Shown here one piece after another: positions 1 through 64,000 of a stretch of DNA of 64,000 nucleotides; within the stretch, counting starts at the first letter, position 1; every line of letters starts with the position of its first letter. The notes under the pieces are model-generated. The model searched no databases. It had not been told where the DNA came from and saw only the letters and a list, made by a program, of their open reading frames with translations. This stretch comes from Oscillospiraceae bacterium (GTDB lineage: Bacteria; Bacillota; Clostridia; Oscillospirales; CAG-382): the NCBI GenBank assembly GCA_015064895.1, contig SVRI01000001.1, positions 266,787-330,786 on the forward strand, in the 5' to 3' direction. The position numbers and the translations under genes were made by a program.

Positions 1-1
1 C

Positions 2-3000
2 GATTTTCTCATAGTGACATTTACAAACGCCGCCGCAAAGGAACTTTCCGACAGAATCAGAAATAAACTTTCGGAACGTGCGGCAAATGAACCGAGGAAT
101 AAAAAGATACTTAATAATCTTGCCCTTCTGCCTCTTGCAAAAATAAAGACCATCAACTCGTTTTGTTATGAGATTGTGCGTGATAACTTCCAGAAGCTGG
201 GGCTTTCGGCTTCGGTAAGAATTGCGGATGAGGCTGAAACGGACGTTATCCGTGAAAAACTCATGAATGAGGTTGTTGACGACTATTTTGAAACAAACGG
301 CGATGATAAAGCATTTATTGCCGCCTATGAGATTTTTGCATCGGCAAAGAATGATAAAGGTTTTGTAGCAACACTTCTCGATCTTGATAAGAAGCTCAGC
401 AATCTTACAGACAGAAACGCATTTTGCAAAGGCGTTCTGGATGCTTACATGCAGACTTCTGTCGGTCAAGAGTTCTTTGATACATATTACGGCAAAATCA
501 TGAAAGACAGCATCAAAAACGATGCTGAAAAGACCATGTCGGTGCTTGAAGGACTCATGCTTGAATGCGGAAAATACGATATTCTTACCGAAAAGTATTA
601 TCCCGTAATTGAGCATGAATATGAATTTGCAAGACTTGTCTACCATGAGTGCGATAAAGGCTATGAGGCTGTTTGCAACCTTGTAAATGACCATAAAATC
701 ATGACCTTTGCAGGCAAAATTGTACCCAAAACCTTTGAAAACAATATGCTAAAGGAATTGATATCCTCCACAAAAAAGGCGGCAGGAGACGGCTTTGTAA
801 ATAATCTTAAAAGCCTTTGCAGTTGTGATTCAAAGCTTTTACGCAGCTGTGCAAAGGATACCCATACAGTGTTGGCAAAGCTTTTTGAACTTGTGGAAAT
901 ATTCCGCAAAAAGCTTGATGAAAGAAAAAAAGAGCTTTCGATAATAGAATTTTCCGATGCCGAGGCATACACTCTTTCGCTTCTTGTCGAAAAGGAAAAT
1001 CCCTTTACCGTTACTGATTTTGCCAATCAACTGCGTAGCTCCTTCGAGGAAATATACATAGATGAATATCAGGACGTAAATCCGCTTCAGGATATGATTT
1101 TCAGGGCAATATCAAGACATAGTGACGGCAGAGAGTATAACCGCTTTATGGTTGGAGACATAAAGCAGAGCATTTACCGATTCAGAGGTGCAAGCTCGGA
1201 TATATTCATGTCATACCGAGATACTTTCGGGGATATCGGCTCTGACGATAAGACAAAACGCATATTCATGAGTAATAACTTCAGATGCTGTGAAAGCGTA
1301 ATAAAGCTTACAAACACGGTTTTTGAAAGACTTATGGGTTCATATTATACCGATGGCGACAGACTTGAGTTTTCACGTCCCGAGGAGAAAAAGAACACAC
1401 AGAAGGTGTGTATAAGCGCCTTTTATTATGATAAGGAAGAAGCAGACGGCGTATCTTCAACCGAACTTGAAGCGGCGCTTATCTGTGAAAAGATAAAGGA
1501 ATTTGTGCATAATCCCGCCTACACCAAAACCGACGGCAGTGAATATACATATTCCGATATAGGTATTCTCTCAAGGTCAAAGGCATCACTCAAGGTTTAT
1601 GAATCGGTGCTTAACGGAGCCGGAATACCTGTCCTTTCGGGTGTAGGTGAAAGCTTTTACGGTAAGAAGGAAATCATCCTTTGTCTTGATATACTCAATG
1701 CCATTGACAATCCCGAAAGGGATATATACCTTGCGGGCTTTATGAGGTCATTTGCAGGTAATTTCAGCGACGATGAGCTTGCACTTATCAGAAAAAAATA
1801 TAGAAACATGAGCCTTTACCGTGCGTTGGTTAAGTGCTCGGAAAATATAGCCGAGGATGGAGTACTTGGCGAAAAATGCCATTCCTTTGTCGAAAAGCTC
1901 AGAGATTACCGCGTGTTCTCAAGAGGAAAGAGTGCGGACAAGCTCTTGTGGAAGCTTTACAATGATATGGATATCATCAACATGTGCTCGTCGGACGGCT
2001 TCACAAATGACAAAACAAGTACTCGAAAGAACCTTTTGAAGCTTTATCAGATGGCACGCGATTTTTCAGGCACATCCTTCAGAGGTGTGGGTGCTTTTGT
2101 CGACTATATCAACGGCTCTATGGAAAAAAGCGATGTCAAGAGTGAACGCGAAAGCACCGGAAACTGCGTTGCACTCATGACCGTGCATGCATCAAAGGGA
2201 CTTGAATTTCCCATTTGTTTTGTGTCAAACCTTTCAAAGAAGTTCAACAAGAGCGATGAAAAGGAACGTCTTGTGTTTTCCGAAAAGACGGGAATTGCCA
2301 CAAATCTTTGTGACACTGAAGCGATTGAGAGTGTAGAAAGCAATACCGCGCTGATAAACATCAATACCCCCTTCAGGACAGTTATAAGCAACACTATTGA
2401 CAATGAGCTTACCGAAGAAGAGGTGAGAATTTTATACGTTGCCATGACACGTGCAAGGGATAAGCTTGTTCTTACATCGGCTTTTCCAAAAAAGACAGAG
2501 AATGCCATGAAGGAAGTTGTGACAATTCATTTTTCAAAGAATTATACCGACACCAACAACTATTTTACTATGCTTCTTGCATCGATTGCCGACATGAAGA
2601 GTCTTTCACCCTTTTATCTTGCGGCAGGAATGACACCATACGGTGACAATGACGCCTGTGACGATTGTCTTGAATGTGAGTATATTGAATGCGGCAAGGT
2701 GAAAGAAATGTATGATGCGTGTCAGAATAAGGATGATTTTGAAGAAGAAACGGGAAATGACGAATATGACGAAAAGCTTCTTGAAAGCCTGAAAAGTCTT
2801 TCCGCAAAGGTGCATGAATTTGATGAATCGCCTGCCAAGGTTACCGTTTCTCAACTTAAAATCGGTCTTATAGACCCTGAAAATGACGTAGAAACGGTAA
2901 ATGTCGATGTAGGTGACAAAGCCGATCCCGTTCCATACTTTGTAAGTGGCGAAAAAGAATTTGATGCGGCACAGAAGGGTACTGCCATGCATATGTTCAT

Positions 3001-3463
3001 GCAGTTTGCAAACTACGAAAACTGTGCTTGTGATTGCGGTAAGGAAGCCGACAGACTTCTGGAGCAAGGCTTTATTGATGAATTGCAGAGAAAACATCTT
3101 GATATTGAAAAGCTGACAAGATTCTTTGCTTCGGATTTCTATCTTGAAATTGCAAAAAGCAAGAGTATTTACCGTGAACAGCGGTTTAATCTTGATGTTG
3201 ATGCATTTGACAGCCCGCTTCGTGGTAATATTCTTGTTCAGGGTGTTATCGACCTTTTCTACCAAAACGACGACGGAACATACACTGTTGTTGACTTCAA
3301 GACTGACAGAGTTTTTGGTGACGGTGCGGAGCAGGTACTCATAGAACGTCATAAACAGCAGCTGATGTATTATAAGCGTGCCGTTGAAGAAATGACGGGA
3401 ATGCCTGTATCAAAGACGGTTATCTATTCCTTCTCGCTTATGAAGGAAATTGATATAGAATAA
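2..3463 (+). CDS. addA: ATP-dependent helicase/nuclease subunit A (AddA), 5' truncated by window edge
   Basis: Frame is open to base 2 (DFLIVTFTNAAAKEL); UvrD-type motifs (YIDEYQDVNPLQ, VGDIKQSIYRFRGA, ALMTVHASKGLEFP, LYVAMTRARDKLVL) and C-terminal nuclease motif (GVIDLFY..VVDFKTDR). Confidence 0.95.
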   Translation, partial: DFLIVTFTNAAAKELSDRIRNKLSERAANEPRNKKILNNLALLPLAKIKTINSFCYEIVRDNFQKLGLSASVRIADEAETDVIREKLMNEVVDDYFETNGDDKAFIAAYEIFASAKNDKGFVATLLDLDKKLSNLTDRNAFCKGVLDAYMQTSVGQEFFDTYYGKIMKDSIKNDAEKTMSVLEGLMLECGKYDILTEKYYPVIEHEYEFARLVYHECDKGYEAVCNLVNDHKIMTFAGKIVPKTFENNMLKELISSTKKAAGDGFVNNLKSLCSCDSKLLRSCAKDTHTVLAKLFELVEIFRKKLDERKKELSIIEFSDAEAYTLSLLVEKENPFTVTDFANQLRSSFEEIYIDEYQDVNPLQDMIFRAISRHSDGREYNRFMVGDIKQSIYRFRGASSDIFMSYRDTFGDIGSDDKTKRIFMSNNFRCCESVIKLTNTVFERLMGSYYTDGDRLEFSRPEEKKNTQKVCISAFYYDKEEADGVSSTELEAALICEKIKEFVHNPAYTKTDGSEYTYSDIGILSRSKASLKVYESVLNGAGIPVLSGVGESFYGKKEIILCLDILNAIDNPERDIYLAGFMRSFAGNFSDDELALIRKKYRNMSLYRALVKCSENIAEDGVLGEKCHSFVEKLRDYRVFSRGKSADKLLWKLYNDMDIINMCSSDGFTNDKTSTRKNLLKLYQMARDFSGTSFRGVGAFVDYINGSMEKSDVKSERESTGNCVALMTVHASKGLEFPICFVSNLSKKFNKSDEKERLVFSEKTGIATNLCDTEAIESVESNTALININTPFRTVISNTIDNELTEEEVRILYVAMTRARDKLVLTSAFPKKTENAMKEVVTIHFSKNYTDTNNYFTMLLASIADMKSLSPFYLAAGMTPYGDNDACDDCLECEYIECGKVKEMYDACQNKDDFEEETGNDEYDEKLLESLKSLSAKVHEFDESPAKVTVSQLKIGLIDPENDVETVNVDVGDKADPVPYFVSGEKEFDAAQKGTAMHMFMQFANYENCACDCGKEADRLLEQGFIDELQRKHLDIEKLTRFFASDFYLEIAKSKSIYREQRFNLDVDAFDSPLRGNILVQGVIDLFYQNDDGTYTVVDFKTDRVFGDGAEQVLIERHKQQLMYYKRAVEEMTGMPVSKTVIYSFSLMKEIDIE

Positions 3464-3470
3464 AAAAGAG

Positions 3471-3495
3471 CCGAGGCGGTTGCCTCGGTTTTTTT
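3471..3495 (+). terminator. Rho-independent terminator after addA
   Basis: ccgaggc-ggtt-gcctcgg followed by T-run. Confidence 0.85.
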
Positions 3496-3496
3496 G

Positions 3497-3573
3497 CACC
3501 AACCTTGTACCAACTTTGTACCAAACTTGCACCAAACTTGCACCAAACCTGTACCAAACTTGCACCAAACCGA
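3497..3573. repeat. 11-bp tandem repeat, about 7 copies of YACCAAACTTG
   Basis: caccaaccttg/taccaactttg/taccaaacttg/caccaaacttg/caccaaacctg/taccaaacttg/caccaaaccga read in register. Confidence 0.9.
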
Positions 3574-3610
3574 AACCAAGGTTTAACCGAAAACAACCGA
3601 ACTAAAACCT

Positions 3611-3697
3611 TAATGACAATGATAATGTAAAAGTTAATGCTAATGTAAATGTAAATGTAAATGTTAATGTTAATGTTAATGTTAATGTGAATGTGAA
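3611..3697. repeat. 6-bp microsatellite (TAATGT/AAATGT/GAATGT)
   Basis: taatgt/aaatgt hexamers in tandem (aaatgt x3, taatgt x4, gaatgt). Confidence 0.9.
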
Positions 3698-3782
3698 AGA
3701 AAAAGATAATGTTTCTGTAAATGTGTATGTGTATGTGTTTGATACCGTACGAAACACACACTCACAAAAAAGAGAAAAACAA

Positions 3783-3813
3783 GAGCCGAGGTTTTTAAGC
3801 CCCGGCTTTTTGC
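3783..3813. terminator. Hairpin/terminator between convergent genes
   Basis: agccgagg-ttttta-agccccggct followed by T-run. Confidence 0.7.
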
Positions 3814-3815
3814 TT

Positions 3816-6800
3816 TTATTTAGTTGTAATATCAATTCTGTTGCTCTTTATCTCATACTTATATCCCGTAAGCTCGCAGAATGCGGAAAGCTCTATCATG
3901 GGAAGATTGTCGTAGGAGTAAAGAGGCTTATTGAGCTTGATTTCTCTGCCGTCGGAAAGTTTTACAATGTCACTTCCCTCGGTCCACAAGCTCTTTACAT
4001 TGTCCTTCTGAATCATAAGGGTTCTTGTTTCGGCATCCCATTCGTGATAAATGTGTGTAAGAACGCAGAAGTCACGAAGAGGCTCGAAGGGAACATAAGC
4101 TTTGCCGTCTTCTACCTTTGACTTGTGGTGGCTCTTATAGTGATTTTCGTCAATATAGGTTTCAATTATCTTTTTATCCTTGCCGATAAAGAGGATTTCC
4201 TCAACCTCAAATTTGCCCTGATTATCGCAGGGGTCAAATCTGAACGCCTTGATTCTGCCTTGCCATTTCATGTCGTCGCAGGGCATGAGCACGGCATACT
4301 CGCCGTCGTAGGCTCTTGGAGTAAGCTGCTTGTTATAGTGCCATTCGCCATCCTCGTCCGTAATGTAGTGGCACATGAGGTTGGCGGTTTTTGCCGTGGC
4401 ATTCGAAAAGTCGGAAAGACCGTTCTTTGCACGGATTTTGAATTTGATTATTGCAACATCCTCTGCATCAAAGTCAACTTCTGCTACAAACTTGGGGTCT
4501 GTGCCTGTAGACTCACCGTAGAGTTTGCCGTCGCGAAGTTCTATAAAACCTTCGCCGCTAAAAGTCCACTTGTCAATCTTTTCCTGTGTGTCAAAGTCGA
4601 GCTTTAGTGTAAGCTCACCCTCATCAGAATATGTCTTTTCAAGAAGGGGTGTCTGAATAATGGCACGTGGTCTGGGATAGAGGTAGCCGAGTCTGTCGAG
4701 AGCTTTGCCCGTAGGTCTGTCCGACTCGAAGTCGTCACCTTCGACAGTAAATGCACGTCTTACTTCATTAAGATAGCCAAAGCCGTTGATGTTTGAAGGA
4801 CACATGATAGTACCCTCGCCGTACTCGTTCCATGTAGCGAGCATTACAAACTTCTTTTTCCATGTTTCCTCGTCGTTTTCGTACTTTGAAATGACATCGT
4901 CACGCATCCATGTGAGCATCTGACCGAATTCTTTTTGACTTGTGAATGGCGAGCGGAATTCACGCCATGCAACGTCGTTGTAGCCTACGCAGGCGGTGGG
5001 AACGACGTGGAGCTTATCCTGCTGCATCTGGGACTCGATTCTCGACTTTACATAGTCAAAGCTGTAGCTCTGATGTCCCCAGTTGTATGCGTAAACCGAG
5101 GTGATGCCTGCTCTGTAAAGCTCGTCCGAAGGCTCGCCGCTGGTCATTGTGATAAGACCTGTATAGCCGAGACCTTTGAGTACGTCTTCAAGATATTCCA
5201 TCGCAATCTTGAAGGTTTCGGGACCGCCCATGGAGGCAATGGCCTTGTTAAGACCGAATATGGACAGAACCGCCTTGCCGTCAACACGGTAGTAGTTGGG
5301 GTGGGAGAAGTAGTGGTCAACCCAGTAGGGAACAAGGTACTTCTTGAAGCCGTCAAGGTCCGGACTTGAAGCATTTGCCGCTTCCCAAATGAGGGCAAAG
5401 TTCATTTCGTCGCAGTACTTTGCGTTGAAATATCCGTCGTCAAGAGCACCGCAGATGTGTGTCTTGAATATGGGGGCATCCGTCTGATTGTCAAACCAGC
5501 AGTAGAACTGAGCGTTTACGCCGTGTTCAACCATCCACTTGATTTCCCAGTCGGCAACTTCCGTAAGGGGCTCGTCATAGTAACCGAGGAAGGTTTTGTT
5601 TTCTTCAAAGGAGCTTATTGCGTCCCATCCCCAGTGTTCGCCGTTTCTCCAGAGGGAGCAGACGTTGATGCCTGTGGTGTAGCCGTTTTTCATTGTGGGT
5701 CTTACGGGAGGCTTGGGATAGTCTTCGGGTTCGGGCTGAATAACGAAGGCAAGAACATCGGTAAATCTCATATAGCCGTCCTTTTCGGGAGCGTAGGTTA
5801 TGGAAATACCGTCAAAGGAATCTGCATCAATGTCGAAATCAATTTCACCGCACTTTACGCCGTTGTGCTTGATAAGTGCCTTCTTTGTTGCAGTATCTGC
5901 TTCGATTCTCATAAACTGCCATACGTAAGGAGAGTGCTTTCTGAGAAGTGTACCGCCCGCGCTCTGGGAGTATGTACCTGTATCAACAACAGAAACAACA
6001 TCCTCCTCATCTTTAGTAAGGCACATAATTATATTGTCGCCCTCGCCCTTTGAGAGATACTTGACTTCAAAGCATACCTTGCCCGATACTTCTTCAAAGG
6101 GGTGATAAGCACAGACGGAAGAGCCTTGTGTCGCATGCAGTGCATAGGTTGTTTCGGGTTTACCCTCGTAGTAGGTAGAGGTGAAGGCATTTGCATTACC
6201 TTCGGCATACACAACCCAGTCATCGGGCATATCGGCATGCTGAACGGGATTCCAGTTTCTGTCGCAAACAAGGTAGTTGATATTGAGAACAACCTTGTAA
6301 ATGGTGAATTCGCCCGAGTTCTCGGCTTCATAGCCTGTCTTGAGAGACGAAAGAGAGTTTCCGCTAAGCGGCAGCCATGCACATTCTTTTCCCGAAAGTG
6401 AGAGAACGGCAATTTTTTGGTCTATATCAAATTCGATTGTGATATACTGCATTCCGTAAAGGAAGGGCGCGGGGACAACCGTATCACCCGACACGAGAGA
6501 ATGTCCCTTCTGCTTTAAAGAAAGGGTGACATTGCCGTCGATATCGTAGAAATCAAGATAAAAGCCGTCGCCGCTTTTAAGATGCATGGTGAAGGCAAAG
6601 CTTGCCTTGCCGCTTGTGAGGGGAAGAAATCTTCTTCTGAGGCTTACCGGTGCGTTATGCTCCTTGTCGGTGGAAATGTTAAAGCTTCTGCCGAACTGAT
6701 GAACTACAGGATTGATTGCACCGCGGCTGTCATAGTCCCAGCCTGAGGGTACGGGGTGGTTTGCGGTTCTTACCATATCGTCGTCGATAAGGTAGACGGC

Positions 6801-6827
6801 ATTTTTTGTTGTTCTTGTATCTACCAT
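3816..6827 (-). CDS. GH99/WbsX-like glycosidase-family protein with C-terminal copper-amine-oxidase-N-like domain
   Basis: GHWGWDAISSFEENKTFLGYYDEP, YCWFDNQ, HPNYYRVDGKAVLSIFG, WNEYGEGT motifs; start moved to ATG 6827 behind gaaaggag RBS. Confidence 0.75.
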   Translation of the reverse strand: MVDTRTTKNAVYLIDDDMVRTANHPVPSGWDYDSRGAINPVVHQFGRSFNISTDKEHNAPVSLRRRFLPLTSGKASFAFTMHLKSGDGFYLDFYDIDGNVTLSLKQKGHSLVSGDTVVPAPFLYGMQYITIEFDIDQKIAVLSLSGKECAWLPLSGNSLSSLKTGYEAENSGEFTIYKVVLNINYLVCDRNWNPVQHADMPDDWVVYAEGNANAFTSTYYEGKPETTYALHATQGSSVCAYHPFEEVSGKVCFEVKYLSKGEGDNIIMCLTKDEEDVVSVVDTGTYSQSAGGTLLRKHSPYVWQFMRIEADTATKKALIKHNGVKCGEIDFDIDADSFDGISITYAPEKDGYMRFTDVLAFVIQPEPEDYPKPPVRPTMKNGYTTGINVCSLWRNGEHWGWDAISSFEENKTFLGYYDEPLTEVADWEIKWMVEHGVNAQFYCWFDNQTDAPIFKTHICGALDDGYFNAKYCDEMNFALIWEAANASSPDLDGFKKYLVPYWVDHYFSHPNYYRVDGKAVLSIFGLNKAIASMGGPETFKIAMEYLEDVLKGLGYTGLITMTSGEPSDELYRAGITSVYAYNWGHQSYSFDYVKSRIESQMQQDKLHVVPTACVGYNDVAWREFRSPFTSQKEFGQMLTWMRDDVISKYENDEETWKKKFVMLATWNEYGEGTIMCPSNINGFGYLNEVRRAFTVEGDDFESDRPTGKALDRLGYLYPRPRAIIQTPLLEKTYSDEGELTLKLDFDTQEKIDKWTFSGEGFIELRDGKLYGESTGTDPKFVAEVDFDAEDVAIIKFKIRAKNGLSDFSNATAKTANLMCHYITDEDGEWHYNKQLTPRAYDGEYAVLMPCDDMKWQGRIKAFRFDPCDNQGKFEVEEILFIGKDKKIIETYIDENHYKSHHKSKVEDGKAYVPFEPLRDFCVLTHIYHEWDAETRTLMIQKDNVKSLWTEGSDIVKLSDGREIKLNKPLYSYDNLPMIELSAFCELTGYKYEIKSNRIDITTK

Positions 6828-6883
6828 AAGAACTCCTTTCTTTCGGAAAAGGACATATCCGAACATAAAGTTTTGATATTTAA

Positions 6884-6912
6884 ATTATAAACCATATAAA
6901 GTATAAGTTCAA
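6884..6912 (-). promoter_or_regulatory. SigmaA-like promoter for the GH99-like gene
   Basis: On minus strand TTGAAC-17nt-TATAAT. Confidence 0.65.
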
Positions 6913-6970
6913 TACAAAATGAGGATTTTGTCAAATTGTGCAATACAATTTGTATAAGTTGACAGTAATA

Positions 6971-7014
6971 GAACAAATGTTTTTGTGCACACCTACAAAA
7001 TCGAACCCGTGTTC
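6971..7014. promoter_or_regulatory. Two LexA/SOS-like boxes
   Basis: GAACAAATGTTT (6971-6982) and GAACCCGTGTTC (7003-7014); match Gram-positive core GAAC-N4-GTTY. Confidence 0.5.
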
Positions 7015-7024
7015 TAAAAAATCG

Positions 7025-7053
7025 TTGACAAAAGGGTGATTTTGTGGTAAAAT
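7025..7053 (+). promoter_or_regulatory. SigmaA-like promoter of phage-derived cassette
   Basis: TTGACA-17nt-TAAAAT. Confidence 0.75.
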
Positions 7054-7116
7054 ACAGTCACAGAACAAAGAAAGTTCCGGTCATTCGTGTCCGGGATATT
7101 TTTTGCCGGCAATATA

Positions 7117-7128
7117 GAACAAATGTAC
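7117..7128. promoter_or_regulatory. Third, imperfect LexA-like box
   Basis: GAACAAATGTAC; 12-bp tagaacaaatgt identical to site at 6969-6980. Confidence 0.35.
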
Positions 7129-7158
7129 TATATAAAAAGGAGGTGTAAAGCAACATAA

Positions 7159-7335
7159 ATGAGAACCGAAACATTTTCAGGGCACTATACTGTTTGTGCT
7201 CAATGCGGATACAGATTTGAAAGAGGAGATGAAGCACTCAGAATAAAGGAAACGGGGGATATTGTCCATAATGACTGTTATGTGGATTATATGGACGATA
7301 ATGTCACCGAGCTTGCAGAAAAAATTGAGTTTTAG
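7159..7335 (+). CDS. 58-aa small zinc-binding protein (half-LIM-like CX2C-X20-HX2C)
   Basis: Translated by eye: MRTETFSGHYTVCAQCGYRFERGDEALRIKETGDIVHNDCYVDYMDDNVTELAEKIEF; RBS aaggaggtg upstream; below cutoff of supplied ORF track. Confidence 0.75.
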   Translation: MRTETFSGHYTVCAQCGYRFERGDEALRIKETGDIVHNDCYVDYMDDNVTELAEKIEF

Positions 7336-7343
7336 GAGGAAAA

Positions 7344-7730
7344 ATGAACAAGAAAAACGAAAGATTTATTGACCTTGAGCAGAGAATAAACGATTACTTT
7401 TTATATTGTGATGCCGTTAATGAGTCAAAAGAAGAGATGGTGAAGCCGTATACCCTTTCGGGACTGTTGTGTTACATCGGCATTTCAAGACAGGAATTTG
7501 AAAAAATATCAAAGACCAAAAGATACCAAAAGCTCATTTCAAGAGCTAAGTCCAAAATTGAAGCCTTTATAGAGGAAAACGCCCTGACCGGCGAGCTTTC
7601 AATAAGTGCTGCCACAAACAGCTTAAAATACAATTTCGGCTGGGGTGAAAAGGCAGACAGAAATGAATCGGAGGAACATGGACCGTTAACTGTTGTTCTT
7701 TCACCCGAGACACAAGAGTTTGCAAAGTAG
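7344..7730 (+). CDS. Phage terminase small subunit
   Basis: Immediately 5' of TerL; HTH-like N-terminus (TLSGLLCYIGISRQEFEKI) and conserved ...ATNSLKYNFGWGEK tail typical of TerS. Confidence 0.8.
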   Translation: MNKKNERFIDLEQRINDYFLYCDAVNESKEEMVKPYTLSGLLCYIGISRQEFEKISKTKRYQKLISRAKSKIEAFIEENALTGELSISAATNSLKYNFGWGEKADRNESEEHGPLTVVLSPETQEFAK

Positions 7731-7740
7731 GTGATTTTGC

Positions 7741-9048
7741 TTGTCAAATAAAACAAAGCCAAAGCTGAATCTTTCAGGCTTTCCTCAGGAAAAGCAAAGA
7801 ATGTTTTTCCTTGCCGACACAAAATATATAGCCTACGGCGGTGCAAGGGGCGGCGGCAAAAGCTGGGCACTGAGAAGAAAGCTTGTACTTCTTGCACTTA
7901 ATTATGCCGGTATATCCATACTCCTTATTAGGCGAACCCTTCCCGAACTCAGGGATAATCATATAAGACCTCTCACAAAAGAGCTGTCGGGCTTTTGCAA
8001 GTATTCTGCCATGAAGAAGTGCTTTGATTTTCCCAACGGCTCGAGAATACAGCTTGGATATCTCGACAGTGACGGCGACCTTTTGCAGTATCAGGGGCAA
8101 GAGTATGACATTATTGCTCTTGATGAGGCAACCCAAATTACAGAGTATCAGTTTCACACGTTAAAGGGAAGCCTCAGAGGTGCAAACAGCTTCCCGAAAC
8201 GTATGTATATCACCTGCAATCCGGGAGGGGTGGGTCATGCATGGGTAAAACGTCTGTTTATCGACCGCAATTTCAGAGAGGGTGAAAATCCCGACGAATA
8301 CAGCTTTATTCAGGCACTTGTTTATGATAATGAAATATTGCTTAAAAAGAATCCCGATTATCTCAATCAGCTGAAAAGTCTGCCCGAATCATTGAAGCAG
8401 GCATGGCTCTGCGGCAGATGGGACGAATTTGAAGGACAGTTTTTTTCTGAGTTTGATTATTACAAACATACATGTCCCGTGTGTGAAATAAATGAAGATG
8501 TGCGTAAATACTGTGCCATTGACTACGGACTTGATATGCTTGCGGCGGTGTTTGTGGCGGTAGATAATAAGGGAAACTGTGTTGTTTATGATGAAATCCA
8601 CATGGAAAACCTTATAGTCAGCAAGGCTTCAGAACTTATAAAAGAAAAAATGGATGGTGTTTGCATGGTAATTGCACCCTCTGATTTGTGGTCAAGACAA
8701 AAGGATTCAGGCAAAAGCATTGCAGAGCTTTTTTGCGAAAACGGAGTGTATCTTACAAAGCTCAAAAGCGAAAGAATCGGCGGTTGGATGTGTCTTAGGG
8801 AATACCTGAAAAAAGACGGAAAACTTAAGATTATGCGTAACTGTCAAAATCTCATAAGATGTCTGCCTCTTCTTATGCACGACAAGACGAGAATAGGCGA
8901 TGCCTCGACAAAGCCCCATAACATTACCCATGCACCCGATGCTCTCAGATACTTTGCAGTATCTCGTTACAGCGATGTGTTTGCGGAAAATAAGGAAAAC
9001 ACGTCCATAAAGCTTAAAGATAAAATAAAGACAAAGAAGGAGTACTAA
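7741..9048 (+). CDS. Phage terminase large subunit
   Basis: Walker A GARGGGKS, Walker B IIALDEATQ, nuclease motifs AIDYGLDMLAAVFVAVD and HAPDALRYFA; TTG start. Confidence 0.95.
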   Translation: MSNKTKPKLNLSGFPQEKQRMFFLADTKYIAYGGARGGGKSWALRRKLVLLALNYAGISILLIRRTLPELRDNHIRPLTKELSGFCKYSAMKKCFDFPNGSRIQLGYLDSDGDLLQYQGQEYDIIALDEATQITEYQFHTLKGSLRGANSFPKRMYITCNPGGVGHAWVKRLFIDRNFREGENPDEYSFIQALVYDNEILLKKNPDYLNQLKSLPESLKQAWLCGRWDEFEGQFFSEFDYYKHTCPVCEINEDVRKYCAIDYGLDMLAAVFVAVDNKGNCVVYDEIHMENLIVSKASELIKEKMDGVCMVIAPSDLWSRQKDSGKSIAELFCENGVYLTKLKSERIGGWMCLREYLKKDGKLKIMRNCQNLIRCLPLLMHDKTRIGDASTKPHNITHAPDALRYFAVSRYSDVFAENKENTSIKLKDKIKTKKEY

Positions 9049-9049
9049 A

Positions 9050-10819
9050 ATGAGAAGAACAAAAACCTCAAGAACCATTTCAAAATCATCACTCTACGAT
9101 TATTCGGGTGTGCATGAAAGGGAAGAAAGCATAGCGTTTCTTCTTGATTACGCATCAAAGAGTAAATCGTCAACCGAACAGTACTGGAAGAAGATGAGAC
9201 GGTACTATGACGGAAAGCATGATATATCTGCCTCTACCGAAGAATTTGCATTGTCAAGGGAACTTACCTGGACACCGGCCCAATGTACCGACGGTTACAT
9301 TCATGTAGAAAGCCAGATAAACCCTGCTATTCCTGATTTTGAATTTTCACCCAGGGACAGAACAGACTATGACAAGGCAAAGCAGAGGGAAAGAATTGCA
9401 AAGTACATATGTGACAACAATGACATGACCTTTAAAAACTCAAGAAATGAGAGAAATCTCGGAATACTCGGCAGTGCGGTATGGAAGGTTTGCTGGGATA
9501 ACAATGCTCTTTACGGCGAAAGCAGAGGGGATGTTTCGGTGCTTGCACCGTATCCGGATGAAATCTTTACAGATCCTTCGGCTAAGGATGTTGATTCCTG
9601 CGAATATATAGGATACGTTTACAGACTCCATAAGCAGAAGGCAGTAAGAATCTTTGCCGATGATTTTAAGCGTGAAAATACAACCCTTGATGACTATCTT
9701 GACACGTCTTATTTCTTCAACTTAGGTACAAGCCTCAGTTCTGATGAGTATGACTGTGATGAAGACACGGTTAGTGTGACGGAATGGTGGTTCAGACAGC
9801 CGTGTGACGGTAAGGCGGACATAAGACAAAATGACAGAATCGTACATTACGAATGGAAGGCGGGAGATATCGCACTGTCGGTTCTCATAAACGGCAAGGA
9901 AGTAAGATATATTCCCAAATACTGGAAGAAAACAGACTTTGAAAACTTTCCGTTTGTTATATACTCAAGACTTCCGGGTGAAAAATCCATATGGGGCAGA
10001 AGCGAAATCGAGATGATTATTCCCCTTATTGACGCAAAGGACCGAGAGCTTACATACGCACAGCTCAATAACGCTTTTTCGTCAAATGACATAATTATAA
10101 CCGAGGAAAACGCCCTTTGCGACGGAGAAAACCTCGACAATTCACCGGGTGCTGTTTGGAAGGTAAGACCGGGAATGATGGGCAAGGTGGCAAGGCTTGG
10201 CAACATGGCGGCAAGCCAGAATTCCTTGTATTCGGGTGCCATGTACTGGCAGAATCTTATAGAAACCACTACAGGTAACTTTGAAATAAGCCAGGGTAAA
10301 GAGCCTTCAAGCGTAACTACGGCAACAGGTATCGCACTTCTTAATGAGCGTGCCGAGTCGAGAAAGAATCAGAAAAACATTGACAGAAATGCGGGATTTA
10401 AGAGGTTGTTTGAGCTTATAGACAAGACCGCACTTGAATGTTACAGCGACGGAAAGATTGTGAGAATCGGGGCGGCTGAGGACGAAATTGTTTACAAGTA
10501 CGGCGGCTTTGTCAAAAAGACAAGGGAAAGTATGTATATTCCTTCTGTTGACATTACTATTCACACAGGCTCTGCCATCACAAATTCCAAGGCATTTACC
10601 GTTTCTGCACTTACGTCTCTTATCGGTATGAATATAACCGATGATAACTATAAGCTTGTAAAGGCATATGTCGAAACAATCGGTATTCCCGAAAGAGCCG
10701 AAATATGCGAATACCTTGACAAAAAATTCGGCGGCGGTGACGACAGTCAGATTAATTACGATACTATCATGAAAATAATCGAAAACTCAATTATCAAGGA
10801 GGAAAGCGTTAATGAATAA
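9050..10819 (+). CDS. Phage portal protein
   Basis: Position after TerL; size 589 aa; P22-type/large portal-like sequence (FVIYSRLPGEKSIWGRSEIEMIIPLIDAKDRELTYAQLN). Confidence 0.8.
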   Translation: MRRTKTSRTISKSSLYDYSGVHEREESIAFLLDYASKSKSSTEQYWKKMRRYYDGKHDISASTEEFALSRELTWTPAQCTDGYIHVESQINPAIPDFEFSPRDRTDYDKAKQRERIAKYICDNNDMTFKNSRNERNLGILGSAVWKVCWDNNALYGESRGDVSVLAPYPDEIFTDPSAKDVDSCEYIGYVYRLHKQKAVRIFADDFKRENTTLDDYLDTSYFFNLGTSLSSDEYDCDEDTVSVTEWWFRQPCDGKADIRQNDRIVHYEWKAGDIALSVLINGKEVRYIPKYWKKTDFENFPFVIYSRLPGEKSIWGRSEIEMIIPLIDAKDRELTYAQLNNAFSSNDIIITEENALCDGENLDNSPGAVWKVRPGMMGKVARLGNMAASQNSLYSGAMYWQNLIETTTGNFEISQGKEPSSVTTATGIALLNERAESRKNQKNIDRNAGFKRLFELIDKTALECYSDGKIVRIGAAEDEIVYKYGGFVKKTRESMYIPSVDITIHTGSAITNSKAFTVSALTSLIGMNITDDNYKLVKAYVETIGIPERAEICEYLDKKFGGGDDSQINYDTIMKIIENSIIKEESVNE

Positions 10820-11555
10820 CGAATACACAGTTGAAAATGCATCACAACAGCCTAAAGAAGGCGATAACAATACACAGCAGGAAAAGACATTTACCCAGAG
10901 TCAGCTCGAAGAAATCATCCGTGAAAGACTTTTGAGAGAACGAAAGGTAAACGAATCCTTATCATCGGTAAAACAGCTTCTTAAAAGTGCATGCGAAAAG
11001 GGATATATCAAGGGGGCTTCTTATACCGAAATGGCAAAGGACCTTGTCGGAAAGCTGCAGGAAAAACAGCAGGCTGAATGTGATGAAGAGCCCGAAAAGG
11101 ACACAACATCCGTATGCGCAGATACGGACGGAAAAGAAACTGACGGTGATAATGCCGGTAATGACGTAGTGAAGGAAGACGCAGATAATAAGCAAGGCTT
11201 TATGGACACTCTTTCGAGAATCAAGGCAAAGTATCCTAAAAGTGCTGTTGAAAAACTGCTCGAGGGGAATTTGTTTGAAACCTTTGCCAGAGGACGAAGC
11301 GGAAGTGCAGAGGAAATATTTGACGATTACTATACCTTTGTTTCCATGGCAAATCCGGAATTTAAAAAGGCTCAGGATAACACCGACGGCACATTTTCAT
11401 CTACAGCGTTTTCTTCCCAATCGGGAGTTGCTGAAAGCGGCTCAAATCTTACAAGACAGCAGATGGATATAGCGAAAAGTGCAGGAATGTCTTACCGCGA
11501 ATATCAGAATCTTCTGGAATCCATTCCCACAAAAAACGGGAGAGCATTTAATTAA
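10812..11555 (+). CDS. Phage scaffold-like protein
   Basis: Acidic, Gln/Glu-rich coiled-coil (EKTFTQSQLEEIIRERLLRERKV); between portal and capsid; overlaps portal stop. Confidence 0.7.
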   Translation: MNNEYTVENASQQPKEGDNNTQQEKTFTQSQLEEIIRERLLRERKVNESLSSVKQLLKSACEKGYIKGASYTEMAKDLVGKLQEKQQAECDEEPEKDTTSVCADTDGKETDGDNAGNDVVKEDADNKQGFMDTLSRIKAKYPKSAVEKLLEGNLFETFARGRSGSAEEIFDDYYTFVSMANPEFKKAQDNTDGTFSSTAFSSQSGVAESGSNLTRQQMDIAKSAGMSYREYQNLLESIPTKNGRAFN

Positions 11556-11578
11556 AAAAAGAAAAGGAGAAATGAAAA

Positions 11579-12226
11579 ATGAAGTTTTTATATTCACTCG
11601 GCGGCGGTAATATCCCCGTTATCAGAGAATATGATATTGAAGCAAACAAGCAGTTCAAAAAGGGGCAGGTTGTAAAGATTTCACTTGAAGGTGTGATTTC
11701 AACAACTGCTGCAGGCGGCTGCATTGGTATTGCAGCAGAGGACCACACGGCTGAAAAGGATATCCTAAATGAAAGAAACAACGGTACAAAACTGAGAGTT
11801 GACATCACAAGACATGCAGTCTATGAGGTTGATGCACCGAGACTTGTTGCAACAGGCGGAAGCAATACTACTTTTGTTTGTTCTTCCACAGGTCTTATGG
11901 AAAACCTTGAAAATTCGACTCTTGTGCTTGTCCGCAAGGGTGAAAACTCTGAAAACACAGATACTGTTGGTACTGTAAGAAAGGTTTCGTTGATTTCCGT
12001 TTCCAATACATCAGCCACATTTACAATCTCTGACGGCGGCATTGTTTCCGAAGGCGATGTATATGCCCTTATACCCATATGCGGTTTTATGGGCAATGTT
12101 GGCGGCAACGACGGCTCTTTTAAATGTGTAAGCACGATGGATTCAACACCGGCTTTTGTCATGGCTTACAATACCGACACACTTACTCTTGAGGTTATGC
12201 CCAAGAAGGACTTTATTGCTTATTAA
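11579..12226 (+). CDS. Phage head/decoration-type protein
   Basis: 215 aa, beta-rich, located directly before the major capsid gene. Confidence 0.45.
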   Translation: MKFLYSLGGGNIPVIREYDIEANKQFKKGQVVKISLEGVISTTAAGGCIGIAAEDHTAEKDILNERNNGTKLRVDITRHAVYEVDAPRLVATGGSNTTFVCSSTGLMENLENSTLVLVRKGENSENTDTVGTVRKVSLISVSNTSATFTISDGGIVSEGDVYALIPICGFMGNVGGNDGSFKCVSTMDSTPAFVMAYNTDTLTLEVMPKKDFIAY

Positions 12227-12244
12227 GGAAAGGAAGTAGAAACA

Positions 12245-13156
12245 ATGAACGATATTTATACATGGCACAATGACCTTTATCCTCTTATTAAAAAGAGATT
12301 TGACCTTCGTTATGCAAAGCGTCTTGACGCTATCAACCAGGTTTGTGATGTTGTTTGTCAGGATGACATTGACTATAGAATCGAGGGTATCGGCGGCTAC
12401 GGCGAAATGCCGGTATACGACGGTACAACCGTTGTGGGTGCCGACACCAAGAGAACATTTATTACAACAATCACACCCAAGGAGCACGCCCTCAAGGTGA
12501 CAAGTACATATAAAAAGGCAAAGCTCGACTATTCGGGTGAGTCTCAGAAGATAGGTACACGTCTTGCAGACTCTGCATACATGACGGTACTTAACGAGTT
12601 CTACAGACTCTTCGGCTCTGCCTTTACAAACATCGGCTCCGACGGTGTGGCATGGGCAAGCGACAAGCACCCCGTATCAAAGGACAGCAAGGAAACCTTC
12701 TCCAACCTTATGACAGAGAACCTTTCTGTTGCAGCCATCACAAAGGCACAGACAACGGCATCCCGTTTTGTAACTCCCGACGGTCTTCCCTTTGCCTGCA
12801 ACTTTGACCTTCTTCTTGTAAGCCCCGAGCTTGAAGCAAAGGCGAAGGAAATCTGCGGCCCTAATTCCAGACTTATCCCCGAAAACAACCCCGATACAGA
12901 CACAAATGCGGCAAATCCCGTATACGGCATGAAGTATCTTGTTGTGGGCGGCGGTAATGCAGGCTTTACGGGCAAGCAGTGGGCTGTTGCAGACTCTCTT
13001 ATGCTTTCCGAAGTATTAAAGCTCGTCTACATCACAAAGCCCACTGTTCTTGTGTCTCCTCAGGATAATCCTCTTATCACCGATTATATCGGTTATGTGG
13101 ATTTTGCCTTTGGCTTCGGTGATGCAAGACCCATTATCTTCTCTAATCCCAACTAA
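12245..13156 (+). CDS. Phage major capsid protein
   Basis: Position and composition; capsid-like sequence (GADTKRTFITTITPKEHALKVTS..., DTNAANPVYGMKYLVVGG, TDYIGYVDFAFGFGDAR). Confidence 0.75.
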   Translation: MNDIYTWHNDLYPLIKKRFDLRYAKRLDAINQVCDVVCQDDIDYRIEGIGGYGEMPVYDGTTVVGADTKRTFITTITPKEHALKVTSTYKKAKLDYSGESQKIGTRLADSAYMTVLNEFYRLFGSAFTNIGSDGVAWASDKHPVSKDSKETFSNLMTENLSVAAITKAQTTASRFVTPDGLPFACNFDLLLVSPELEAKAKEICGPNSRLIPENNPDTDTNAANPVYGMKYLVVGGGNAGFTGKQWAVADSLMLSEVLKLVYITKPTVLVSPQDNPLITDYIGYVDFAFGFGDARPIIFSNPN

Positions 13157-13167
13157 GGAGTGTGAAG

Positions 13168-13431
13168 ATGATGGGCGGTTATTCCAGAATTCCCGTTAAG
13201 ACAAAAAACGAAGGGGTTATTTCTAACATTGAGTTTGAAATTGACACACAAGGTCTTGACTGTGTTATAAGAGCCGAGGGAACCGACCTTTTTGTTTATA
13301 CAAAATCAGGTGCGGATCAATCTGAAATGTATCTTGTAAAGGACGGCGAAACCTTCGAGTTCTGCGGCAAGATTTACTATCAGGTTGCCACTTCGGGAAC
13401 AGTATATACCTTTATGTATAACAGGCTTTAA
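13168..13431 (+). CDS. Small phage structural protein, unknown function
   Basis: ORF with aaggag RBS inside head operon (ORF track starts at GTG 13162). Confidence 0.5.
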   Translation: MMGGYSRIPVKTKNEGVISNIEFEIDTQGLDCVIRAEGTDLFVYTKSGADQSEMYLVKDGETFEFCGKIYYQVATSGTVYTFMYNRL

Positions 13432-13438
13432 ACAAAAT

Positions 13439-13465
13439 GCCGTCTGCTTCGGCAGACGGCTTATA
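13439..13465 (+). terminator. Intra-operon hairpin terminator
   Basis: gccgtctgc-ttcg-gcagacggc followed by T-rich tract. Confidence 0.7.
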
Positions 13466-13485
13466 TTTTAGAAAGGAGAAATGAA

Positions 13486-14406
13486 ATGTCAGAAAAAACA
13501 TACGGAACATTGAAAAAAAGAGTTTTCGACCTTCTTTTTGAGTATGCCCCCTCTGATGATACGGTTTTTATTGCCGACACAGACAAACAGCTTGTTTCTT
13601 CGAGAATGCCCGATGCGGTTAATTCTTCTTTTGTAAGAATGAGTGAGTCTCTTCCGTTGTGGACAAAAACGAGTATTCAAAAGCTGCATGATTTCAAAAA
13701 GGTTTTTACATATAACGGCATTTGCGATAAAGACACTCCGCTTGAGTTTGAGCTGACGGTTGACAGAATAGGTGTTTTCTTCAGGTTTTTCGGCAAGGGT
13801 AATGTAATTTTTTCGGACATGGATGGCAATCCTGTTTTGACAATTGAATGTGAGGGCTCAGGAAGCATCTCGTGCCATAAGAGTGTTGAGAATACGGACT
13901 ATACCGGTACTTGCCGTGTCTACACTGACGGCAACTTGTGTGTCAAGGGTTTTGCTGTTTATGAAAATGACTCAGAGCTTGACGAAAAAAGCCTTTGTGC
14001 CTTTAATGAAACAAGCTTTGAATTGCCGGAAGCGTTTGACAGACTTGTAAGTATAGAAGCTTCTTCGGGGAAAATAAACCGTGACAAAATATATGTCTGC
14101 GACGGATACGGATTTATATGCTCTGATTTGTGCAGGGGAGAAAACGAGCTTTGTATAGAGTATAAACGTAAGCCGTATACAGTTGGTGCACAAACGGCTG
14201 ACGATTTTGTGTTTGATGTAACGCACCTTGAATTTGAAGCACTTGTTTGCCTTGTTGCAAGTGAACTTTGCAGAGATGAAAACGCCGACTTATATGCAAG
14301 ACTTGTGTATAAATACAACGACCTTTGCGAGGGTATCAGAAGCTGTAATGTGTCAAAAAAAGGAAGAAACACCTTCTTTGGTGCAAAAATAAGACGGAGG
14401 TGGTAA
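13486..14406 (+). CDS. Phage head-tail connector-like protein with embedded beta-rich domain
   Basis: C-terminal LEFEALVCLVASELCRDENADLYARLVYKYNDLCEGI resembles adaptor/connector helices; middle ~110 aa beta-rich. Confidence 0.45.
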   Translation: MSEKTYGTLKKRVFDLLFEYAPSDDTVFIADTDKQLVSSRMPDAVNSSFVRMSESLPLWTKTSIQKLHDFKKVFTYNGICDKDTPLEFELTVDRIGVFFRFFGKGNVIFSDMDGNPVLTIECEGSGSISCHKSVENTDYTGTCRVYTDGNLCVKGFAVYENDSELDEKSLCAFNETSFELPEAFDRLVSIEASSGKINRDKIYVCDGYGFICSDLCRGENELCIEYKRKPYTVGAQTADDFVFDVTHLEFEALVCLVASELCRDENADLYARLVYKYNDLCEGIRSCNVSKKGRNTFFGAKIRRRW

Positions 14407-14407
14407 A

Positions 14408-16198
14408 ATGGCATATCTACCCTTGAGCTTTGTTCCAAAGAATAAAAAAAGCTTTAAGAATGTTAACTACAGACTGCCTGTGGGCGGGGTAAGTCTTTCG
14501 GATAACACAAGGAATGTTGACGAAGGAAAGTGCAGTTATATGTGCAATATGGATATGCTTTCCGACAGAATAAAAAACCGTGTTTTGCAGGAGATGGTAT
14601 GCCATGGTTTTGCCGCTGAAGAAAAAATCAACGGATATTTCAAAAGCCGGTTTTATGATAAGCTTGTTTTCCATGCGGGAACGCATTTGTACTTGTTTGG
14701 CTCGGGTGATGAAAAACCGAGCATCATAGCAGATAATCTGCCGGATAAACCAAGCCTTTTCTGTATATTTCTGTCGAAAATCTATATTTATTGCGATACG
14801 CATGTTTATACTCTTGACAGCGAATTTAACTTTGCCGAGGAATTGCCCGATGCACCCCTGATTTACGAATCCTGCGTTGCCAACGTCAGATATTCGGGCA
14901 AAAGAACCGAGCTGCCCTTCAATCTTTTGGCACCGAGAATTACGGTTTCCTATTCTCAATGTACCAACCGCACATTTATTCTGCCGCAAAATGCGGATGT
15001 AAAACGCGGTGCTGTGGTATATAAAGACGGAGAGGAAATGCCGTGTGATGAATTTGAGCTACATGAAGATTATCTTGAGATTTCTGACGGTCACGGTGCC
15101 GTAAACAGACTTGTTTCTTTATCTTATTTTGTGAGTGAGCCTGAAAAAATGGAGTTTGAAAATGTAATTGCCGATTGTGAGCTTATTGCGGATTTCGGCG
15201 GAAATGCCGAGGGTGGTACAAGATTGTTCTTTACAGGCAATAAGAACAAAAAGGGCTATTACTATAAAAGCGATTTTCTTAATCCTTTGTATGTTGCCGG
15301 CGACGGCTTTGAAATCATTGGCAACGGCAGTGAAAATATTACGGCTTTAAAGAAAATGTACGGTAATATGATTGTATTTACCGAGCAAAGCGTCTTTCGC
15401 ATGGGATACACCCTGGATAAAGACGGTTCGTTCTTTTCTGTCAAGGAGCTGAGCTCTGAGGCGGGATGCGATTGTCCCGATTCTGTTCAGCTTATAGATA
15501 ACAGAGTGGTGTTTGCCAACTCAAAAAAGGGTGTTTTCATAATAGAATCAACCGGTGAAAACGGCGAACAGAATATAAAGCCCATATCGGGAAATATACT
15601 GAAAGGCAATGGCATGGGGCTTTGTGATATTCCTACAGAGGCTTTGAAAAAGGCAAAATCCATTGACTTTGACAGAAAATATATGCTCTTTGCTGACGGT
15701 AAAGCATATATCTGGGACTATGATGAGGCCGGTTTTTCGGGAAGTTCAAACTATTCAAGAGCAGAAGAACGCCTTAAGTGGTATATTTATGACGGCATTC
15801 TCGGAAGTGAATTTGTAGAGGTTGACAGAAGCCTTTTGTCCTTTGATGAAACAGACGGTGTGCGTATTTTCAGGTTTAATGAAGATGTGAAAAAGTCCGA
15901 TTGTGAAGGTGTGTTTTACTCGGGAAACTCGGTTTTATTTGCACCGAAAAAGAGAAAGCATGTGTACAGCATGAGTATTAAGTTGTCAAGAAGTGATAAT
16001 TGCGATATCACCCTCGGATTTTTCGGCGACGGTGAAAAATACTATGAAACAAAACTTCCCAAGTGTGAAAAGAATAAGGAAAAAATCATAATGAAGCTTC
16101 CCAAAAAGGCTCTTTATGACTTTGCTTTTTCAATAAAAGCATGCGGTGAATATGAAATACAGGATATAGCCTTCGGCTATTACGAAATAAAAGAGTAA
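14408..16198 (+). CDS. Phage gp10/packaged-DNA-stabilisation-like (propeller-like) protein
   Basis: LPVGGVSLSDNTRNVDEGKCSYMCNMDM start, repeated YGNMIVFTEQSVFRMG / RVVFANSKKGVFII blades; position after connector. Confidence 0.5.
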   Translation: MAYLPLSFVPKNKKSFKNVNYRLPVGGVSLSDNTRNVDEGKCSYMCNMDMLSDRIKNRVLQEMVCHGFAAEEKINGYFKSRFYDKLVFHAGTHLYLFGSGDEKPSIIADNLPDKPSLFCIFLSKIYIYCDTHVYTLDSEFNFAEELPDAPLIYESCVANVRYSGKRTELPFNLLAPRITVSYSQCTNRTFILPQNADVKRGAVVYKDGEEMPCDEFELHEDYLEISDGHGAVNRLVSLSYFVSEPEKMEFENVIADCELIADFGGNAEGGTRLFFTGNKNKKGYYYKSDFLNPLYVAGDGFEIIGNGSENITALKKMYGNMIVFTEQSVFRMGYTLDKDGSFFSVKELSSEAGCDCPDSVQLIDNRVVFANSKKGVFIIESTGENGEQNIKPISGNILKGNGMGLCDIPTEALKKAKSIDFDRKYMLFADGKAYIWDYDEAGFSGSSNYSRAEERLKWYIYDGILGSEFVEVDRSLLSFDETDGVRIFRFNEDVKKSDCEGVFYSGNSVLFAPKKRKHVYSMSIKLSRSDNCDITLGFFGDGEKYYETKLPKCEKNKEKIIMKLPKKALYDFAFSIKACGEYEIQDIAFGYYEIKE

Positions 16199-16210
16199 AG
16201 GAGAATGATT

Positions 16211-16732
16211 ATGGCAAATCTTTGGAAATATGCATCTGTTCCCCAAAGGGAAAGACTCGACATGATAAGAAGCGGAAATGCTGATGTGTACAATGCTGAA
16301 AAGCGTCGAAACAACTCTCTCAAGATTTTAAGAGAATCCCTCGGTCTTTCAACACAGAATGTCGATGACTGGAATAAAACGGTAGATAACGCGTACTCCC
16401 TGTCGCAGCAAAAAACACAGGATAAAAGCGGTCTTCCAAAGTTTACGGGCGGCAAGTATGCAGAGATTAACAAGGCATTCAGCGAATCAATTAAAAACGT
16501 AAGACAGCAAAAGGACGAAAGCATAAAAGATGTGACAGAGGAAGCCGAAAGCACCTTAAGATACATCGGGGAATGGCTTGCCAATAACGGTTATTCCGAA
16601 AAGGGATACCTTGCAACTGCGGCAAAAAAGGAAATCAATGATGCACTTGAAGCGGCTCTTGAGGGCATTATTAAGGACTATGAAGAGGGTATCCAAAGTA
16701 TAAGAAGCAGGTTCCGTTCCATGGTTATGTGA
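16211..16732 (+). CDS. Helical phage-associated protein, unknown function
   Basis: ORF with aaggag RBS directly after the gp10-like gene; long alpha-helical composition. Confidence 0.5.
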   Translation: MANLWKYASVPQRERLDMIRSGNADVYNAEKRRNNSLKILRESLGLSTQNVDDWNKTVDNAYSLSQQKTQDKSGLPKFTGGKYAEINKAFSESIKNVRQQKDESIKDVTEEAESTLRYIGEWLANNGYSEKGYLATAAKKEINDALEAALEGIIKDYEEGIQSIRSRFRSMVM

Positions 16733-16746
16733 TGTTTTGCAAATCT

Positions 16747-16775
16747 TGACAATGTATGATTAAAGTATTACAATA
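16747..16775 (+). promoter_or_regulatory. SigmaA-like promoter at 3' end of phage cassette
   Basis: TTGACA-17nt-TACAAT. Confidence 0.65.
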
Positions 16776-16783
16776 GGAGTAGA

Positions 16784-16998
16784 AAAACTCTGCGTTCTAT
16801 GATGATTACCGTCAGAGAAAATCAAAGGATTCTTCTCAAAATTCAACGTCGCTTTTTTCGAATGCAATTAAGAGTTCGTTTGACGGCATCAAAAAGAACA
16901 TTTTGGAAAATGCAGAGCATTATTCCAAGACGGATAAGGCAAAAACTGATACTGCCAAACGTAAGGGAAATGCCATTAAGAGCAATATTCAGAAGTAA
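16784..16998 (+). pseudogene. 3' remnant of a phage structural gene (no start codon)
   Basis: Frame reads KNSAFYDDYRQRKSKDSSQNSTSLFSNAIKSSFDGIKKNILENAEHYSKTDKAKTDTAKRKGNAIKSNIQK*, preceded in frame by TAG. Confidence 0.5.
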
Positions 16999-17053
16999 CA
17001 TACGTTAACATTGGAAAATATATTAAATAATCAGAATTATTCAGGGGGTTAAT

Positions 17054-17902
17054 ATGCAGACTTCAAAGAGTAAATATGTTATTGCTTTGTTTGTTTTAAC
17101 CATATCGTTTTTGTGTTCGTCCTGCTCAGAAACAAAAGTGACAGAAACAAAAGTGGCAGAGAAGAAAAACGAATACCGTCTCGTCACACCGACTCAGGAA
17201 GAACTTGATGAAATTGTGCCTCGGTTAGAACCGATTTTGTCGATGTTTCACAAGGATTATGACTGCACAAAAGATAACATTTACGAGTATATGTTTCACT
17301 ATGACCACTTGGATTATGTTTATCCGGAATATGACTCCGAGATTGAAGCGTTTGTAGCTGAACCGTTCGGGGTATCTGATGCAGGTTTTGTGTTTTGGTA
17401 TGAATATGGAATTCCCGAGAATGATCCTCTTGGAAAATTCCCGAAAATACGTGATGAAATATATGATGAAAACGGAAATGTGAACGAAGACTTGGCATGG
17501 GATTTGCTTGAAACCCAAGATGTGTATTACCGTGATTTGATAATAGGGCATAATAAATTTTCAGGAAAGTATATAGACTGGTTGGTCGAGGGCATATGGA
17601 ACGGAAAGGCTGACCACAAAAGCTTTATGAAGTTTGAAGACGAAACAAGGCTTTATTACTACGACGGATTTTATTACACCCCGGAATGTGTTGGTGACAG
17701 GGGCGGCGGAATATTCTACTACCCTAAAATCCACAATATTACTCCTTTGGAAGACGGTAAGTATGAAATAGTATATCAGCTTTACAATGATGGAGATGAA
17801 TATGTTGCTGCAAACAAGGCGGTTGTCGGATTAAAAGAAATATCTTCAGGCTTCCGGTTTTGGTCGATTTTCAGTATTGATTATGACATAGACAAGGCAT
17901 AA
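17054..17902 (+). CDS. Lipoprotein, unknown function
   Basis: Signal peptide with lipobox LCSSC; RBS gggggtt; 282 aa. Confidence 0.8.
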   Translation: MQTSKSKYVIALFVLTISFLCSSCSETKVTETKVAEKKNEYRLVTPTQEELDEIVPRLEPILSMFHKDYDCTKDNIYEYMFHYDHLDYVYPEYDSEIEAFVAEPFGVSDAGFVFWYEYGIPENDPLGKFPKIRDEIYDENGNVNEDLAWDLLETQDVYYRDLIIGHNKFSGKYIDWLVEGIWNGKADHKSFMKFEDETRLYYYDGFYYTPECVGDRGGGIFYYPKIHNITPLEDGKYEIVYQLYNDGDEYVAANKAVVGLKEISSGFRFWSIFSIDYDIDKA

Positions 17903-18005
17903 TCATTTTGCACAATTTGTTATGTTGAATATGGCGACAGAATTTATGACAACAAGGAAGACATTTTGAAAGCCTTATCTTAACAATTCTACGAGGAGAA
18001 ACAAC

Positions 18006-18290
18006 ATGAAAAACAACAGTATTCGTATATTTATGACTATAGTACGAATTGCAGTAATTGTTTTATCGATATTCTGCATTTGTTTCGGCATCCTCATTTC
18101 TCAATATGATGAATGGAACCGTGTGGATTATGATATTGTTGATGTTGAAAAAACCGTTTTATTGTTGCTTTCAACTATAAATATTTTGTTTTCTGTGTTT
18201 TCAAAAAAGTCACATAAAGCTCTTTTTGTTATTAATGTTATTATTACGGTCATATGCCTCGTGCGTTTTTCGTGGCTGTTGACGTTGTAA
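18006..18290 (+). CDS. Small membrane protein (94 aa)
   Basis: RBS gaggag; TM helices; ends CLVRFSWLLTL. Confidence 0.7.
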   Translation: MKNNSIRIFMTIVRIAVIVLSIFCICFGILISQYDEWNRVDYDIVDVEKTVLLLLSTINILFSVFSKKSHKALFVINVIITVICLVRFSWLLTL

Positions 18291-18365
18291 GCAGTAGATA
18301 AATCATAAAACAAGGAAGACATTTTGAAAGCATTATCATGATGTCATCACATTGGAGGTGTGAAT

Positions 18366-18674
18366 ATGAGCGGCAAGCCTGCAAACGGTATAAAATCAGT
18401 GGTCAAAACAGTACTTCATATTTGCTTGATTCTGGTAATGTGCGTTTACATATTTTTTGTTTTCACAGCAGGACCTTATGATGATCATTATATCTCCCAG
18501 AAAGTAATAAGTCCCTACAGACTTGAAATGAGCGTAAAAGCGTGTTTGGCGGGAGGAGTGTTTAATTCCTTTGTTGCATGGTTATCTTTCAAAAAATCAA
18601 AGGTGTTTTCTGTTATTTACATGATTTTGGGAAGCGTATGCTTTGCAAGGCTTGTGTGGCTGTTAACGTTGTAA
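18366..18674 (+). CDS. Small membrane protein, likely paralog of 18006-18290
   Basis: TM helices; ends CFARLVWLLTL. Confidence 0.7.
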   Translation: MSGKPANGIKSVVKTVLHICLILVMCVYIFFVFTAGPYDDHYISQKVISPYRLEMSVKACLAGGVFNSFVAWLSFKKSKVFSVIYMILGSVCFARLVWLLTL

Positions 18675-18774
18675 TTTAAAACGTTTAAGACTGATTTGCT
18701 TTGTTTTTTGCAATTCCGCTTGTTTACTTCTGCATTACAGGGTGGACATTTATTTCGTTATCAGGAGGTAAATC

Positions 18775-19338
18775 ATGAAAACTAAATCAGCAAGGGTGTT
18801 TTTGATTCTAATAACATGTCTGTTACTTTTTGTTTCCTGCTCATCAAAAGAGGAATCATACACATTGAATGAGGAAAAATACGGAAATCATTATGGCAGA
18901 GATTATGGCGGACACGTTGGAGACGGAAAGTTTTTAATGATGCATATAGACGGTGCTGACCAACTGATGATTGCAGAGGATCCTGATTCATTACATACAA
19001 TTTTAGACTATGAATATGAACATAAATATGATGGCAATGATTTATATTTTTATTCGGCAGACGGTTATGCCGTTGTATATGCAAAGAGTAATTTGTGTAA
19101 GGTCTTGATAACCGATTTCCCTGAAGAATTGGTAACCGAAGTTGATGTAAAATATTCGATAAGAACAGAAGAAAACAATTACCGCATTGCCGAACTTGTC
19201 GGTGAAGAATACAAATGTATAATCTACCTCGACTCCTATGATGAATTCACAGAGTATGAACAGAAAATCCTTGGAGAATTAAAAGAAAAGCAGGATAGGG
19301 AAGATAAAATAACCGGTTTTTTTGACAGTGTTGGTTGA
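18775..19338 (+). CDS. Lipoprotein, unknown function
   Basis: Signal peptide and lipobox FVSC; RBS aggagg. Confidence 0.8.
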   Translation: MKTKSARVFLILITCLLLFVSCSSKEESYTLNEEKYGNHYGRDYGGHVGDGKFLMMHIDGADQLMIAEDPDSLHTILDYEYEHKYDGNDLYFYSADGYAVVYAKSNLCKVLITDFPEELVTEVDVKYSIRTEENNYRIAELVGEEYKCIIYLDSYDEFTEYEQKILGELKEKQDREDKITGFFDSVG

Positions 19339-19422
19339 ACCTGTTGAATAAATCGTTCCATCCGCCTGAAAGCTTTGGTTTCCGGTCGGTTTTCAGTATT
19401 GATATAGCATTGAATAACACAG

Positions 19423-19449
19423 AACGCCTCCTGAAAGGGAGGCGTTTTT
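19423..19449 (+). terminator. Rho-independent terminator
   Basis: acgcctcc-tgaaa-gggaggcgt plus T-run. Confidence 0.85.
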
Positions 19450-19607
19450 GTGTGTTTTGGGTTAAATGAAAAAATAATCCCGACCGCCGTGGGTTGGTGG
19501 TCGGGATGGGTAATCGTGCAAAAGAAGATATACTTAATGCCGAGAAACAGTTGGTGTCAAGCCATTTTCTCTTTGCTTACTTTCTCTTTTATCAAAGAGA
19601 AAGTAAG

Positions 19608-20777
19608 TTAAATCTCAGGAATTACAACTTCGATTTCTCTGCCAAGCTCGTGGCTCTTTGCAATACCGTCGATGATAGCCTGATTGTAGATAATCTGGCT
19701 GGAGGGTACTGTCGGGCCCTTGGAGGGATCGATGATGGAATCGAGGAAGCTTCTTATCTTCTTGTCAAAGAGGTCTTTGCTGTCGCGGAGGATGGGAAGC
19801 TTTGTTTCTGTTTCAAGACCTGCTACATTCTTGTAGATGGTCATTTCTCCGCCTACAGAACCGTTCCAGCAGTCTGTGGAGGGGATTCTGAGACCGCCCT
19901 CTGTACCGAGGATGATTGTATCGCCGGGTGTGTTGATGTTCATTGCCCATGCAATTCTGAAGTCGAGGATGATGTCGCCTTCGAGTCTTACAAATGCTGC
20001 TGCAAAGTCGTCAACGCCGAAGAGCTTTGCATATTCTGCGGGTCTTCCGCTTTCTGTATATGTCTTTTCATTTGTGCCGAAGAATGCTGACTTGTAACCC
20101 GAAACTGTTAAAGGCTTGGGATAGCCCACAGCATTGAGAACCATGTCAAGGCTGTAGCAACCGATGTCACCGAGAGCACCGATGCCTGCAGTATCCTTTT
20201 CGATAAATGTTGTACCGAAGGGTGTAGGAATACCGCGTCTTCTGCCGCCGCCTGTCTGGATGTAGTATACTTTACCGAGCTCGCCCGATTCAACAATCTT
20301 CTTGATCATCTGCATATTAGGGTCAAGTCTTGGCTGGAAGCCGATAGTTAAAATCTTGCCGCTCTTCTTTTCAGCTCTCATTACTTCAACAGCTTCTTCA
20401 ACTGTTACAGTGAAGGGTTTTTCAAGCATTACATTGATGCCTGCTTCAAGTGCATGAATGGCACAGGGAGCGTGCTGACAGTTGTAAGTACAGATGCTTA
20501 CACCGTCAAGGTCCTTTTCGTTTTCAATCATTTCAACGTCGCTGTTGTAGCATCTTACGTTTTCAAGACCGTGCTTCTTGAAGAAAGCTTCAGCCTTGCC
20601 GGGAACGAGGTCTGCGCCTGCAACCACTTCAACGTCGGGCATATTGAGATAGCTTTCCATATGTGCATCGGCAATCCAGCCTGTACCGATAATACCGATC
20701 TTAAGCTTTCTGCCGCTTGTTTCAACCTTTTTTTCTGAAACCTGATTGGGGTCAAGGTTTGTCTTTGAAATTGCCAT
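19608..20777 (-). CDS. Gfo/Idh/MocA family oxidoreductase
   Basis: Rossmann N-terminus LKIGIIGTGWIADAHMESYLNMPDVEVVAGAD; CTYNCQHAPCAIHALEAGINVMLEKPFTVTVEEA. Confidence 0.93.
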   Translation of the reverse strand: MAISKTNLDPNQVSEKKVETSGRKLKIGIIGTGWIADAHMESYLNMPDVEVVAGADLVPGKAEAFFKKHGLENVRCYNSDVEMIENEKDLDGVSICTYNCQHAPCAIHALEAGINVMLEKPFTVTVEEAVEVMRAEKKSGKILTIGFQPRLDPNMQMIKKIVESGELGKVYYIQTGGGRRRGIPTPFGTTFIEKDTAGIGALGDIGCYSLDMVLNAVGYPKPLTVSGYKSAFFGTNEKTYTESGRPAEYAKLFGVDDFAAAFVRLEGDIILDFRIAWAMNINTPGDTIILGTEGGLRIPSTDCWNGSVGGEMTIYKNVAGLETETKLPILRDSKDLFDKKIRSFLDSIIDPSKGPTVPSSQIIYNQAIIDGIAKSHELGREIEVVIPEI

Positions 20778-20899
20778 GAGTTCTTCCTCCTGAACACAAT
20801 GATATTTTGAAGAAATTTGTTTTCCTCACATACACACTTATGTTAAACCATGTTTATGAAGTTGGTATTAACATTTTAACGTTTTTTCTGCTTTTTAAA

Positions 20900-23104
20900 T
20901 TATAATTCTATCACATTTTCCCCTGCAGTGAGTTTCTTTTTGACTCCGCATGAATCAAACGTTGCTTTTACTCCCTTGGGGATTGTAACAGTTATTTTTT
21001 TGCCCGAAATCTTAACGGAAATTCTGCCCTTTGGAACAGTAATGTAACCCTCAAGGTTCTGAAGTTCATCCACAAGGCAGGGACTTATCACAATGTCTGT
21101 ATAGCCGTAGGAATCCTTTGTCTGACGTATACCGAGAAGATACTTGAAGAAGGATGAAACGGGTGCCGAGAACATGGGGTGGTTGTGGCTTGCCTTGCCT
21201 GTCATGTATTCCCAGAAGGTTGTAGCACCGCAGTCTTTCATATAGCCGTAGGATGCCTTTTCCTTGTGGCTCGTCAAGAGCTTGAAGGCGAGGTTTGCCT
21301 TGCCGTTTTCAAAGAGAACACGGATAAGTGCGTCTGTCGCAAAGATACCGCAGTCAAAACCGCCGTATTGGCTGTATTTTCTTACAGTTTCATCAAGGGT
21401 TTTCTGTGTGCCGATACCGATGTCAATGGCAAAGGAGTTACCGCCCGAAAAATCGTTGTAGAAGCAGTTGTTCATGGGTGACATATAAGCGGCACGCATA
21501 GCCTTCTTTGAAAATTCTGCCTTTTCACGGCACATCTTCGCGTACTTTGGATGTCCGAGTGCTGTGGCGATTTCTTCCATACGCTGATAGTTCTTTACAT
21601 AGAAGTAGGTGTTTACATAGTTTGGACAGAGAAGCTGATAGTTTTCTTCCTCATACGGGAAGCCCCAGTCGCCGAGACACCAGCCTGTTTCTTCATTCGT
21701 TGCAAAGCCGCACTCACATCTTGAGTCCATATATGCCATCCAGCGTGTCATGTTGTGGAAATACTTTTCAATAACCGATTTATCGCCGTAGTACTTCCAG
21801 AGCTGATAGGGCACTTCTACGATTGCCGTACCCCAGCCGAGACCGCCTCCGCCGCCCTGATAGGGTGCCGTGTGGGGAACGTGACCTGTGTACATATCCT
21901 GAGAATCGGCAATATCGTCGAGCCATTTGAGATAAAATTCCTTGGACTCAACAAGATGTGTGCCGAGCTCGCATATAAGCTGACCGTCGCCTGTGTAACC
22001 CAGCTTTTCTCTTGTGGGGCAGTCAAAGGGAATACAGCCGTGAACGTTGTCAAGGAAAGTTCTGACTGCCGCATCGTACATCCAGTTGAGGGTTTCGTTG
22101 TCACAGTGGAAATAGCTGTCAACCTTGAGGTCTGTGTGAACTACAACAGTTTCTATAGGCTCTGCATTTGTGGTGCAGGAGAAGTATCTGAAGCCGTGGT
22201 ATGTAAAGTGAGGAACAAGGATTCTTCCCGAACCGTCGGTAGTATATTCATCGCACTGTTTTTTCTTCCAGAGATGGATGTTGTCGCCGTATATTTCGCA
22301 GTTTTCGTCGATTTCCTCGGCGTGGATAAGTTTTACGTATTCACCCTTCTTGTCACACTTTACTCTGACGTAACCCGTAATATTTTCGCCGTTGTCGTAT
22401 ACGGCATAGTCGCCGAAGTTCTTTATAAGCTTTGGCTTTATTGTTCTTATAACCTTGTCGGAGGGGAAATTCTGCAAGGAGTAGTTTGTTTCGGGAACAT
22501 AGGCTTCAACCGAGCTTTCGAGCTTTGAAATATCACTTTCGGGAAGAAGAAGAGATGTGTCAAACACATTCAAATCCTGCTTTTCACCGTAGAAAAGGTC
22601 ATTTTCGAGAATATGGCTGGGAGTCCATTTCATGTTTTTATCGGTATAGGAAGCAATAAACTCCTTACCGCCTTTTTTCTTCATAGTGATTTCAAAGCAG
22701 AGCTTTTCGTCGCCGTAGGGCTGACATTTTTCGTCGTGGTTACAGTCTATGCAGTACCAGCCTTTACCCACAAGTACCGCGACTCTGTTCTTGCCCTTGT
22801 TAAGATAGGGCATAAGGTCGTACTTTAAGTAGTAGCTTCTTTTTGTTTCTTCGTTGTAATAGATAAGACCTGCAATATGGGAGTTATCTCTCTTGTGATA
22901 GTCGCTGGTTGCAGGTGCGAAGATGTCGTCAGATACCTTCTTGCCGTTGATGTACAGTTCAAAAAGACCGTATCCGATGATGGAGATTTCACACTTTGAG
23001 ATGTTGTCCGGCACCTCTAAATCCGAAAGGAAATAGGGGGCTGTGCAGGTGTTGTCTGACGGTGAAATGTATTTTGCTTTTTTGAAAACCTGTGAGAATA
23101 CCAT
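20900..23104 (-). CDS. Alpha-L-rhamnosidase-like glycoside hydrolase (GH78-type)
   Basis: FELYINGKKVSDDIFAPATSDYHKR, IPFDCPTREKLGYTGDGQL, TTFWEYMTGKASHNHPMFSAPVSSFFKYLLGI. Confidence 0.88.
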   Translation of the reverse strand: MVFSQVFKKAKYISPSDNTCTAPYFLSDLEVPDNISKCEISIIGYGLFELYINGKKVSDDIFAPATSDYHKRDNSHIAGLIYYNEETKRSYYLKYDLMPYLNKGKNRVAVLVGKGWYCIDCNHDEKCQPYGDEKLCFEITMKKKGGKEFIASYTDKNMKWTPSHILENDLFYGEKQDLNVFDTSLLLPESDISKLESSVEAYVPETNYSLQNFPSDKVIRTIKPKLIKNFGDYAVYDNGENITGYVRVKCDKKGEYVKLIHAEEIDENCEIYGDNIHLWKKKQCDEYTTDGSGRILVPHFTYHGFRYFSCTTNAEPIETVVVHTDLKVDSYFHCDNETLNWMYDAAVRTFLDNVHGCIPFDCPTREKLGYTGDGQLICELGTHLVESKEFYLKWLDDIADSQDMYTGHVPHTAPYQGGGGGLGWGTAIVEVPYQLWKYYGDKSVIEKYFHNMTRWMAYMDSRCECGFATNEETGWCLGDWGFPYEEENYQLLCPNYVNTYFYVKNYQRMEEIATALGHPKYAKMCREKAEFSKKAMRAAYMSPMNNCFYNDFSGGNSFAIDIGIGTQKTLDETVRKYSQYGGFDCGIFATDALIRVLFENGKANLAFKLLTSHKEKASYGYMKDCGATTFWEYMTGKASHNHPMFSAPVSSFFKYLLGIRQTKDSYGYTDIVISPCLVDELQNLEGYITVPKGRISVKISGKKITVTIPKGVKATFDSCGVKKKLTAGENVIEL

Positions 23105-23122
23105 GTTTTTTACCTCGTTTTT

Positions 23123-23288
23123 ACAATCCCTCAGTCACTTCGTGACAGCTCCCTTTGCACAAGGGAGCCGAAGTCACGGTTTGCAATAAGGGTGAAATGT
23201 TAATGTGTTGTTTTCGGTTTGTGTTTATCAGCCTCCCTTGTGTAAAGGGAGGTGGGTTTTGCTGTAGAGCAAAACTCGGAGGGATTGT
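23123..23288. repeat. MITE-like element with terminal inverted repeats
   Basis: acaatccctc...gagggattgt termini with internal gtcacttcgtgac and ccctttgcacaaggg hairpins. Confidence 0.7.
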
Positions 23289-26200
23289 TTATTCAATCAC
23301 ATCCGGCTTTATAACAATTGCACACGAAAAATCTTTTTCCGTGAATCTGTACTGCGGGAAGGGTTCGGGACCGCAGGACTGGGAGCCGATGCCGTGCATC
23401 TTGAAGTCCACGTATACATATGTCTCTTCACGCTCACACAGCTTATAGTCGTGGTCCGTATTTGTCAAATCCATTGCAGAATAGTGCATTGCATTGAAGT
23501 AGAAGGTGTCGTCCTTGTCGAATCTCTTGAAGGCGAGACCGTGCCCTGTTTCAGAACCGACAAAGCCGAAACGTGTTCCGATATGCGCACCGTTTTCCTG
23601 AGGCATTATGTAATGCTCAAAGTTGTCGGTAACAGTTGTATCAAAGAGGGAAATATAGCTTGAAAGCTGTTTGTCGCTGTAGGCATCGTGTGGACCCTTA
23701 CCGAAGTATCTCATTTTTTCACTGCCCTTTGGCATTACAATTTCAAGACCGAAACGGGGAATGTGAACTATCGGCTTTTCTATATTGACCTTTGATTCGT
23801 AGAGAATTTCGCCAAGGTTGTTAAGTGTTATGTGAAGTGTGATTCTGCAGAATGGTCTCTGATATCTCTTTGCAACTGCAAATTCGCTCTTTACTACGAT
23901 TTCCGAAGCGGTTTCCGATACAATCTCACAGCTTCTGCAGTCGTAGGTAAGGTCATCAAGACCGTGTTTCTGCCATTCATTTTTCATATGTCCGTCGTTA
24001 TCGGTGGGTGCACGCCAGAAGTTGAATTTTATAGGACTTGCCAATAAATCCTTGCCCTCGTTTATAATGCGTGTTATATGTCCCTTTGCCTTTTCGATAA
24101 CAATGCTTGTTTCACCCGATGAGATGGTAAAGAAACGGTCGTTTTCAATGAGCTCGGGTGCAAAGGAAAGAAGTGAATCCACCTCATCCTTTTCGTCGTC
24201 AACTACGTTTGCAACCTCAAGCTGTATAAAGCCGACTTCAAAGCCCGACTCGCACCAGAGTGTATCTACCTTTGAAACAAATCTGAGATTGAGGAAATAC
24301 TCGCCCTCATAACAGAGGTCGTCACCGTCAAAGAGGTTGTAAGTTTTTCTTGACTGAGGCTGTATTTTGAGCGTGTCAACACAGCCGGATTTTACTGCCT
24401 TTCCGTTACATTCGAGAGTCCATGACAGGCAAAGGTCGGAAAGGTCGGTAAAGAAGCGTCTGTTTTTGATCTGTACAGAGCCGCCCTGAATATCTAAAAG
24501 CTCTGCCGTAAAGGGCTGATATGCAGTCTTTAATTCCATAAATCCCACATGAAGACGTCTGTCGGGATAAACGTATCCGTCAACGCAGAAATTGTACTGC
24601 GTCGGACTGTCGCCGAAGTCCCCGCCGTAGGTGTATGCATGTCTGCCGTCAGGCAGTGTGATTTCCACCGAATGGTCGCAGTATTCCCACACACATCCGC
24701 CGAAAAATGCGTCATACTTCCAGAACATGTCGACGTATTCCTTGATACCGCCGGGGCCGTTGCCCATGCCGTGTGCATATTCGCAAAGGAAGAAGGGATT
24801 TGGTTCTTTCTTGTTTTTGATGGCGTTTTCGCACTGATCGGGAACAGTGTACATATGGCTGTCAAGGTCCATTTCATTATGATATTCTTTAGACTTTGGT
24901 GTATGACCGCCGGTACAGCTCTCGTAGTGAACAAGAGCATCCTTGTCACGGGACTTGATATAGTCACGCATTTTGAGATGATTTTTGCCCATACCCGATT
25001 CGTTACCCAGGGACCAGAACGCAACACAGGGGTGGTTCTTGTCTCTTTCAAAGAGCTTCTTTGCACGTGTAAGATAGACTTGTGTCCAATCGTCAGAATC
25101 GGAGAGCATGTCCCATTCGGAAGCACCGTAACCGTCACGCCATAAACACATTCCGTGGCACTCAAGGTCAGCCTCGTCTACAACGTAAAGACCGTACTTG
25201 TCGCAAAGCTCGTAGAATCTCGGGTCGTCGGGATAGTGGCTTGTTCTAATCATGTTGCAGCCCTGCTGTTTTATGATTTTAATGTCATTTTCCATGTGGT
25301 CAAGGGGCACAACATGACCGAGTCTCGGATGGCTTTCGTGTCTGTTTACGCCGAGAGCTTTCACCTTTTTGCCGTTGATGTAGATAACTCTGCCCTTCTT
25401 TTCGATTTTCTTGAAGCCGACCCTTACAAGCACAACTTCGTCACCGCAGAAAAGGTAGAGATCGTAAAGATTGGGTGCTTCACTCGACCATAATGAGGGA
25501 AGATTTACCTCGATTTTGCCGTTTTTCTTTATGCTTCCGCCGTCGATTTCGTAGCCTTCGGGAGAAAGAAGAAGATAGTCGAGACTTTTCGCCTTTACAT
25601 ATTCGGCATCAACCGAAATTACGCCCTTTTTGAAGTCGTCGGAAAGGGTGGGCTTTACAAAAATATCGGATATTCTTTCCTTGCTTCGACCAAGTATATA
25701 AACCTCTCTGAAGATACCCGAAAGACGCCACATATCCTGGTCTTCGAGGTAGCTCTGGGGGTTCCATTTTACAACAAGAACGGTTATTGTATTCTTGCCT
25801 GCCTTGGCATATTTGTTGATATTAAACTCGTTTGTCGAGTGGCTTACCGTCGCATATCCGACAAACTCACCGTTAACCCAGAGGTAGAAGCAGCTGTCAA
25901 CGCCCTCGAAGTTTAAGTACAGGTCTCTTTCACAAAAGGCCTCGGAAAGATAGAAATCTCTGTTGTAGATACCGCAGGGGTTATCTGTTGGAATATTTGG
26001 CGGGTCCATGATAAAGGGATATTCAACATTTGAATAGTTGGGCACATCATAGCCTCTTTCAAGGAACATCTGCCAGTTTGAGGGAACGGGAATCTTTTCG
26101 GTGAAATCTTCGCCCGTGAGGACAGAGATATCCTCGTCTATTTCCTCAAAGCTGTTGAAAAAACGGAAGTTCCATTCACCGCAAAGGGTTTTGAAATACT

Positions 26201-26324
26201 GCGACTTTGTTCTGTCGCCGACCCTTGCCTTTTCGGCATTGTCGTAGGGAATAAAATATGCCCTCGGAGCCTCAACACCCACGCTTATATTCTCGAGTTT
26301 TTTGTGAAGAGATTCAAATTTCAT
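23289..26324 (-). CDS. Beta-galactosidase (GH2)
   Basis: GVNRHESHPRLGHV, MIRTSHYPDDPRFYELCDKYGLYVVDEADLECHG, WSLGNESGMG, FWRAPTDND; start set to ATG 26324 after ggaaggag. Confidence 0.93.
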   Translation of the reverse strand: MKFESLHKKLENISVGVEAPRAYFIPYDNAEKARVGDRTKSQYFKTLCGEWNFRFFNSFEEIDEDISVLTGEDFTEKIPVPSNWQMFLERGYDVPNYSNVEYPFIMDPPNIPTDNPCGIYNRDFYLSEAFCERDLYLNFEGVDSCFYLWVNGEFVGYATVSHSTNEFNINKYAKAGKNTITVLVVKWNPQSYLEDQDMWRLSGIFREVYILGRSKERISDIFVKPTLSDDFKKGVISVDAEYVKAKSLDYLLLSPEGYEIDGGSIKKNGKIEVNLPSLWSSEAPNLYDLYLFCGDEVVLVRVGFKKIEKKGRVIYINGKKVKALGVNRHESHPRLGHVVPLDHMENDIKIIKQQGCNMIRTSHYPDDPRFYELCDKYGLYVVDEADLECHGMCLWRDGYGASEWDMLSDSDDWTQVYLTRAKKLFERDKNHPCVAFWSLGNESGMGKNHLKMRDYIKSRDKDALVHYESCTGGHTPKSKEYHNEMDLDSHMYTVPDQCENAIKNKKEPNPFFLCEYAHGMGNGPGGIKEYVDMFWKYDAFFGGCVWEYCDHSVEITLPDGRHAYTYGGDFGDSPTQYNFCVDGYVYPDRRLHVGFMELKTAYQPFTAELLDIQGGSVQIKNRRFFTDLSDLCLSWTLECNGKAVKSGCVDTLKIQPQSRKTYNLFDGDDLCYEGEYFLNLRFVSKVDTLWCESGFEVGFIQLEVANVVDDEKDEVDSLLSFAPELIENDRFFTISSGETSIVIEKAKGHITRIINEGKDLLASPIKFNFWRAPTDNDGHMKNEWQKHGLDDLTYDCRSCEIVSETASEIVVKSEFAVAKRYQRPFCRITLHITLNNLGEILYESKVNIEKPIVHIPRFGLEIVMPKGSEKMRYFGKGPHDAYSDKQLSSYISLFDTTVTDNFEHYIMPQENGAHIGTRFGFVGSETGHGLAFKRFDKDDTFYFNAMHYSAMDLTNTDHDYKLCEREETYVYVDFKMHGIGSQSCGPEPFPQYRFTEKDFSCAIVIKPDVIE

Positions 26325-26446
26325 ACCGCTTCTCCTTCCAAGGTATATTATTACAAATATTATAACAACAACATATATAAAAGTCAATTATAATTACAAA
26401 AATCCCAAGGCATAATCACATACATTCTGCCCCGGGATTGGTTCTC

Positions 26447-27727
26447 TTATTTGTTGAAAATAGGTCTGTTATCCTCGCTTATGATTGCTGTTGAGAGCAT
26501 AAGCTTTATTCTGTTTTCCTGATTGATTTTTGTAGCACCCGAATCGTAGTCGATTGCAACGATATTTGCTTCGGGGTACTTTTCTTTTATGGGCTTCATC
26601 ATGCCTTTTCCGGCAATGTGATTTGGCAGACAACCGAAAGGCTGCGTGCATACAATATTCATTGCACCCTCGTGTATAAGCTCGATCATTTCAGCCGTAA
26701 GAAGCCAGCCTTCTCCCATTTTTACACCCATACCGATGATGCCTTCCGTTAACGGCGGTACTTCATGGAATGGCATGGGAGGATTGAAGGAGCCTTCGCT
26801 TTCAATTGCCTTTATAAGATCCATCTGATAGGATTCAAAGAATTTGATGAGGAACTTGTAAAGAAATGATGACTTCTTGTTTCTGCCGTAAAGCTTTCTG
26901 TCAAGAACACCGTTATAGACAACGTACAGGCAGAAATCAAGCAGACCCGGCACTACAACTTCAGCACCCTCCGAAACAAGGAAATCTTCGAGATTGTTGT
27001 TGCCGAGAGGGGAGAATTTAACAAATATTTCGCCAACGATTCCGACTCTTGGTTTGGGTGAGCCGCCCTTGGGAATCTTTGCAAAATCCTCAATTATAAG
27101 TGCATAATTCTTCTTTGCATTGCGTCTTGAAACCTTGCCCTTTGCCATTTCGGCAGTCAGCCTTTCGGTCCACAAATCGGCAAGCGCCTCGGCATCGCCG
27201 CTGTTAAGTTCATAGGGCTTGGTCTGATTTACAAGGTTCATAAGAAGGTCGCCGTAGCAGATGGCGTAAAGGAATCTGTGAAGAATGGCAGGAGTCATCT
27301 TAAAGGCACTTTCTTTTTCAAGTCCCGAAAAGTTGAGGGATATTACGGGTATATATCCGTAGCCTGCTTTTTCGAGCGCCTTACGCAGAAGATGTATGTA
27401 GTTTGAGGCTCTGCAGCCGCCGCCCGTCTGGGTAATCATAAGGGCAACTTTATTTTTGTCATATTTTCCGCTGTTCAGTGCATCAATCATCTGACCGATG
27501 ACAAGCTGAGCAGGGTAGCAGGTGTCATTGTGAACATATTTAAGTCCCTCGGTAATGACATCAGGACCCATGTTTTCAAGAAGCTCTGCCTTGTATCCGT
27601 AGGCTTTCATGATGCCTATCATTATCTTGAAATGACGGGGAAGCATGGTAGGAATAAGGATTGTATAATCCTTTTTCATTTCTTCCGTGAAAATGGGATA
27701 TTTTCTTATATGTTTTTCGTTGGTCAT
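26447..27727 (-). CDS. 2-hydroxyacyl-CoA dehydratase-type protein (activase partner)
   Basis: HNDTCYPAQLVIGQMIDAL, TQTGGGCRASNYIHLLRKALEKAG, MNIVCTQPFGCLPNHIAGKGMM; adjacent to activase gene. Confidence 0.8.
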   Translation of the reverse strand: MTNEKHIRKYPIFTEEMKKDYTILIPTMLPRHFKIMIGIMKAYGYKAELLENMGPDVITEGLKYVHNDTCYPAQLVIGQMIDALNSGKYDKNKVALMITQTGGGCRASNYIHLLRKALEKAGYGYIPVISLNFSGLEKESAFKMTPAILHRFLYAICYGDLLMNLVNQTKPYELNSGDAEALADLWTERLTAEMAKGKVSRRNAKKNYALIIEDFAKIPKGGSPKPRVGIVGEIFVKFSPLGNNNLEDFLVSEGAEVVVPGLLDFCLYVVYNGVLDRKLYGRNKKSSFLYKFLIKFFESYQMDLIKAIESEGSFNPPMPFHEVPPLTEGIIGMGVKMGEGWLLTAEMIELIHEGAMNIVCTQPFGCLPNHIAGKGMMKPIKEKYPEANIVAIDYDSGATKINQENRIKLMLSTAIISEDNRPIFNK

Positions 27728-27743
27728 ACTATCATCCTTTTGC

Positions 27744-27801
27744 AAGTTAGGAGTTAGGAGTTAGGAGTTAAATGCAAAATGCAAAATGCAAAATGCAAAA
27801 T
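27744..27801. repeat. Tandem microrepeats (gttaggag)n and (aatgcaa)n
   Basis: gttaggagttaggagttaggagttaaatgcaaaatgcaaaatgcaaaatgcaaaatg. Confidence 0.9.
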
Positions 27802-27829
27802 GAGTTTGACCGCCCTCGTTATGGCGGGC

Positions 27830-27975
27830 AAACGGGGTTATTTAAGCGACACCAAAGGTTTGTTTGTTGCAAACATATGCCGTGAATTTGCTGTCGGGCT
27901 GTCCCGACTGCCGACCAAACGGGGCTATTTAAGCGATAGCCGGGGCTTGTTTTATTGCGAGAATTTACCGTGAAT
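27830..27975. repeat. Dispersed intergenic repeat family, two units (reverse orientation)
   Basis: gttatttaagcgacaccaaag and ggctatttaagcgatagcc units flanking gctgtcgggctgtcccgactgccgacc; reverse complement of sequences at 59381-59533. Confidence 0.75.
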
Positions 27976-30958
27976 TGCCCGCGGGGGTTCCCCGCTCATC
28001 AAGTGCTCCGATAAGGCTTCTGAGTCTTATTTTAACAGCACCCATGTTTGTGATTTCATCAATTTTAATTTGGGTATAGAGCTTGCCGCCGTTTTCCAGA
28101 ATATCGCGTGTTTCGTCTGTTGTTACGGCATCAACACCGCATCCGAAATAGACAAGCTGACAAAGCTCGGCATCGGAATTTTCGCAGACAAATCTTGCGG
28201 CATTGTAAAGTCTTGAGTGGTATGTCCACTGGTTGAGCACTCGTGTTTTCGGTTTTTCCTTTGCCAGCTTCCATACGCTGTCTTCACTTACCACAACAAA
28301 GCCGAGTGACTCACAAAGCTTGTCTATGCTGTGTCCCGTTTCCATGTCGATGTTGTAGGGACGTCCTGCAAGAACAAGGATTCGTTTACCGTGATTTCTT
28401 GCGTACTCTATCGCTTTTCTGCCTTCGTTTTCGATGGCATTCATGTACTTTTCGTGTGCCTCATATCCCGACTTTACGGCTTGCTTTACATCACTCTTTG
28501 TGATGTCGGAATAGTGTTTTGAGAGATAGTCGTAAAGCTCTTTTTCAAGCTCTTTTTTGTCCTCAATGTTGAGGTAAGGATAGAGGAATTTCTTTTCCTT
28601 TAGTGAATCCATATTGCCGTAAAGAAGTTCTGAATAATAGGCAACAACGGGACAGTTGAAGTGATTGTCGGCTGATTTTTCATCGAAATTATATGTAAGG
28701 CAGGGATAGAAAATCGCACCGACATTTTCGCATATCAGCTTTTCTATGTGACCGTGCATAATCTTTGCGGGGTAGCAAGCGGTATCTGACGGTATGCTGT
28801 TTTGACCGAGGGAATATATTTCTCTTGTCGACATGCCCGAAAGTATCACATCAAAACCGAGCTTTGTGAAAATGGCATGCCAGAAGGGTGCAAGCTCGTA
28901 CATACCGAGCGCAAGCGGGAAGCCAATGCTTCTTGTTGCAGAGGGATTTCTTTCAAGTGAAAGTATATAGTTGCGCTTGAACTGGTGAACATTAGGGGCA
29001 TTGCCTCCTGTCTTGGATTCGCCGAGTCCCTTTTCACACTTGTTTCCCGAAATGAATTTTCTTCCGTCGGAGAAGGTGTTTACGGTCAGCGAGCAGTTAT
29101 TTGTACAGCCTCTGCAGGTGGCGGATTTTGCCGTGTGCGAGAAGGCGGAAAGCTGTGCCGAAGTTATGGTGGTGGTAGAACCCGAGATGTTGTCTTTTGC
29201 ATAAAGTGCCGCACCGAATGCACCCATAAGACCTGCTATTGACGGGCGTATGACATCGTGACCTATTTCCTTTTCAAAGGCACGAAGCACGGCATCGTTG
29301 TAGAACGTACCGCCTTGAACCACTATGCTTTTGCCAAGCTCTTCGGCTGAATTTGCACGGATTACCTTGTATATGGCATTCTTGACAACACTTACCGAAA
29401 GACCTGCCGAAATGTCGGCAATCTCGGCTCCGTCCTTTTGTGCCTGCTTTACAGAGGAGTTCATGAATACGGTGCAGCGTGTTCCGAGCTGAACCGGCTT
29501 TTTTGCAAATAATGCCATCTTGGAAAAATCGGATATAGAATAGCCGAGGCTTTTTGCGAATGTTTCAAGGAATGAGCCGCAGCCCGACGAACATGCTTCA
29601 TTGAGCATGATTGAATCTATGGAATTGTTGCGTACCTTGAAGCACTTGATGTCCTGACCGCCGATATCGAGTATGAAGTCGACATCGGGTCGGAAATGCT
29701 TTGCGGCACCAAAGTGTGCCATGGTTTCAACAATGCCGAAATCTATGCCGAAGGCGTTCTTTATAAGCTCTTCACCGTAGCCTGTGACGCCCGATGCACA
29801 TATTTTGATTCTGTCACCGCAGACGGAATATATCTTTTCAAGCTGAGCTCTTACAATTTCAACAGGCTCACCCTTATTGGAATCGTAAAATGAGTAAAGA
29901 ATATTGCACTCATCATCAACCAATACAAGCTTTGTGGTAGTACTTCCGCAGTCAATGCCGAGATATGCATTACCCGAATAGGAGGAAATGTCCTTTTGTT
30001 CGACCGATGCTGACTTGTGTCTGTCCGAAAAAGCGATGTATTCGTCTTTTGTATTAAAAAGCGGTTCAAGTGTCTGTATCGTGCTTGTTGCACTTTGTGC
30101 TTTTTCAATACGTGAGCAAAGCTCCTCATATGTAAAGCTTACATCCTGCTTTGAGGCATAAATTGCTGCACCGAGAGCAACCGAAACCTTTGCATATGTC
30201 GGGAAAAACGTGTTTTCCTTTGAAAGCCCGAGAGTTTCGACAAAGCGTCTTTTAAGGCCTTCGTTAAAGCTTATGGGCCCGCCGAGGAACATGACTTTGC
30301 CCTCGATTTTTCTGCCCTGTGCAAGACCGGCTATGGTTTGGTTTACAACGGACTGGTAAATACTTGCGGCAATGTCCTCTTTTCTTGCACCCTGATTAAG
30401 CAGAGGCTGAATGTCGGTTTTTGCAAAAACGCCGCAACGGGATGCTATGGGGTATATTTTGTGACAGTCCAGAGAAAGCTCGTCGAGTTCGTCGGGAGTG
30501 ACGTTGAGAAGGGTAGCCATCTGGTCAATAAATGCACCCGTACCGCCGGCACAAGTACCGTTCATTCTCTGGTCAATACCACCCTTGAAGAAGATGATTT
30601 TTGCATCCTCACCGCCAAGTTCAATGACGACACTGACATCCGGAGCAATGCTCTTTGCCATTTCTGCGGTAGCAAAAACCTCCTGAACAAAGGGTATGCC
30701 CGTTTCTTCTGCAAGGCCGAGACCGGCAGAACCAGATATTGCAACCTTGACGGTTTTGCTTTCAAGATAAGGTGCTGCTTTTCTTACAAGCTCGAGGGTT
30801 TTTGCTCTTACCATTGAAAAATGACGTTCGTATCTTTCAAAAAGCACCTTGTCACCGTCGGCAATTACTATTTTTGCAGTGGTAGAACCTATATCTATAC
30901 CAATTTTTATATAATTTTCACCATTTTGAGTAATTTGTGCAGTTGTTGGTGTGTTCAT
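27965..30958 (-). CDS. CoA-substrate-specific enzyme activase, BadF/BadG/HgdC-type, tandem ATPase domains
   Basis: Two ASKHA domains (KIGIDIGSTTAKIVI; YLGIDCGSTTTKLVLVDD), GTCAGGTGAFIDQMA, ACSSGCGSFLETFA. Confidence 0.92.
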   Translation of the reverse strand: MNTPTTAQITQNGENYIKIGIDIGSTTAKIVIADGDKVLFERYERHFSMVRAKTLELVRKAAPYLESKTVKVAISGSAGLGLAEETGIPFVQEVFATAEMAKSIAPDVSVVIELGGEDAKIIFFKGGIDQRMNGTCAGGTGAFIDQMATLLNVTPDELDELSLDCHKIYPIASRCGVFAKTDIQPLLNQGARKEDIAASIYQSVVNQTIAGLAQGRKIEGKVMFLGGPISFNEGLKRRFVETLGLSKENTFFPTYAKVSVALGAAIYASKQDVSFTYEELCSRIEKAQSATSTIQTLEPLFNTKDEYIAFSDRHKSASVEQKDISSYSGNAYLGIDCGSTTTKLVLVDDECNILYSFYDSNKGEPVEIVRAQLEKIYSVCGDRIKICASGVTGYGEELIKNAFGIDFGIVETMAHFGAAKHFRPDVDFILDIGGQDIKCFKVRNNSIDSIMLNEACSSGCGSFLETFAKSLGYSISDFSKMALFAKKPVQLGTRCTVFMNSSVKQAQKDGAEIADISAGLSVSVVKNAIYKVIRANSAEELGKSIVVQGGTFYNDAVLRAFEKEIGHDVIRPSIAGLMGAFGAALYAKDNISGSTTTITSAQLSAFSHTAKSATCRGCTNNCSLTVNTFSDGRKFISGNKCEKGLGESKTGGNAPNVHQFKRNYILSLERNPSATRSIGFPLALGMYELAPFWHAIFTKLGFDVILSGMSTREIYSLGQNSIPSDTACYPAKIMHGHIEKLICENVGAIFYPCLTYNFDEKSADNHFNCPVVAYYSELLYGNMDSLKEKKFLYPYLNIEDKKELEKELYDYLSKHYSDITKSDVKQAVKSGYEAHEKYMNAIENEGRKAIEYARNHGKRILVLAGRPYNIDMETGHSIDKLCESLGFVVVSEDSVWKLAKEKPKTRVLNQWTYHSRLYNAARFVCENSDAELCQLVYFGCGVDAVTTDETRDILENGGKLYTQIKIDEITNMGAVKIRLRSLIGALDERGTPAGNSR

Positions 30959-31094
30959 GCCTTTTCCCCCGTGATATTTCGGAAAAAATGTCGTATTTTG
31001 TAATTTTCTTTCCTATTATAATACATTGATTACGACATTTCAATATGTATTTTGAAATATCAAGTAAATATTTCATTAATGAGAAAAATCAAAA

Positions 31095-31116
31095 CTCCGC
31101 ACCCGAAAGTGCGGAG
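31095..31116 (-). terminator. Hairpin at end of znu operon
   Basis: ctccgcac-ccgaaa-gtgcggag. Confidence 0.65.
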
Positions 31117-31122
31117 CAATAA

Positions 31123-31944
31123 TCAATTTTTGTTTGTTATAAGACCTGCTATCCAGAATATTATAAAGGCACCGATGTTTGCAATAACTATGCTTGCACC
31201 CGTCGGCATGTTGAACAGCACCGAACCGAATATGCCGAGGATAAAGCATGTTACCGAAACAAAGCATGAGCATATCATGACGCTTTTATAGGTTCTGCAT
31301 ACACGCATTGAGGTAAGTGCGGGAAAAATTACAAGACTTGATATGAGAAGTGCACCCATAAGCCTCATTCCCACAACTATAATTAGTGCCGTCAGAACGG
31401 CTACAAGGGCATTGTATATTTCGGTTTTCACACCCGTTGCCTTTGAAAAAGTCTCGTCAAAGGTTACGGCAAAAATTTTGTTGTAAAAAAGAATAAACAG
31501 TATCAGAACGGGAACCGAAACGGCAATGCTCAGAATTACGTCGCTGTCTGACAAACCGAGAATCGTGCCGAACATGTAGCTGTTGAAATCCTGGTTCATA
31601 CCGCCCGATAAGGACGAAACCGCAACACCTGCGGCAAGAGCACCCGTTGACACTATTGCCACTGCGGCATCACCCTTGATTTTGCTGTTTTCCCCAAGTC
31701 TTAATAGAAGAAATGCAAAGATTACAACCACGGGAATTGCAACCGCAAGAGGTGCAAATCCGAGAGCCGTTGCAATAACCGCAGCACCGAAGCCCACATG
31801 TGAAAGACCGTCACCTATCATGGAATAGCGTTTGAGAACAAGGCTGACACCAAGCAGTGAAGCACAAAGTGAAATGAATATGCCGCCGATTAAAGCTCTT
31901 TGCATAAAGGGTTGTGAAAGTATTATAACCAATGTATCAATCAC
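31123..31944 (-). CDS. znuB: Zinc/manganese ABC transporter permease
   Basis: ABC-3 family membrane protein (SLVLKRYSMIGDGLSHVGFGAA); operon with ATPase and metal-binding lipoprotein. Confidence 0.85.
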   Translation of the reverse strand: MIDTLVIILSQPFMQRALIGGIFISLCASLLGVSLVLKRYSMIGDGLSHVGFGAAVIATALGFAPLAVAIPVVVIFAFLLLRLGENSKIKGDAAVAIVSTGALAAGVAVSSLSGGMNQDFNSYMFGTILGLSDSDVILSIAVSVPVLILFILFYNKIFAVTFDETFSKATGVKTEIYNALVAVLTALIIVVGMRLMGALLISSLVIFPALTSMRVCRTYKSVMICSCFVSVTCFILGIFGSVLFNMPTGASIVIANIGAFIIFWIAGLITNKN

Positions 31945-32657
31945 TTGTTTTCACCTCCGAAAAAGTTTATTCCCGTTTCGGAAGAACGGTATTCCTCTGC
32001 TGTGCCGAAGAAGAATCTGTCGCCCTTAAGGTGAAGAATGTGGGTTGAATATTCAAGTGATGCACGTATGTCGTGCGAAACCATAATAATAGTTATTTTA
32101 TGCTCTTTGTTCAGGTGATATAAAAGGCTGTAAAGCTCTTCCGCCGCTTTTGGGTCAAGACCCGTAACGGGTTCGTCAAGCAAAAGAAGGGTGTCTGTTG
32201 CACATAAAGCTCTTGCAAGAAGTGCTCTTTGCTGTTGACCTCCCGAAAGATTGCGGTAGCACTTGTTTTTGAGCTCGGATATTCCGAGCATTGACATGTT
32301 GTCAAGAGCCTTTCTCTTGTCCCGGGCAGAATAGAATCCGAAAAGATTCTTTTTGCCGAGAGTTCCTGACAGTACGACCTCGTAAACGGATGCAGGAAAG
32401 TCCTTTTGGGATACCGTCTGCTGGGGAAGATATCCTATCTGGTTCTGTTTTAAACCTTCGAGAAAATGCAGATGTCCCGATGAGCATTTCTTGAGACCCA
32501 GTAATGCTTTTATAAGTGTCGATTTGCCCGAGCCGTTTTCACCGACAACGCAGAGATAATCACCTTTGTTTACGTTGAAGGTGAGACCCGTTACAACGTC
32601 TGTTCCGTCATAACCGAGACTTACGTTTTTAGCTTCTATAAGTGCCATTTTATTCAC
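31941..32657 (-). CDS. znuC: Zinc/manganese ABC transporter ATP-binding protein
   Basis: Walker A GENGSGKST, signature LSGGQQQR, Walker B LLLLDEP. Confidence 0.9.
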   Translation of the reverse strand: MNKMALIEAKNVSLGYDGTDVVTGLTFNVNKGDYLCVVGENGSGKSTLIKALLGLKKCSSGHLHFLEGLKQNQIGYLPQQTVSQKDFPASVYEVVLSGTLGKKNLFGFYSARDKRKALDNMSMLGISELKNKCYRNLSGGQQQRALLARALCATDTLLLLDEPVTGLDPKAAEELYSLLYHLNKEHKITIIMVSHDIRASLEYSTHILHLKGDRFFFGTAEEYRSSETGINFFGGENK

Positions 32658-33573
32658 ATAAAGCCTTTCTTAAATTAGAAATGTTCTGATTCATAAGGTC
32701 ATAGTAGGTGATGCCGTTTTCAAAATCCTCTTTGGATACATTGTGGCAGGAATGAAGTGTCAGAATTTTTGCATCTGTTCCTTCTATGACATTTTTTGCG
32801 ATTTTCTGATTTGAAAATTCTATGGTAAATACATATGGGATTTTTTCGTTTTTCACTCTTTCCGAAAGCTCCGCCACAACCACGGCACTCGGCTCTGTGC
32901 TTGATGAACAGCCAGGGTACGCGGCATGATATTTCAGCTTGTAATGGGTTGCAAAGTGGGTAAAGGGGAATCTGTCGGCAACTATTATCGAATCACGCTC
33001 GGCATTTGCCAAAACGTCTGAAAACTCCTTGTCCAGCTGTGAAAGCTTTTGTGTGTAAGAGGCAAGATTTTCATTGTATTTGTTGGCATTTTCACTGTCA
33101 GTTTCGCAAAGAACCCTTGTGATTTCTTGGCAAATGGTTTGTGAAAACAAGGGGAGTGTCCATACATGTTCATCGTATTCATGATTGTGGTCATGACCTT
33201 CATGTTCTTCTTCGTTACCGTCGGCAGAGCAGATGTCCATAAAGGAAATGACTTTCATGTCTTCATTATCTGCGGATTCAATGATTTTCTTTGCCCATGT
33301 GTCGCTTTCGCCGCCCGTGTAGATGAAAACATCACAGGTGGAAACAGCAAGAATGTCGGAAGGAGACGGTTCGTATGTATGTACCTCGTTTCCGGGAGAA
33401 ATAAGCATTTTTATTTCAACGTTATCGACGTTTTGTGTTATTTGTCTTGCAAAATCATAGTGCGGAAATGCCGTTACTACTATTGTCAACTTTCCGTCAT
33501 CCTTATTTCCGCCGCAGCCGACAAGAACAAGCATCAGCAGTATGCATGCAAGCATCAAAGCTGTTTTTTTCAT
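32650..33573 (-). CDS. znuA: Zinc-type substrate-binding lipoprotein
   Basis: Lipobox LVGC; His-rich loop EEHEGHDHNHEYDEHVW; metal-binding SBP features. Confidence 0.92.
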   Translation of the reverse strand: MKKTALMLACILLMLVLVGCGGNKDDGKLTIVVTAFPHYDFARQITQNVDNVEIKMLISPGNEVHTYEPSPSDILAVSTCDVFIYTGGESDTWAKKIIESADNEDMKVISFMDICSADGNEEEHEGHDHNHEYDEHVWTLPLFSQTICQEITRVLCETDSENANKYNENLASYTQKLSQLDKEFSDVLANAERDSIIVADRFPFTHFATHYKLKYHAAYPGCSSSTEPSAVVVAELSERVKNEKIPYVFTIEFSNQKIAKNVIEGTDAKILTLHSCHNVSKEDFENGITYYDLMNQNISNLRKALCE

Positions 33574-33621
33574 ATACTCACCCCGAAACGAAATTGAAAA
33601 CCGTTTTCATATTGTCATGAA

Positions 33622-33650
33622 AGTATATCACAGTATACCGTATTTGTCAA
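33622..33650 (-). promoter_or_regulatory. SigmaA-like promoter for znuA
   Basis: Minus strand TTGACA-17nt-TATACT. Confidence 0.65.
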
Positions 33651-33670
33651 GGATGTTTGTGCAAATAAAG

Positions 33671-33699
33671 TTGACACGCAATGGATTATTCTGTATAAT
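33671..33699 (+). promoter_or_regulatory. SigmaA-like promoter for AraC-family gene
   Basis: TTGACA-17nt-TATAAT. Confidence 0.7.
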
Positions 33700-33752
33700 C
33701 AAGGCGAGATTGAAAAATTTATATAAAAACGGCTATATAGCAGGAGGTAAAA

Positions 33753-34610
33753 ATGTTTTATCCTGTAAAACAGATATCGGTTGACGGTGTATACACTATT
33801 ATTGATTCAAAAAAGAAACCCGACTTTCGCTTTGAGGGCGAAAGCCACCCCTTCTGGGAATTAGTTTACGTCAAGGAGGGAAATGTCGGTATTTCCGCCG
33901 ATGAAAGAATTTACAGCCTTTCGGCAGGGGATGTAATATTTCACAAGCCCATGGAATTTCACAGAATATGGTCAAGCGAAAACTCAAGCCCCGAGATTTA
34001 TGTTCTCACCTTTGAGGCAAGCGGCGAGAGGGTGAACGAGCTTGAAAATCTTTCCATGAAGCTTAATGAGGCGAGTATAATTTTGCTTGAAAAATGCGTG
34101 AATCTCGGAAAAAAAGCGTTTGACTTCAACAGAGGCAGAAGTGTTATAGATGTTATCGACAAAAGGCTTTGTCAGGAATACTGCAACTTTCTTGAGGTAT
34201 TCATGCTGTCGCTGGTTTCAAGAGGCTCATCCGAAAAGCTGCCTATTGAATCCTCCTCCGATTCGAGACTTTTCTCGGACGTGGTGCTGTTTTTGCGTGA
34301 TAACATTGATGAAAAGCTGACTATCGATGTTATTGCCGACAGATTCTTTGTCAGCCGTTCGAGAATAAAGAAGCTCTTTTCCAAATATTCGGGACTTGGC
34401 GTTATCGGATATTTCAACAACATGAAAATACTTGAGGCTCAAAAGCTGTTGCGTGAAGGTCTGACGGTTGCCGAAACTGCCGAAAAACTCGGTTTTTCCA
34501 ATCAGTTTTATTTTTGTACTGTATTCAAGAAGATTACTGCTTTAACCCCTTCTGAATTCAGGCGCAGAGAAATGTTAGAAATTGCAAAAAAGCTATTGAC
34601 AAATAAATAA
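33753..34610 (+). CDS. AraC family transcriptional regulator with cupin sensor
   Basis: N-terminal cupin; C-terminal HTH (AETAEKLGFSNQFYFCTVFKKITALTPSEFRR). Confidence 0.9.
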   Translation: MFYPVKQISVDGVYTIIDSKKKPDFRFEGESHPFWELVYVKEGNVGISADERIYSLSAGDVIFHKPMEFHRIWSSENSSPEIYVLTFEASGERVNELENLSMKLNEASIILLEKCVNLGKKAFDFNRGRSVIDVIDKRLCQEYCNFLEVFMLSLVSRGSSEKLPIESSSDSRLFSDVVLFLRDNIDEKLTIDVIADRFFVSRSRIKKLFSKYSGLGVIGYFNNMKILEAQKLLREGLTVAETAEKLGFSNQFYFCTVFKKITALTPSEFRRREMLEIAKKLLTNK

Positions 34611-34769
34611 CAATCAACTACAATCTATACTGGAACAAGTTGGGAATATAATAAATAGGTAGAAACGTGACAGGAAGTACAGATTTGTTGTGTCCTCTAA
34701 CAAATTCCCCCACACCCACACTATAGGATATTCCACACCATTGAACGAAAATTTTAAGGAGAAAGTTTT

Positions 34770-36530
34770 ATGACAGTTCAAAACGTATTAACTATGTTAA
34801 TGGGTCTTGTGCTTTTCCTCTTTGGTATGAACCTTATGGGTGAAGCACTCGAAAAACGCGCGGGGAATAAACTCAAAGATATTCTCGCAACACTTACATC
34901 AAGTAAAATCAAGGGCTTTATACTCGGTCTTGTGGTTACTTGTGTTATTCAGTCTTCCTCGGCAACAACTGTTATGGTGGTCGGTTTTGTAAACTCGGGT
35001 ATCATGACACTCGGTCAGGCAATTCCCGTTATTATGGGTGCCAACATCGGTACAACTATCACCTCATGGATTCTGTCGCTTTCGGGACTTTCCGGTTCAG
35101 CATGGTACATCACAATGTTCAAACCCGCAACCTTTGTTCCGATACTTGCCGTAATAGGTATAGTGTGCTTTATGTTCCTCAAAAAGGCAAAGTACAAGGA
35201 TGTAGGTCTTATACTTATTGGCTTTTCAACCCTCATGTTCGGTATGGAAACCATGTCGGGTGCCGTTAAGGTGCTTAAAGACGTTCCCGAATTTGCAAGT
35301 CTTCTTACGAAATTTGAAAATCCCATACTCGGTGTTATTGCCGGTGCAGTTATCACGGGTATCATTCAGTCGTCCTCGGCTTCCGTCGGTATCCTTCAGG
35401 CACTTGCCGGAGCTACCGGTGCGGTTACAATAGGTGCAACCGTTCCCATTATAATGGGTCAGAATATCGGTACATGTGTTACTGCCATGATTTCCTCTGT
35501 AGGAGCAAACAAGAACGCAAAGAGAACGGCGGCAGTGCACCTTTACTTCAACATAATCGGTACGGTTGTGTCGTTAACGATATATTCGATAGTGACAAGC
35601 TTTATTCATATCCCTGTTCTTTCGCAGTCAGCCGACCAGTTCAGCATAGCAGTTGTGCATACGGCGTTTAACGTTATCTGTACGCTTATTCTCTTCCCGT
35701 TTGCTTCCCAGCTTGAAAAGCTTGCTGTAAAAACAGTCGGAAACAAGAAGGGCGAGGTTGACAAGACTATCATGCTTGACGAACGTCTTATCGCAACTCC
35801 TGCAATTGCAATTGCACGTTGTAAGGAAGTTGTAAACGATATGTCAAAGCTTTCGGTTGATGCACTTGGCAAAACGTTTGATATGTTCGGTTCTTTCAGC
35901 GAAAAGACCTACGACGAAATCCAAAGACTTGAGGATGAGGTCGACAAGTATGAGGATACAGTCGGTACATATCTTGTAAAGCTTTCGGCTTCAAATCTCA
36001 CTCCCGAAAACTCAAGAGAGGTTACAAAGCTTCTCCACACCATCGGCGACCTTGAAAGACTGTCTGACCACGCAGTAAATATCGCAAAGTCATTGCAGGA
36101 AATGTCGGATAAGAAGCTTAGATTCTCCGAAAAGGCAAACAAGGAAATTGCAACAATGATTGAGGCTGTGCGTGAAATCACATATCTTGCACATAATTGC
36201 TTTGTTGACAGCAACCTTAAAACAGCATATCTTGTAGAACCTCTTGAACAGGTTATCGACTACTTAAAGGCTGAAATTAAGAAGGGCCATATCCAGAGAC
36301 TCCAAAAGGAAGAATGTACAATCGAAATGGGATTTGTGCTTTCCGACCTTATCACAAACCTCGAACGTGTTTCCGACCATTGCTCGAATATCGCAGGCTG
36401 CGTAATCGAGCTTACAAAGGACGAGCTTTCCTTGCATGAATACTACCACGAAATCAAGGACGGCGACGACTTCAGAACGGAATACTTCAACAAGAAGTAC
36501 AATATGTACATGGAAAAGTACGCTATATAA
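34770..36530 (+). CDS. Na/Pi cotransporter family protein with PhoU-like domain
   Basis: VIQSSSATTVMVVGFVNSG, GANIGTTITSW, second QSSSASVGILQALA; C-terminal PhoU-like helices. Confidence 0.92.
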   Translation: MTVQNVLTMLMGLVLFLFGMNLMGEALEKRAGNKLKDILATLTSSKIKGFILGLVVTCVIQSSSATTVMVVGFVNSGIMTLGQAIPVIMGANIGTTITSWILSLSGLSGSAWYITMFKPATFVPILAVIGIVCFMFLKKAKYKDVGLILIGFSTLMFGMETMSGAVKVLKDVPEFASLLTKFENPILGVIAGAVITGIIQSSSASVGILQALAGATGAVTIGATVPIIMGQNIGTCVTAMISSVGANKNAKRTAAVHLYFNIIGTVVSLTIYSIVTSFIHIPVLSQSADQFSIAVVHTAFNVICTLILFPFASQLEKLAVKTVGNKKGEVDKTIMLDERLIATPAIAIARCKEVVNDMSKLSVDALGKTFDMFGSFSEKTYDEIQRLEDEVDKYEDTVGTYLVKLSASNLTPENSREVTKLLHTIGDLERLSDHAVNIAKSLQEMSDKKLRFSEKANKEIATMIEAVREITYLAHNCFVDSNLKTAYLVEPLEQVIDYLKAEIKKGHIQRLQKEECTIEMGFVLSDLITNLERVSDHCSNIAGCVIELTKDELSLHEYYHEIKDGDDFRTEYFNKKYNMYMEKYAI

Positions 36531-36559
36531 AAAAGTGCCGTCGTAAGACGGCACTTTTT
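36531..36559 (+). terminator. Rho-independent terminator
   Basis: gtgccgtc-gtaa-gacggcac plus T-run. Confidence 0.85.
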
Positions 36560-36683
36560 AGTTAGGAGTTAGGAGTGTAGGGACAGGCGTCCTCGACTGT
36601 CCGAGTTAGGAGTGCGGAATGAGCTGCGGCTCGCCGCTTAGGAGTTAGGAGTTAGGAGTTAGGAGTTAGGAGTTAGGAGTTGG
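36559..36683. repeat. (gttaggag)n array interrupted by agggacaggcgtcctcgactgtccg
   Basis: Seven consecutive ttaggag units near 36640-36680. Confidence 0.9.
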
Positions 36684-36737
36684 GGATGAGATATCAACAA
36701 AAAAAGCCACCCGACGGGCGGCTTTGATATTCGTGTA

Positions 36738-37604
36738 CTATGCTTCAACCTTGTATCCAACCGAATATTCTTCACCCGGCTTTAACATTGTGATGTAAGG
36801 CTTGTCCTCGAACTTTCCGCTTTCGCCGATTATCGGAGGGAGTCCGTTCCAGGGTTCAAGACAGAGATAAGGTGACTGCTTGCCCGGTGCTGTCCAGAGA
36901 ACCAGCTCCTTGAAGCCTGTGTAGTCGAATGTAAGGTGAACATCGTTTGTTTCCTTGTTGACAATGGAAACCTTGTTACTCTTTACACCCTTGACAAAGA
37001 GTGCGTCAATGTCGAAGTCTGCGTACTTGAGTTCCCACTGCTTGCCTTCAAGTCTCTTTTCTATAACAAACTCGTCGCAGTACTGTGACTTTTCGTTGCA
37101 GTAGCCGATGTCGCAGTTTTCGTCCTGTTCAAATACAAGCTTGTAGCTTTCGATTCCTTCGGGAAGAAGGAAACCGGGATGACCGCCTACGCAGAAGGGC
37201 ATATCACGCTCATCAAGATTCTTTACGGTAAATGTAGTGGAGAAACCGCTGTCGGAAATTTCGTGTGTTATCTTGAAGGAGAACTTGAAGGGATAATTCT
37301 TGAGTGTTTCGGCTGTTTCACGAAGCTCAAACACAACCTTTGTATCACTTGATTCGATAAGACTGAGTTCACTCTGTCTTACAAAACCGTGACGTGTGGG
37401 TATTTCACACTCCTTGCCTTCAATAAGCGTTTTGCCGTCAACAAGACTGCTGACAAAGGGGAAAAGGGCAGGGGCTCTGCCGGGCCAGTACTTTTCGTCG
37501 CCGGTCCATACGTATTCCTTGCCGTTCTTCTTGTAGGAGATAAGCTCACCGCCGAGAGTTCTTGCGGTAGCCTCAATGCCGTTTTTCTTTAATGTTACGT
37601 TCAT
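36738..37604 (-). CDS. Aldose 1-epimerase family protein (LacX-like)
   Basis: LGGELISYKKNGKEYVWTGDEKYWPGRAPALFPFV, RHGFVR, CVGGHPGF, CLEPWNGLP. Confidence 0.9.
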   Translation of the reverse strand: MNVTLKKNGIEATARTLGGELISYKKNGKEYVWTGDEKYWPGRAPALFPFVSSLVDGKTLIEGKECEIPTRHGFVRQSELSLIESSDTKVVFELRETAETLKNYPFKFSFKITHEISDSGFSTTFTVKNLDERDMPFCVGGHPGFLLPEGIESYKLVFEQDENCDIGYCNEKSQYCDEFVIEKRLEGKQWELKYADFDIDALFVKGVKSNKVSIVNKETNDVHLTFDYTGFKELVLWTAPGKQSPYLCLEPWNGLPPIIGESGKFEDKPYITMLKPGEEYSVGYKVEA

Positions 37605-37716
37605 AATATGCCTCCTTGGAGTATTTTTGTTTTACAAAAACAGTATAAAACAAAACGGAGTTTTTTTCAAGTATCCGGGTTGACTTTTTGAGATTAATTA
37701 TGTAGAATTATCGTAT

Positions 37717-37842
37717 AAGCCTTCCCCGAAGAACGGGGAAGGTGTCACGAAGTGACGGATGAGGATGAATTCGGAATGTTTTGGTATCACCTCCTCAGTC
37801 ACCTTGCGGTGACAGCTCCCCCTTTATAAAGGGGAAGCCTTG
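37717..37842. repeat. MITE-like element with terminal inverted repeats
   Basis: aagccttcccc...ggggaagcctt termini; internal gtcacgaagtgac and gtcaccttgcggtgac related to element at 23123. Confidence 0.7.
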
Positions 37843-37859
37843 AAGACTTCGTCGAAAGG

Positions 37860-38978
37860 ATGAAATATATGTCACAAAAATACGACGTTGCAGCATTTAT
37901 ATGGCCGTCTTACACAGGCGATGAACCCAGAAGCAGAATTTTCTGGCCCGAGGGTTACGGCGAATGGCAGACGGTAAAGGCGTTCAAAGGATATATACCC
38001 GAGGAAAAATGGCCGAGAAAACCGCTGTGGGGATATGTCAATGAAGCAGATCCCTATGTTATGGAAATGGAAATTGAGGCGGCGGCAAGCCACGGTGTAA
38101 ATGTATTTATCTATGACTGGTACTGGTTTGACGGACGTCCTTTTCTTGAACAGTGCCTTGACAACGGTTACCTTAAGGCGAGAAACAATGATAAGGTGAA
38201 GTTCTATATCATGTGGGCAAACCATACGGCAACAAGCCTTTGGGATAAAAGAACGGCAGAGCTTGGTGTTCCGATTTGGGACGGAGCTGTTGACAGAAAG
38301 AATTTTGATATAATTGTCCGCAAGACGATTGATATGTACTTCTCCCATCCGTCATATTATAAGATAGACGGCAAGCCGGTGTATATGATTTATGACCTTG
38401 CAAACTTAATCAGAGGTCTCGGCGGTATGGAACAAACAAAGAAAGCACTTGATTATTTCAGAGAAGAAACGGTAAAGGCAGGCTATCCCGGTCTTGAGCT
38501 TCAGTTGACCCTCAGGAGCGAAGGTACTATGAATGCTACCGGCTTTGATGCGGCATTTGACGGAAATCTTGTTGATGCGGTGCATACCCTCGGCTTTGAC
38601 AGCGTGACGCACTATCAGTTCGCCCACTTTGCAAATCTTGACAGGGACTATCTTGAAATACTTGAAGAAGCAAAACAAGAATGGGAAAAGATGGAAAAGA
38701 TGTTTAATATCCCTTATTACCCCCACATTTCGTTGGGCTGGGATACTTCACCGAGATACAATAAGCTTACGGGTGCGGTGGTAAGAAATAACACCCCCGA
38801 AAACATCAAAAAGGGAATGGAAATGGCAAAGGCGTATGTTGATTCTCACAAGAATCTCAAAGCACCCCTTGTCACCGTCAATAGCTGGAACGAATGGACA
38901 GAGACCAGCTACCTTGAACCCGATGACCTTTACGGTTACGGATATCTTGAAGCAATAAGAGATACATTTTTGAATTGA
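37860..38978 (+). CDS. GH99/WbsX-like protein
   Basis: YDVAAFIWPSYTGDEP..., GVNVFIYDWYWFDGRPFLE, FSHPSYYKIDGKPVYMIYD, VNSWNEWTETSYLEPD. Confidence 0.85.
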   Translation: MKYMSQKYDVAAFIWPSYTGDEPRSRIFWPEGYGEWQTVKAFKGYIPEEKWPRKPLWGYVNEADPYVMEMEIEAAASHGVNVFIYDWYWFDGRPFLEQCLDNGYLKARNNDKVKFYIMWANHTATSLWDKRTAELGVPIWDGAVDRKNFDIIVRKTIDMYFSHPSYYKIDGKPVYMIYDLANLIRGLGGMEQTKKALDYFREETVKAGYPGLELQLTLRSEGTMNATGFDAAFDGNLVDAVHTLGFDSVTHYQFAHFANLDRDYLEILEEAKQEWEKMEKMFNIPYYPHISLGWDTSPRYNKLTGAVVRNNTPENIKKGMEMAKAYVDSHKNLKAPLVTVNSWNEWTETSYLEPDDLYGYGYLEAIRDTFLN

Positions 38979-38992
38979 GGATGGTGTTTGAT

Positions 38993-40012
38993 ATGAAAAA
39001 ACTGTTATTATTAATTTTGGCTTTGTTAACGGCATGCTCTGTTTTGCTTTCGGGATGTTATTTGAGTCTGTCGAATGTAGACAATGACCGTGATGACAGC
39101 GATGAGGATGAAGAAGACGAGAGAGGTGAAGCGTTGATTGTTGCCACGGGCGGTAATTCCGGAACTTACTATGCGTACGGTATGGCTATGGCTCACGTAA
39201 TTTCCGATGAAACGGGTATTGAGCTTGACGTTCAGTCAACAGGTGCATCCAAGGCAAACATCCAGCTTATCCGGGCAGGCGAAGCAGATGTCGCCATGGT
39301 TCAGAACGATGTTATGTACTATGCTTATACAGGAATAAATCATTTTGACGGAGAAATGTATCGCGGCTTCTCTGTGTTGGCAACTCTTTATCCGGAGCTT
39401 GTGCAGATTGTTGCAAGAAAGGACAGCGGCATTACAACAGTTTCAGACCTTGCAGGTAAGAGAGTTTCGGTAGGCGATGCAGGCAGCGGTACTGAATTAA
39501 ACGCAAAGCATATTCTTGGCGCATGCGGTATAGATATTGAAAATGATATAGAAAAGTATAACTTTGACTTCGGTAAGTCTGCAGATGCTCTCAAGGAAGG
39601 CACAGTAGATGCATTCTTCTGCGTAGCAGGTATTCCTACAACAGCTATCACAGAGCTTGCAATAAGCCACGAAATCGTTGTTGTTTCCGTAGATGATTAT
39701 GTCTATAACAACCTTTATGACGATTATCAGTTCTATACACAGCAGACAATCCCTGCAGGTACATACAAGGGTGTTGACAAAGATATTAAGACCGTAGCGG
39801 TAATGGCAACATATATCGTTGACAACGACCTCGATGAAGAAACAGTATACGAATTCACAAAGGCTCTCTTTGAAAAGAAGGACGATATTGCCGATGCTCA
39901 TGCAAAGGGTGACGAACTCGATGTAGAAACAGCCATCAACGGTATTCCCGAAGAAGTGCCGATTCATCCCGGTGCAGAAAAGTATTATAAAGAAGCAGGA
40001 ATTATTCGCTGA
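38993..40012 (+). CDS. TAXI-family TRAP transporter solute-binding lipoprotein (orphan copy)
   Basis: Lipobox LSGC; VATGGNSGTYYAYGMAMA, RAGEADVAMVQNDVMYYAYTG, GKRVSVGDAGSGTELNA. Confidence 0.9.
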   Translation: MKKLLLLILALLTACSVLLSGCYLSLSNVDNDRDDSDEDEEDERGEALIVATGGNSGTYYAYGMAMAHVISDETGIELDVQSTGASKANIQLIRAGEADVAMVQNDVMYYAYTGINHFDGEMYRGFSVLATLYPELVQIVARKDSGITTVSDLAGKRVSVGDAGSGTELNAKHILGACGIDIENDIEKYNFDFGKSADALKEGTVDAFFCVAGIPTTAITELAISHEIVVVSVDDYVYNNLYDDYQFYTQQTIPAGTYKGVDKDIKTVAVMATYIVDNDLDEETVYEFTKALFEKKDDIADAHAKGDELDVETAINGIPEEVPIHPGAEKYYKEAGIIR

Positions 40013-40052
40013 TTGAACTTATTTTATGAATTTAAAAAGTGTAAATAATTCA

Positions 40053-40080
40053 GAAATCCGCCGTCGGCGGATTTCTTTTT
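40053..40080. terminator. Bidirectional-type terminator hairpin
   Basis: gaaatccgcc-gt-cggcggatttc plus T-run. Confidence 0.8.
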
Positions 40081-40091
40081 GTGTTATGGGA

Positions 40092-41201
40092 TTACTTTAA
40101 ATATCTGTCTGCAAAGTCCATAAAGAGTTTCCAGTCGTGTTCTTCAAGGTTGTGGTCGCCGGGTGCTCTGTGGTAGGCAATTGTACCTTCATGATAAGGT
40201 TTGTTGATTTCGACCTTTTCGTCATCCATGATAAAACCGGGAAGTCCGTAAAGCTCATATACGGGAGAAGCAAGCTTGCAGGAACGAAGTTCTTCATCGG
40301 GACCTGCCCATGCATCATCCTCGTTGCTCTTGACATATAGAGGTCTCGGCGCAATTGCGGCAAGTAACATATGCTGGTCGCAGGGAAGCATTTCTTCTCT
40401 TTCGTTGAACTTGTGATAATTGCCGCAGAACCAGTCGGAAATGTTTATGTTCCATATGCGCTCAACACCTTCGCTGTCGCCTCGTGTAAATGCTGCACCC
40501 GAACAGCCTGAATCGTTGGAAATGCAAAGGGCAAATCTTTTGTCTGTTGCCGATGCCCAGAGAGCCGCTTTGCCTGCACGGGAGTGACCTGAAATTGCAA
40601 CCTTTGTGTGTTCAACATCGATGTCTGTTTCGAGATAGTCCATGATTCTCGAAGCACCGTACGCCCATCCTGAAACATTGCCCCACGAATGGTTGTCTCT
40701 GTCACTTGCATCGGGTTGTACTGCGGCGAAAACGCCCTTTTTGAATTCAGGCTTGTGTATCCAGTCGGGAGAAACATCAAGTGTTGACATTACCGCACAG
40801 CCGTAACCTCTTTTTGCGATTTCCGTTATGGGTAAAAAGTAGTTTTCGGGGTTGTTTACGGGATCAACCTTCTGCATGTGTGATTCGTTGAGTACGTGAA
40901 GGAAAACAGGCACAGGAGTTTTTTTATAGCATTCTTTGGGAAGGAAAAGGGTAAAGGGCATTGAAAAGCCGAGGAAGGATATTGTGATGTCCTTCTTCAC
41001 GAGAGGGTAGGACATGTAGTCCTCTGTAATTCTGTCAACGCTGAAGGATAAATCGTGGGGCTTTTCCATGGGTCTTACGCCGTATATGAAGTTTGATAAA
41101 AGCACCATGATTTCTTCTCGTCTGTAGGTTTCCCAATCGTATACGTTCTGTATTTTTTCTCCGCTTATTGAAATCAGCGGATCAAGGCGTGAGTAGTCCA
41201 T
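40092..41201 (-). CDS. CE15-like glucuronoyl esterase / alpha-beta hydrolase
   Basis: GHSRAGKAALWASATDKRFALCISNDSGCSGAAFTRGDSEGVERI, HMLLAAIAPRPLYV, APGDHNLEEHDW. Confidence 0.75.
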   Translation of the reverse strand: MDYSRLDPLISISGEKIQNVYDWETYRREEIMVLLSNFIYGVRPMEKPHDLSFSVDRITEDYMSYPLVKKDITISFLGFSMPFTLFLPKECYKKTPVPVFLHVLNESHMQKVDPVNNPENYFLPITEIAKRGYGCAVMSTLDVSPDWIHKPEFKKGVFAAVQPDASDRDNHSWGNVSGWAYGASRIMDYLETDIDVEHTKVAISGHSRAGKAALWASATDKRFALCISNDSGCSGAAFTRGDSEGVERIWNINISDWFCGNYHKFNEREEMLPCDQHMLLAAIAPRPLYVKSNEDDAWAGPDEELRSCKLASPVYELYGLPGFIMDDEKVEINKPYHEGTIAYHRAPGDHNLEEHDWKLFMDFADRYLK

Positions 41202-41514
41202 GAACTGTTCTCCTTGAGTCTGAATTTTAATATTGTATTCAGTATAATACTTTATTCGGATTTGTCAATAGAATATTTGCCGTGATAAAAAACAATTTGC
41301 GTAAAAACTTTGCCTTTGGAAATAAGGCTGATTTTTGAAGTAAAATGAAGTGCAGGAAGCCCGATTTTGACGGATTTCCTGCATTTTTTGCATAAACTGA
41401 CGCGGAAATATTCGAAAAACACCCCGTCGTTTAAGTTTCTGACTGCACTTTCTTGCCGAAAAAACATATAAATCTGTAAAAATGTGCAATTTTTGACATA
41501 TTTTATATAAAGTA

Positions 41515-41543
41515 TTGACTTTTTTATGATTCGTAATTATAAT
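41515..41543 (+). promoter_or_regulatory. SigmaA-like promoter for TAXI-TRAP operon
   Basis: TTGACT-17nt-TATAAT. Confidence 0.7.
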
Positions 41544-41601
41544 ATGAAGTGAATAATCTCTTTAATAATTATTCAAATAAGAATTTTCGGAGGTAACTCA
41601 A

Positions 41602-42594
41602 ATGAAAAAGACATTATGTCTCGTACTCGCAGTGCTTATGGTTTTCACAGTAGTACTTACAGGCTGTGGAAAGAAAGCGGATGGCGATAATGGCGAAAAG
41701 AAAACTGAAAAGATCATTCTTACAACAGGTGGCGAAGCAGGTACATATTATGGTTACTGCACAGCTATGAGCGGTGTTCTCACAGACAATACTGGAATTG
41801 AATTTAAGGTTCTCACTTCCGGTGGTTCCAAGGCAAACATTCAGCGTATTCAGGTTGAAGATGCAAATATGGCTATTGTTCAGAACGACGTTATGTATTA
41901 TGCATACACTGGTACAGACCTTTTCACCGGTGAACAGACACAGGACTTCTCTGCAATGGCTGTTCTTTACCCCGAACTCTGCCAGATCATCGCTACTAAG
42001 GAAAGCGGCATCAAGACTGTTGCTGACCTCAAAGGTAAGCGTGTATCTGTAGGTGACGCAGGCAGCGGCGTTGAATTCAACGCAAAACAGATTCTTGAAG
42101 CTTACGGCATTGATATGAACAAGGATATTGAAAAGCAGAACCTTGGATTTGATGCTTCCGCTGACGCTCTCAAGGACGGCAAGATAGATGCATTTTTCTG
42201 CGTAGCAGGTATTCCTACAACAGCCATCACAACACTTGCACTCAATAACGAGATTGAAGTTGTTGAAGTGGAAGACGACAAATTCGAAGAACTTGCTTCC
42301 AAGTACGGATTCTATACAAAGCAGATCGTTCCCGCAGGCACATACACAGGTGTTGATGAAGACAAGCAGACTGTTGCAGTTATGGCTACATACATTGTTG
42401 ATAACGACCTTTCTGAAGAAACTGTTTACAACATGACAAAGGCTATGTTTGAAAACAAGGATGCAATCATTGCTGTTCACAAGAAGGGTGAAGAACTTGA
42501 TGTGAACAAGGCGATAGAAGGTATTCCTGCTGAAGTACCCCTCCATCCCGGTGCAGCGAAGTACTACAAGGAAGTTGGCGTACTCGCTGAATAA
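41602..42594 (+). CDS. TAXI-family TRAP transporter solute-binding lipoprotein
   Basis: Lipobox LTGC; close paralog of 38993-40012. Confidence 0.92.
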   Translation: MKKTLCLVLAVLMVFTVVLTGCGKKADGDNGEKKTEKIILTTGGEAGTYYGYCTAMSGVLTDNTGIEFKVLTSGGSKANIQRIQVEDANMAIVQNDVMYYAYTGTDLFTGEQTQDFSAMAVLYPELCQIIATKESGIKTVADLKGKRVSVGDAGSGVEFNAKQILEAYGIDMNKDIEKQNLGFDASADALKDGKIDAFFCVAGIPTTAITTLALNNEIEVVEVEDDKFEELASKYGFYTKQIVPAGTYTGVDEDKQTVAVMATYIVDNDLSEETVYNMTKAMFENKDAIIAVHKKGEELDVNKAIEGIPAEVPLHPGAAKYYKEVGVLAE

Positions 42595-42775
42595 TATTTA
42601 GATTAACTTGATGTCAAACTAATCGCAGCCGTAGTTGTGCTAACGATTACGGCTGTGGTTTTTTATGCGATTATTGTTGGATTTATATATTTTCCTTAGT
42701 GAACGTAATGTGCTTTACGTAGGAGCGTATATAAGTTCAACAGAACAGCAACAACAGAAACAGGAGGAATTTGGT

Positions 42776-44908
42776 GTGTCCAATAACGACATTGAAAAGA
42801 TAACGCAAATAGACACGGATGAGTTGATGGCTGAATTTGACCGTGAATCAAACACTCGCAAATTCAGAGGCGTATTTAAAACGGTACTTACTGTTCTTTT
42901 TGTTTTATTTGCGGCTTTTTTGTTTGCTACAAGATTCAAGACGTTTTCAGAAACTATGCCGGCATTTCTCGGTATGATTATGTTACTTGGCTTTTTGATT
43001 TATCCTGCATATAAAAAGCAGTCCAAAAGAGTCAACTTCGTCCCGTGGTATGATGTTATTTTTGCAATAGTGGCTGCAACTCCTTTCTTTTATCGTGTGA
43101 TAAAAGCCGATTACATTCTCAGAAATCCTATTATGATTAGAAAAGATGTCTTGGCAATATCTCTCGGTGTTGTGGCTATTGTGGCAATATTTGAGCTTTG
43201 CCGCAGAGCTGTAGGCTTACCCATTCTTTTCGTGGCAGGAGCTTTTATTGTATATGATGTATATGTAATATGTGCTGATAAGGATTTCGATATCGAAGTG
43301 TTTGACGTTGTGGCAAGAGTTGTAACTGACCTTTTCTATACACAGAGCGGCGGCGTGTTCAGTTCTCCAATCAATGTTTGCTCTACGTTTATTGTATTCT
43401 TCATCATACTTGGTGCTTTTCTTGAAAAGACAGGTATTGGTAATTTTTTTGTTGACCTTGCAAACTCCATTGCCGGATGGGCAAGCGGCGGACCTGCAAA
43501 GGTTGCGGTTATTTCCTCGGCACTTGAAGGTATGTACTCGGGCTCTTCCGTTGCAAATACTGTAGGAAGCGGCTCCATTACAATTCCCACAATGAAGAAA
43601 ATCGGATATAAGCCCGAATTTGCGGCGGCGGTAGAAGCGGCAGCCTCTACAGGCGGTCAGATTATGCCTCCTATAATGGGTGCTGCGGCATTCCTTATGA
43701 CAGAGTATACGGGTCTTCCTTATCCGACAATCGCTGTTGCTGCCATTCTTCCTGCAGTACTCTATTTTGCCGGTATCTTTATGATGATTCACTTTGAGGC
43801 AAAGAAACTCGGACTCAACGGACTTCCCAAGGAAAGCATTCCTAACTTTTTTAAACTGCTTTTCAGCAAAGGTTATCTCCTTCTTCCTATTGTTGTACTC
43901 GTTGCCATGATGTCGGGTGGAAGTTCTCCTGCACAGGCGGCAAGTACTGCTATTGTTACAACCCTTGCTATTATGCTTGCCATGGATGTTGTAACAATTG
44001 CGAAAGATTCCAACAAAGGTTTTAAAAAGCCTGTTGACTTTGTTATATTTGTTCCACTTGTTGTATTTGCGGTATTGAAGTTTGCTCTTGGCATGGAGCT
44101 TGAAAACGCAGGCCTTCTTTCAGGTTTTGTATATGTTGCGGTTGCATTTATTAGTAAAAACACGAGAGAATCGGGCAAACTTGCCATTGATGCTTTTGAA
44201 ACCGGTGTCAAGAATACAATGGGTGTTGCAGCGGCTTGTGCTATTGCAGGTATTGTTTCGGGTGTTGTTTCTGCAACGGGTCTCGGTATTACACTTATTT
44301 CCGTTGTAAAACAGGTATCCAACGGTAATCTCTTTATTGCTCTCTTCTTTACAATGATTGCTTGCATAATTCTCGGCATGGGTGTTCCGACCACCGCAAA
44401 CTATGTAATTATGGCAACAACAACAGCTCCGATTCTTGCAACATTTGGACTTCCTCCCCTTGCGGCACACATGTTTGTGTTCTACTTTGGTATTGTTGCC
44501 GACATCACGCCTCCCGTAGCTCTTGCAGCCTACGCAGGAAGTGCCATTGCAGGTTCCAATCCATTGAAGACGGGCGTTACGGCGACAAGACTTGCGATTG
44601 CTGCGTTCATTATTCCGTATATGTTTGCACTTAATCCTAAAATGTTGTTTATTGATGCAACGGTTCTTGAGGTAATTCTGATTATAATTACTTCATGCAT
44701 CGGTATCTTTGCTCTTTCTTCGGCACTTGAGGGATATATGTTCAGAAGAATGAAGGTGTATGAAATCATACCCCTTGTTATCGGCGGCCTCCTTATGATT
44801 TATCCCGGTCACATTACCGATTTGATTGGTTTTGTGATTGTTTCGGCGATAGTTGTTGTTCAAATTATTATGAGCAAACGCGACATAAGACTTCAGAGAA
44901 GAAGCTGA
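42776..44908 (+). CDS. TRAP transporter fused (small+large) permease
   Basis: Multi-TM; GASASTGGQIMPPIMGAAAFLM-type motif (AAASTGGQIMPPIMG), GVPTTANYVIMATTTAPIL; GTG start behind aggagg, ORF track start is further upstream. Confidence 0.9.
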   Translation: MSNNDIEKITQIDTDELMAEFDRESNTRKFRGVFKTVLTVLFVLFAAFLFATRFKTFSETMPAFLGMIMLLGFLIYPAYKKQSKRVNFVPWYDVIFAIVAATPFFYRVIKADYILRNPIMIRKDVLAISLGVVAIVAIFELCRRAVGLPILFVAGAFIVYDVYVICADKDFDIEVFDVVARVVTDLFYTQSGGVFSSPINVCSTFIVFFIILGAFLEKTGIGNFFVDLANSIAGWASGGPAKVAVISSALEGMYSGSSVANTVGSGSITIPTMKKIGYKPEFAAAVEAAASTGGQIMPPIMGAAAFLMTEYTGLPYPTIAVAAILPAVLYFAGIFMMIHFEAKKLGLNGLPKESIPNFFKLLFSKGYLLLPIVVLVAMMSGGSSPAQAASTAIVTTLAIMLAMDVVTIAKDSNKGFKKPVDFVIFVPLVVFAVLKFALGMELENAGLLSGFVYVAVAFISKNTRESGKLAIDAFETGVKNTMGVAAACAIAGIVSGVVSATGLGITLISVVKQVSNGNLFIALFFTMIACIILGMGVPTTANYVIMATTTAPILATFGLPPLAAHMFVFYFGIVADITPPVALAAYAGSAIAGSNPLKTGVTATRLAIAAFIIPYMFALNPKMLFIDATVLEVILIIITSCIGIFALSSALEGYMFRRMKVYEIIPLVIGGLLMIYPGHITDLIGFVIVSAIVVVQIIMSKRDIRLQRRS

Positions 44909-44917
44909 TATATTTAA

Positions 44918-44955
44918 CGGGCATCCGTTTTGGCGGGTGCCCGAGAATTTTTTTA
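44918..44955 (+). terminator. Rho-independent terminator
   Basis: cgggcatccg...cgggtgcccg plus T-run. Confidence 0.8.
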
Positions 44956-44975
44956 AAATATTTTTGATAAAACAC

Positions 44976-45004
44976 TTGACAAAGCGAAAAGTGTGTGTTA
45001 TTAT
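44976..45004 (+). promoter_or_regulatory. SigmaA-like promoter of infC operon
   Basis: TTGACA-17nt-TATTAT. Confidence 0.75.
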
Positions 45005-45011
45005 ACTTAGG

Positions 45012-45170
45012 ACAAAGAAGCAGAGCAATCTCACCCGGCGTTAATTGCGACGTAAGGTTAATATCCGAAGACGGCAAAAGCGGGAGGCACTTGTAATGGG
45101 TGTGGATCGTAAAGCTGTGTATTGGGTGTGTTGTTTTGCGAAGGTTATTTTAGCCTTCGTTTTTTGTTGT
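45012..45170 (+). ncRNA. infC-rpmI-rplT leader (L20-leader-like) ending in attenuator hairpin
   Basis: ~200-nt structured 5' UTR upstream of infC with cgaaggtt-attt-tagccttcg hairpin plus T-run at 45139-45166; L20 leaders known at this locus in Firmicutes. Confidence 0.6.
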
Positions 45171-45203
45171 GCCGAAAGGTAATCTTTTTGGAGGTGTTAT
45201 ACC

Positions 45204-45758
45204 ATAGCAACTAAGGAACTTTGCATCAACGAAGAAATCAAAGCAAAAGAAGTAAGACTTATTAATGACGCAGGCGAACAGCTTGGTGTTGTAGCAACAT
45301 CAAAGGCTCTTTCCATGGCGTACGAAAAGGGTCTTGACCTCGTTGAAATCTCTCCCAATTCCGAACCTCCCGTATGCCGTGTTATGGATTACGGTAAGTA
45401 CAAGTTTGAGAGGGAAAAGAAGGAAAAGGAACAGAGAAAGAAGCAGACAACAATCGATATCAAGGAAATTCAGCTTTCCTGCAGAATCGACACCCATGAC
45501 TTTGAAACAAAACTCAAGCACGCAAGGAAGTTTCTTGAAGGCGGTGCAAAGGTTAAGGTTTGCATAAGATTCAAGGGTAGAGAACTCAGCCACACTGCGA
45601 TTGGACTTGAAGTAATAACAAAGTTCGGTGAAGCGTGCGAGGATATCGGTGTTATTGAAAAGAAGCCGGTTCTTGACGGCAAGCAGATGATTATGTTCTT
45701 GAACTCAAAGCAGAATGTTCCTCAGAGCGGCTCCAAGAAAGCGCCCAAGGCAGAATAA
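45204..45758 (+). CDS. infC: Translation initiation factor IF-3 (non-AUG start, AUA)
   Basis: ATA GCA ACT AAG GAA CTT TGC ATC AAC GAA GAA ATC reads (M)ATKELCINEEIKAKEVRLINDAGEQLGVV; RBS ggaggtg; ORF track begins 37 codons late. Confidence 0.93.
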   Translation: MATKELCINEEIKAKEVRLINDAGEQLGVVATSKALSMAYEKGLDLVEISPNSEPPVCRVMDYGKYKFEREKKEKEQRKKQTTIDIKEIQLSCRIDTHDFETKLKHARKFLEGGAKVKVCIRFKGRELSHTAIGLEVITKFGEACEDIGVIEKKPVLDGKQMIMFLNSKQNVPQSGSKKAPKAE

Positions 45759-45810
45759 AAAGCAAGGGCAACGTAAACAAGTATTTTATAATTGAAAGGA
45801 ATGTTATTAA

Positions 45811-46008
45811 ATGGGAAAGCAGAAGTCACACAAGGCTACAGCAAAACGTTTCAGCGTTACTAAGGGCGGCAAGGTAAAGTACAATCAGAGCCTCAGACGT
45901 CATAAGCTCGGTATCAAGACTCCTAAGAGAAAGCGTCAGCTCAGAGGCGGCGCAATCCTCAGCGAAAGCTTCGCTCCTACAATCAAGAAGCTTATTCCTT
46001 ACGCATAA
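45811..46008 (+). CDS. rpmI: 50S ribosomal protein L35
   Basis: MGKQKSHKATAKRFSVTKGGKVK. Confidence 0.97.
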   Translation: MGKQKSHKATAKRFSVTKGGKVKYNQSLRRHKLGIKTPKRKRQLRGGAILSESFAPTIKKLIPYA

Positions 46009-46054
46009 GCGTAAAAAACAACCTAAATTTGAAATCGAAAGGAAAGTGACATAA

Positions 46055-46408
46055 ATGGCAAGAGTAAAAGGCGCTCTTATGACAAGAAAGAGACGTAATA
46101 AGGTATTAAAGGCAGCTAAGGGTTACTGGGGTGCAAAGTCTAAGCACTTCAAGATGGCAAAGCAGGCTGTAATGAAGAGCGGCAACTACGCATTTGTTGG
46201 CAGAAAGCTCAAGAAGAGAGACTTCAGAAGACTCTGGATCACAAGAATCTCCGCTCAGGCTAAGGCTGAAGGCATGAACTATTCTACATTCATGAACGGT
46301 CTTAAGAAGGCAGGCGTTACACTCAACAGAAAGATGCTCGCTGAAATCGCAGTATCTGACAAGGCTGCATTTGCTGCTCTCGTAGCTCAGGCGAAAAACG
46401 CACTTTAA
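46055..46408 (+). CDS. rplT: 50S ribosomal protein L20
   Basis: [42 protein letters not shown]. Confidence 0.98.
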
Positions 46409-46416
46409 GTTAAATT

Positions 46417-46445
46417 GCACCGACGGTATGTCGGTGCTTTTTTTA
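46417..46445 (+). terminator. Rho-independent terminator after rplT
   Basis: gcaccgac-ggtat-gtcggtgc plus T-run. Confidence 0.85.
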
Positions 46446-46592
46446 TTTGCGGCGGCACGGAACGGGGAAATTGAAAATGCAAAGTGCAAAAGGGTAACAG
46501 ATGTGATGAAAAAAGTAATATACATTATATATAATAAATAGGTAGAAAACCGAAAAATGTGTCGGCTGATGATCTGAAGAGTCAAAAATCGC

Positions 46593-46626
46593 TGTAACAT
46601 TACTGTAATCTACCTGTAACCTTTGT
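46593..46626. promoter_or_regulatory. 11-bp phased TGTAAC/T direct repeats
   Basis: TGTAAC(46593) TGTAAT(46604) TGTAAC(46615), each with N5 spacer. Confidence 0.6.
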
Positions 46627-46739
46627 GTTGTTGTATGCTATATAAATAAATGGTATAATGTGAATACAAAAGGGAAGAACACCAAACTTTCCTTTTACAT
46701 AATACCGGTTTTTTGCATTTGCCTTTTGTGTTTTGCATT

Positions 46740-46766
46740 TGTAACAATGTTACACTTATGTTACAC
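46740..46766. promoter_or_regulatory. TGTAACAATGTTACA palindrome plus TGTTACAC 11-bp direct repeat
   Basis: tgtaacaatgttacacttatgttacac; repeats at 46748 and 46759. Confidence 0.6.
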
Positions 46767-46780
46767 TTCAAAAAAATGTA

Positions 46781-46809
46781 TTGCAAAAAAATAACACTTG
46801 TATTATGAT
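46781..46809 (+). promoter_or_regulatory. SigmaA-like promoter of first SLH gene
   Basis: TTGCAA-17nt-TATGAT. Confidence 0.65.
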
Positions 46810-46872
46810 AGTAGCGTAACAAAACCCTAAAAGTTTTGCTATACAAAAATATCTTTACAGGAGGTAACTCAA

Positions 46873-49800
46873 ATGAAAAACTTTAAGAAGTTTCTCACAC
46901 TCGTTCTTGCAGTTATGATGGTTGTAAGCTCCATGGCTTTCTCCACATCCGCTGCAACAACAAAGTTCGAGGATGTTGACGCTGATAACGAAGCTCTCGT
47001 TAAGGCTGTTGACCTTCTCAGCTACATGGGCGTTGCTAAGGGTAAGTCCGAAACTAACTTCGGCGCTGAAGAAGCAGTGACTCGTGAACAGTTTGCTCTC
47101 TTCATTTACAGACTTATGAAGGGTGGCAAGGATGCTCCCGCTAACGCATCCAACACAACAAAGTTTACAGACCTTGAAGACAGCACTTACTTCTATGCTA
47201 TTAGCTGGGCAAATGCTGAAGGTATCGTAAACGGTAAGTCCGAAACATCCTTCGGTCCCAAGGATGGCATCAAGCTTCAGGAAGCTTACGCTATGATCGT
47301 AAGAGCTCTTGATTGGGAAGAAGAAAACGACCTCGTTTATCCTTACGGCCACATCGAAGTAGCTGAACAGGAAGGCGTTGAACTCGACAAGGGTCTCGAC
47401 TCCAAGGTTGGCTACGCTGATACTCTTACAAGAGGCGACATGGCTATCCTTCTCTACAACGCATTCTTCGCTGAAACAGGTGTTGAAGAAGTTGCTACAA
47501 GAGAAAGAGAAATCGGTACAGGCAACAATGCTACATGGGTACTCGAAGAATACACAACTAACCCCAGACTCTGCGAAAAGGCATTCGACGTTATCGAAGT
47601 TGAATATGATGTAACAGCTACACCTAACTACTTTGTAGGTGATGCAGAAGCAACATATGACCTCGGCTACGATGCAGTTTACGTAGAAAAGGTTGAAGAC
47701 AGCGAAGTTAACGCTGACGCTACAGAAGCTCCTAACGCAGCTTATGTAACAGCTGAAGACCTCGGTGTTGAAGCAGCTGAACTTAACGACTACTTCCTCG
47801 GCCGCGTTACAATGTTCGTAACAGTTGACGACGAAGAAATCGAAAAGGTTCTCTTTGCTGACTGCAACATGGTTAAGAAGACTGTAACTGAACTCAAGCT
47901 CGGTGAAGTTTCTTCCAACAAGGCTGATAGCTACTTTGCAGCATCCGAAGGCGAAGCTAAGCTTCTCTCCGGTAAGATCACAGCAGGCGAAGACGTTATG
48001 TACGTATTCAACGCTCCTTACTCCTATGCTAAGGAAACATATCCTCTCAACGCTGACGCTGAAACAAAGTACGCTGTAAGAAACAGCAAGAACCTCAAGG
48101 CTATCTCTATCGCTAAGGTAGAAGAAGATGACGAAACTCCTATCTACACAGCAGAAGTTTCCGAAATCGTTGAAGATGTATATGATGCAGACGGCTTCTT
48201 CGCACCTCAGGCTGAAGCACTCGTTGGTGCACTCCAGCAGGTTTACTACGAAGGTCTTTACGAAGCTGACCTCTACGACGTAGACGGCGACGGCATCTAT
48301 GACTACATCGATTACAAGCCTTACTGGCTCTTCCAGGTTGACTCCGACGAAGAAGAATACTTCGAAGATTCTGACTTCGAACCCGGCGACCTCTCTGAAT
48401 TTGATCTTCCTTACATCTACACTAACGAAGCAACAGTAGTTGGTGAAGACTTTGCTGATGAAGACGTTGTTATCGGTTACTACTCCGAAGCAAACGAATT
48501 CGTTAAGGTAGCAGCAGTTGTTAAGCCTGTTGTTACAACAATCGACAGCTTCTCTAAGAGAAACGGCACACTCACACTCGGTAACGGTGATGTAGTTGAC
48601 GCTGTAAGCGCTTGGAAGCTTCTCGGTCACCTCGATCCTACAGAAGAAGTTATATTCGACGAAGACCTCGTTAAGGACGAAATCGTTGAAGACGAAGAAG
48701 GCTACTTCACAACAGCAGTACTTGACAGCGATGACGAACTCGAACTCTACGTTCACGACGGCGTTCTCCTCTTCGGTACAGATGTTGACACAGTATCCAA
48801 GTTCTCCGAAAACCTCTTCATCCCCACAGAAATCAAGGGCATCAAGGAAGGTCCCTTCGATCCTGCTACAGGTAGCGTAACATACTACATCTACGCTTAC
48901 GTTGATGGTGATGTTAAGTACGTTCCCGTTGCAATTGACGAAGATATCGACAATCCTATCGTTGACGAAGACGGTAACTACAACCGTGATTACACAGATA
49001 CACTCTGCACATACACAGTTAAGGACGGCATCTACACAATCGTTCCCCTCGAATTCGACCTTCTCGCTGACGGCGACGTTGAAAAGGAAGCTCTCTCCAC
49101 AGATGTAGAACTTCTCGACGACGAAAAGAAGGAAGAACAGGTATTTGCAGCTGACCTCGGTTCCACAATCACAAAGATCGCTGGTTCCAGATTTGACATC
49201 GGCTTCGAAAGATCCGTTGACTTCAAGTCCTACTCCAAGATCATCATCAGAGTTTATGACGCTGAAGAAGATGAATATGAATACGTTGAATACGATGCAG
49301 CTACATTCAAGAAGTCTCTCGACGAAGAAACAACTCTTGAAAACATGAAGGCTATCATCTCCAACAACGTTGACAGCACATCCAGAGAAAACCTCGTTCT
49401 TCTCTATGCTGAAACAGATAACCTCGCATTCGCAGGCAGGGCTGACAAGGACGGCTACAGAATCGTTTCTGTATACGACATCGCAGCTGACGCTGAAGGT
49501 CTCTGGAGAAACTACTACGAACTCTACGATCCTTACACAGGTGCAAAGGTAACTGACGTTGCTTCTGTTGAAGGTGAAAAGAAGTCCGGTAACCTCCAGA
49601 CAGCTCTCAACCCCGGTACAATCATCGAACTCGTTGAAGGCCAGGTTGAAGATACAAAGGATAAGTACATCGTAGCTGAAGAAATCTCTACAGACAACCT
49701 CGTTTGGATTGCTGAAGTAGATGAAGCTGAAGGTTACTTTGTAGCTGTTCCTTACGATGAATCCCTTACTGATAAGGACGAAATCGACGCATACGTTGAA

Positions 49801-50160
49801 GGCGCTACAGGCGATGCTATCAATGATATCTACGGCGAAGAAATCCCCGGTAACTTCATCGACTTTGATAAGAACACAGTAGTATCTGTTATGAAGTACG
49901 ACGAATACAACTCTTCCTTCTGGAAGTGGGGTACAATGAGCCTTTCTAACATGAGCGCAATCGCTGATGCTAAGAAGGAAGTTCTCTGCTGGAACGATAA
50001 GGCAGAAGACAGAAGCGGCAACTTCGTAACTAAGTACGCTGACTACGTTAAGGCTTATGTATCTGTTGATGCAGAAAACCTCGACGAAGACGAAAATCCT
50101 GTAGCTGAATTCATCATCGTTATCGTTAACGGTGCTGAAAACGCAGCTCTCGATGCATAA
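46873..50160 (+). CDS. SLH-domain surface (S-layer-type) protein
   Basis: Signal peptide; N-terminal SLH repeats (FEDVDADNEALVKAVDLLSYMGVAKGKSETNFGAEEAVTREQFALFIYRLM; FTDLEDSTYFYAISWANAEGIVNG); strongly biased codon use. Confidence 0.9.
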   Translation: MKNFKKFLTLVLAVMMVVSSMAFSTSAATTKFEDVDADNEALVKAVDLLSYMGVAKGKSETNFGAEEAVTREQFALFIYRLMKGGKDAPANASNTTKFTDLEDSTYFYAISWANAEGIVNGKSETSFGPKDGIKLQEAYAMIVRALDWEEENDLVYPYGHIEVAEQEGVELDKGLDSKVGYADTLTRGDMAILLYNAFFAETGVEEVATREREIGTGNNATWVLEEYTTNPRLCEKAFDVIEVEYDVTATPNYFVGDAEATYDLGYDAVYVEKVEDSEVNADATEAPNAAYVTAEDLGVEAAELNDYFLGRVTMFVTVDDEEIEKVLFADCNMVKKTVTELKLGEVSSNKADSYFAASEGEAKLLSGKITAGEDVMYVFNAPYSYAKETYPLNADAETKYAVRNSKNLKAISIAKVEEDDETPIYTAEVSEIVEDVYDADGFFAPQAEALVGALQQVYYEGLYEADLYDVDGDGIYDYIDYKPYWLFQVDSDEEEYFEDSDFEPGDLSEFDLPYIYTNEATVVGEDFADEDVVIGYYSEANEFVKVAAVVKPVVTTIDSFSKRNGTLTLGNGDVVDAVSAWKLLGHLDPTEEVIFDEDLVKDEIVEDEEGYFTTAVLDSDDELELYVHDGVLLFGTDVDTVSKFSENLFIPTEIKGIKEGPFDPATGSVTYYIYAYVDGDVKYVPVAIDEDIDNPIVDEDGNYNRDYTDTLCTYTVKDGIYTIVPLEFDLLADGDVEKEALSTDVELLDDEKKEEQVFAADLGSTITKIAGSRFDIGFERSVDFKSYSKIIIRVYDAEEDEYEYVEYDAATFKKSLDEETTLENMKAIISNNVDSTSRENLVLLYAETDNLAFAGRADKDGYRIVSVYDIAADAEGLWRNYYELYDPYTGAKVTDVASVEGEKKSGNLQTALNPGTIIELVEGQVEDTKDKYIVAEEISTDNLVWIAEVDEAEGYFVAVPYDESLTDKDEIDAYVEGATGDAINDIYGEEIPGNFIDFDKNTVVSVMKYDEYNSSFWKWGTMSLSNMSAIADAKKEVLCWNDKAEDRSGNFVTKYADYVKAYVSVDAENLDEDENPVAEFIIVIVNGAENAALDA

Positions 50161-50194
50161 TTTAGTTAACAGTTAAAGTTACTGAATAACATGG

Positions 50195-50224
50195 GCCTCG
50201 GTCGAAAGACCGAGGCTTTTTTTG
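50195..50224 (+). terminator. Rho-independent terminator
   Basis: gcctcggtc-gaaa-gaccgaggc plus T-run. Confidence 0.9.
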
Positions 50225-50440
50225 TCGGGCGGCAAGTTGCCGCTGACGGCACACGTTATATGCCAGAAGTAAGCAAGCCTTTAGTGTCGCATAACGAACT
50301 TTACCCGACCGTCAAACAACGACAGTCGGGTAATTATTAATTCCGGATGTTGGAGACGGCTGTCGGGCTGTCTGTAGTTATAAGCACGAGCTTTGAATTT
50401 TGGGCTTTTTGCCTTGGTTCTGTTGTCTTGTCGTCCATTC

Positions 50441-50458
50441 TGTTACATTTGTGTTACA
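50441..50458. promoter_or_regulatory. TGTTACA 11-bp direct repeat upstream of second SLH gene
   Basis: tgttacatttgtgttaca; repeats at 50441 and 50452. Confidence 0.55.
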
Positions 50459-50472
50459 AAATAAAAAAAGAC

Positions 50473-50501
50473 TTGCAAAAAGAAGAATAGTGTTGTAGAA
50501 T
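50473..50501 (+). promoter_or_regulatory. SigmaA-like promoter of second SLH gene
   Basis: TTGCAA-17nt-TAGAAT. Confidence 0.65.
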
Positions 50502-50555
50502 ATAACATGTAAATTACTCTATTTATGAGCAAAATTATTAGGAAGGGGTAACAAT

Positions 50556-53500
50556 ATGAGAAATTCTAAATTTCTTGCTACCACAATAGTTGCATTGTTG
50601 CTTGCATGCGTTCTCGCAGTAGCATCCTTTGCAGCTGTAACACCGTTCACAGATGTCGATGACAAAAAGAACGAAACACTTTCCGATGCAGTTTCACTTC
50701 TTAACGGTCTTGGCGTTGCTAAGGGCGTATCTGAAACAAAATTCGGTACAATGGATTTGGTAACACGTGAGCAGATGGCTGCTTTCGTTTACAGACTTAT
50801 GAAGGGCGGCAAGTCTCTTGAGGGCGGTTCCAACACAACTCCCTTTACAGACCTTACCGACAGCACATACTACGGTTATGTTTCCTGGGCTAACGGCACA
50901 GGTGTAATCAAGGGTACAAGCGCAACAACATTCAATCCCAAGGGCGGTATCACTCTTCAGGATGCATATACAATGGTTGTTCGTGCTCTTGACCATGAAA
51001 CAGATTCCTATGTATATCCTTTCACTTATATCGATAAGGCTGAAGAACTCGGCCTCGATGAAGGTCTTGACTCGGTAGTAACCTACACAACAAAGCTTAC
51101 ACGCGGCGACGTTGCTATAATTCTTTACAATACATTCTTTGCAGAAACAGGTAAAGAAGAAACAAAGCAGGTTGAAAGACTTATCGGCGGCGGCAAGAAG
51201 TGGGTTCTTGAAACAAAGACATACAATCCCACAGTTGCTGAAGATATCTACGATGTAGAAGTTGGCAGCTTCGAAGTTCGTGCAACTCCTAAGTTTGCAT
51301 TCAACGAAGATGAAAATTCCGACGAATACATTCCTCTCTGCGACGACTTCGAAGTGGACATGCTTCACCTCGTAGCTGCAGATGAAGACGAAGCACTTCA
51401 GAATATCTACTGCGAATTTGCTGACACAGGTCTTTCGGGTTCTGCTGATGACTACATCATGTGCGGTGTAGAAGTATTCTATACATATGAAGAAAAGAAC
51501 GGTAATAAGGAACTCGAAAAGATTTACTTTGTAAACGGTTCCCGTAAGGTTCTTGAAACAGGTTCTGCGAACTATGAATATGTAGATCCTTCCGAAAAGG
51601 GTGACTACTACTACTACACAAGAGGTACCAAGGAAGGTACATACAGTGACTATGAAAAGGTAAAGGGCTTCCTCACAGTAGGTAATGAAACAATTTACTT
51701 CTTTGACGCTCCCTATTCCTACACAAAGCCTACTTTCACAGTTGATATGACAGCTGATGAAAGATACGAACTCGTAAATGAAAAGAACGCAAAGCTCATT
51801 AATATCAAGTGCCTCGATGAATCAAAGGGTACATACTCCTACTATGTAGATGAAGTTAATCAGCCCACAGGCGATGCTAATGATATGATGAAGACTCTCC
51901 TCAGAGTATACTCCAGAGGTGTATATAAGCTCAAGTTCTATGATATCGACTGCGACGGCATTTATGAATATGCTCACTATATGCCCGCAACCTACGGTTT
52001 CATGGACGGAGACGATAATAAGCTCTTCTCCACAGATATGGACAGCAACAAGCCTGTAATGGAACCCAAGACAGGTTCTTCACTTGATGTTTCCTTCACA
52101 CCTACAATCTACTATAACGAAGCTAATATTTCCGGTGCTGCATTTGAAGACGGAGATATGGTATTTGCATACCTCAATCCCGCTGCAAACATGATCGAAG
52201 TAATGACTGTTATCAAGCCTTACAACGGTTATGTCAGCCAGGTTAGACCCGAACACGGTATGGTAAAGATTGACTCTACAACATTCCAGTCTGCTTACAC
52301 ATGGAGAATTATTGAAGAATTTGACGATGACAGCTCACTCTACGAGCAGTACAATTTGATTTCAAATACTTCACACGACTTCTTTACACTTCCTTCATTC
52401 GGTTCCGGCAGTACATTCCCCACTCTTATGAGCCAGGATGCTGTTGGTGAAATCTGCGATATCTATGCTTATAAGACAAACGGATGGAACCCTGTAATCG
52501 TTTACTACGATCACGTTGAAGATGCTTCCATGTCCTTCGGTCTTGATGAGCTTGCAATTGTTGTAAGTAACGAAGACAACGACGCTGAAACATATACAAA
52601 GAGTAAGTTCGATGCAAAGATCGGCGATTCCATCCAGTATGCTAAGGTATACTACAACGGTAAGGTTTCCTACCTGCCTCTCGATACAGAAGAAATGTAT
52701 CCCGAACTTGATGACAGCGCATATGTTGACGGCGTATTCAACCTTTCCGAAATCACAGGTCAGAACGGCTATAGAGCATATGTAGATAAGGTTGCTAAGG
52801 TTAAGGTTAATTCCGACGGTCAGTATGCACTTATTCCTCTTCTCCATGCAGAAGATGAAGACGGCGAATACGTAGGCGTTGGCAGAGACAGCCTTGTTCT
52901 TCTCGATGAAAAGACAGTTAAGCAGTTCGGTAACGACCTTGACTTCGAAACAGAAGGCTTTATCAAGAAGGTAGCAGGTAACAGATTCCAGCTCGTTGAC
53001 GGTAACGGCGAAACACTTCTCGGCGATATCTACAACGTAAACGGTACTACTGTTAACTACTTCAATATGACTGCCGGCACAAGAATCATTATCAAGAATA
53101 AGATTTCCGGCGGTGATAATGAATACGAATACCTCGAATTTGACGCTACAACATTCAAGGAATCCAGCGAAAACGCTCTTACAAACATTCAGTACATCCT
53201 CAAGAATGTTCCTGAATCCACAACAAGAGCAGACCTCGTTCTCCTCTATGCTGAAGCAGAAGACTTCGAATTTACAACAAAGGCTGTAAAGAACGGCTGG
53301 AGAATCGTTGCAGGCTCCGAAATCAAGAAGGATGCTGAAGGCGACTACAGACACTTCTATAAGCTCCTCAACCCCTACACAGGTGAAGTTGAAGAATCCG
53401 TTGCAGGTAAGTACTATGACGATAAGGCAGCTGACCTTGAAGATGCTGTTGAAGTAGGTACAATCATCGAAGTTAAGAACGGTGTTGTTGACGAAGAAGG

Positions 53501-54083
53501 CGATGTTCTCGGTACAATCGACACATCCGTATCCGAAGGTCTTGTATACCTCACAGAATACGATGCTGAAGAAGGCTATGTAACATTCGTTCCCGTTGAA
53601 GCAATCGAAAGCGATGTATGCTGCGGCGATGACCTTAAGGACTTTGTTGAAACATACAAATACGAAGGCGCTGAAGTTAACTTCGACGGCGAAGAATTCC
53701 TTCTCACAGTTGACCGCAACGACGATCCCATCTATGGTAAGGCTCTCAACTATGCTATCACAGAAGATACAGTAATCTCTGTACTCGTAAGTGATGAAGC
53801 AGGCGCTGATGCAGTAGAAGGCGAATTCAAGGTTGCAGGTGTTGAAGCTATCGAAAAGGCATCCAAGGAATATAAGTGCTACAACGAAAAGGTACTCAAT
53901 AAGAAGGGTAACTACGGCACAGAATACGCAGAATATGTTAAGGCATATATCTACGGTTCCAAGGCTCCCAAGAACGAAGACGAACTTCCCGTTGCTGAAT
54001 ACATCATCATCGTTGTAAACGGCGGCGAACAGCTTATCTTCACAGATTTCGACGATAACTTCTACCCCGATTCTCACGATTAA
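50556..54083 (+). CDS. SLH-domain surface (S-layer-type) protein, paralog
   Basis: Signal peptide; SLH repeats (FTDVDDKKNETLSDAVSLLNGLGVAKGVSETKFGTMDLVTREQMAAFVYRLM); colinear with upstream SLH protein. Confidence 0.9.
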   Translation: MRNSKFLATTIVALLLACVLAVASFAAVTPFTDVDDKKNETLSDAVSLLNGLGVAKGVSETKFGTMDLVTREQMAAFVYRLMKGGKSLEGGSNTTPFTDLTDSTYYGYVSWANGTGVIKGTSATTFNPKGGITLQDAYTMVVRALDHETDSYVYPFTYIDKAEELGLDEGLDSVVTYTTKLTRGDVAIILYNTFFAETGKEETKQVERLIGGGKKWVLETKTYNPTVAEDIYDVEVGSFEVRATPKFAFNEDENSDEYIPLCDDFEVDMLHLVAADEDEALQNIYCEFADTGLSGSADDYIMCGVEVFYTYEEKNGNKELEKIYFVNGSRKVLETGSANYEYVDPSEKGDYYYYTRGTKEGTYSDYEKVKGFLTVGNETIYFFDAPYSYTKPTFTVDMTADERYELVNEKNAKLINIKCLDESKGTYSYYVDEVNQPTGDANDMMKTLLRVYSRGVYKLKFYDIDCDGIYEYAHYMPATYGFMDGDDNKLFSTDMDSNKPVMEPKTGSSLDVSFTPTIYYNEANISGAAFEDGDMVFAYLNPAANMIEVMTVIKPYNGYVSQVRPEHGMVKIDSTTFQSAYTWRIIEEFDDDSSLYEQYNLISNTSHDFFTLPSFGSGSTFPTLMSQDAVGEICDIYAYKTNGWNPVIVYYDHVEDASMSFGLDELAIVVSNEDNDAETYTKSKFDAKIGDSIQYAKVYYNGKVSYLPLDTEEMYPELDDSAYVDGVFNLSEITGQNGYRAYVDKVAKVKVNSDGQYALIPLLHAEDEDGEYVGVGRDSLVLLDEKTVKQFGNDLDFETEGFIKKVAGNRFQLVDGNGETLLGDIYNVNGTTVNYFNMTAGTRIIIKNKISGGDNEYEYLEFDATTFKESSENALTNIQYILKNVPESTTRADLVLLYAEAEDFEFTTKAVKNGWRIVAGSEIKKDAEGDYRHFYKLLNPYTGEVEESVAGKYYDDKAADLEDAVEVGTIIEVKNGVVDEEGDVLGTIDTSVSEGLVYLTEYDAEEGYVTFVPVEAIESDVCCGDDLKDFVETYKYEGAEVNFDGEEFLLTVDRNDDPIYGKALNYAITEDTVISVLVSDEAGADAVEGEFKVAGVEAIEKASKEYKCYNEKVLNKKGNYGTEYAEYVKAYIYGSKAPKNEDELPVAEYIIIVVNGGEQLIFTDFDDNFYPDSHD

Positions 54084-54105
54084 TCGGATAGTTAAATCAA
54101 ACATT

Positions 54106-54136
54106 AATCCCCCGACTTTGGTCGGGGGATTTTTTG
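54106..54136 (+). terminator. Rho-independent terminator
   Basis: aatcccccgac-tttg-gtcgggggatt plus T-run. Confidence 0.9.
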
Positions 54137-54196
54137 TATATATTCGTATAACAATAAAAAAACCTCAATATAATGAAATATATCGGGGTGAAGAAT

Positions 54197-55732
54197 ATGT
54201 ATAATAATTTAAGTAGAACTGCAATGTCGAGCCGCAATTTCACGGTCAGTGTGATGGGAAGAATCGTGGGAATGCTTACAAGTTTTGCCGGCAGGGCTGT
54301 TTTTGTAAAGGTGCTGAGTGCAGAATACCTTGGACTTGGCGGTTTTTTCGGCAATATCCTATCTGTTGTTTCGCTGTGCGAATTGGGAATAGGTGCGGCA
54401 ATTTCTCAATCACTTTATAAACCTCTGGCTGAAAATGATGAATATGCAGTTGCAGCGATAATGACTTACTATAAAAAAATCAGTAAAATAACTGCATTTG
54501 TAACGCTTGTGTTGGGGCTTGCAGTATTGCCGCTTATTCCGAATTTTACAAAGACGGATATAGATTCAAAAGTGATTATTGCAGCCTTCCTTTTATTTAT
54601 CATACATAATACTGTGTCATATGTTTTGTTGCCGAAATGTGCTCTGGTAATATGTGACCAAAGAATGTATGTAATAACTGCCGTAAGAAGCATTTTCGGG
54701 ATAGTTGCTTTGATACTTCAGAGTGTTATGCTTGTTGTAACGGGTAATTATCTAATATATCTTGCATCAAGGATACTCGTTTTGACGGTTGAGGATGTTT
54801 TGATTAATGTATATGCCGAAAAGAATTATCCTTGTCTTGCTTATAAAATGTCTGTAACAAAAGAGTATAAAAAAAGCCTTTTTACAAATGTAAAGGCTCT
54901 GGTATGGCATAAAGCAGGGGGCGTCATGTCTAGAAGCACCGACAGCCTTTTGCTTACATATTTCGTTGGACTTTCGGGTATGGGAAAATACTCTAATTAC
55001 GCACTTGTCATAGGCACAATCGGTGCATTTTTCGATGTGGCAATAAATGCAGTGTCGGCAAGTGTGGGAAACCTCGGTGCCGGTGACAGAGGTGAAAAAA
55101 GCGAAAAAATAATGCGTAAGCTTTATTTTATGAATTTCTGGATGCTGACGGTCGGAACAAGTGTAATACTGTGTACTCTTAATCCTTTTATACAGATTTG
55201 GCTCGGAAGAGAGATGCTGTTTTCCAACATTGAAATGGCGGTAATAGTATCGGTGTTTTATTTTTCGTGCGTAAGAGATCCGGTGCAGATTTTTGTATCG
55301 ACCTATGGCTTGTTTAAGGAAAGTAAATATATTCCGATTCTACGAGCCCTTTCAAATCTTGTTCTGTCTGTAGTTTTTGTAAAACAAATGGGAATTGCAG
55401 GCGTTTTTCTCGGAACTGTTCTGTCTACGGTGCTTGTGCCGCTTTTCGGTGAAGTGAAGGTGCTTTATAAACATGGATTTTCCATGAAACCTTCAAAATT
55501 CTATAAAGAAATGCTGTCATATATCGGCATTTCATTTCTTTGTGTATCGCTGTGCTTTTTGCTGACATATACGGTGAAAATCTCACTTGTGGGAGTGATT
55601 GTACGGGGAATATCCGCTTTTTGTGCTTCAAATGCAGTTTTGTTTCTTTTCTGCTCTGAAAATGAATATTTTTACGGTGCATCGTTGGTTATAAAACGAG
55701 TACTGTCAAAAAAGAATAAATCAAAGCTTTGA
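54197..55732 (+). CDS. Polysaccharide flippase / Wzx-like membrane protein
   Basis: 519-aa multi-TM ORF; LSAEYLGLGGFFGNILSVVSLCELGIGAAISQSLYKPLAE. Confidence 0.85.
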   Translation: MYNNLSRTAMSSRNFTVSVMGRIVGMLTSFAGRAVFVKVLSAEYLGLGGFFGNILSVVSLCELGIGAAISQSLYKPLAENDEYAVAAIMTYYKKISKITAFVTLVLGLAVLPLIPNFTKTDIDSKVIIAAFLLFIIHNTVSYVLLPKCALVICDQRMYVITAVRSIFGIVALILQSVMLVVTGNYLIYLASRILVLTVEDVLINVYAEKNYPCLAYKMSVTKEYKKSLFTNVKALVWHKAGGVMSRSTDSLLLTYFVGLSGMGKYSNYALVIGTIGAFFDVAINAVSASVGNLGAGDRGEKSEKIMRKLYFMNFWMLTVGTSVILCTLNPFIQIWLGREMLFSNIEMAVIVSVFYFSCVRDPVQIFVSTYGLFKESKYIPILRALSNLVLSVVFVKQMGIAGVFLGTVLSTVLVPLFGEVKVLYKHGFSMKPSKFYKEMLSYIGISFLCVSLCFLLTYTVKISLVGVIVRGISAFCASNAVLFLFCSENEYFYGASLVIKRVLSKKNKSKL

Positions 55733-56545
55733 ATACTTTTTTCTGTATTCCGAAGGCAAAACCTTGTAAAGCTTTGAAAATGCTTTTGCAAAATAAGAAG
55801 GATTGTCAAAACCGCATTCATAGGATATTTCAGCAATGGTTTTTGATGTTTCTCTGAGTAAAAAGCCTGCGTTTTCACACCTTATTGCATTTATATGTTC
55901 AATAACCGTAAAGCCCGTGTTTTCCTTGAAAATGCGGGCAAAATGATATCTTGAAAAGCCGGCATGTGATGATAATTCTTCCAAGGTGAGTTTTTGTGAA
56001 AAGTGCGTGTTTATGTGTTCGACGGCATTTAACACTGCGGCATAGCTTTTTGAGAGACTCCTTGTTTCTGCTTTGTTTTTTACAGAGTGATTTTTACAGA
56101 TGTACACTATAAACTCAAGCACGGCAAGACGAGTTTCGGCAACAGAAAAAGAATTTTCGTTTGAACTGAAAATGTCTGCAATTTTCATTATAAGCTCACC
56201 TGCCTTTTGGTCGCAGATGCTCTGATGGAAGGATATAGCTTCAATTTCAATGCCGTTATCCTTGAAGAAAGAATTGTCAACAATGAGACAGTGATATTTC
56301 ACTTCGGTGTTTGTACTTACTGCATGAAGCTGTTTTGCGTTAATGATAACGGTTGTACCTTTTTTCATGGAAATGTCAGATGCATCACAGTTGACTTTGC
56401 CTTCTCCTTGAATACAATAAAGAATTTCTGTGTTTTCGTGCCAGTTTGCAGTTCCGCTTTCATTGTGAATGCAAATATCGGTATGAAATATGAATGGCAG
56501 GTCGGGATTGGGCATAAGATGATGCTCGTATTTGATATCAATCAT
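55721..56545 (-). CDS. AraC family transcriptional regulator with cupin domain
   Basis: ANWHENTEILYCIQGEG cupin; HTH LEELSSHAGFSRYHFARIFKENTGFTVIEHI. Confidence 0.92.
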   Translation of the reverse strand: MIDIKYEHHLMPNPDLPFIFHTDICIHNESGTANWHENTEILYCIQGEGKVNCDASDISMKKGTTVIINAKQLHAVSTNTEVKYHCLIVDNSFFKDNGIEIEAISFHQSICDQKAGELIMKIADIFSSNENSFSVAETRLAVLEFIVYICKNHSVKNKAETRSLSKSYAAVLNAVEHINTHFSQKLTLEELSSHAGFSRYHFARIFKENTGFTVIEHINAIRCENAGFLLRETSKTIAEISYECGFDNPSYFAKAFSKLYKVLPSEYRKKYSKL

Positions 56546-56596
56546 AAAAAAACCTCAAAAAAGCAATATTATTTTATTAGATGGCACAATTTTGTC

Positions 56597-56625
56597 TTGA
56601 TTTCAGCACAATTATATTATATAAT
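56597..56625 (+). promoter_or_regulatory. SigmaA-like promoter for isomerase operon
   Basis: TTGATT-17nt-TATAAT. Confidence 0.65.
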
Positions 56626-56677
56626 GAAATTGAATTAAAAGCAAGAGAATGCTTTGAAAAGAAAGGAAGACAGAAAA

Positions 56678-57535
56678 ATGTATAAGTTTCCAATAGGCGT
56701 AATCATTGACTCCTTCAGACTCCCCACACGTGATGCCATAAAGGCAGCAGCAGACATCGGTGCAGCAGGTATTCAGATGTACTGCACAAAGGGTGAAAAC
56801 TCCCCTGAAAATCTCGTGGGTGAAAAGAGAAAAGAACTCCTCAAGTACGTTAAGGACAACGGTCTTGTATTCTCCGCAATCTGCGGCGACCTCGGTCAGG
56901 GCTTCGGTCACAAGGAAAAGAACCCCGAGCTTGTTGAAAAGTCCAAGAGAATTCTTGACCTTGCAAAGGAACTCGAAACAGATATCGTTACAACTCACAT
57001 CGGCGTAGTTCCCGAAGACCATAATCACGACAGATTCAAGGTTATGCAGGAGGCTTGCTTTGAGCTTTCAAGATATGCTGATTCCATCGGCTCTCACTTT
57101 GCTATTGAAACAGGTCCCGAAACAAGTGCAACATTAAAGTCCTTCCTTGACACACTCGATTCCAAGGGTGTTGCAGTAAACCTTGACCCTGCAAACCTCG
57201 TTATGGTAACAGGTGACGCTCCCGTTGTTGCCGTACATAACCTTAAGGACTACATTGTACATACACACGCAAAGGACGGCGTAAAATTAAAGCACGCAAA
57301 TCCCGAATACCTCTACGGTGCGGTTCATCCGATTCCTCAGGAAATTCTTGAATCCAGACACTACGAAGAAGTACCTCTCGGACAGGGCAGCGTTCCTTAT
57401 ATCCACTACCTCAAGGCACTTGAAGAAGTCGGCTACAAGGGCTTCTTAACCATCGAAAGAGAAGTTGGCGACAATCCTGCAAGAGACATTAAGATTGCTA
57501 TAGATTATCTCAACAAGATAATGGAGGAAAACTAA
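56678..57535 (+). CDS. Sugar phosphate isomerase/epimerase (xylose-isomerase-like TIM barrel)
   Basis: AADIGAAGIQMYC, FAIETGPETSATLKSFLD, VNLDPANLVMV, HTHAKDGV. Confidence 0.88.
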   Translation: MYKFPIGVIIDSFRLPTRDAIKAAADIGAAGIQMYCTKGENSPENLVGEKRKELLKYVKDNGLVFSAICGDLGQGFGHKEKNPELVEKSKRILDLAKELETDIVTTHIGVVPEDHNHDRFKVMQEACFELSRYADSIGSHFAIETGPETSATLKSFLDTLDSKGVAVNLDPANLVMVTGDAPVVAVHNLKDYIVHTHAKDGVKLKHANPEYLYGAVHPIPQEILESRHYEEVPLGQGSVPYIHYLKALEEVGYKGFLTIEREVGDNPARDIKIAIDYLNKIMEEN

Positions 57536-57536
57536 A

Positions 57537-58421
57537 ATGAAAGTTTCAGTAAGCTCATATTCTTTCCAGCAGTACATAAGTGCCGGAAAAATGACACAGC
57601 TTGACTGTGTTGCAAAGGCAAAGGAAATGGGTTTTGACACAATCGACTTTATCGAAATGAAGAACGGTCAGAATCCCACACTTGAAGAACAGAAGGAATA
57701 TGCAAGACAAATCAGAGCAAAGGCAGACGAGCTCGGCATGAACATCGAAGCATATTTCGTAGGTGCACACCTTTACTATGACACACCTGAAGAAAACGAA
57801 GCAGAAGTAAAGCGTGTATGTGACCAGCTTGACATTGCCAAAATTCTCGGCTGTAAGATTATGCGTCACGACGTATGCTATCACCTTACAAAGACAGGCA
57901 ACGGCAAGAGCTTTGACCTTCAGCTTCCCACAATCGCCGAAAACTGCCGCAAGATAGCAGACTACGGTCAGGCTCTCGGCATCAAGACATGTGCCGAAAA
58001 CCACGGCCACATTGCACAGGATTCCGACAGAATGGAAAGACTCTTCAATGCAGTAAACCACGACAACTTCGGTCTTCTTGTAGACTTCGGCAACTTCTCC
58101 TGTGCTGATGAAGACCACATCACAGCGGTATCCCGTGTTGCTCCTTATGCAGTAAACGCACACGCAAAGGACATGCACCTCTATAGCGGCAGAGATTCCG
58201 TTCCCGGCTTCTGCAGCCCCACAAGAGGCGGTAACTTCTTCAGAGGCTCTATCATCGGTCAGGGAGACGTTCCCGTAAAGCAGTGCATCAGAATTATGAA
58301 GAGAGCAGGCTACGACGGCTACCTCTGCATCGAATTTGAAGGCAAGGAAGACTGCATCCTCGGTATCGAACAGGGCTTCGCAACACTCAAGCGTTACATC
58401 GCTGAAGTAGAAGCCGAATAG
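57537..58421 (+). CDS. Sugar phosphate isomerase/epimerase (second copy)
   Basis: AKEMGFDTIDFIEM, IKTCAENHGHIAQDSDRMERLFNAV, FGLLVDFGNFSCADED, VNAHAKDMH. Confidence 0.88.
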   Translation: MKVSVSSYSFQQYISAGKMTQLDCVAKAKEMGFDTIDFIEMKNGQNPTLEEQKEYARQIRAKADELGMNIEAYFVGAHLYYDTPEENEAEVKRVCDQLDIAKILGCKIMRHDVCYHLTKTGNGKSFDLQLPTIAENCRKIADYGQALGIKTCAENHGHIAQDSDRMERLFNAVNHDNFGLLVDFGNFSCADEDHITAVSRVAPYAVNAHAKDMHLYSGRDSVPGFCSPTRGGNFFRGSIIGQGDVPVKQCIRIMKRAGYDGYLCIEFEGKEDCILGIEQGFATLKRYIAEVEAE

Positions 58422-58434
58422 GCACGGAGTCCGT

Positions 58435-58530
58435 GCTGACATTTTCGCGGGCAAGTTTCGCGATTAACATACCATCGGTGTCGCACAAATAACTTTTTGT
58501 TGCCGTCAATCAGCAAGACGGCAACAAAAT
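58435..58530. repeat. Dispersed intergenic repeat family unit plus 13-bp perfect hairpin
   Basis: gctgacattttcgcgggc...ggtgtcgcacaaataac then ttttgttgccgtc-aatcagcaa-gacggcaacaaaa. Confidence 0.7.
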
Positions 58531-58659
58531 TGCAACACCGACGCAGTATTGAACAGCACACACCTTTATATCACGACTGTCCGTTCACAACCGTCAAACA
58601 CCGACGGTTGCGAACTGCAAAATTATTTCGCACTACACCAAATGAAAGGAAAAATAATC

Positions 58660-59370
58660 ATGAAAATAGTAGTATGTAACACTTATGACGAACTCAGCCA
58701 GTACATCGCTGACAGAGTAGCTTCTCTTGTAAACGAAAAACCCGAATGTATCCTCGGTCTTGCAACAGGCTCAACACCCGTCGGTGCTTATGAAAAGCTC
58801 GGCGAAATGTGCAAAGCAGGCAAGGTAGACTTTTCCAAGGTTCGTTCCTTCAATCTTGACGAATATCTCGGTCTTACACCCGACAACGACCAGAGCTACC
58901 GTTACTTTATGAACAAGAACCTCTTTGAAAAGATCAACATTGATATCAACAACACTCGTGTTCCCTCCGGTATTTCCGAGGATCCCGACAAGATGTGCAA
59001 GGAATACGACGAAGCAATTGATGCCGCAGGCGGCATTGACCTTCAGCTTCTCGGTATCGGTGAAAACGGACACATCGCATTCAACGAACCTGCCTCTCAG
59101 CTTTACAGCGGTACACACGTAACAGATCTTACAGAAAGCACAATCAAGGCAAACTCCAGATTCTTCGAAAAGATTGAGGATGTTCCCACACAGGCAGTTA
59201 CCATGGGTATCGGCTCTATTATGAAGGCAAAGAGCATCATCATCGCAGCAAACGGTGCAAACAAGAAGGCTGCCGTTGACGTTCTCAGAAGCGGCATGAT
59301 TGATACAAATTGCCCTGCAAGCGTTCTCAACGCACACAGAGACGTAACTCTCGTAGTTTGCGGCTGCTAA
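58660..59370 (+). CDS. nagB: Glucosamine-6-phosphate deaminase
   Basis: LGLATGSTPVGAYEKL, FNLDEYLGL, LLGIGENGHIAFNEP; start at ATG 58660 (track start 37 codons upstream). Confidence 0.95.
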   Translation: MKIVVCNTYDELSQYIADRVASLVNEKPECILGLATGSTPVGAYEKLGEMCKAGKVDFSKVRSFNLDEYLGLTPDNDQSYRYFMNKNLFEKINIDINNTRVPSGISEDPDKMCKEYDEAIDAAGGIDLQLLGIGENGHIAFNEPASQLYSGTHVTDLTESTIKANSRFFEKIEDVPTQAVTMGIGSIMKAKSIIIAANGANKKAAVDVLRSGMIDTNCPASVLNAHRDVTLVVCGC

Positions 59371-59380
59371 CGGCGAGTCG

Positions 59381-59533
59381 CCGCTGACATATTCGCGGGC
59401 GATATTTGATTGAAAAAAGCTTTTGGTGTCGCGTAAATAACACCGTTTGGTCGGCAGTCGGGACAGCCCGACAGCAAATTCGCGGGCGATACTTGATTGA
59501 AACGAGCTTTTGGTGTCGCGTAAATAACACCGA
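59381..59533. repeat. Dispersed intergenic repeat family, two tandem units
   Basis: ttttggtgtcgcgtaaataacaccg occurs identically at 59421-59445 and 59508-59532. Confidence 0.85.
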
Positions 59534-59606
59534 CAAAGCCATAACGTAATTAACAGTTATACATCCCGACTGCCAAAAAGGCGGTTGGGATTTCTTTTGC
59601 GTTTTA

Positions 59607-59635
59607 TTGACATTTTTCTTTTGGTGTGATACAAT
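59607..59635 (+). promoter_or_regulatory. SigmaA-like promoter
   Basis: TTGACA-17nt-TACAAT. Confidence 0.7.
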
Positions 59636-59665
59636 ATCCAGAGTATTAATTCACGGAGAGTATTG

Positions 59666-62053
59666 ATGAAAAGAATAAAGCAAACCATTCTATTACTTGT
59701 TTTGACAATTTTAATATGTACCGTGACAGCTTTTGCACAAAGTCCTGAAATAACCGGCACTTCCGTGCGTATAGAAGAGCCTGTCGGCATTCGTGTGATT
59801 GCTGAAATCGGCGCAGACTTTGCCGAAAGCTCTGTCGAAGAATATGGTTTTCTTGTTGCCCGTAAGGTGTTTCTTACTAAAGACGGTCTTGAAAATACAG
59901 ACCTGACACTGGACAGCGGTGTCCGTTACACGAAGGGCATTTCGTATGGATTTGAAAACGGAGAGCCGGTCGACCGCTTCTTTGACAAAAACGATGAGAT
60001 AGTTGCTTTTGCTGCAAATGCTCACGGTGTACCCGAACGTTTTTATTCCGAATCACTTGTAGTACGTCCTTATGCCGTTTTGAAAGACGGCAGTGTAAGT
60101 TACGGTGCTCCGACTCAAACGAGCATTTACGGCGAAGCCAAAAAACTTGCCGCCGATACCGACCTTTATGAGTCGCTGTCAAACGAACAAAAAGCGTTAG
60201 TTTACGGTGTTATACTTGCGGTTGAGGGCGAGCCTTATATCCTTAACAGGGACGATTTTCGGATTGTACTTTCAAGCGAGGTTGTCAAGAACGAGAACCC
60301 TTCATATTCTGTAAGTTACAAGCTTTTTAACCCATTTACAGGGGAGATTCTTGAAAGTGTCAAGGGAAGAAAGAGATCTAAAATTCGCAGTGAAATCGAC
60401 GAAATGCTTTTGTCTTCCGGCTGTATTGTCCCCGTGTATGACGGTGTTGTTCAGGACACAACAGAGGGGTATGTTGTTGGCAACATTTCCGATTTTGTAC
60501 CTATGTGGATTGGAAATACCGACCTTGACGAAGGCAGAATATACCTCTCGGTATACGATAAAACCCTTGCCTGCAAGGACTGTATAGGTGAATATATATC
60601 GGAAAATCCGATGTCTGTATCGGCCAACATCAATACACCCGTGTCCGTTTTTGGCGGAAAACTTGAAAATCCGCAGTTTGCTTTGTCGGATATGACAAGG
60701 GTTGTCTCAAAGGATAAGTCCCTTCTTTGCCGAAACGGTGATGTTTACTCCGACTATGTAAAGGCATATGTTTCGATTGATGCAAGCCAAAATGCCGAAT
60801 ATATTATTGTTATTTCGGATACAGACGAAAGTATAACAGATGAAAAGTGTCAAAAACACACATTTTTTGACGTAAGCTTTTATATTGACGGTGAGCTTTA
60901 CGAAACAAGAAGCGTGCTTTTCGGCACAAGCACAAGTCTTCCCGAAGTTCCCGAAAAGGACGGCTACACCTTCCTCTACTGGTCGCAGTCTGAGAACGGC
61001 GAGGCGGTAAATGTTGAATCGGAAGTGATTACTCAAAGCACAACTTATTACGCCGTATTTGAAAAAAATCCCGTTTACTATGAAGTAAAGTTCATAGTAA
61101 ACGGCGAGGAATATGCGTCACAGCAGGTACTTGAGGGCGAGTGCTCTACACTTCCGCAAACTCCCGAAAAGGACGGCTACACCTTCCTTTACTGGTCGCA
61201 GTCTGAGAACGGAGAGCCTGTAGACGTCGAATCAAATGCAATAACCCAAAACACCTCATACCATGCCGTGTTCAAGAAAAATCCCGTATACTATGAAGTA
61301 AAGTTTACGGTAGACGGCGAGGAATATGTTTCCGTACAGGTGCTTGAGGGTGAGTGTCCTACACTTCCGCAAGAGCCTCAACTTGAAGGATATGCCTTCC
61401 TCGGCTGGTCTATATCTGAAAACGGAGCAGTTGTATATCCCGAAGACATCCCTGTAAATTCCGATGCAGTATACTTTGCCGTATTTGAAAAGCTGATAGT
61501 CTACCACAGTGTTACATTTATTTTTGACGGACAGATACTCACAGAGTATAAAGTACTGTCGGGCGATGCGGTAAATGCACCCGAAAATGTACCCGAAACG
61601 GCAGAGGAATATAAGTTTATGGGCTGGTCAATGGAAAATGACAATGACAGAACAGGCATTATTGATGTTTCTTCCGTTACCATTGAAAGCGATACGGTTT
61701 TCTATTCCGTAATTATAACAAATCCCAACTCCGAGGAATTTATGCTCAAGATTAACAAGGGATATGATGAGCTTGACAAAATCAAGCGAGTTACGGGAAA
61801 CGCAAAGAAGGCACTTACCTTAATCAGAGATACCATTAAACTTGTCATCGATGATGCAAACGATTTCAAATATGTCGACCGAAACTATGTAATTGACATT
61901 TACGGCGATAAAATCGAGGAAGTTAAAAAGATAATCAAGGTAGATATGACAGAAGCGGAAAGAAGCCAGTTTGCAAATCTCATAAAGAGTAACGTAACAG
62001 ACGAGGTTGAAGAATTCCTCAAGGTTTACTTCAAATTCACCATAGAAATATAA
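59666..62053 (+). CDS. Secreted protein with four InlB/Listeria-Bacteroides-type beta repeats
   Basis: Signal peptide; repeats of the type YEVKFIVNGEEYASQQVLEGECSTLPQTPEKDGYTFLYWSQSENGEPV...YHAVF. Confidence 0.85.
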   Translation: MKRIKQTILLLVLTILICTVTAFAQSPEITGTSVRIEEPVGIRVIAEIGADFAESSVEEYGFLVARKVFLTKDGLENTDLTLDSGVRYTKGISYGFENGEPVDRFFDKNDEIVAFAANAHGVPERFYSESLVVRPYAVLKDGSVSYGAPTQTSIYGEAKKLAADTDLYESLSNEQKALVYGVILAVEGEPYILNRDDFRIVLSSEVVKNENPSYSVSYKLFNPFTGEILESVKGRKRSKIRSEIDEMLLSSGCIVPVYDGVVQDTTEGYVVGNISDFVPMWIGNTDLDEGRIYLSVYDKTLACKDCIGEYISENPMSVSANINTPVSVFGGKLENPQFALSDMTRVVSKDKSLLCRNGDVYSDYVKAYVSIDASQNAEYIIVISDTDESITDEKCQKHTFFDVSFYIDGELYETRSVLFGTSTSLPEVPEKDGYTFLYWSQSENGEAVNVESEVITQSTTYYAVFEKNPVYYEVKFIVNGEEYASQQVLEGECSTLPQTPEKDGYTFLYWSQSENGEPVDVESNAITQNTSYHAVFKKNPVYYEVKFTVDGEEYVSVQVLEGECPTLPQEPQLEGYAFLGWSISENGAVVYPEDIPVNSDAVYFAVFEKLIVYHSVTFIFDGQILTEYKVLSGDAVNAPENVPETAEEYKFMGWSMENDNDRTGIIDVSSVTIESDTVFYSVIITNPNSEEFMLKINKGYDELDKIKRVTGNAKKALTLIRDTIKLVIDDANDFKYVDRNYVIDIYGDKIEEVKKIIKVDMTEAERSQFANLIKSNVTDEVEEFLKVYFKFTIEI

Positions 62054-62056
62054 TAG

Positions 62057-62085
62057 AAGCACACCGCTTTGGCGGTGTGCTTTTC
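62057..62085 (+). terminator. Rho-independent terminator
   Basis: agcacaccgc-tttg-gcggtgtgct plus T-run. Confidence 0.8.
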
Positions 62086-62087
62086 AG

Positions 62088-62330
62088 TTATCTGATTTCT
62101 TGCTCAAGGTTGTCAAACTCGGGTGTTGAAAAGAATTCTCCCAGAGTTATTTCCAGACCGTCACAGAATTTCTTTATGGTTCTTATGGATATTTCACGTC
62201 TTGATTTGTCCATCATGCTGTAGGCTGTTGACGGAGTTACACCCGAAATGTTTGCAAGCTCATTGATTTTTATATTTCTTTCTTCACATAGTTGAGTAAA
62301 GCGGTTTACCACTGCGTCTTTTATGTCCAT
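62088..62330 (-). CDS. XRE/Cro-type HTH transcriptional regulator
   Basis: RFTQLCEERNIKINELANISGVTPSTAYSMMDKSRREISIRTIKKFCDGLEITLGEFF; start at ATG 62330 behind aaggagg. Confidence 0.88.
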   Translation of the reverse strand: MDIKDAVVNRFTQLCEERNIKINELANISGVTPSTAYSMMDKSRREISIRTIKKFCDGLEITLGEFFSTPEFDNLEQEIR

Positions 62331-62364
62331 TTTTTTAATCCTCCTTAGTAATATTGTAAAAAAT

Positions 62365-62396
62365 ATTACGTTTTTGCGTATACGCACTTGCGTAAT
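62365..62396. promoter_or_regulatory. 32-bp two-shell palindrome (candidate XRE operator)
   Basis: ATTACG-N4-TGCGTATACGCA-N4-CGTAAT, symmetric about 62380/62381. Confidence 0.65.
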
Positions 62397-62470
62397 AGAT
62401 GGACTTGTGATAAAATAATGTAAAAATACACGTATATGTTGTATTTTGCAAACAATTAACCATTAGTTGA

Positions 62471-62499
62471 TTGACATACAAGTGTATAGATGATATACT
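62471..62499 (+). promoter_or_regulatory. SigmaA-like promoter for HtrA-like gene
   Basis: TTGACA-17nt-TATACT. Confidence 0.7.
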
Positions 62500-62528
62500 G
62501 AAAATATTAAAACCGAGGAGATGATTTT

Positions 62529-63647
62529 ATCAAAAACAGCAGAAAAGCAGTTGCCTTGATTCTGGCAGTATGCTCTATACTATTACTAACCTCTTTTGAA
62601 AGCGCAGATGTTAAGGTATACGTAAACGGAATGAGAGTAAATCAGCCGGCATATATACAGGACGGCTCCACATATATTCCTCTTCGTGCCGTTAGTGAAA
62701 CTATGGGAGCAGAGGTTGAGTGGGATGCAAAAACACGAAGTGTGTACGTTTCCTATACCGAAGACGATGCCGTTTCAAAACTTGTTGAGGATGTCAGCAA
62801 AAGCGTTGTTACAATAGTGGGAAACTATGACGGCGACGGCGATGTATATAAGTATAACAACCCAACAGCACACGGAAGCGGTGTTATATATAAGAGTAAC
62901 GGATATATTATTACGAATGCCCATGTTGTGGAGAACATCAAGAATCTTACTGTTGTATTGAATGACGGTCAGAGTCTTGCCGGAAAGGTGCTTCTTTCCA
63001 GTACCGAAGCAGATCTTGCGATAGTAAAAATAGATAAAATCGGCTTGAGTCCTGTAAAATTCGCAGAAAAGAGCACTATTCTTTCGGGAAAAACGGCTAT
63101 TGCCATCGGGACACCTATTTCTCTTACCATGAGAAACACCGTAACCAAGGGTATTGTAAGCGGCTGTGACGTTGCGCTTCCCGATTCACACTATAAGCTT
63201 ATTCAGACCGATGCTGCCATAAATCCCGGCAACAGCGGCGGGCCTCTTGTAAATGCAAAGGGTGAGCTTATAGGTATCAACTCCTCAAAGTTTGTAAGCA
63301 CCGACATTGATAATATCGGCTTTGCAATTCCCGTTGATACGGTGAAGCACGTCATTTCCCTATATGATAAATACGGAAGATTTACTATTCCCGATCTCGG
63401 TTTTTCCTTCGATGAGAGCTGGGAGGCAAAGATAGGTCTTCCCACTAAGAAGGGGCTTATCGTCAAAAAGTCCGATGCAGATATTATTCCTGTGGGAGCT
63501 GAAGTTACAAAGGTTGGCGGTGTTGAGGTTCACAGCATTGCCGACTATAACGAGGCAATAAAGGTAAAGTATGACATGGATGTAAATGTGATATCTGTTA
63601 CTTATATTCATAACGGCGAAACAGTTGAAACAAAAATTTACGGATAA
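62529..63647 (+). CDS. Trypsin-like serine protease (HtrA/DegP-like, PDZ) with copper-amine-oxidase-N-like domain
   Basis: SAHGSGVIYKSNGYIITNAHVVE-type motif, GNSGGPLVNAKGELIGINS; N-terminal VYVNGMRVNQPAYIQDGSTYIPLRAVSETMGAEVEWD; ATC at 62529 restores a full signal peptide, otherwise TTG 62556. Confidence 0.88.
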   Translation: MKNSRKAVALILAVCSILLLTSFESADVKVYVNGMRVNQPAYIQDGSTYIPLRAVSETMGAEVEWDAKTRSVYVSYTEDDAVSKLVEDVSKSVVTIVGNYDGDGDVYKYNNPTAHGSGVIYKSNGYIITNAHVVENIKNLTVVLNDGQSLAGKVLLSSTEADLAIVKIDKIGLSPVKFAEKSTILSGKTAIAIGTPISLTMRNTVTKGIVSGCDVALPDSHYKLIQTDAAINPGNSGGPLVNAKGELIGINSSKFVSTDIDNIGFAIPVDTVKHVISLYDKYGRFTIPDLGFSFDESWEAKIGLPTKKGLIVKKSDADIIPVGAEVTKVGGVEVHSIADYNEAIKVKYDMDVNVISVTYIHNGETVETKIYG

Positions 63648-63665
63648 ATCAAAAGGAGAAAAAAG

Positions 63666-64000
63666 ATGAAAAAATTATCAGCATTTATTTTGGCAGCACT
63701 CTTGCTTATGACCTTTGTTTTTGCGGAAGATGCGGCAGACGAAAAAGTTAATGACGGCAGAGTTGAAATTGAATTCTGTGTCGGAGATGCAACACTTCTC
63801 ATAAACGGCGAGGAAGTTACCGTTGAGAAGCCCTATGTTGTTGGCGAAGGTGTGACACTTGTACCCGTAAGAGTTATTACCGAGGCTTTTGGAGCAGAGG
63901 TTGGCTGGGAAGCATCTACCAAGACAATTACGCTTGAATATCCCGATGTAAGTATTGTTCTTCAGATAGGCAATCCCACAGCTGAAATCAACGGCAGAGC
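63666..64000 (+). CDS. Copper-amine-oxidase-N domain protein, truncated by window end
   Basis: MKKLSAFILAALLLMTFVFA signal peptide; LVPVRVITEAFGAEVGWEASTKTITL; frame open to window end. Confidence 0.85.
   Translation, partial: MKKLSAFILAALLLMTFVFAEDAADEKVNDGRVEIEFCVGDATLLINGEEVTVEKPYVVGEGVTLVPVRVITEAFGAEVGWEASTKTITLEYPDVSIVLQIGNPTAEINGR

Follow-up and report, generated by a model that had tools for sequence, protein, structure and literature searches.

The window analysed here is a stretch of 64,000 nucleotides from the genome of an Oscillospiraceae bacterium, and it contains a cassette of eleven genes on one strand (7159-16732) whose promoter lies among several boxes of the type bound by the SOS repressor LexA. 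The locus raises the question of whether these boxes place the cassette under the host's DNA damage response and, if so, what kind of phage-derived element would be switched on in this way.

Predicted LexA operators at the cassette promoter

A preliminary description had placed three LexA-like boxes and a looser GAAC-N7-GTTC around a TTGACA-17-TAAAAT promoter and had proposed direct host SOS control of a cassette carrying no repressor of its own. All of these elements were confirmed in the sequence (Table 1).

Table 1. Features of the cassette region and of related loci; positions refer to the window unless preceded by a locus handle.
Feature	Position	Strand	Basis
Predicted LexA box 1, GAACAAATGTTT	6971-6982	+	LexA matrix 17.5 bits
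Predicted LexA box 2, GAACCCGTGTTC	7003-7014	+	9.7 bits; start 22 bp upstream of -35 start
Sigma-A-type cassette promoter, TTGACA-17-TAAAAT	7025-7053	+	Read from sequence
Probable decayed LexA box 3, GAAC (7063-7066)-N7-GTTC (7074-7077)	7063-7077	+	Position relative to relatives
Predicted LexA box 4, GAACAAATGTAC	7117-7128	+	12.9 bits; start 92 bp after -35 start
First cassette gene (zn58), 58-aa protein with CxxC...H..C	7159-7335	+	C, C, H, C unchanged across 11 homologues
Small terminase subunit TerS (GP3_package)	7344-7730	+	Pfam PF16677, 2.8e-17
Large terminase subunit TerL	7741-9048	+	PHROG 979, 7.5e-46; Pfam; Walker A GGARGGGKS, Walker B IIALDEA
P22-like portal	9050-10819	+	PF16510, 2.3e-14; phrog_156, 3.4e-35
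Head scaffolding protein	10812-11555	+	phrog_2303, 9e-5; position
Small head/decoration-like protein upstream of capsid gene	11579-12226	+	Position and conservation only
Major capsid protein	12245-13156	+	phrog_371 major head protein, best 1.4e-6
Small conserved structural-type protein	13162-13431	+	Same position in part of the cassettes
Head-tail adaptor-like protein (P22 gp4 position)	13486-14406	+	Position; phrog_13046, 1.4e-6
Short-tail nozzle, P22 gp10-like fold	14408-16198	+	AlphaFold pLDDT 83.9; Foldseek top match P22 gp10, 2.2e-18
Last cassette gene	16205-16732	+	Alignment; length varies in relatives, about 165-468 aa
Suggested remnant of wall-hydrolase/effector gene (follows cassette in L044)	16783-16998	+	Local alignment scores above 998 and 989 of 1000 shuffles
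Lipoprotein	17054-17902	+	53% identical to lipoprotein after hydrolase gene in L044
Candidate operon II loci, genus g10	L243:1753-6079; L217:5881-7064; L247:2895-4077; L245	reverse (L245)	LexA-boxed endolysin and holin
Family with shared N-terminus	L216:4995-6500; L044:14303-15697; L232; L236; L240; L246	- (L216)	

The bare GAACN4GTTY pattern is no commoner in the window than expected (5 matches, expectation 5.49), and its count alone is therefore no proof. The clustering around the promoter nevertheless stands out when scored with a LexA matrix, built from 22 lexA/recA boxes of this bacterial family only: among 2000 shuffles of the promoter region, 4 reach two sites at threshold and 2 reach three sites at a relaxed threshold. 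The window's own genome, searched by pattern and by stretches, holds 71 distinct GAACN4GTTY sites, of which box 1 and the box before a DinB/UmuC-type polymerase gene, the same 12-mer GAACAAATGTTT, are the joint best by the matrix, both scoring above the lexA box. A stricter motif, CGAACN4GTTYG, was too strict here, with a single site in the genome, and the high-scoring site C27:6249 was not counted as regulatory, being inside the coding frame of an M23-G5 protein. A second LexA-type promoter of this genome (G000:C22:28140-28189; L214/L222) has two boxes around TTGACA-TATAAT; it precedes the gene for a DUF6291 protein.

The host motif was examined in the same way. A single true lexA (L024) and a single recA (L026) were found in the genome, a second LexA-like match resembling a MarR-type regulator. 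The L024 sequence has an Ala-Gly cleavage site together with Ser and Lys, the residues needed for self-cleavage in LexA proteins. Its promoter carries GAACTTTTGTTT overlapping the -35 element (context AGAACTTTTGTTTGACA), and that of recA a half-conserved GAACTTTTGTCG (other-strand context AGAACTTTTGTCGA), so that the possibility of a differing host motif, raised in the preliminary description, found no support. LexA and RecA were located in 30 genomes of the family; a box of GAACN4GTTY type, or with one mismatch, precedes lexA in 13 of 13 readable cassette-bearing relatives, and the recA promoters of most relatives without the cassette (outgroup) show GAACN4GTTC or GTTT. The same GAACN4GTTT/GTTC operators are used in C. 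difficile (PMC4234289).

The decisive evidence for the boxes is their conservation in relatives. The matrix finds 38 sites in 13 cassette promoter regions (4.8 kb) versus 5 in the other 295 kb of flanking DNA, a 466-fold higher density in the promoters, while dinucleotide shuffles of the promoter regions yield 0.61 sites on average and 3 at most; equal frequency of such sites elsewhere, which would have undone the proposal, is thus not what is seen. Of 21 cassette promoters, drawn from two families, 20 have a box that begins 20-22 bp ahead of the -35 start; in the exception (L174) a box overlaps the -35 element. The promoter spacer is 17 bp in all 21. The first family has additional boxes at roughly +40 to +44 and +82 to +109, counted from the start of the -35 element. 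Box 1 begins 54 bp upstream of the -35 element in the window and 53-54 bp upstream in those three g1-type relatives whose promoters could be read. The operator accordingly fits the genome's own lexA/recA motif and is kept at its promoter position in relatives, as in a member of the Gram-positive LexA regulon.

The window's boxes score 17.5, 9.7 and 12.9 bits versus 17.5, 18.3 and 17.0 bits in the sister species L043; two of the three are therefore weaker than their counterparts. The site at 7063 is probably a decayed LexA box at a conserved position, because the +40 to +44 box of the relatives lies about 62-64 bp after box 2 and L044 carries an intact AAACAGATGTTC at the aligned site. A chance origin of the boxes was ruled out by the matrix enrichment over shuffles and the kept geometry. 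They are real, and it is very probable that they function as LexA sites; motif match, site density and conserved position relative to the -35 element together make LexA control of the cassette promoter very likely, in support of the direct SOS control proposed earlier.

Across the order, the pattern "box, 7-10 bp, TTGAC, 18 bp, TANAAT" occurs in 24 of 394 genomes at 27 places, about a third of which are cassette promoters; others precede Y-family polymerases. No strong boxes were found in the stretches checked of relatives with capsid proteins 45-58% similar (L057-L061, L124-L132, L175-L180), one of which, L057, resembles an ordinary phage in having holin and endolysin genes. Canonical boxes are also absent from L123, a short metagenome contig with 69% capsid identity. 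In the second family (L172, L173, L174, L185-L188) the coding sequence of zn58 repeatedly contains a strong LexA-like box. It may reflect coding constraint only or a real intragenic operator, and these boxes were left out of the operator counts.

A host-inherited set of head and packaging genes

The cassette encodes terminase, portal, scaffold, capsid and short-tail components (Table 1), preceded by a 58-aa protein that is probably zinc-binding. The unrelated G271 cassette described below likewise opens with a gene for a Cys-rich protein. The capsid assignment was reproduced in 12 of 12 homologues, all matching phrog_371, with 69-97% identity among those aligned; an AlphaFold model of the capsid protein was set aside because of its pLDDT of 36, and PDB sequence searches with capsid, terminase, portal and nozzle returned nothing useful. 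By Pfam and PHROG, the cassette has no recognisable gene for an integrase, a repressor, replication or lysis, which bears out the earlier statement that it carries no repressor of its own. The gene set thus lacks what would make up a complete prophage (integrase, repressor, replication and lysis genes), and the integrase and own regulatory/replication module of a cf-PICI satellite were recognised neither in nor beside it. Phage-type head and packaging genes free of replication and integration genes are what is expected of a gene transfer agent. Since TerS belongs to an ordinary packaging family, some preference for particular DNA is possible.

Both flanks consist of host genes: upstream lie those for an AddA-like helicase-nuclease and for a large protein of secreted type, downstream those for an oxidoreductase and a rhamnosidase; in L043 the cassette sits between the same genes. 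Directly behind the cassette, the alignment of 16783-16998 is no more than suggestive of a hydrolase/effector remnant. The lipoprotein that follows could possibly be the immunity partner of a lost hydrolase, and a similar lipoprotein stands after the LexA-boxed hydrolase of L246.

Most of the genomes analysed are draft metagenome bins. The capsid gene was found in every genome sampled from four genera (4/4, 4/4, 5/5 and 2/2, 15 in all) and in none of nine other genera of the family, and the cassette occurs essentially once per genome. The same gene set, again with LexA boxes, was found in a second family of this order, in seven genomes spread over four genera. Pairwise distances between cassette proteins track those between host proteins (terL/lexA, r=0.89; mcp/recA, r=0.83; portal/recA, r=0.70; Mantel p=0.0005 for each). 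Genus-level groups match in the host and cassette trees, whereas the deepest branching differs, g5 grouping with g1 in one tree and with g10 in the other.

Ratios of dN to dS are about 0.05-0.33, several dS values being saturated; capsid reading frames are open in all genomes, and the box position is kept while the flanking DNA has diverged. Host inheritance combined with purifying selection, the second feature looked for in a gene transfer agent, is therefore found. The capsid gene has dN and dS far below those of its neighbours and 97% identity to L043, compared with 32% for the adaptor. Host recA has a similarly low dS, whereas addA and lexA have high values. Recombination was considered as the cause of the low capsid dS, but with recA similarly low, strong codon constraint is as likely an explanation; the pattern, as in recA, suggests a strong codon or sequence constraint. 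On its gene content and descent, the cassette is no ordinary prophage and is best described as a single-copy, co-diverging domesticated packaging set.

Candidate partner operons and known systems

Release and attachment functions were sought elsewhere in cassette-bearing genomes. In genus g10 all five genomes have one Phage_holin_4_1 gene, with an M23 endolysin adjacent in four. In G049 and G051 the holin-endolysin pair is preceded by two strong LexA boxes together with a perfect sigma-A promoter; a single box overlaps the endolysin-holin promoter in G050, where a separate receptor-binding-like gene likewise has LexA boxes, and only weak boxes were seen at the holin locus of G052. In G053, receptor-binding-like, fibre-like, peptidase, endolysin and holin genes form one operon with a promoter box of 18.1 bits. 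These LexA-boxed endolysin-holin loci are candidates for an operon II (Table 1), receptor-binding-like genes being found among them in L243. The window's own genome yielded no holin (PF05105), no match to the hydrolase family described next and no partner operon, which is the main gap in the argument.

Cassette genomes also encode a family of proteins that have the same N-terminal domain but end in differing domains (CHAP, M23-SH3 or Ntox44). Several members lie behind LexA boxes and have lipoproteins next downstream; the family possibly represents particle-borne hydrolases or effectors with immunity genes.

Two further loci came to light. G271, of the second family (L220, L219), has another phage-type cassette with a contractile sheath gene and three LexA boxes, as well as a separate LexA-boxed operon with an LRR protein and a holin; a further phage type may here have come under SOS control independently. 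At L223:5733-6777 (G348), two LexA boxes of 18.6-18.8 bits precede genes for a barnase-type ribonuclease and for a protein resembling barstar.

Individual parts of such a system have precedents. In Faecalibacterium, operon I of FpGTA encodes TerS, TerL, portal, scaffold and capsid; the genes for fibre, receptor binding, holin and endolysin lie together in operon II, which is unlinked. The FpGTA particles of about 40 nm contain about 9 kb of host DNA (PMC12946183, 2026). The text of that paper refers to SOS in passing only, and LexA and promoter analysis are absent from it. By gene content the cassette resembles FpGTA in its compact podovirus-like operon of about 10 kb with the same five functions and, in genus g10, in the candidate separate operon for lysis and receptor binding. 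The TerS of FpGTA is without an obvious DNA-binding domain, unlike the cassette TerS with its GP3_package match.

RcGTA and DsGTA of alphaproteobacteria are likewise domesticated, host-inherited phage head cassettes whose production is influenced by LexA. They are of the long-tail siphovirus type, unlike the short-tail cassette; they also differ in being activated by GafA/CtrA. LexA apparently acts on RcGTA through CckA (PMC9638019), and for the DsGTA cluster only an in silico LexA site is reported (PMC6473078). From PBSX of Bacillus subtilis the cassette differs in its short-tail type, its host LexA boxes and the lack of an identified repressor. PBSX is a defective myovirus-like prophage with its own repressor. 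What the two would share is an SOS-inducible chromosomal element packaging host DNA fragments, documented for PBSX (PMC12946183) and deduced for the cassette from its genes. Phage GIL01 has a promoter directly repressed by host LexA via several SOS boxes (PMC4551915). Unlike the cassette, it is a replicating tectivirus whose own gp7 strengthens LexA binding, and it is not itself a domesticated set of packaging genes. P22-like podoviruses share the portal family and the gp10 nozzle fold, while integrase, repressor, lysis, tailspike and ejection genes were not recognised in the cassette. In the literature searched, which was incomplete and gives no proof of priority, no account was found of coordinated, position-conserved LexA control over an inherited packaging operon and over lysis operons unlinked to it.

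Proposed mechanism and alternative readings

The best reading, and in our judgement a reasonably probable one, is that the cassette serves as operon I in a system akin to a gene transfer agent and directly repressed by LexA. In the undamaged cell, LexA would sit on box 2 just upstream of the -35 element and on the boxes past the start site, thereby blocking the cassette's single promoter. After damage, RecA filaments would induce LexA self-cleavage, and the cassette would be expressed along with lexA and dinB. The terminase would then fill the capsids with cellular DNA, as the cassette has no element-specific replication or integration genes, and release and attachment would depend on factors from other LexA-controlled operons, as in the one related genus g10. 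LexA binding, induction, particle assembly, random packaging of host DNA and DNA transfer are what we infer from the operators and their kept geometry, the gene set, its co-divergence with the host under purifying selection and the unlinked co-regulated operons of relatives. DNA-damaged gut Clostridia of this group would probably make DNA-filled virus-like particles, because LexA sites are kept at the promoter of inherited head and packaging genes.

A wider version is offered more tentatively: a widespread two-operon system of rumen and gut Clostridia whose inherited packaging operon, unlinked receptor-binding/lysis operon and hydrolase/toxin genes would all be under direct, coordinated control of the host SOS repressor, giving particles that are DNA-filled and possibly armed with effectors. 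The sheath-bearing G271 cassette is an example of how further phage types may have been recruited likewise.

The main rival is a particle of the PBSX or bacteriocin kind, SOS-induced chiefly to kill neighbours by means of wall hydrolases or toxins, with packaging of host DNA incidental. The CHAP/M23-SH3/Ntox44 family in cassette genomes, with some members LexA-boxed and followed by lipoproteins, fits such a role, as does the precedent of PBSX, which is mitomycin-induced and packages about 13 kb of host DNA (PMC12946183). We consider it unlikely, since the window genome retains at most a remnant of a hydrolase gene, most cassettes have none adjacent, and entry of the shared-N-terminus proteins into the particle is without support.

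Alternatively, the cassette could be an SOS-induced capsid-forming satellite or defective prophage in need of a helper phage. Its terminase-to-nozzle order is that of a short-tailed phage, and it has no lysis or receptor-binding genes itself. Such a dependence on a helper is improbable given that no integrase or replication gene was identified and that the cassette is a single copy in every sampled member of four genera, under purifying selection and with distances that track host genes. Still less probable is a slowly decaying prophage remnant whose inherited boxes no longer matter: the two weak window boxes and the apparently degraded downstream gene might be read in this way, but the open capsid frames, a dN/dS well under 1 and a box position kept despite diverged flanking DNA speak for maintenance. 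That a different repressor of the GAAC-N4-GTTC type binds the boxes is scarcely credible, for although some relatives have additional LexA-like proteins, the window genome has its one true LexA with the same motif in its own promoter.

The result thus extends beyond the control region to a domesticated packaging cassette and co-regulated operons elsewhere in related genomes. Gene transfer agents in Gram-positive gut commensals have been reported only recently, in a paper silent on how they are switched on, and direct LexA repression would provide a specific switch. The promoter signature finds further members of the system across genomes, and the cassette lineage points to inheritance across genera. 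DNA damage, for example by antibiotics, would thereby be linked to gene exchange that may take place in the rumen and gut and, if the two-operon reading is true, would make the cell produce DNA-filled particles that are possibly armed with effectors.

What the first reader, a model, noticed from the sequence alone, without database searches (positions are those of the whole stretch)
7025..16998. Compact, tail-less phage head/DNA-packaging cassette under its own promoter
Seen: eleven consecutive intact same-strand genes (58-aa Zn protein, TerS, TerL, portal, scaffold, head protein, capsid, small protein, connector-like, propeller/gp10-like, helical protein), closely packed with RBSs, and TerL motifs intact. 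No recognisable tail, lysis, integrase, replication or repressor gene lies between flanking non-phage genes. Knowledge: capsid-forming phage satellites (cf-PICIs) also carry head/packaging genes without tails, but they normally carry integrase and replication genes. Inference: a domesticated or satellite-like particle-forming system, or a selectively preserved prophage remnant. The open frames over ~9.5 kb argue against old neutral decay.
Basis: partly seen in the sequence, partly recalled or inferred. Interest (0 to 1): 0.78.

Follow-up and report, generated by a model that had tools for sequence, protein, structure and literature searches.

The report
SOS-controlled, inherited phage-like particle genes
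A gut bacterium carries a compact, intact set of phage head and short-tail genes that is passed down with the chromosome and wired to the bacterium's own DNA-damage switch, so it most likely makes a gene-transfer-agent-like particle for the host rather than being a dead virus; close cousins (FpGTA in Faecalibacterium) were described in 2026.

Summary
The eleven-gene cassette is real (7159-16732). It is not tail-less: structure prediction identifies the "connector" as a podovirus head-tail adaptor and the "propeller" as a P22 gp10/T7 gp12-type nozzle, so it encodes a head plus a short-tail core. Its TerL occurs in 35 of 37 genomes of the host family. The same cassette ("type A") is in all 14 genomes of four genera, at a mostly fixed chromosomal place inside a genus, under purifying selection (dN/dS 0.03-0.33 in unsaturated pairs), with gene trees matching recA at genus level. 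No complete phage carrying it was found. Every one of the 14 loci has a LexA (SOS) operator just upstream; in this genome a like operator precedes lexA and dinB. Best reading: a domesticated, SOS-induced, gene-transfer-agent-like element of podovirus type. Closest known system: FpGTA I of Faecalibacterium (2026), with the same gene order and homologous TerL and portal, but capsid and TerS unrelated by sequence. New here: breadth in another family, direct LexA control, and a cell-wall-hydrolase/toxin family whose N-terminal domain was found only in carriers of this cassette. DNA packaging, release and delivery are inferred.

The parts
6971..6982 (+). LexA (SOS) operator-like box GAACAAATGTTT, identical to the box before lexA in relative G002
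7003..7014 (+). perfect LexA box GAACCCGTGTTC, the only perfect one in the 64-kb window, just upstream of the -35
7025..7053 (+). sigma-70 type promoter TTGACA-17-TAAAAT with extended -10 TG
   Evidence: consensus match
7117..7128 (+). third LexA-like box GAACAAATGTAC (1 mismatch)
7159..7335 (+). 58-aa Cys-containing (Zn-type) protein, conserved first gene
7344..7730 (+). small terminase TerS (GP3_package family)
7741..9048 (+). large terminase TerL, ATPase and nuclease motifs intact
9050..10819 (+). portal protein (P22/SU10 type)
10812..11555 (+). scaffolding protein
   Evidence: phrog_2303, E 9e-5; position
11579..12226 (+). 215-aa protein between scaffold and capsid; head decoration protein by position (inference)
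12245..13156 (+). major capsid protein, 90-97% identical within the genus
13162..13431 (+). 89-aa protein of unknown role, recognised in 8 of 12 relatives
13486..14406 (+). head-to-tail adaptor of podovirus type (SU10, N4, KHP30) with an inserted carbohydrate-binding-like beta sandwich
14408..16198 (+). short-tail nozzle/hub (P22 gp10, Sf6 gp8, T7 gp12 fold)
16205..16732 (+). helical protein; 174-188 aa in some relatives, 365-468 aa in others; internal/ejection protein by position (inference)
16762..17010 (+). probable start-less, truncated remnant of the SH3/CHAP lysin gene that follows the cassette intact in G002
   Evidence: weak similarity, E 7e-5 to 0.017
17054..17902 (+). lipoprotein whose homologues follow the SH3-hydrolase genes in G002 (53%) and G008 (32%); immunity-like by position (inference)

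Best explanation
A domesticated phage structural cassette that works as a gene-transfer-agent-like element. Under DNA damage, RecA-triggered LexA cleavage would free the operators at 6971/7003/7117, and the promoter at 7025 would transcribe the eleven genes. Scaffold, portal and capsid would build a small head; TerS/TerL would pump DNA in; adaptor and nozzle would close it with a short podovirus-like tail. With no replication, integration or repressor genes at the locus, the DNA packaged would be host chromosome, as in FpGTA, and the element persists by vertical inheritance. Shown: the genes, predicted folds, operators, conservation, selection and co-inheritance. Inferred: LexA binding and induction, packaging of host DNA, release (lysin encoded elsewhere in this genome) and delivery.
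For: Intact cassette in fixed gene order in the 14 genomes of four genera (G001 ends at a contig edge after TerL) and in three genomes of a second family. Mostly the same chromosomal site within a genus: AddA upstream and GFO/GH78 downstream in g1, FBP aldolase in g3, rplJ region in three of four g8. Same genus clades and Mantel r 0.76-0.88 against recA. dN/dS 0.03-0.33 in unsaturated pairs. A LexA box upstream in 14 of 14 loci; 23 perfect boxes against 0.1 expected in 17 upstream regions. A like operator before lexA and dinB in this genome. No capsid match among 50,697 phages, and only contigs of 4-9 kb among 2.9 million viral contigs. Same architecture as FpGTA I, whose particles carry about 9 kb DNA by experiment (PMC12946183). 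GC 0.40-0.45 equals most of the surroundings.
Against: No packaging, particle or transfer data for this organism. TerS looks as if it keeps a DNA-binding N-terminus (own reading of the sequence, not tested), while FpGTA TerS is described as lacking one, so packaging could still be selective. No receptor-binding or lysis gene was found in this genome, although the whole genome could not be scanned. Different genera hold the cassette at different sites and it occurs in a second family, so some movement between lineages happened. Capsid and TerS are not detectably homologous to FpGTA.
Confidence: 0.68

Rival explanations
1. SOS-induced killing particle (PBSX- or tailocin-like in purpose): the particle, or an SOS-induced protein associated with it, attacks related cells with cell-wall hydrolases or toxins and protects the producer with immunity lipoproteins; DNA transfer is secondary or absent.
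For: A family of proteins with one N-terminal domain and variable C-terminal domains (CHAP, M23, Ntox44, ParB-like) occurs in only 4 of 396 genomes of the order, all carriers of this cassette. It is directly downstream of the cassette in G002 and under its own LexA boxes in G003 and G008. Downstream lipoproteins are shared with the window.
Against: Several C-terminal domains are plain peptidoglycan hydrolases, which fits an ordinary lysis enzyme. Nine of 13 carriers tested lack the family. Nothing shows loading into the particle.
Confidence: 0.15
2. Defective prophage remnant that keeps its head genes by chance or recent decay.
For: Phage-derived genes only; no integrase, replication or lysis genes at the locus.
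Against: The same truncated set in the genomes of four genera, low dN/dS, no frameshifts, syntenic sites, host SOS operators.
Confidence: 0.07
3. Capsid-forming phage satellite (cf-PICI-like) that borrows tails from a helper phage.
For: Head and packaging genes without fibres or lysis genes.
Against: No integrase, replication or regulatory genes in the flanks; the element carries its own tail adaptor and nozzle; mostly fixed sites and co-divergence with the host.
Confidence: 0.05

Closest known systems
FpGTA I of Faecalibacterium (PMC12946183, Nat Commun 2026)
   Same: About 10 kb and ten genes in the order TerS, TerL, portal, scaffold, capsid, small, adaptor-size, propeller, small, helical; isolated in the chromosome without replication genes; one TerL match in six of seven Faecalibacterium genomes examined and two in the seventh; TerL 32% identical and portal homologous
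   Different: Capsid and TerS not detectably homologous; FpGTA-like scaffold is fused to a Prp protease; here direct LexA operators and an extra decoration-like protein; no FpGTA II-like fibre/holin operon found here. The Faecalibacterium loci were identified by a published 16S primer and gene content, not by accession
Rhodobacter-type GTAs (RcGTA) and other GTA viriforms (PMC9662315)
   Same: Phage-derived, endogenised, co-diversifying with hosts
   Different: RcGTA is a siphovirus-like tailed particle (own knowledge) under the activator GafA (abstracts of PMC6363796 and PMC9638019); here a podovirus-type short tail and LexA operators
PBSX of Bacillus subtilis (own knowledge, and as discussed in PMC12946183)
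   Same: SOS-induced, vertically kept phage-like particle in a Gram-positive host
   Different: PBSX is a larger tailed cluster with its own lysis genes; gene content differs
cf-PICI satellites (own knowledge)
   Same: Own head and packaging genes
   Different: No integrase or replication module here; own tail adaptor and nozzle; mostly fixed sites

Membership tests
Gene transfer agent (definition in PMC9662315) | Caudoviricete-derived structural proteins | tested here: met
   (protein similarity; no particle image)
Gene transfer agent (definition in PMC9662315) | Fully endogenised in the host genome | tested here: met
   chromosomal flanks on both sides, same in an independent relative
Gene transfer agent (definition in PMC9662315) | Mostly vertical inheritance and co-diversification with hosts | tested here: met
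   same genus clades and Mantel r 0.76-0.88 vs recA; deeper branches not resolved
Gene transfer agent (definition in PMC9662315) | Encapsidates mostly random host DNA | not testable with these tools
   needs sequencing of DNase-protected DNA
Gene transfer agent (definition in PMC9662315) | Own genome too large for the head | not testable with these tools
   capsid size unknown; cassette is 9.6 kb versus 8.4-8.9 kb packaged by FpGTA
Gene transfer agent (definition in PMC9662315) | Delivers DNA to other cells | not testable with these tools
   no experiment
FpGTA | Homologous TerL and portal in the same gene order | tested here: met
   TerL P 100, 32% id; portal P 94, 21%; order
FpGTA | Homologous capsid protein and TerS | tested here: not met
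   no hhalign match above 30% probability
FpGTA | Second operon with fibre, holin and endolysin | tested here: inconclusive
   a lysin lies beside the cassette in G002 and SOS-controlled hydrolases elsewhere in G003 and G008; none of that family in the window's genome
cf-PICI satellite | Integrase and replication genes with the head genes | tested here: not met
   none among genes beside the cassette; sampled flanks in relatives are housekeeping or carbohydrate genes
Inducible complete prophage | Tail fibre, lysis, integrase and repressor genes adjoining | tested here: not met

The most novel reading that the evidence does not exclude
The cassette makes an SOS-induced short-tailed particle that carries or co-acts with a dedicated family of polymorphic cell-wall toxins: the N-terminal domain, found only in carriers of the cassette, would be a loading or targeting module, variable C-termini the active parts, and the lipoproteins downstream the immunity proteins. 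This would be a podovirus-derived counterpart of contractile toxin-delivery machines used between bacteria.
Probability: 0.12. Interest if true: 0.88.

Novelty: new variant of a known kind. Interest (0 to 1): 0.64.

Why it matters
GTAs are known from few lineages and the first podovirus-type one was reported only in 2026 in Faecalibacterium. This shows TerL-defined cassettes in nearly every sampled genome of another family of the same order, in two structural types, with the type studied here wired directly to LexA-type operators. It predicts that DNA damage in these gut bacteria releases particles, a test that needs only a cultured carrier, and it links the cassette to an SOS-controlled hydrolase/toxin family.

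Tried and rejected
Satellite or prophage-remnant readings (no integrase, low dN/dS, synteny). The ORF 16799-17008 as a gene: rejected, alternate frame of a remnant. Truncation of the helical gene: rejected, close relatives have 174-177 aa. Type B cassettes as the same element: only TerS, TerL and nozzle are homologous to type A; portal, scaffold and capsid do not match by hhalign. A first 16S-primer search in the wrong family found nothing. The capsid profile against PDB gave no relative. GAACN4GTTC elsewhere in the genome: nearly all sites seen lie inside genes. PADLOC gave nothing.

Full report
Observation. The eleven genes are present and intact. TerS, TerL, portal and scaffold match known families; the capsid matches weakly (phrog_371 E 4e-4, Mu-like gpT below cut-off). 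A Terminase_6N search of this 2.28-Mb genome finds a single copy, here.

Not tail-less. AlphaFold models of the 306-aa and 596-aa proteins are confident (pLDDT 85.5 and 86). The first matches podovirus tail adaptors of phages B2, SU10, N4, Moo19 and KHP30 (TM-scores are modest), with an inserted sandwich resembling carbohydrate-binding modules; in genus g8 most of that insert is missing. The second matches P22 gp10, Sf6 gp8, SU10 and T7 gp12 nozzles (best E 3e-19). The cassette therefore encodes a head and the core of a short tail; no fibre or receptor-binding gene was recognised.

Distribution. TerL is in 35 of 37 genomes of the host's family, usually one copy, and in 141 of 299 sampled genomes of the order at E<=1e-40. 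Two cassette types exist in the family. Type A, the window's, has zn-TerS-TerL-portal-scaffold-head-capsid-small-adaptor-nozzle-helical in the 14 genomes of g1, g3, g6 and g8 (G001 ends at the contig edge after TerL, and the 89-aa gene was recognised in 8 of 12 relatives). Type B, in most other genera, shares TerL (52%), the nozzle and TerS but has another portal, scaffold and capsid. Type A also occurs in three genomes of a second family (L150-L152) and a more distant version in G098 of a third.

Synteny and vertical descent. In g1 the cassette follows AddA and, where seen, precedes the GFO/GH78 genes. In g3 it lies near FBP aldolase, in g8 G010 near rplJ (with two further g8 loci sharing those flanks) and in G021 near ruvC. 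So the site is mostly fixed within a genus and differs between genera. Trees of recA, TerL, portal, capsid and nozzle give the same four genus clades; distance matrices correlate with recA at r 0.76-0.88, p 1e-4. Branching between genera is poorly supported in recA and is not claimed.

Selection. For pairs with unsaturated dS (G035/G029, G008/G034) dN/dS is 0.03-0.05 for capsid, 0.09-0.11 for TerL, 0.08-0.10 for portal and at most 0.33 for any gene. In g1 dS is saturated for many genes, so ratios there are only indicative; capsid and head genes have lower dS than their neighbours, which may reflect recombination or codon bias.

LexA control. A perfect GAACN4GTTC box begins 22 bp before the -35 in the window and is the only one in 64 kb. 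All 14 type A loci have at least one perfect box some 600-925 bp before TerL; 23 perfect boxes lie in 400-bp upstream stretches of 17 loci against 0.1 expected, and two of the three second-family loci have one too (in three loci the first ORF start is ambiguous, so boxes fall outside that stretch). Genome-wide, the related pattern AGAACNNNTGTTT occurs at 8 sites; the four clear promoter sites precede lexA, dinB, a phage-type gene (phrog_15768) and this cassette. LexA was found in every type A genome searched, RecA likewise, and most lexA promoters of type A relatives carry GAACN4GTTT-like boxes. Binding and induction are not shown.

No phage relative. The capsid has no match in 50,697 phage records; the portal has 21-23% matches in three. 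In IMG/VR only four contigs of 4-9 kb match capsid or portal; one includes the chromosomal WbsX gene, so it is bacterial, and one (L164, 34% portal) looks like a real phage fragment with a similar portal-scaffold-head-capsid run. The pattern-based search can miss distant phages.

Comparison with FpGTA. Borodovich et al. (PMC12946183) describe FpGTA I in Faecalibacterium: a 10.5-kb, ten-gene operon, podovirus-like, about 40-nm particles with about 9 kb DNA, plus a second operon with fibres and lysis genes. Faecalibacterium genomes were found here with a published 16S primer; each has a TerL match, and locus L148 shows ten genes in 10.3 kb in the described order. Type A and these loci share TerL (P 100, 32%) and portal (P 94); the nozzle is marginal (P 67); capsid and TerS do not match. 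The link of these loci to the published FpGTA I rests on gene content, since the accession could not be opened.

Associated hydrolases. In G002 a 465-aa SH3+CHAP protein follows the helical gene directly. Its N-terminal domain recurs in G003, G008 and G020 with different C-termini (M23, Ntox44, ParB-like and others), and only there among 396 genomes of the order, all type A carriers (two genera, so not four independent events). LexA boxes precede the G003 and G008 genes. The window has a weak remnant of the domain and homologues of the lipoproteins that follow these genes. Either release enzymes of the element or a toxin family tied to it would explain this.

Verdict. A domesticated, SOS-controlled, GTA-like podovirus cassette, a new variant of a kind first reported in 2026. 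The functional steps beyond sequence are inference.

Noticed in passing
L024 (rc 13679-15076); L180 (rc 4202-5710); L182 (rc 8171-10168); L181; L183: Family of proteins with one N-terminal domain and variable C-termini (CHAP, M23, Ntox44, ParB-like), with LexA boxes upstream in G003 and G008, found only in carriers of this cassette
   Followed up: partly
13439-13460: Strong terminator-like hairpin (9 pairs, 7 GC) between the 89-aa gene and the adaptor gene; could lower tail expression relative to the capsid
   Followed up: no
G000:C22:28178 (L118): A phage-type gene (phrog_15768) under two LexA-like boxes at another site of the same genome
   Followed up: partly
12245-13156 versus neighbours in g1: Capsid is 90-97% identical in g1 while the adaptor is 32-42%; possible recombination of the capsid or fast diversification of tail parts
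   Followed up: partly
L032-L059: Type B cassettes: a second, equally compact cassette type in most other genera of the family, syntenic within several genera, mostly without LexA boxes nearby (exceptions g10 and G030)
   Followed up: partly
L161 (IMGVR_UViG_3300024268_003959): A chromosomal fragment with this cassette and the WbsX gene is catalogued as a virus in IMG/VR
   Followed up: yes
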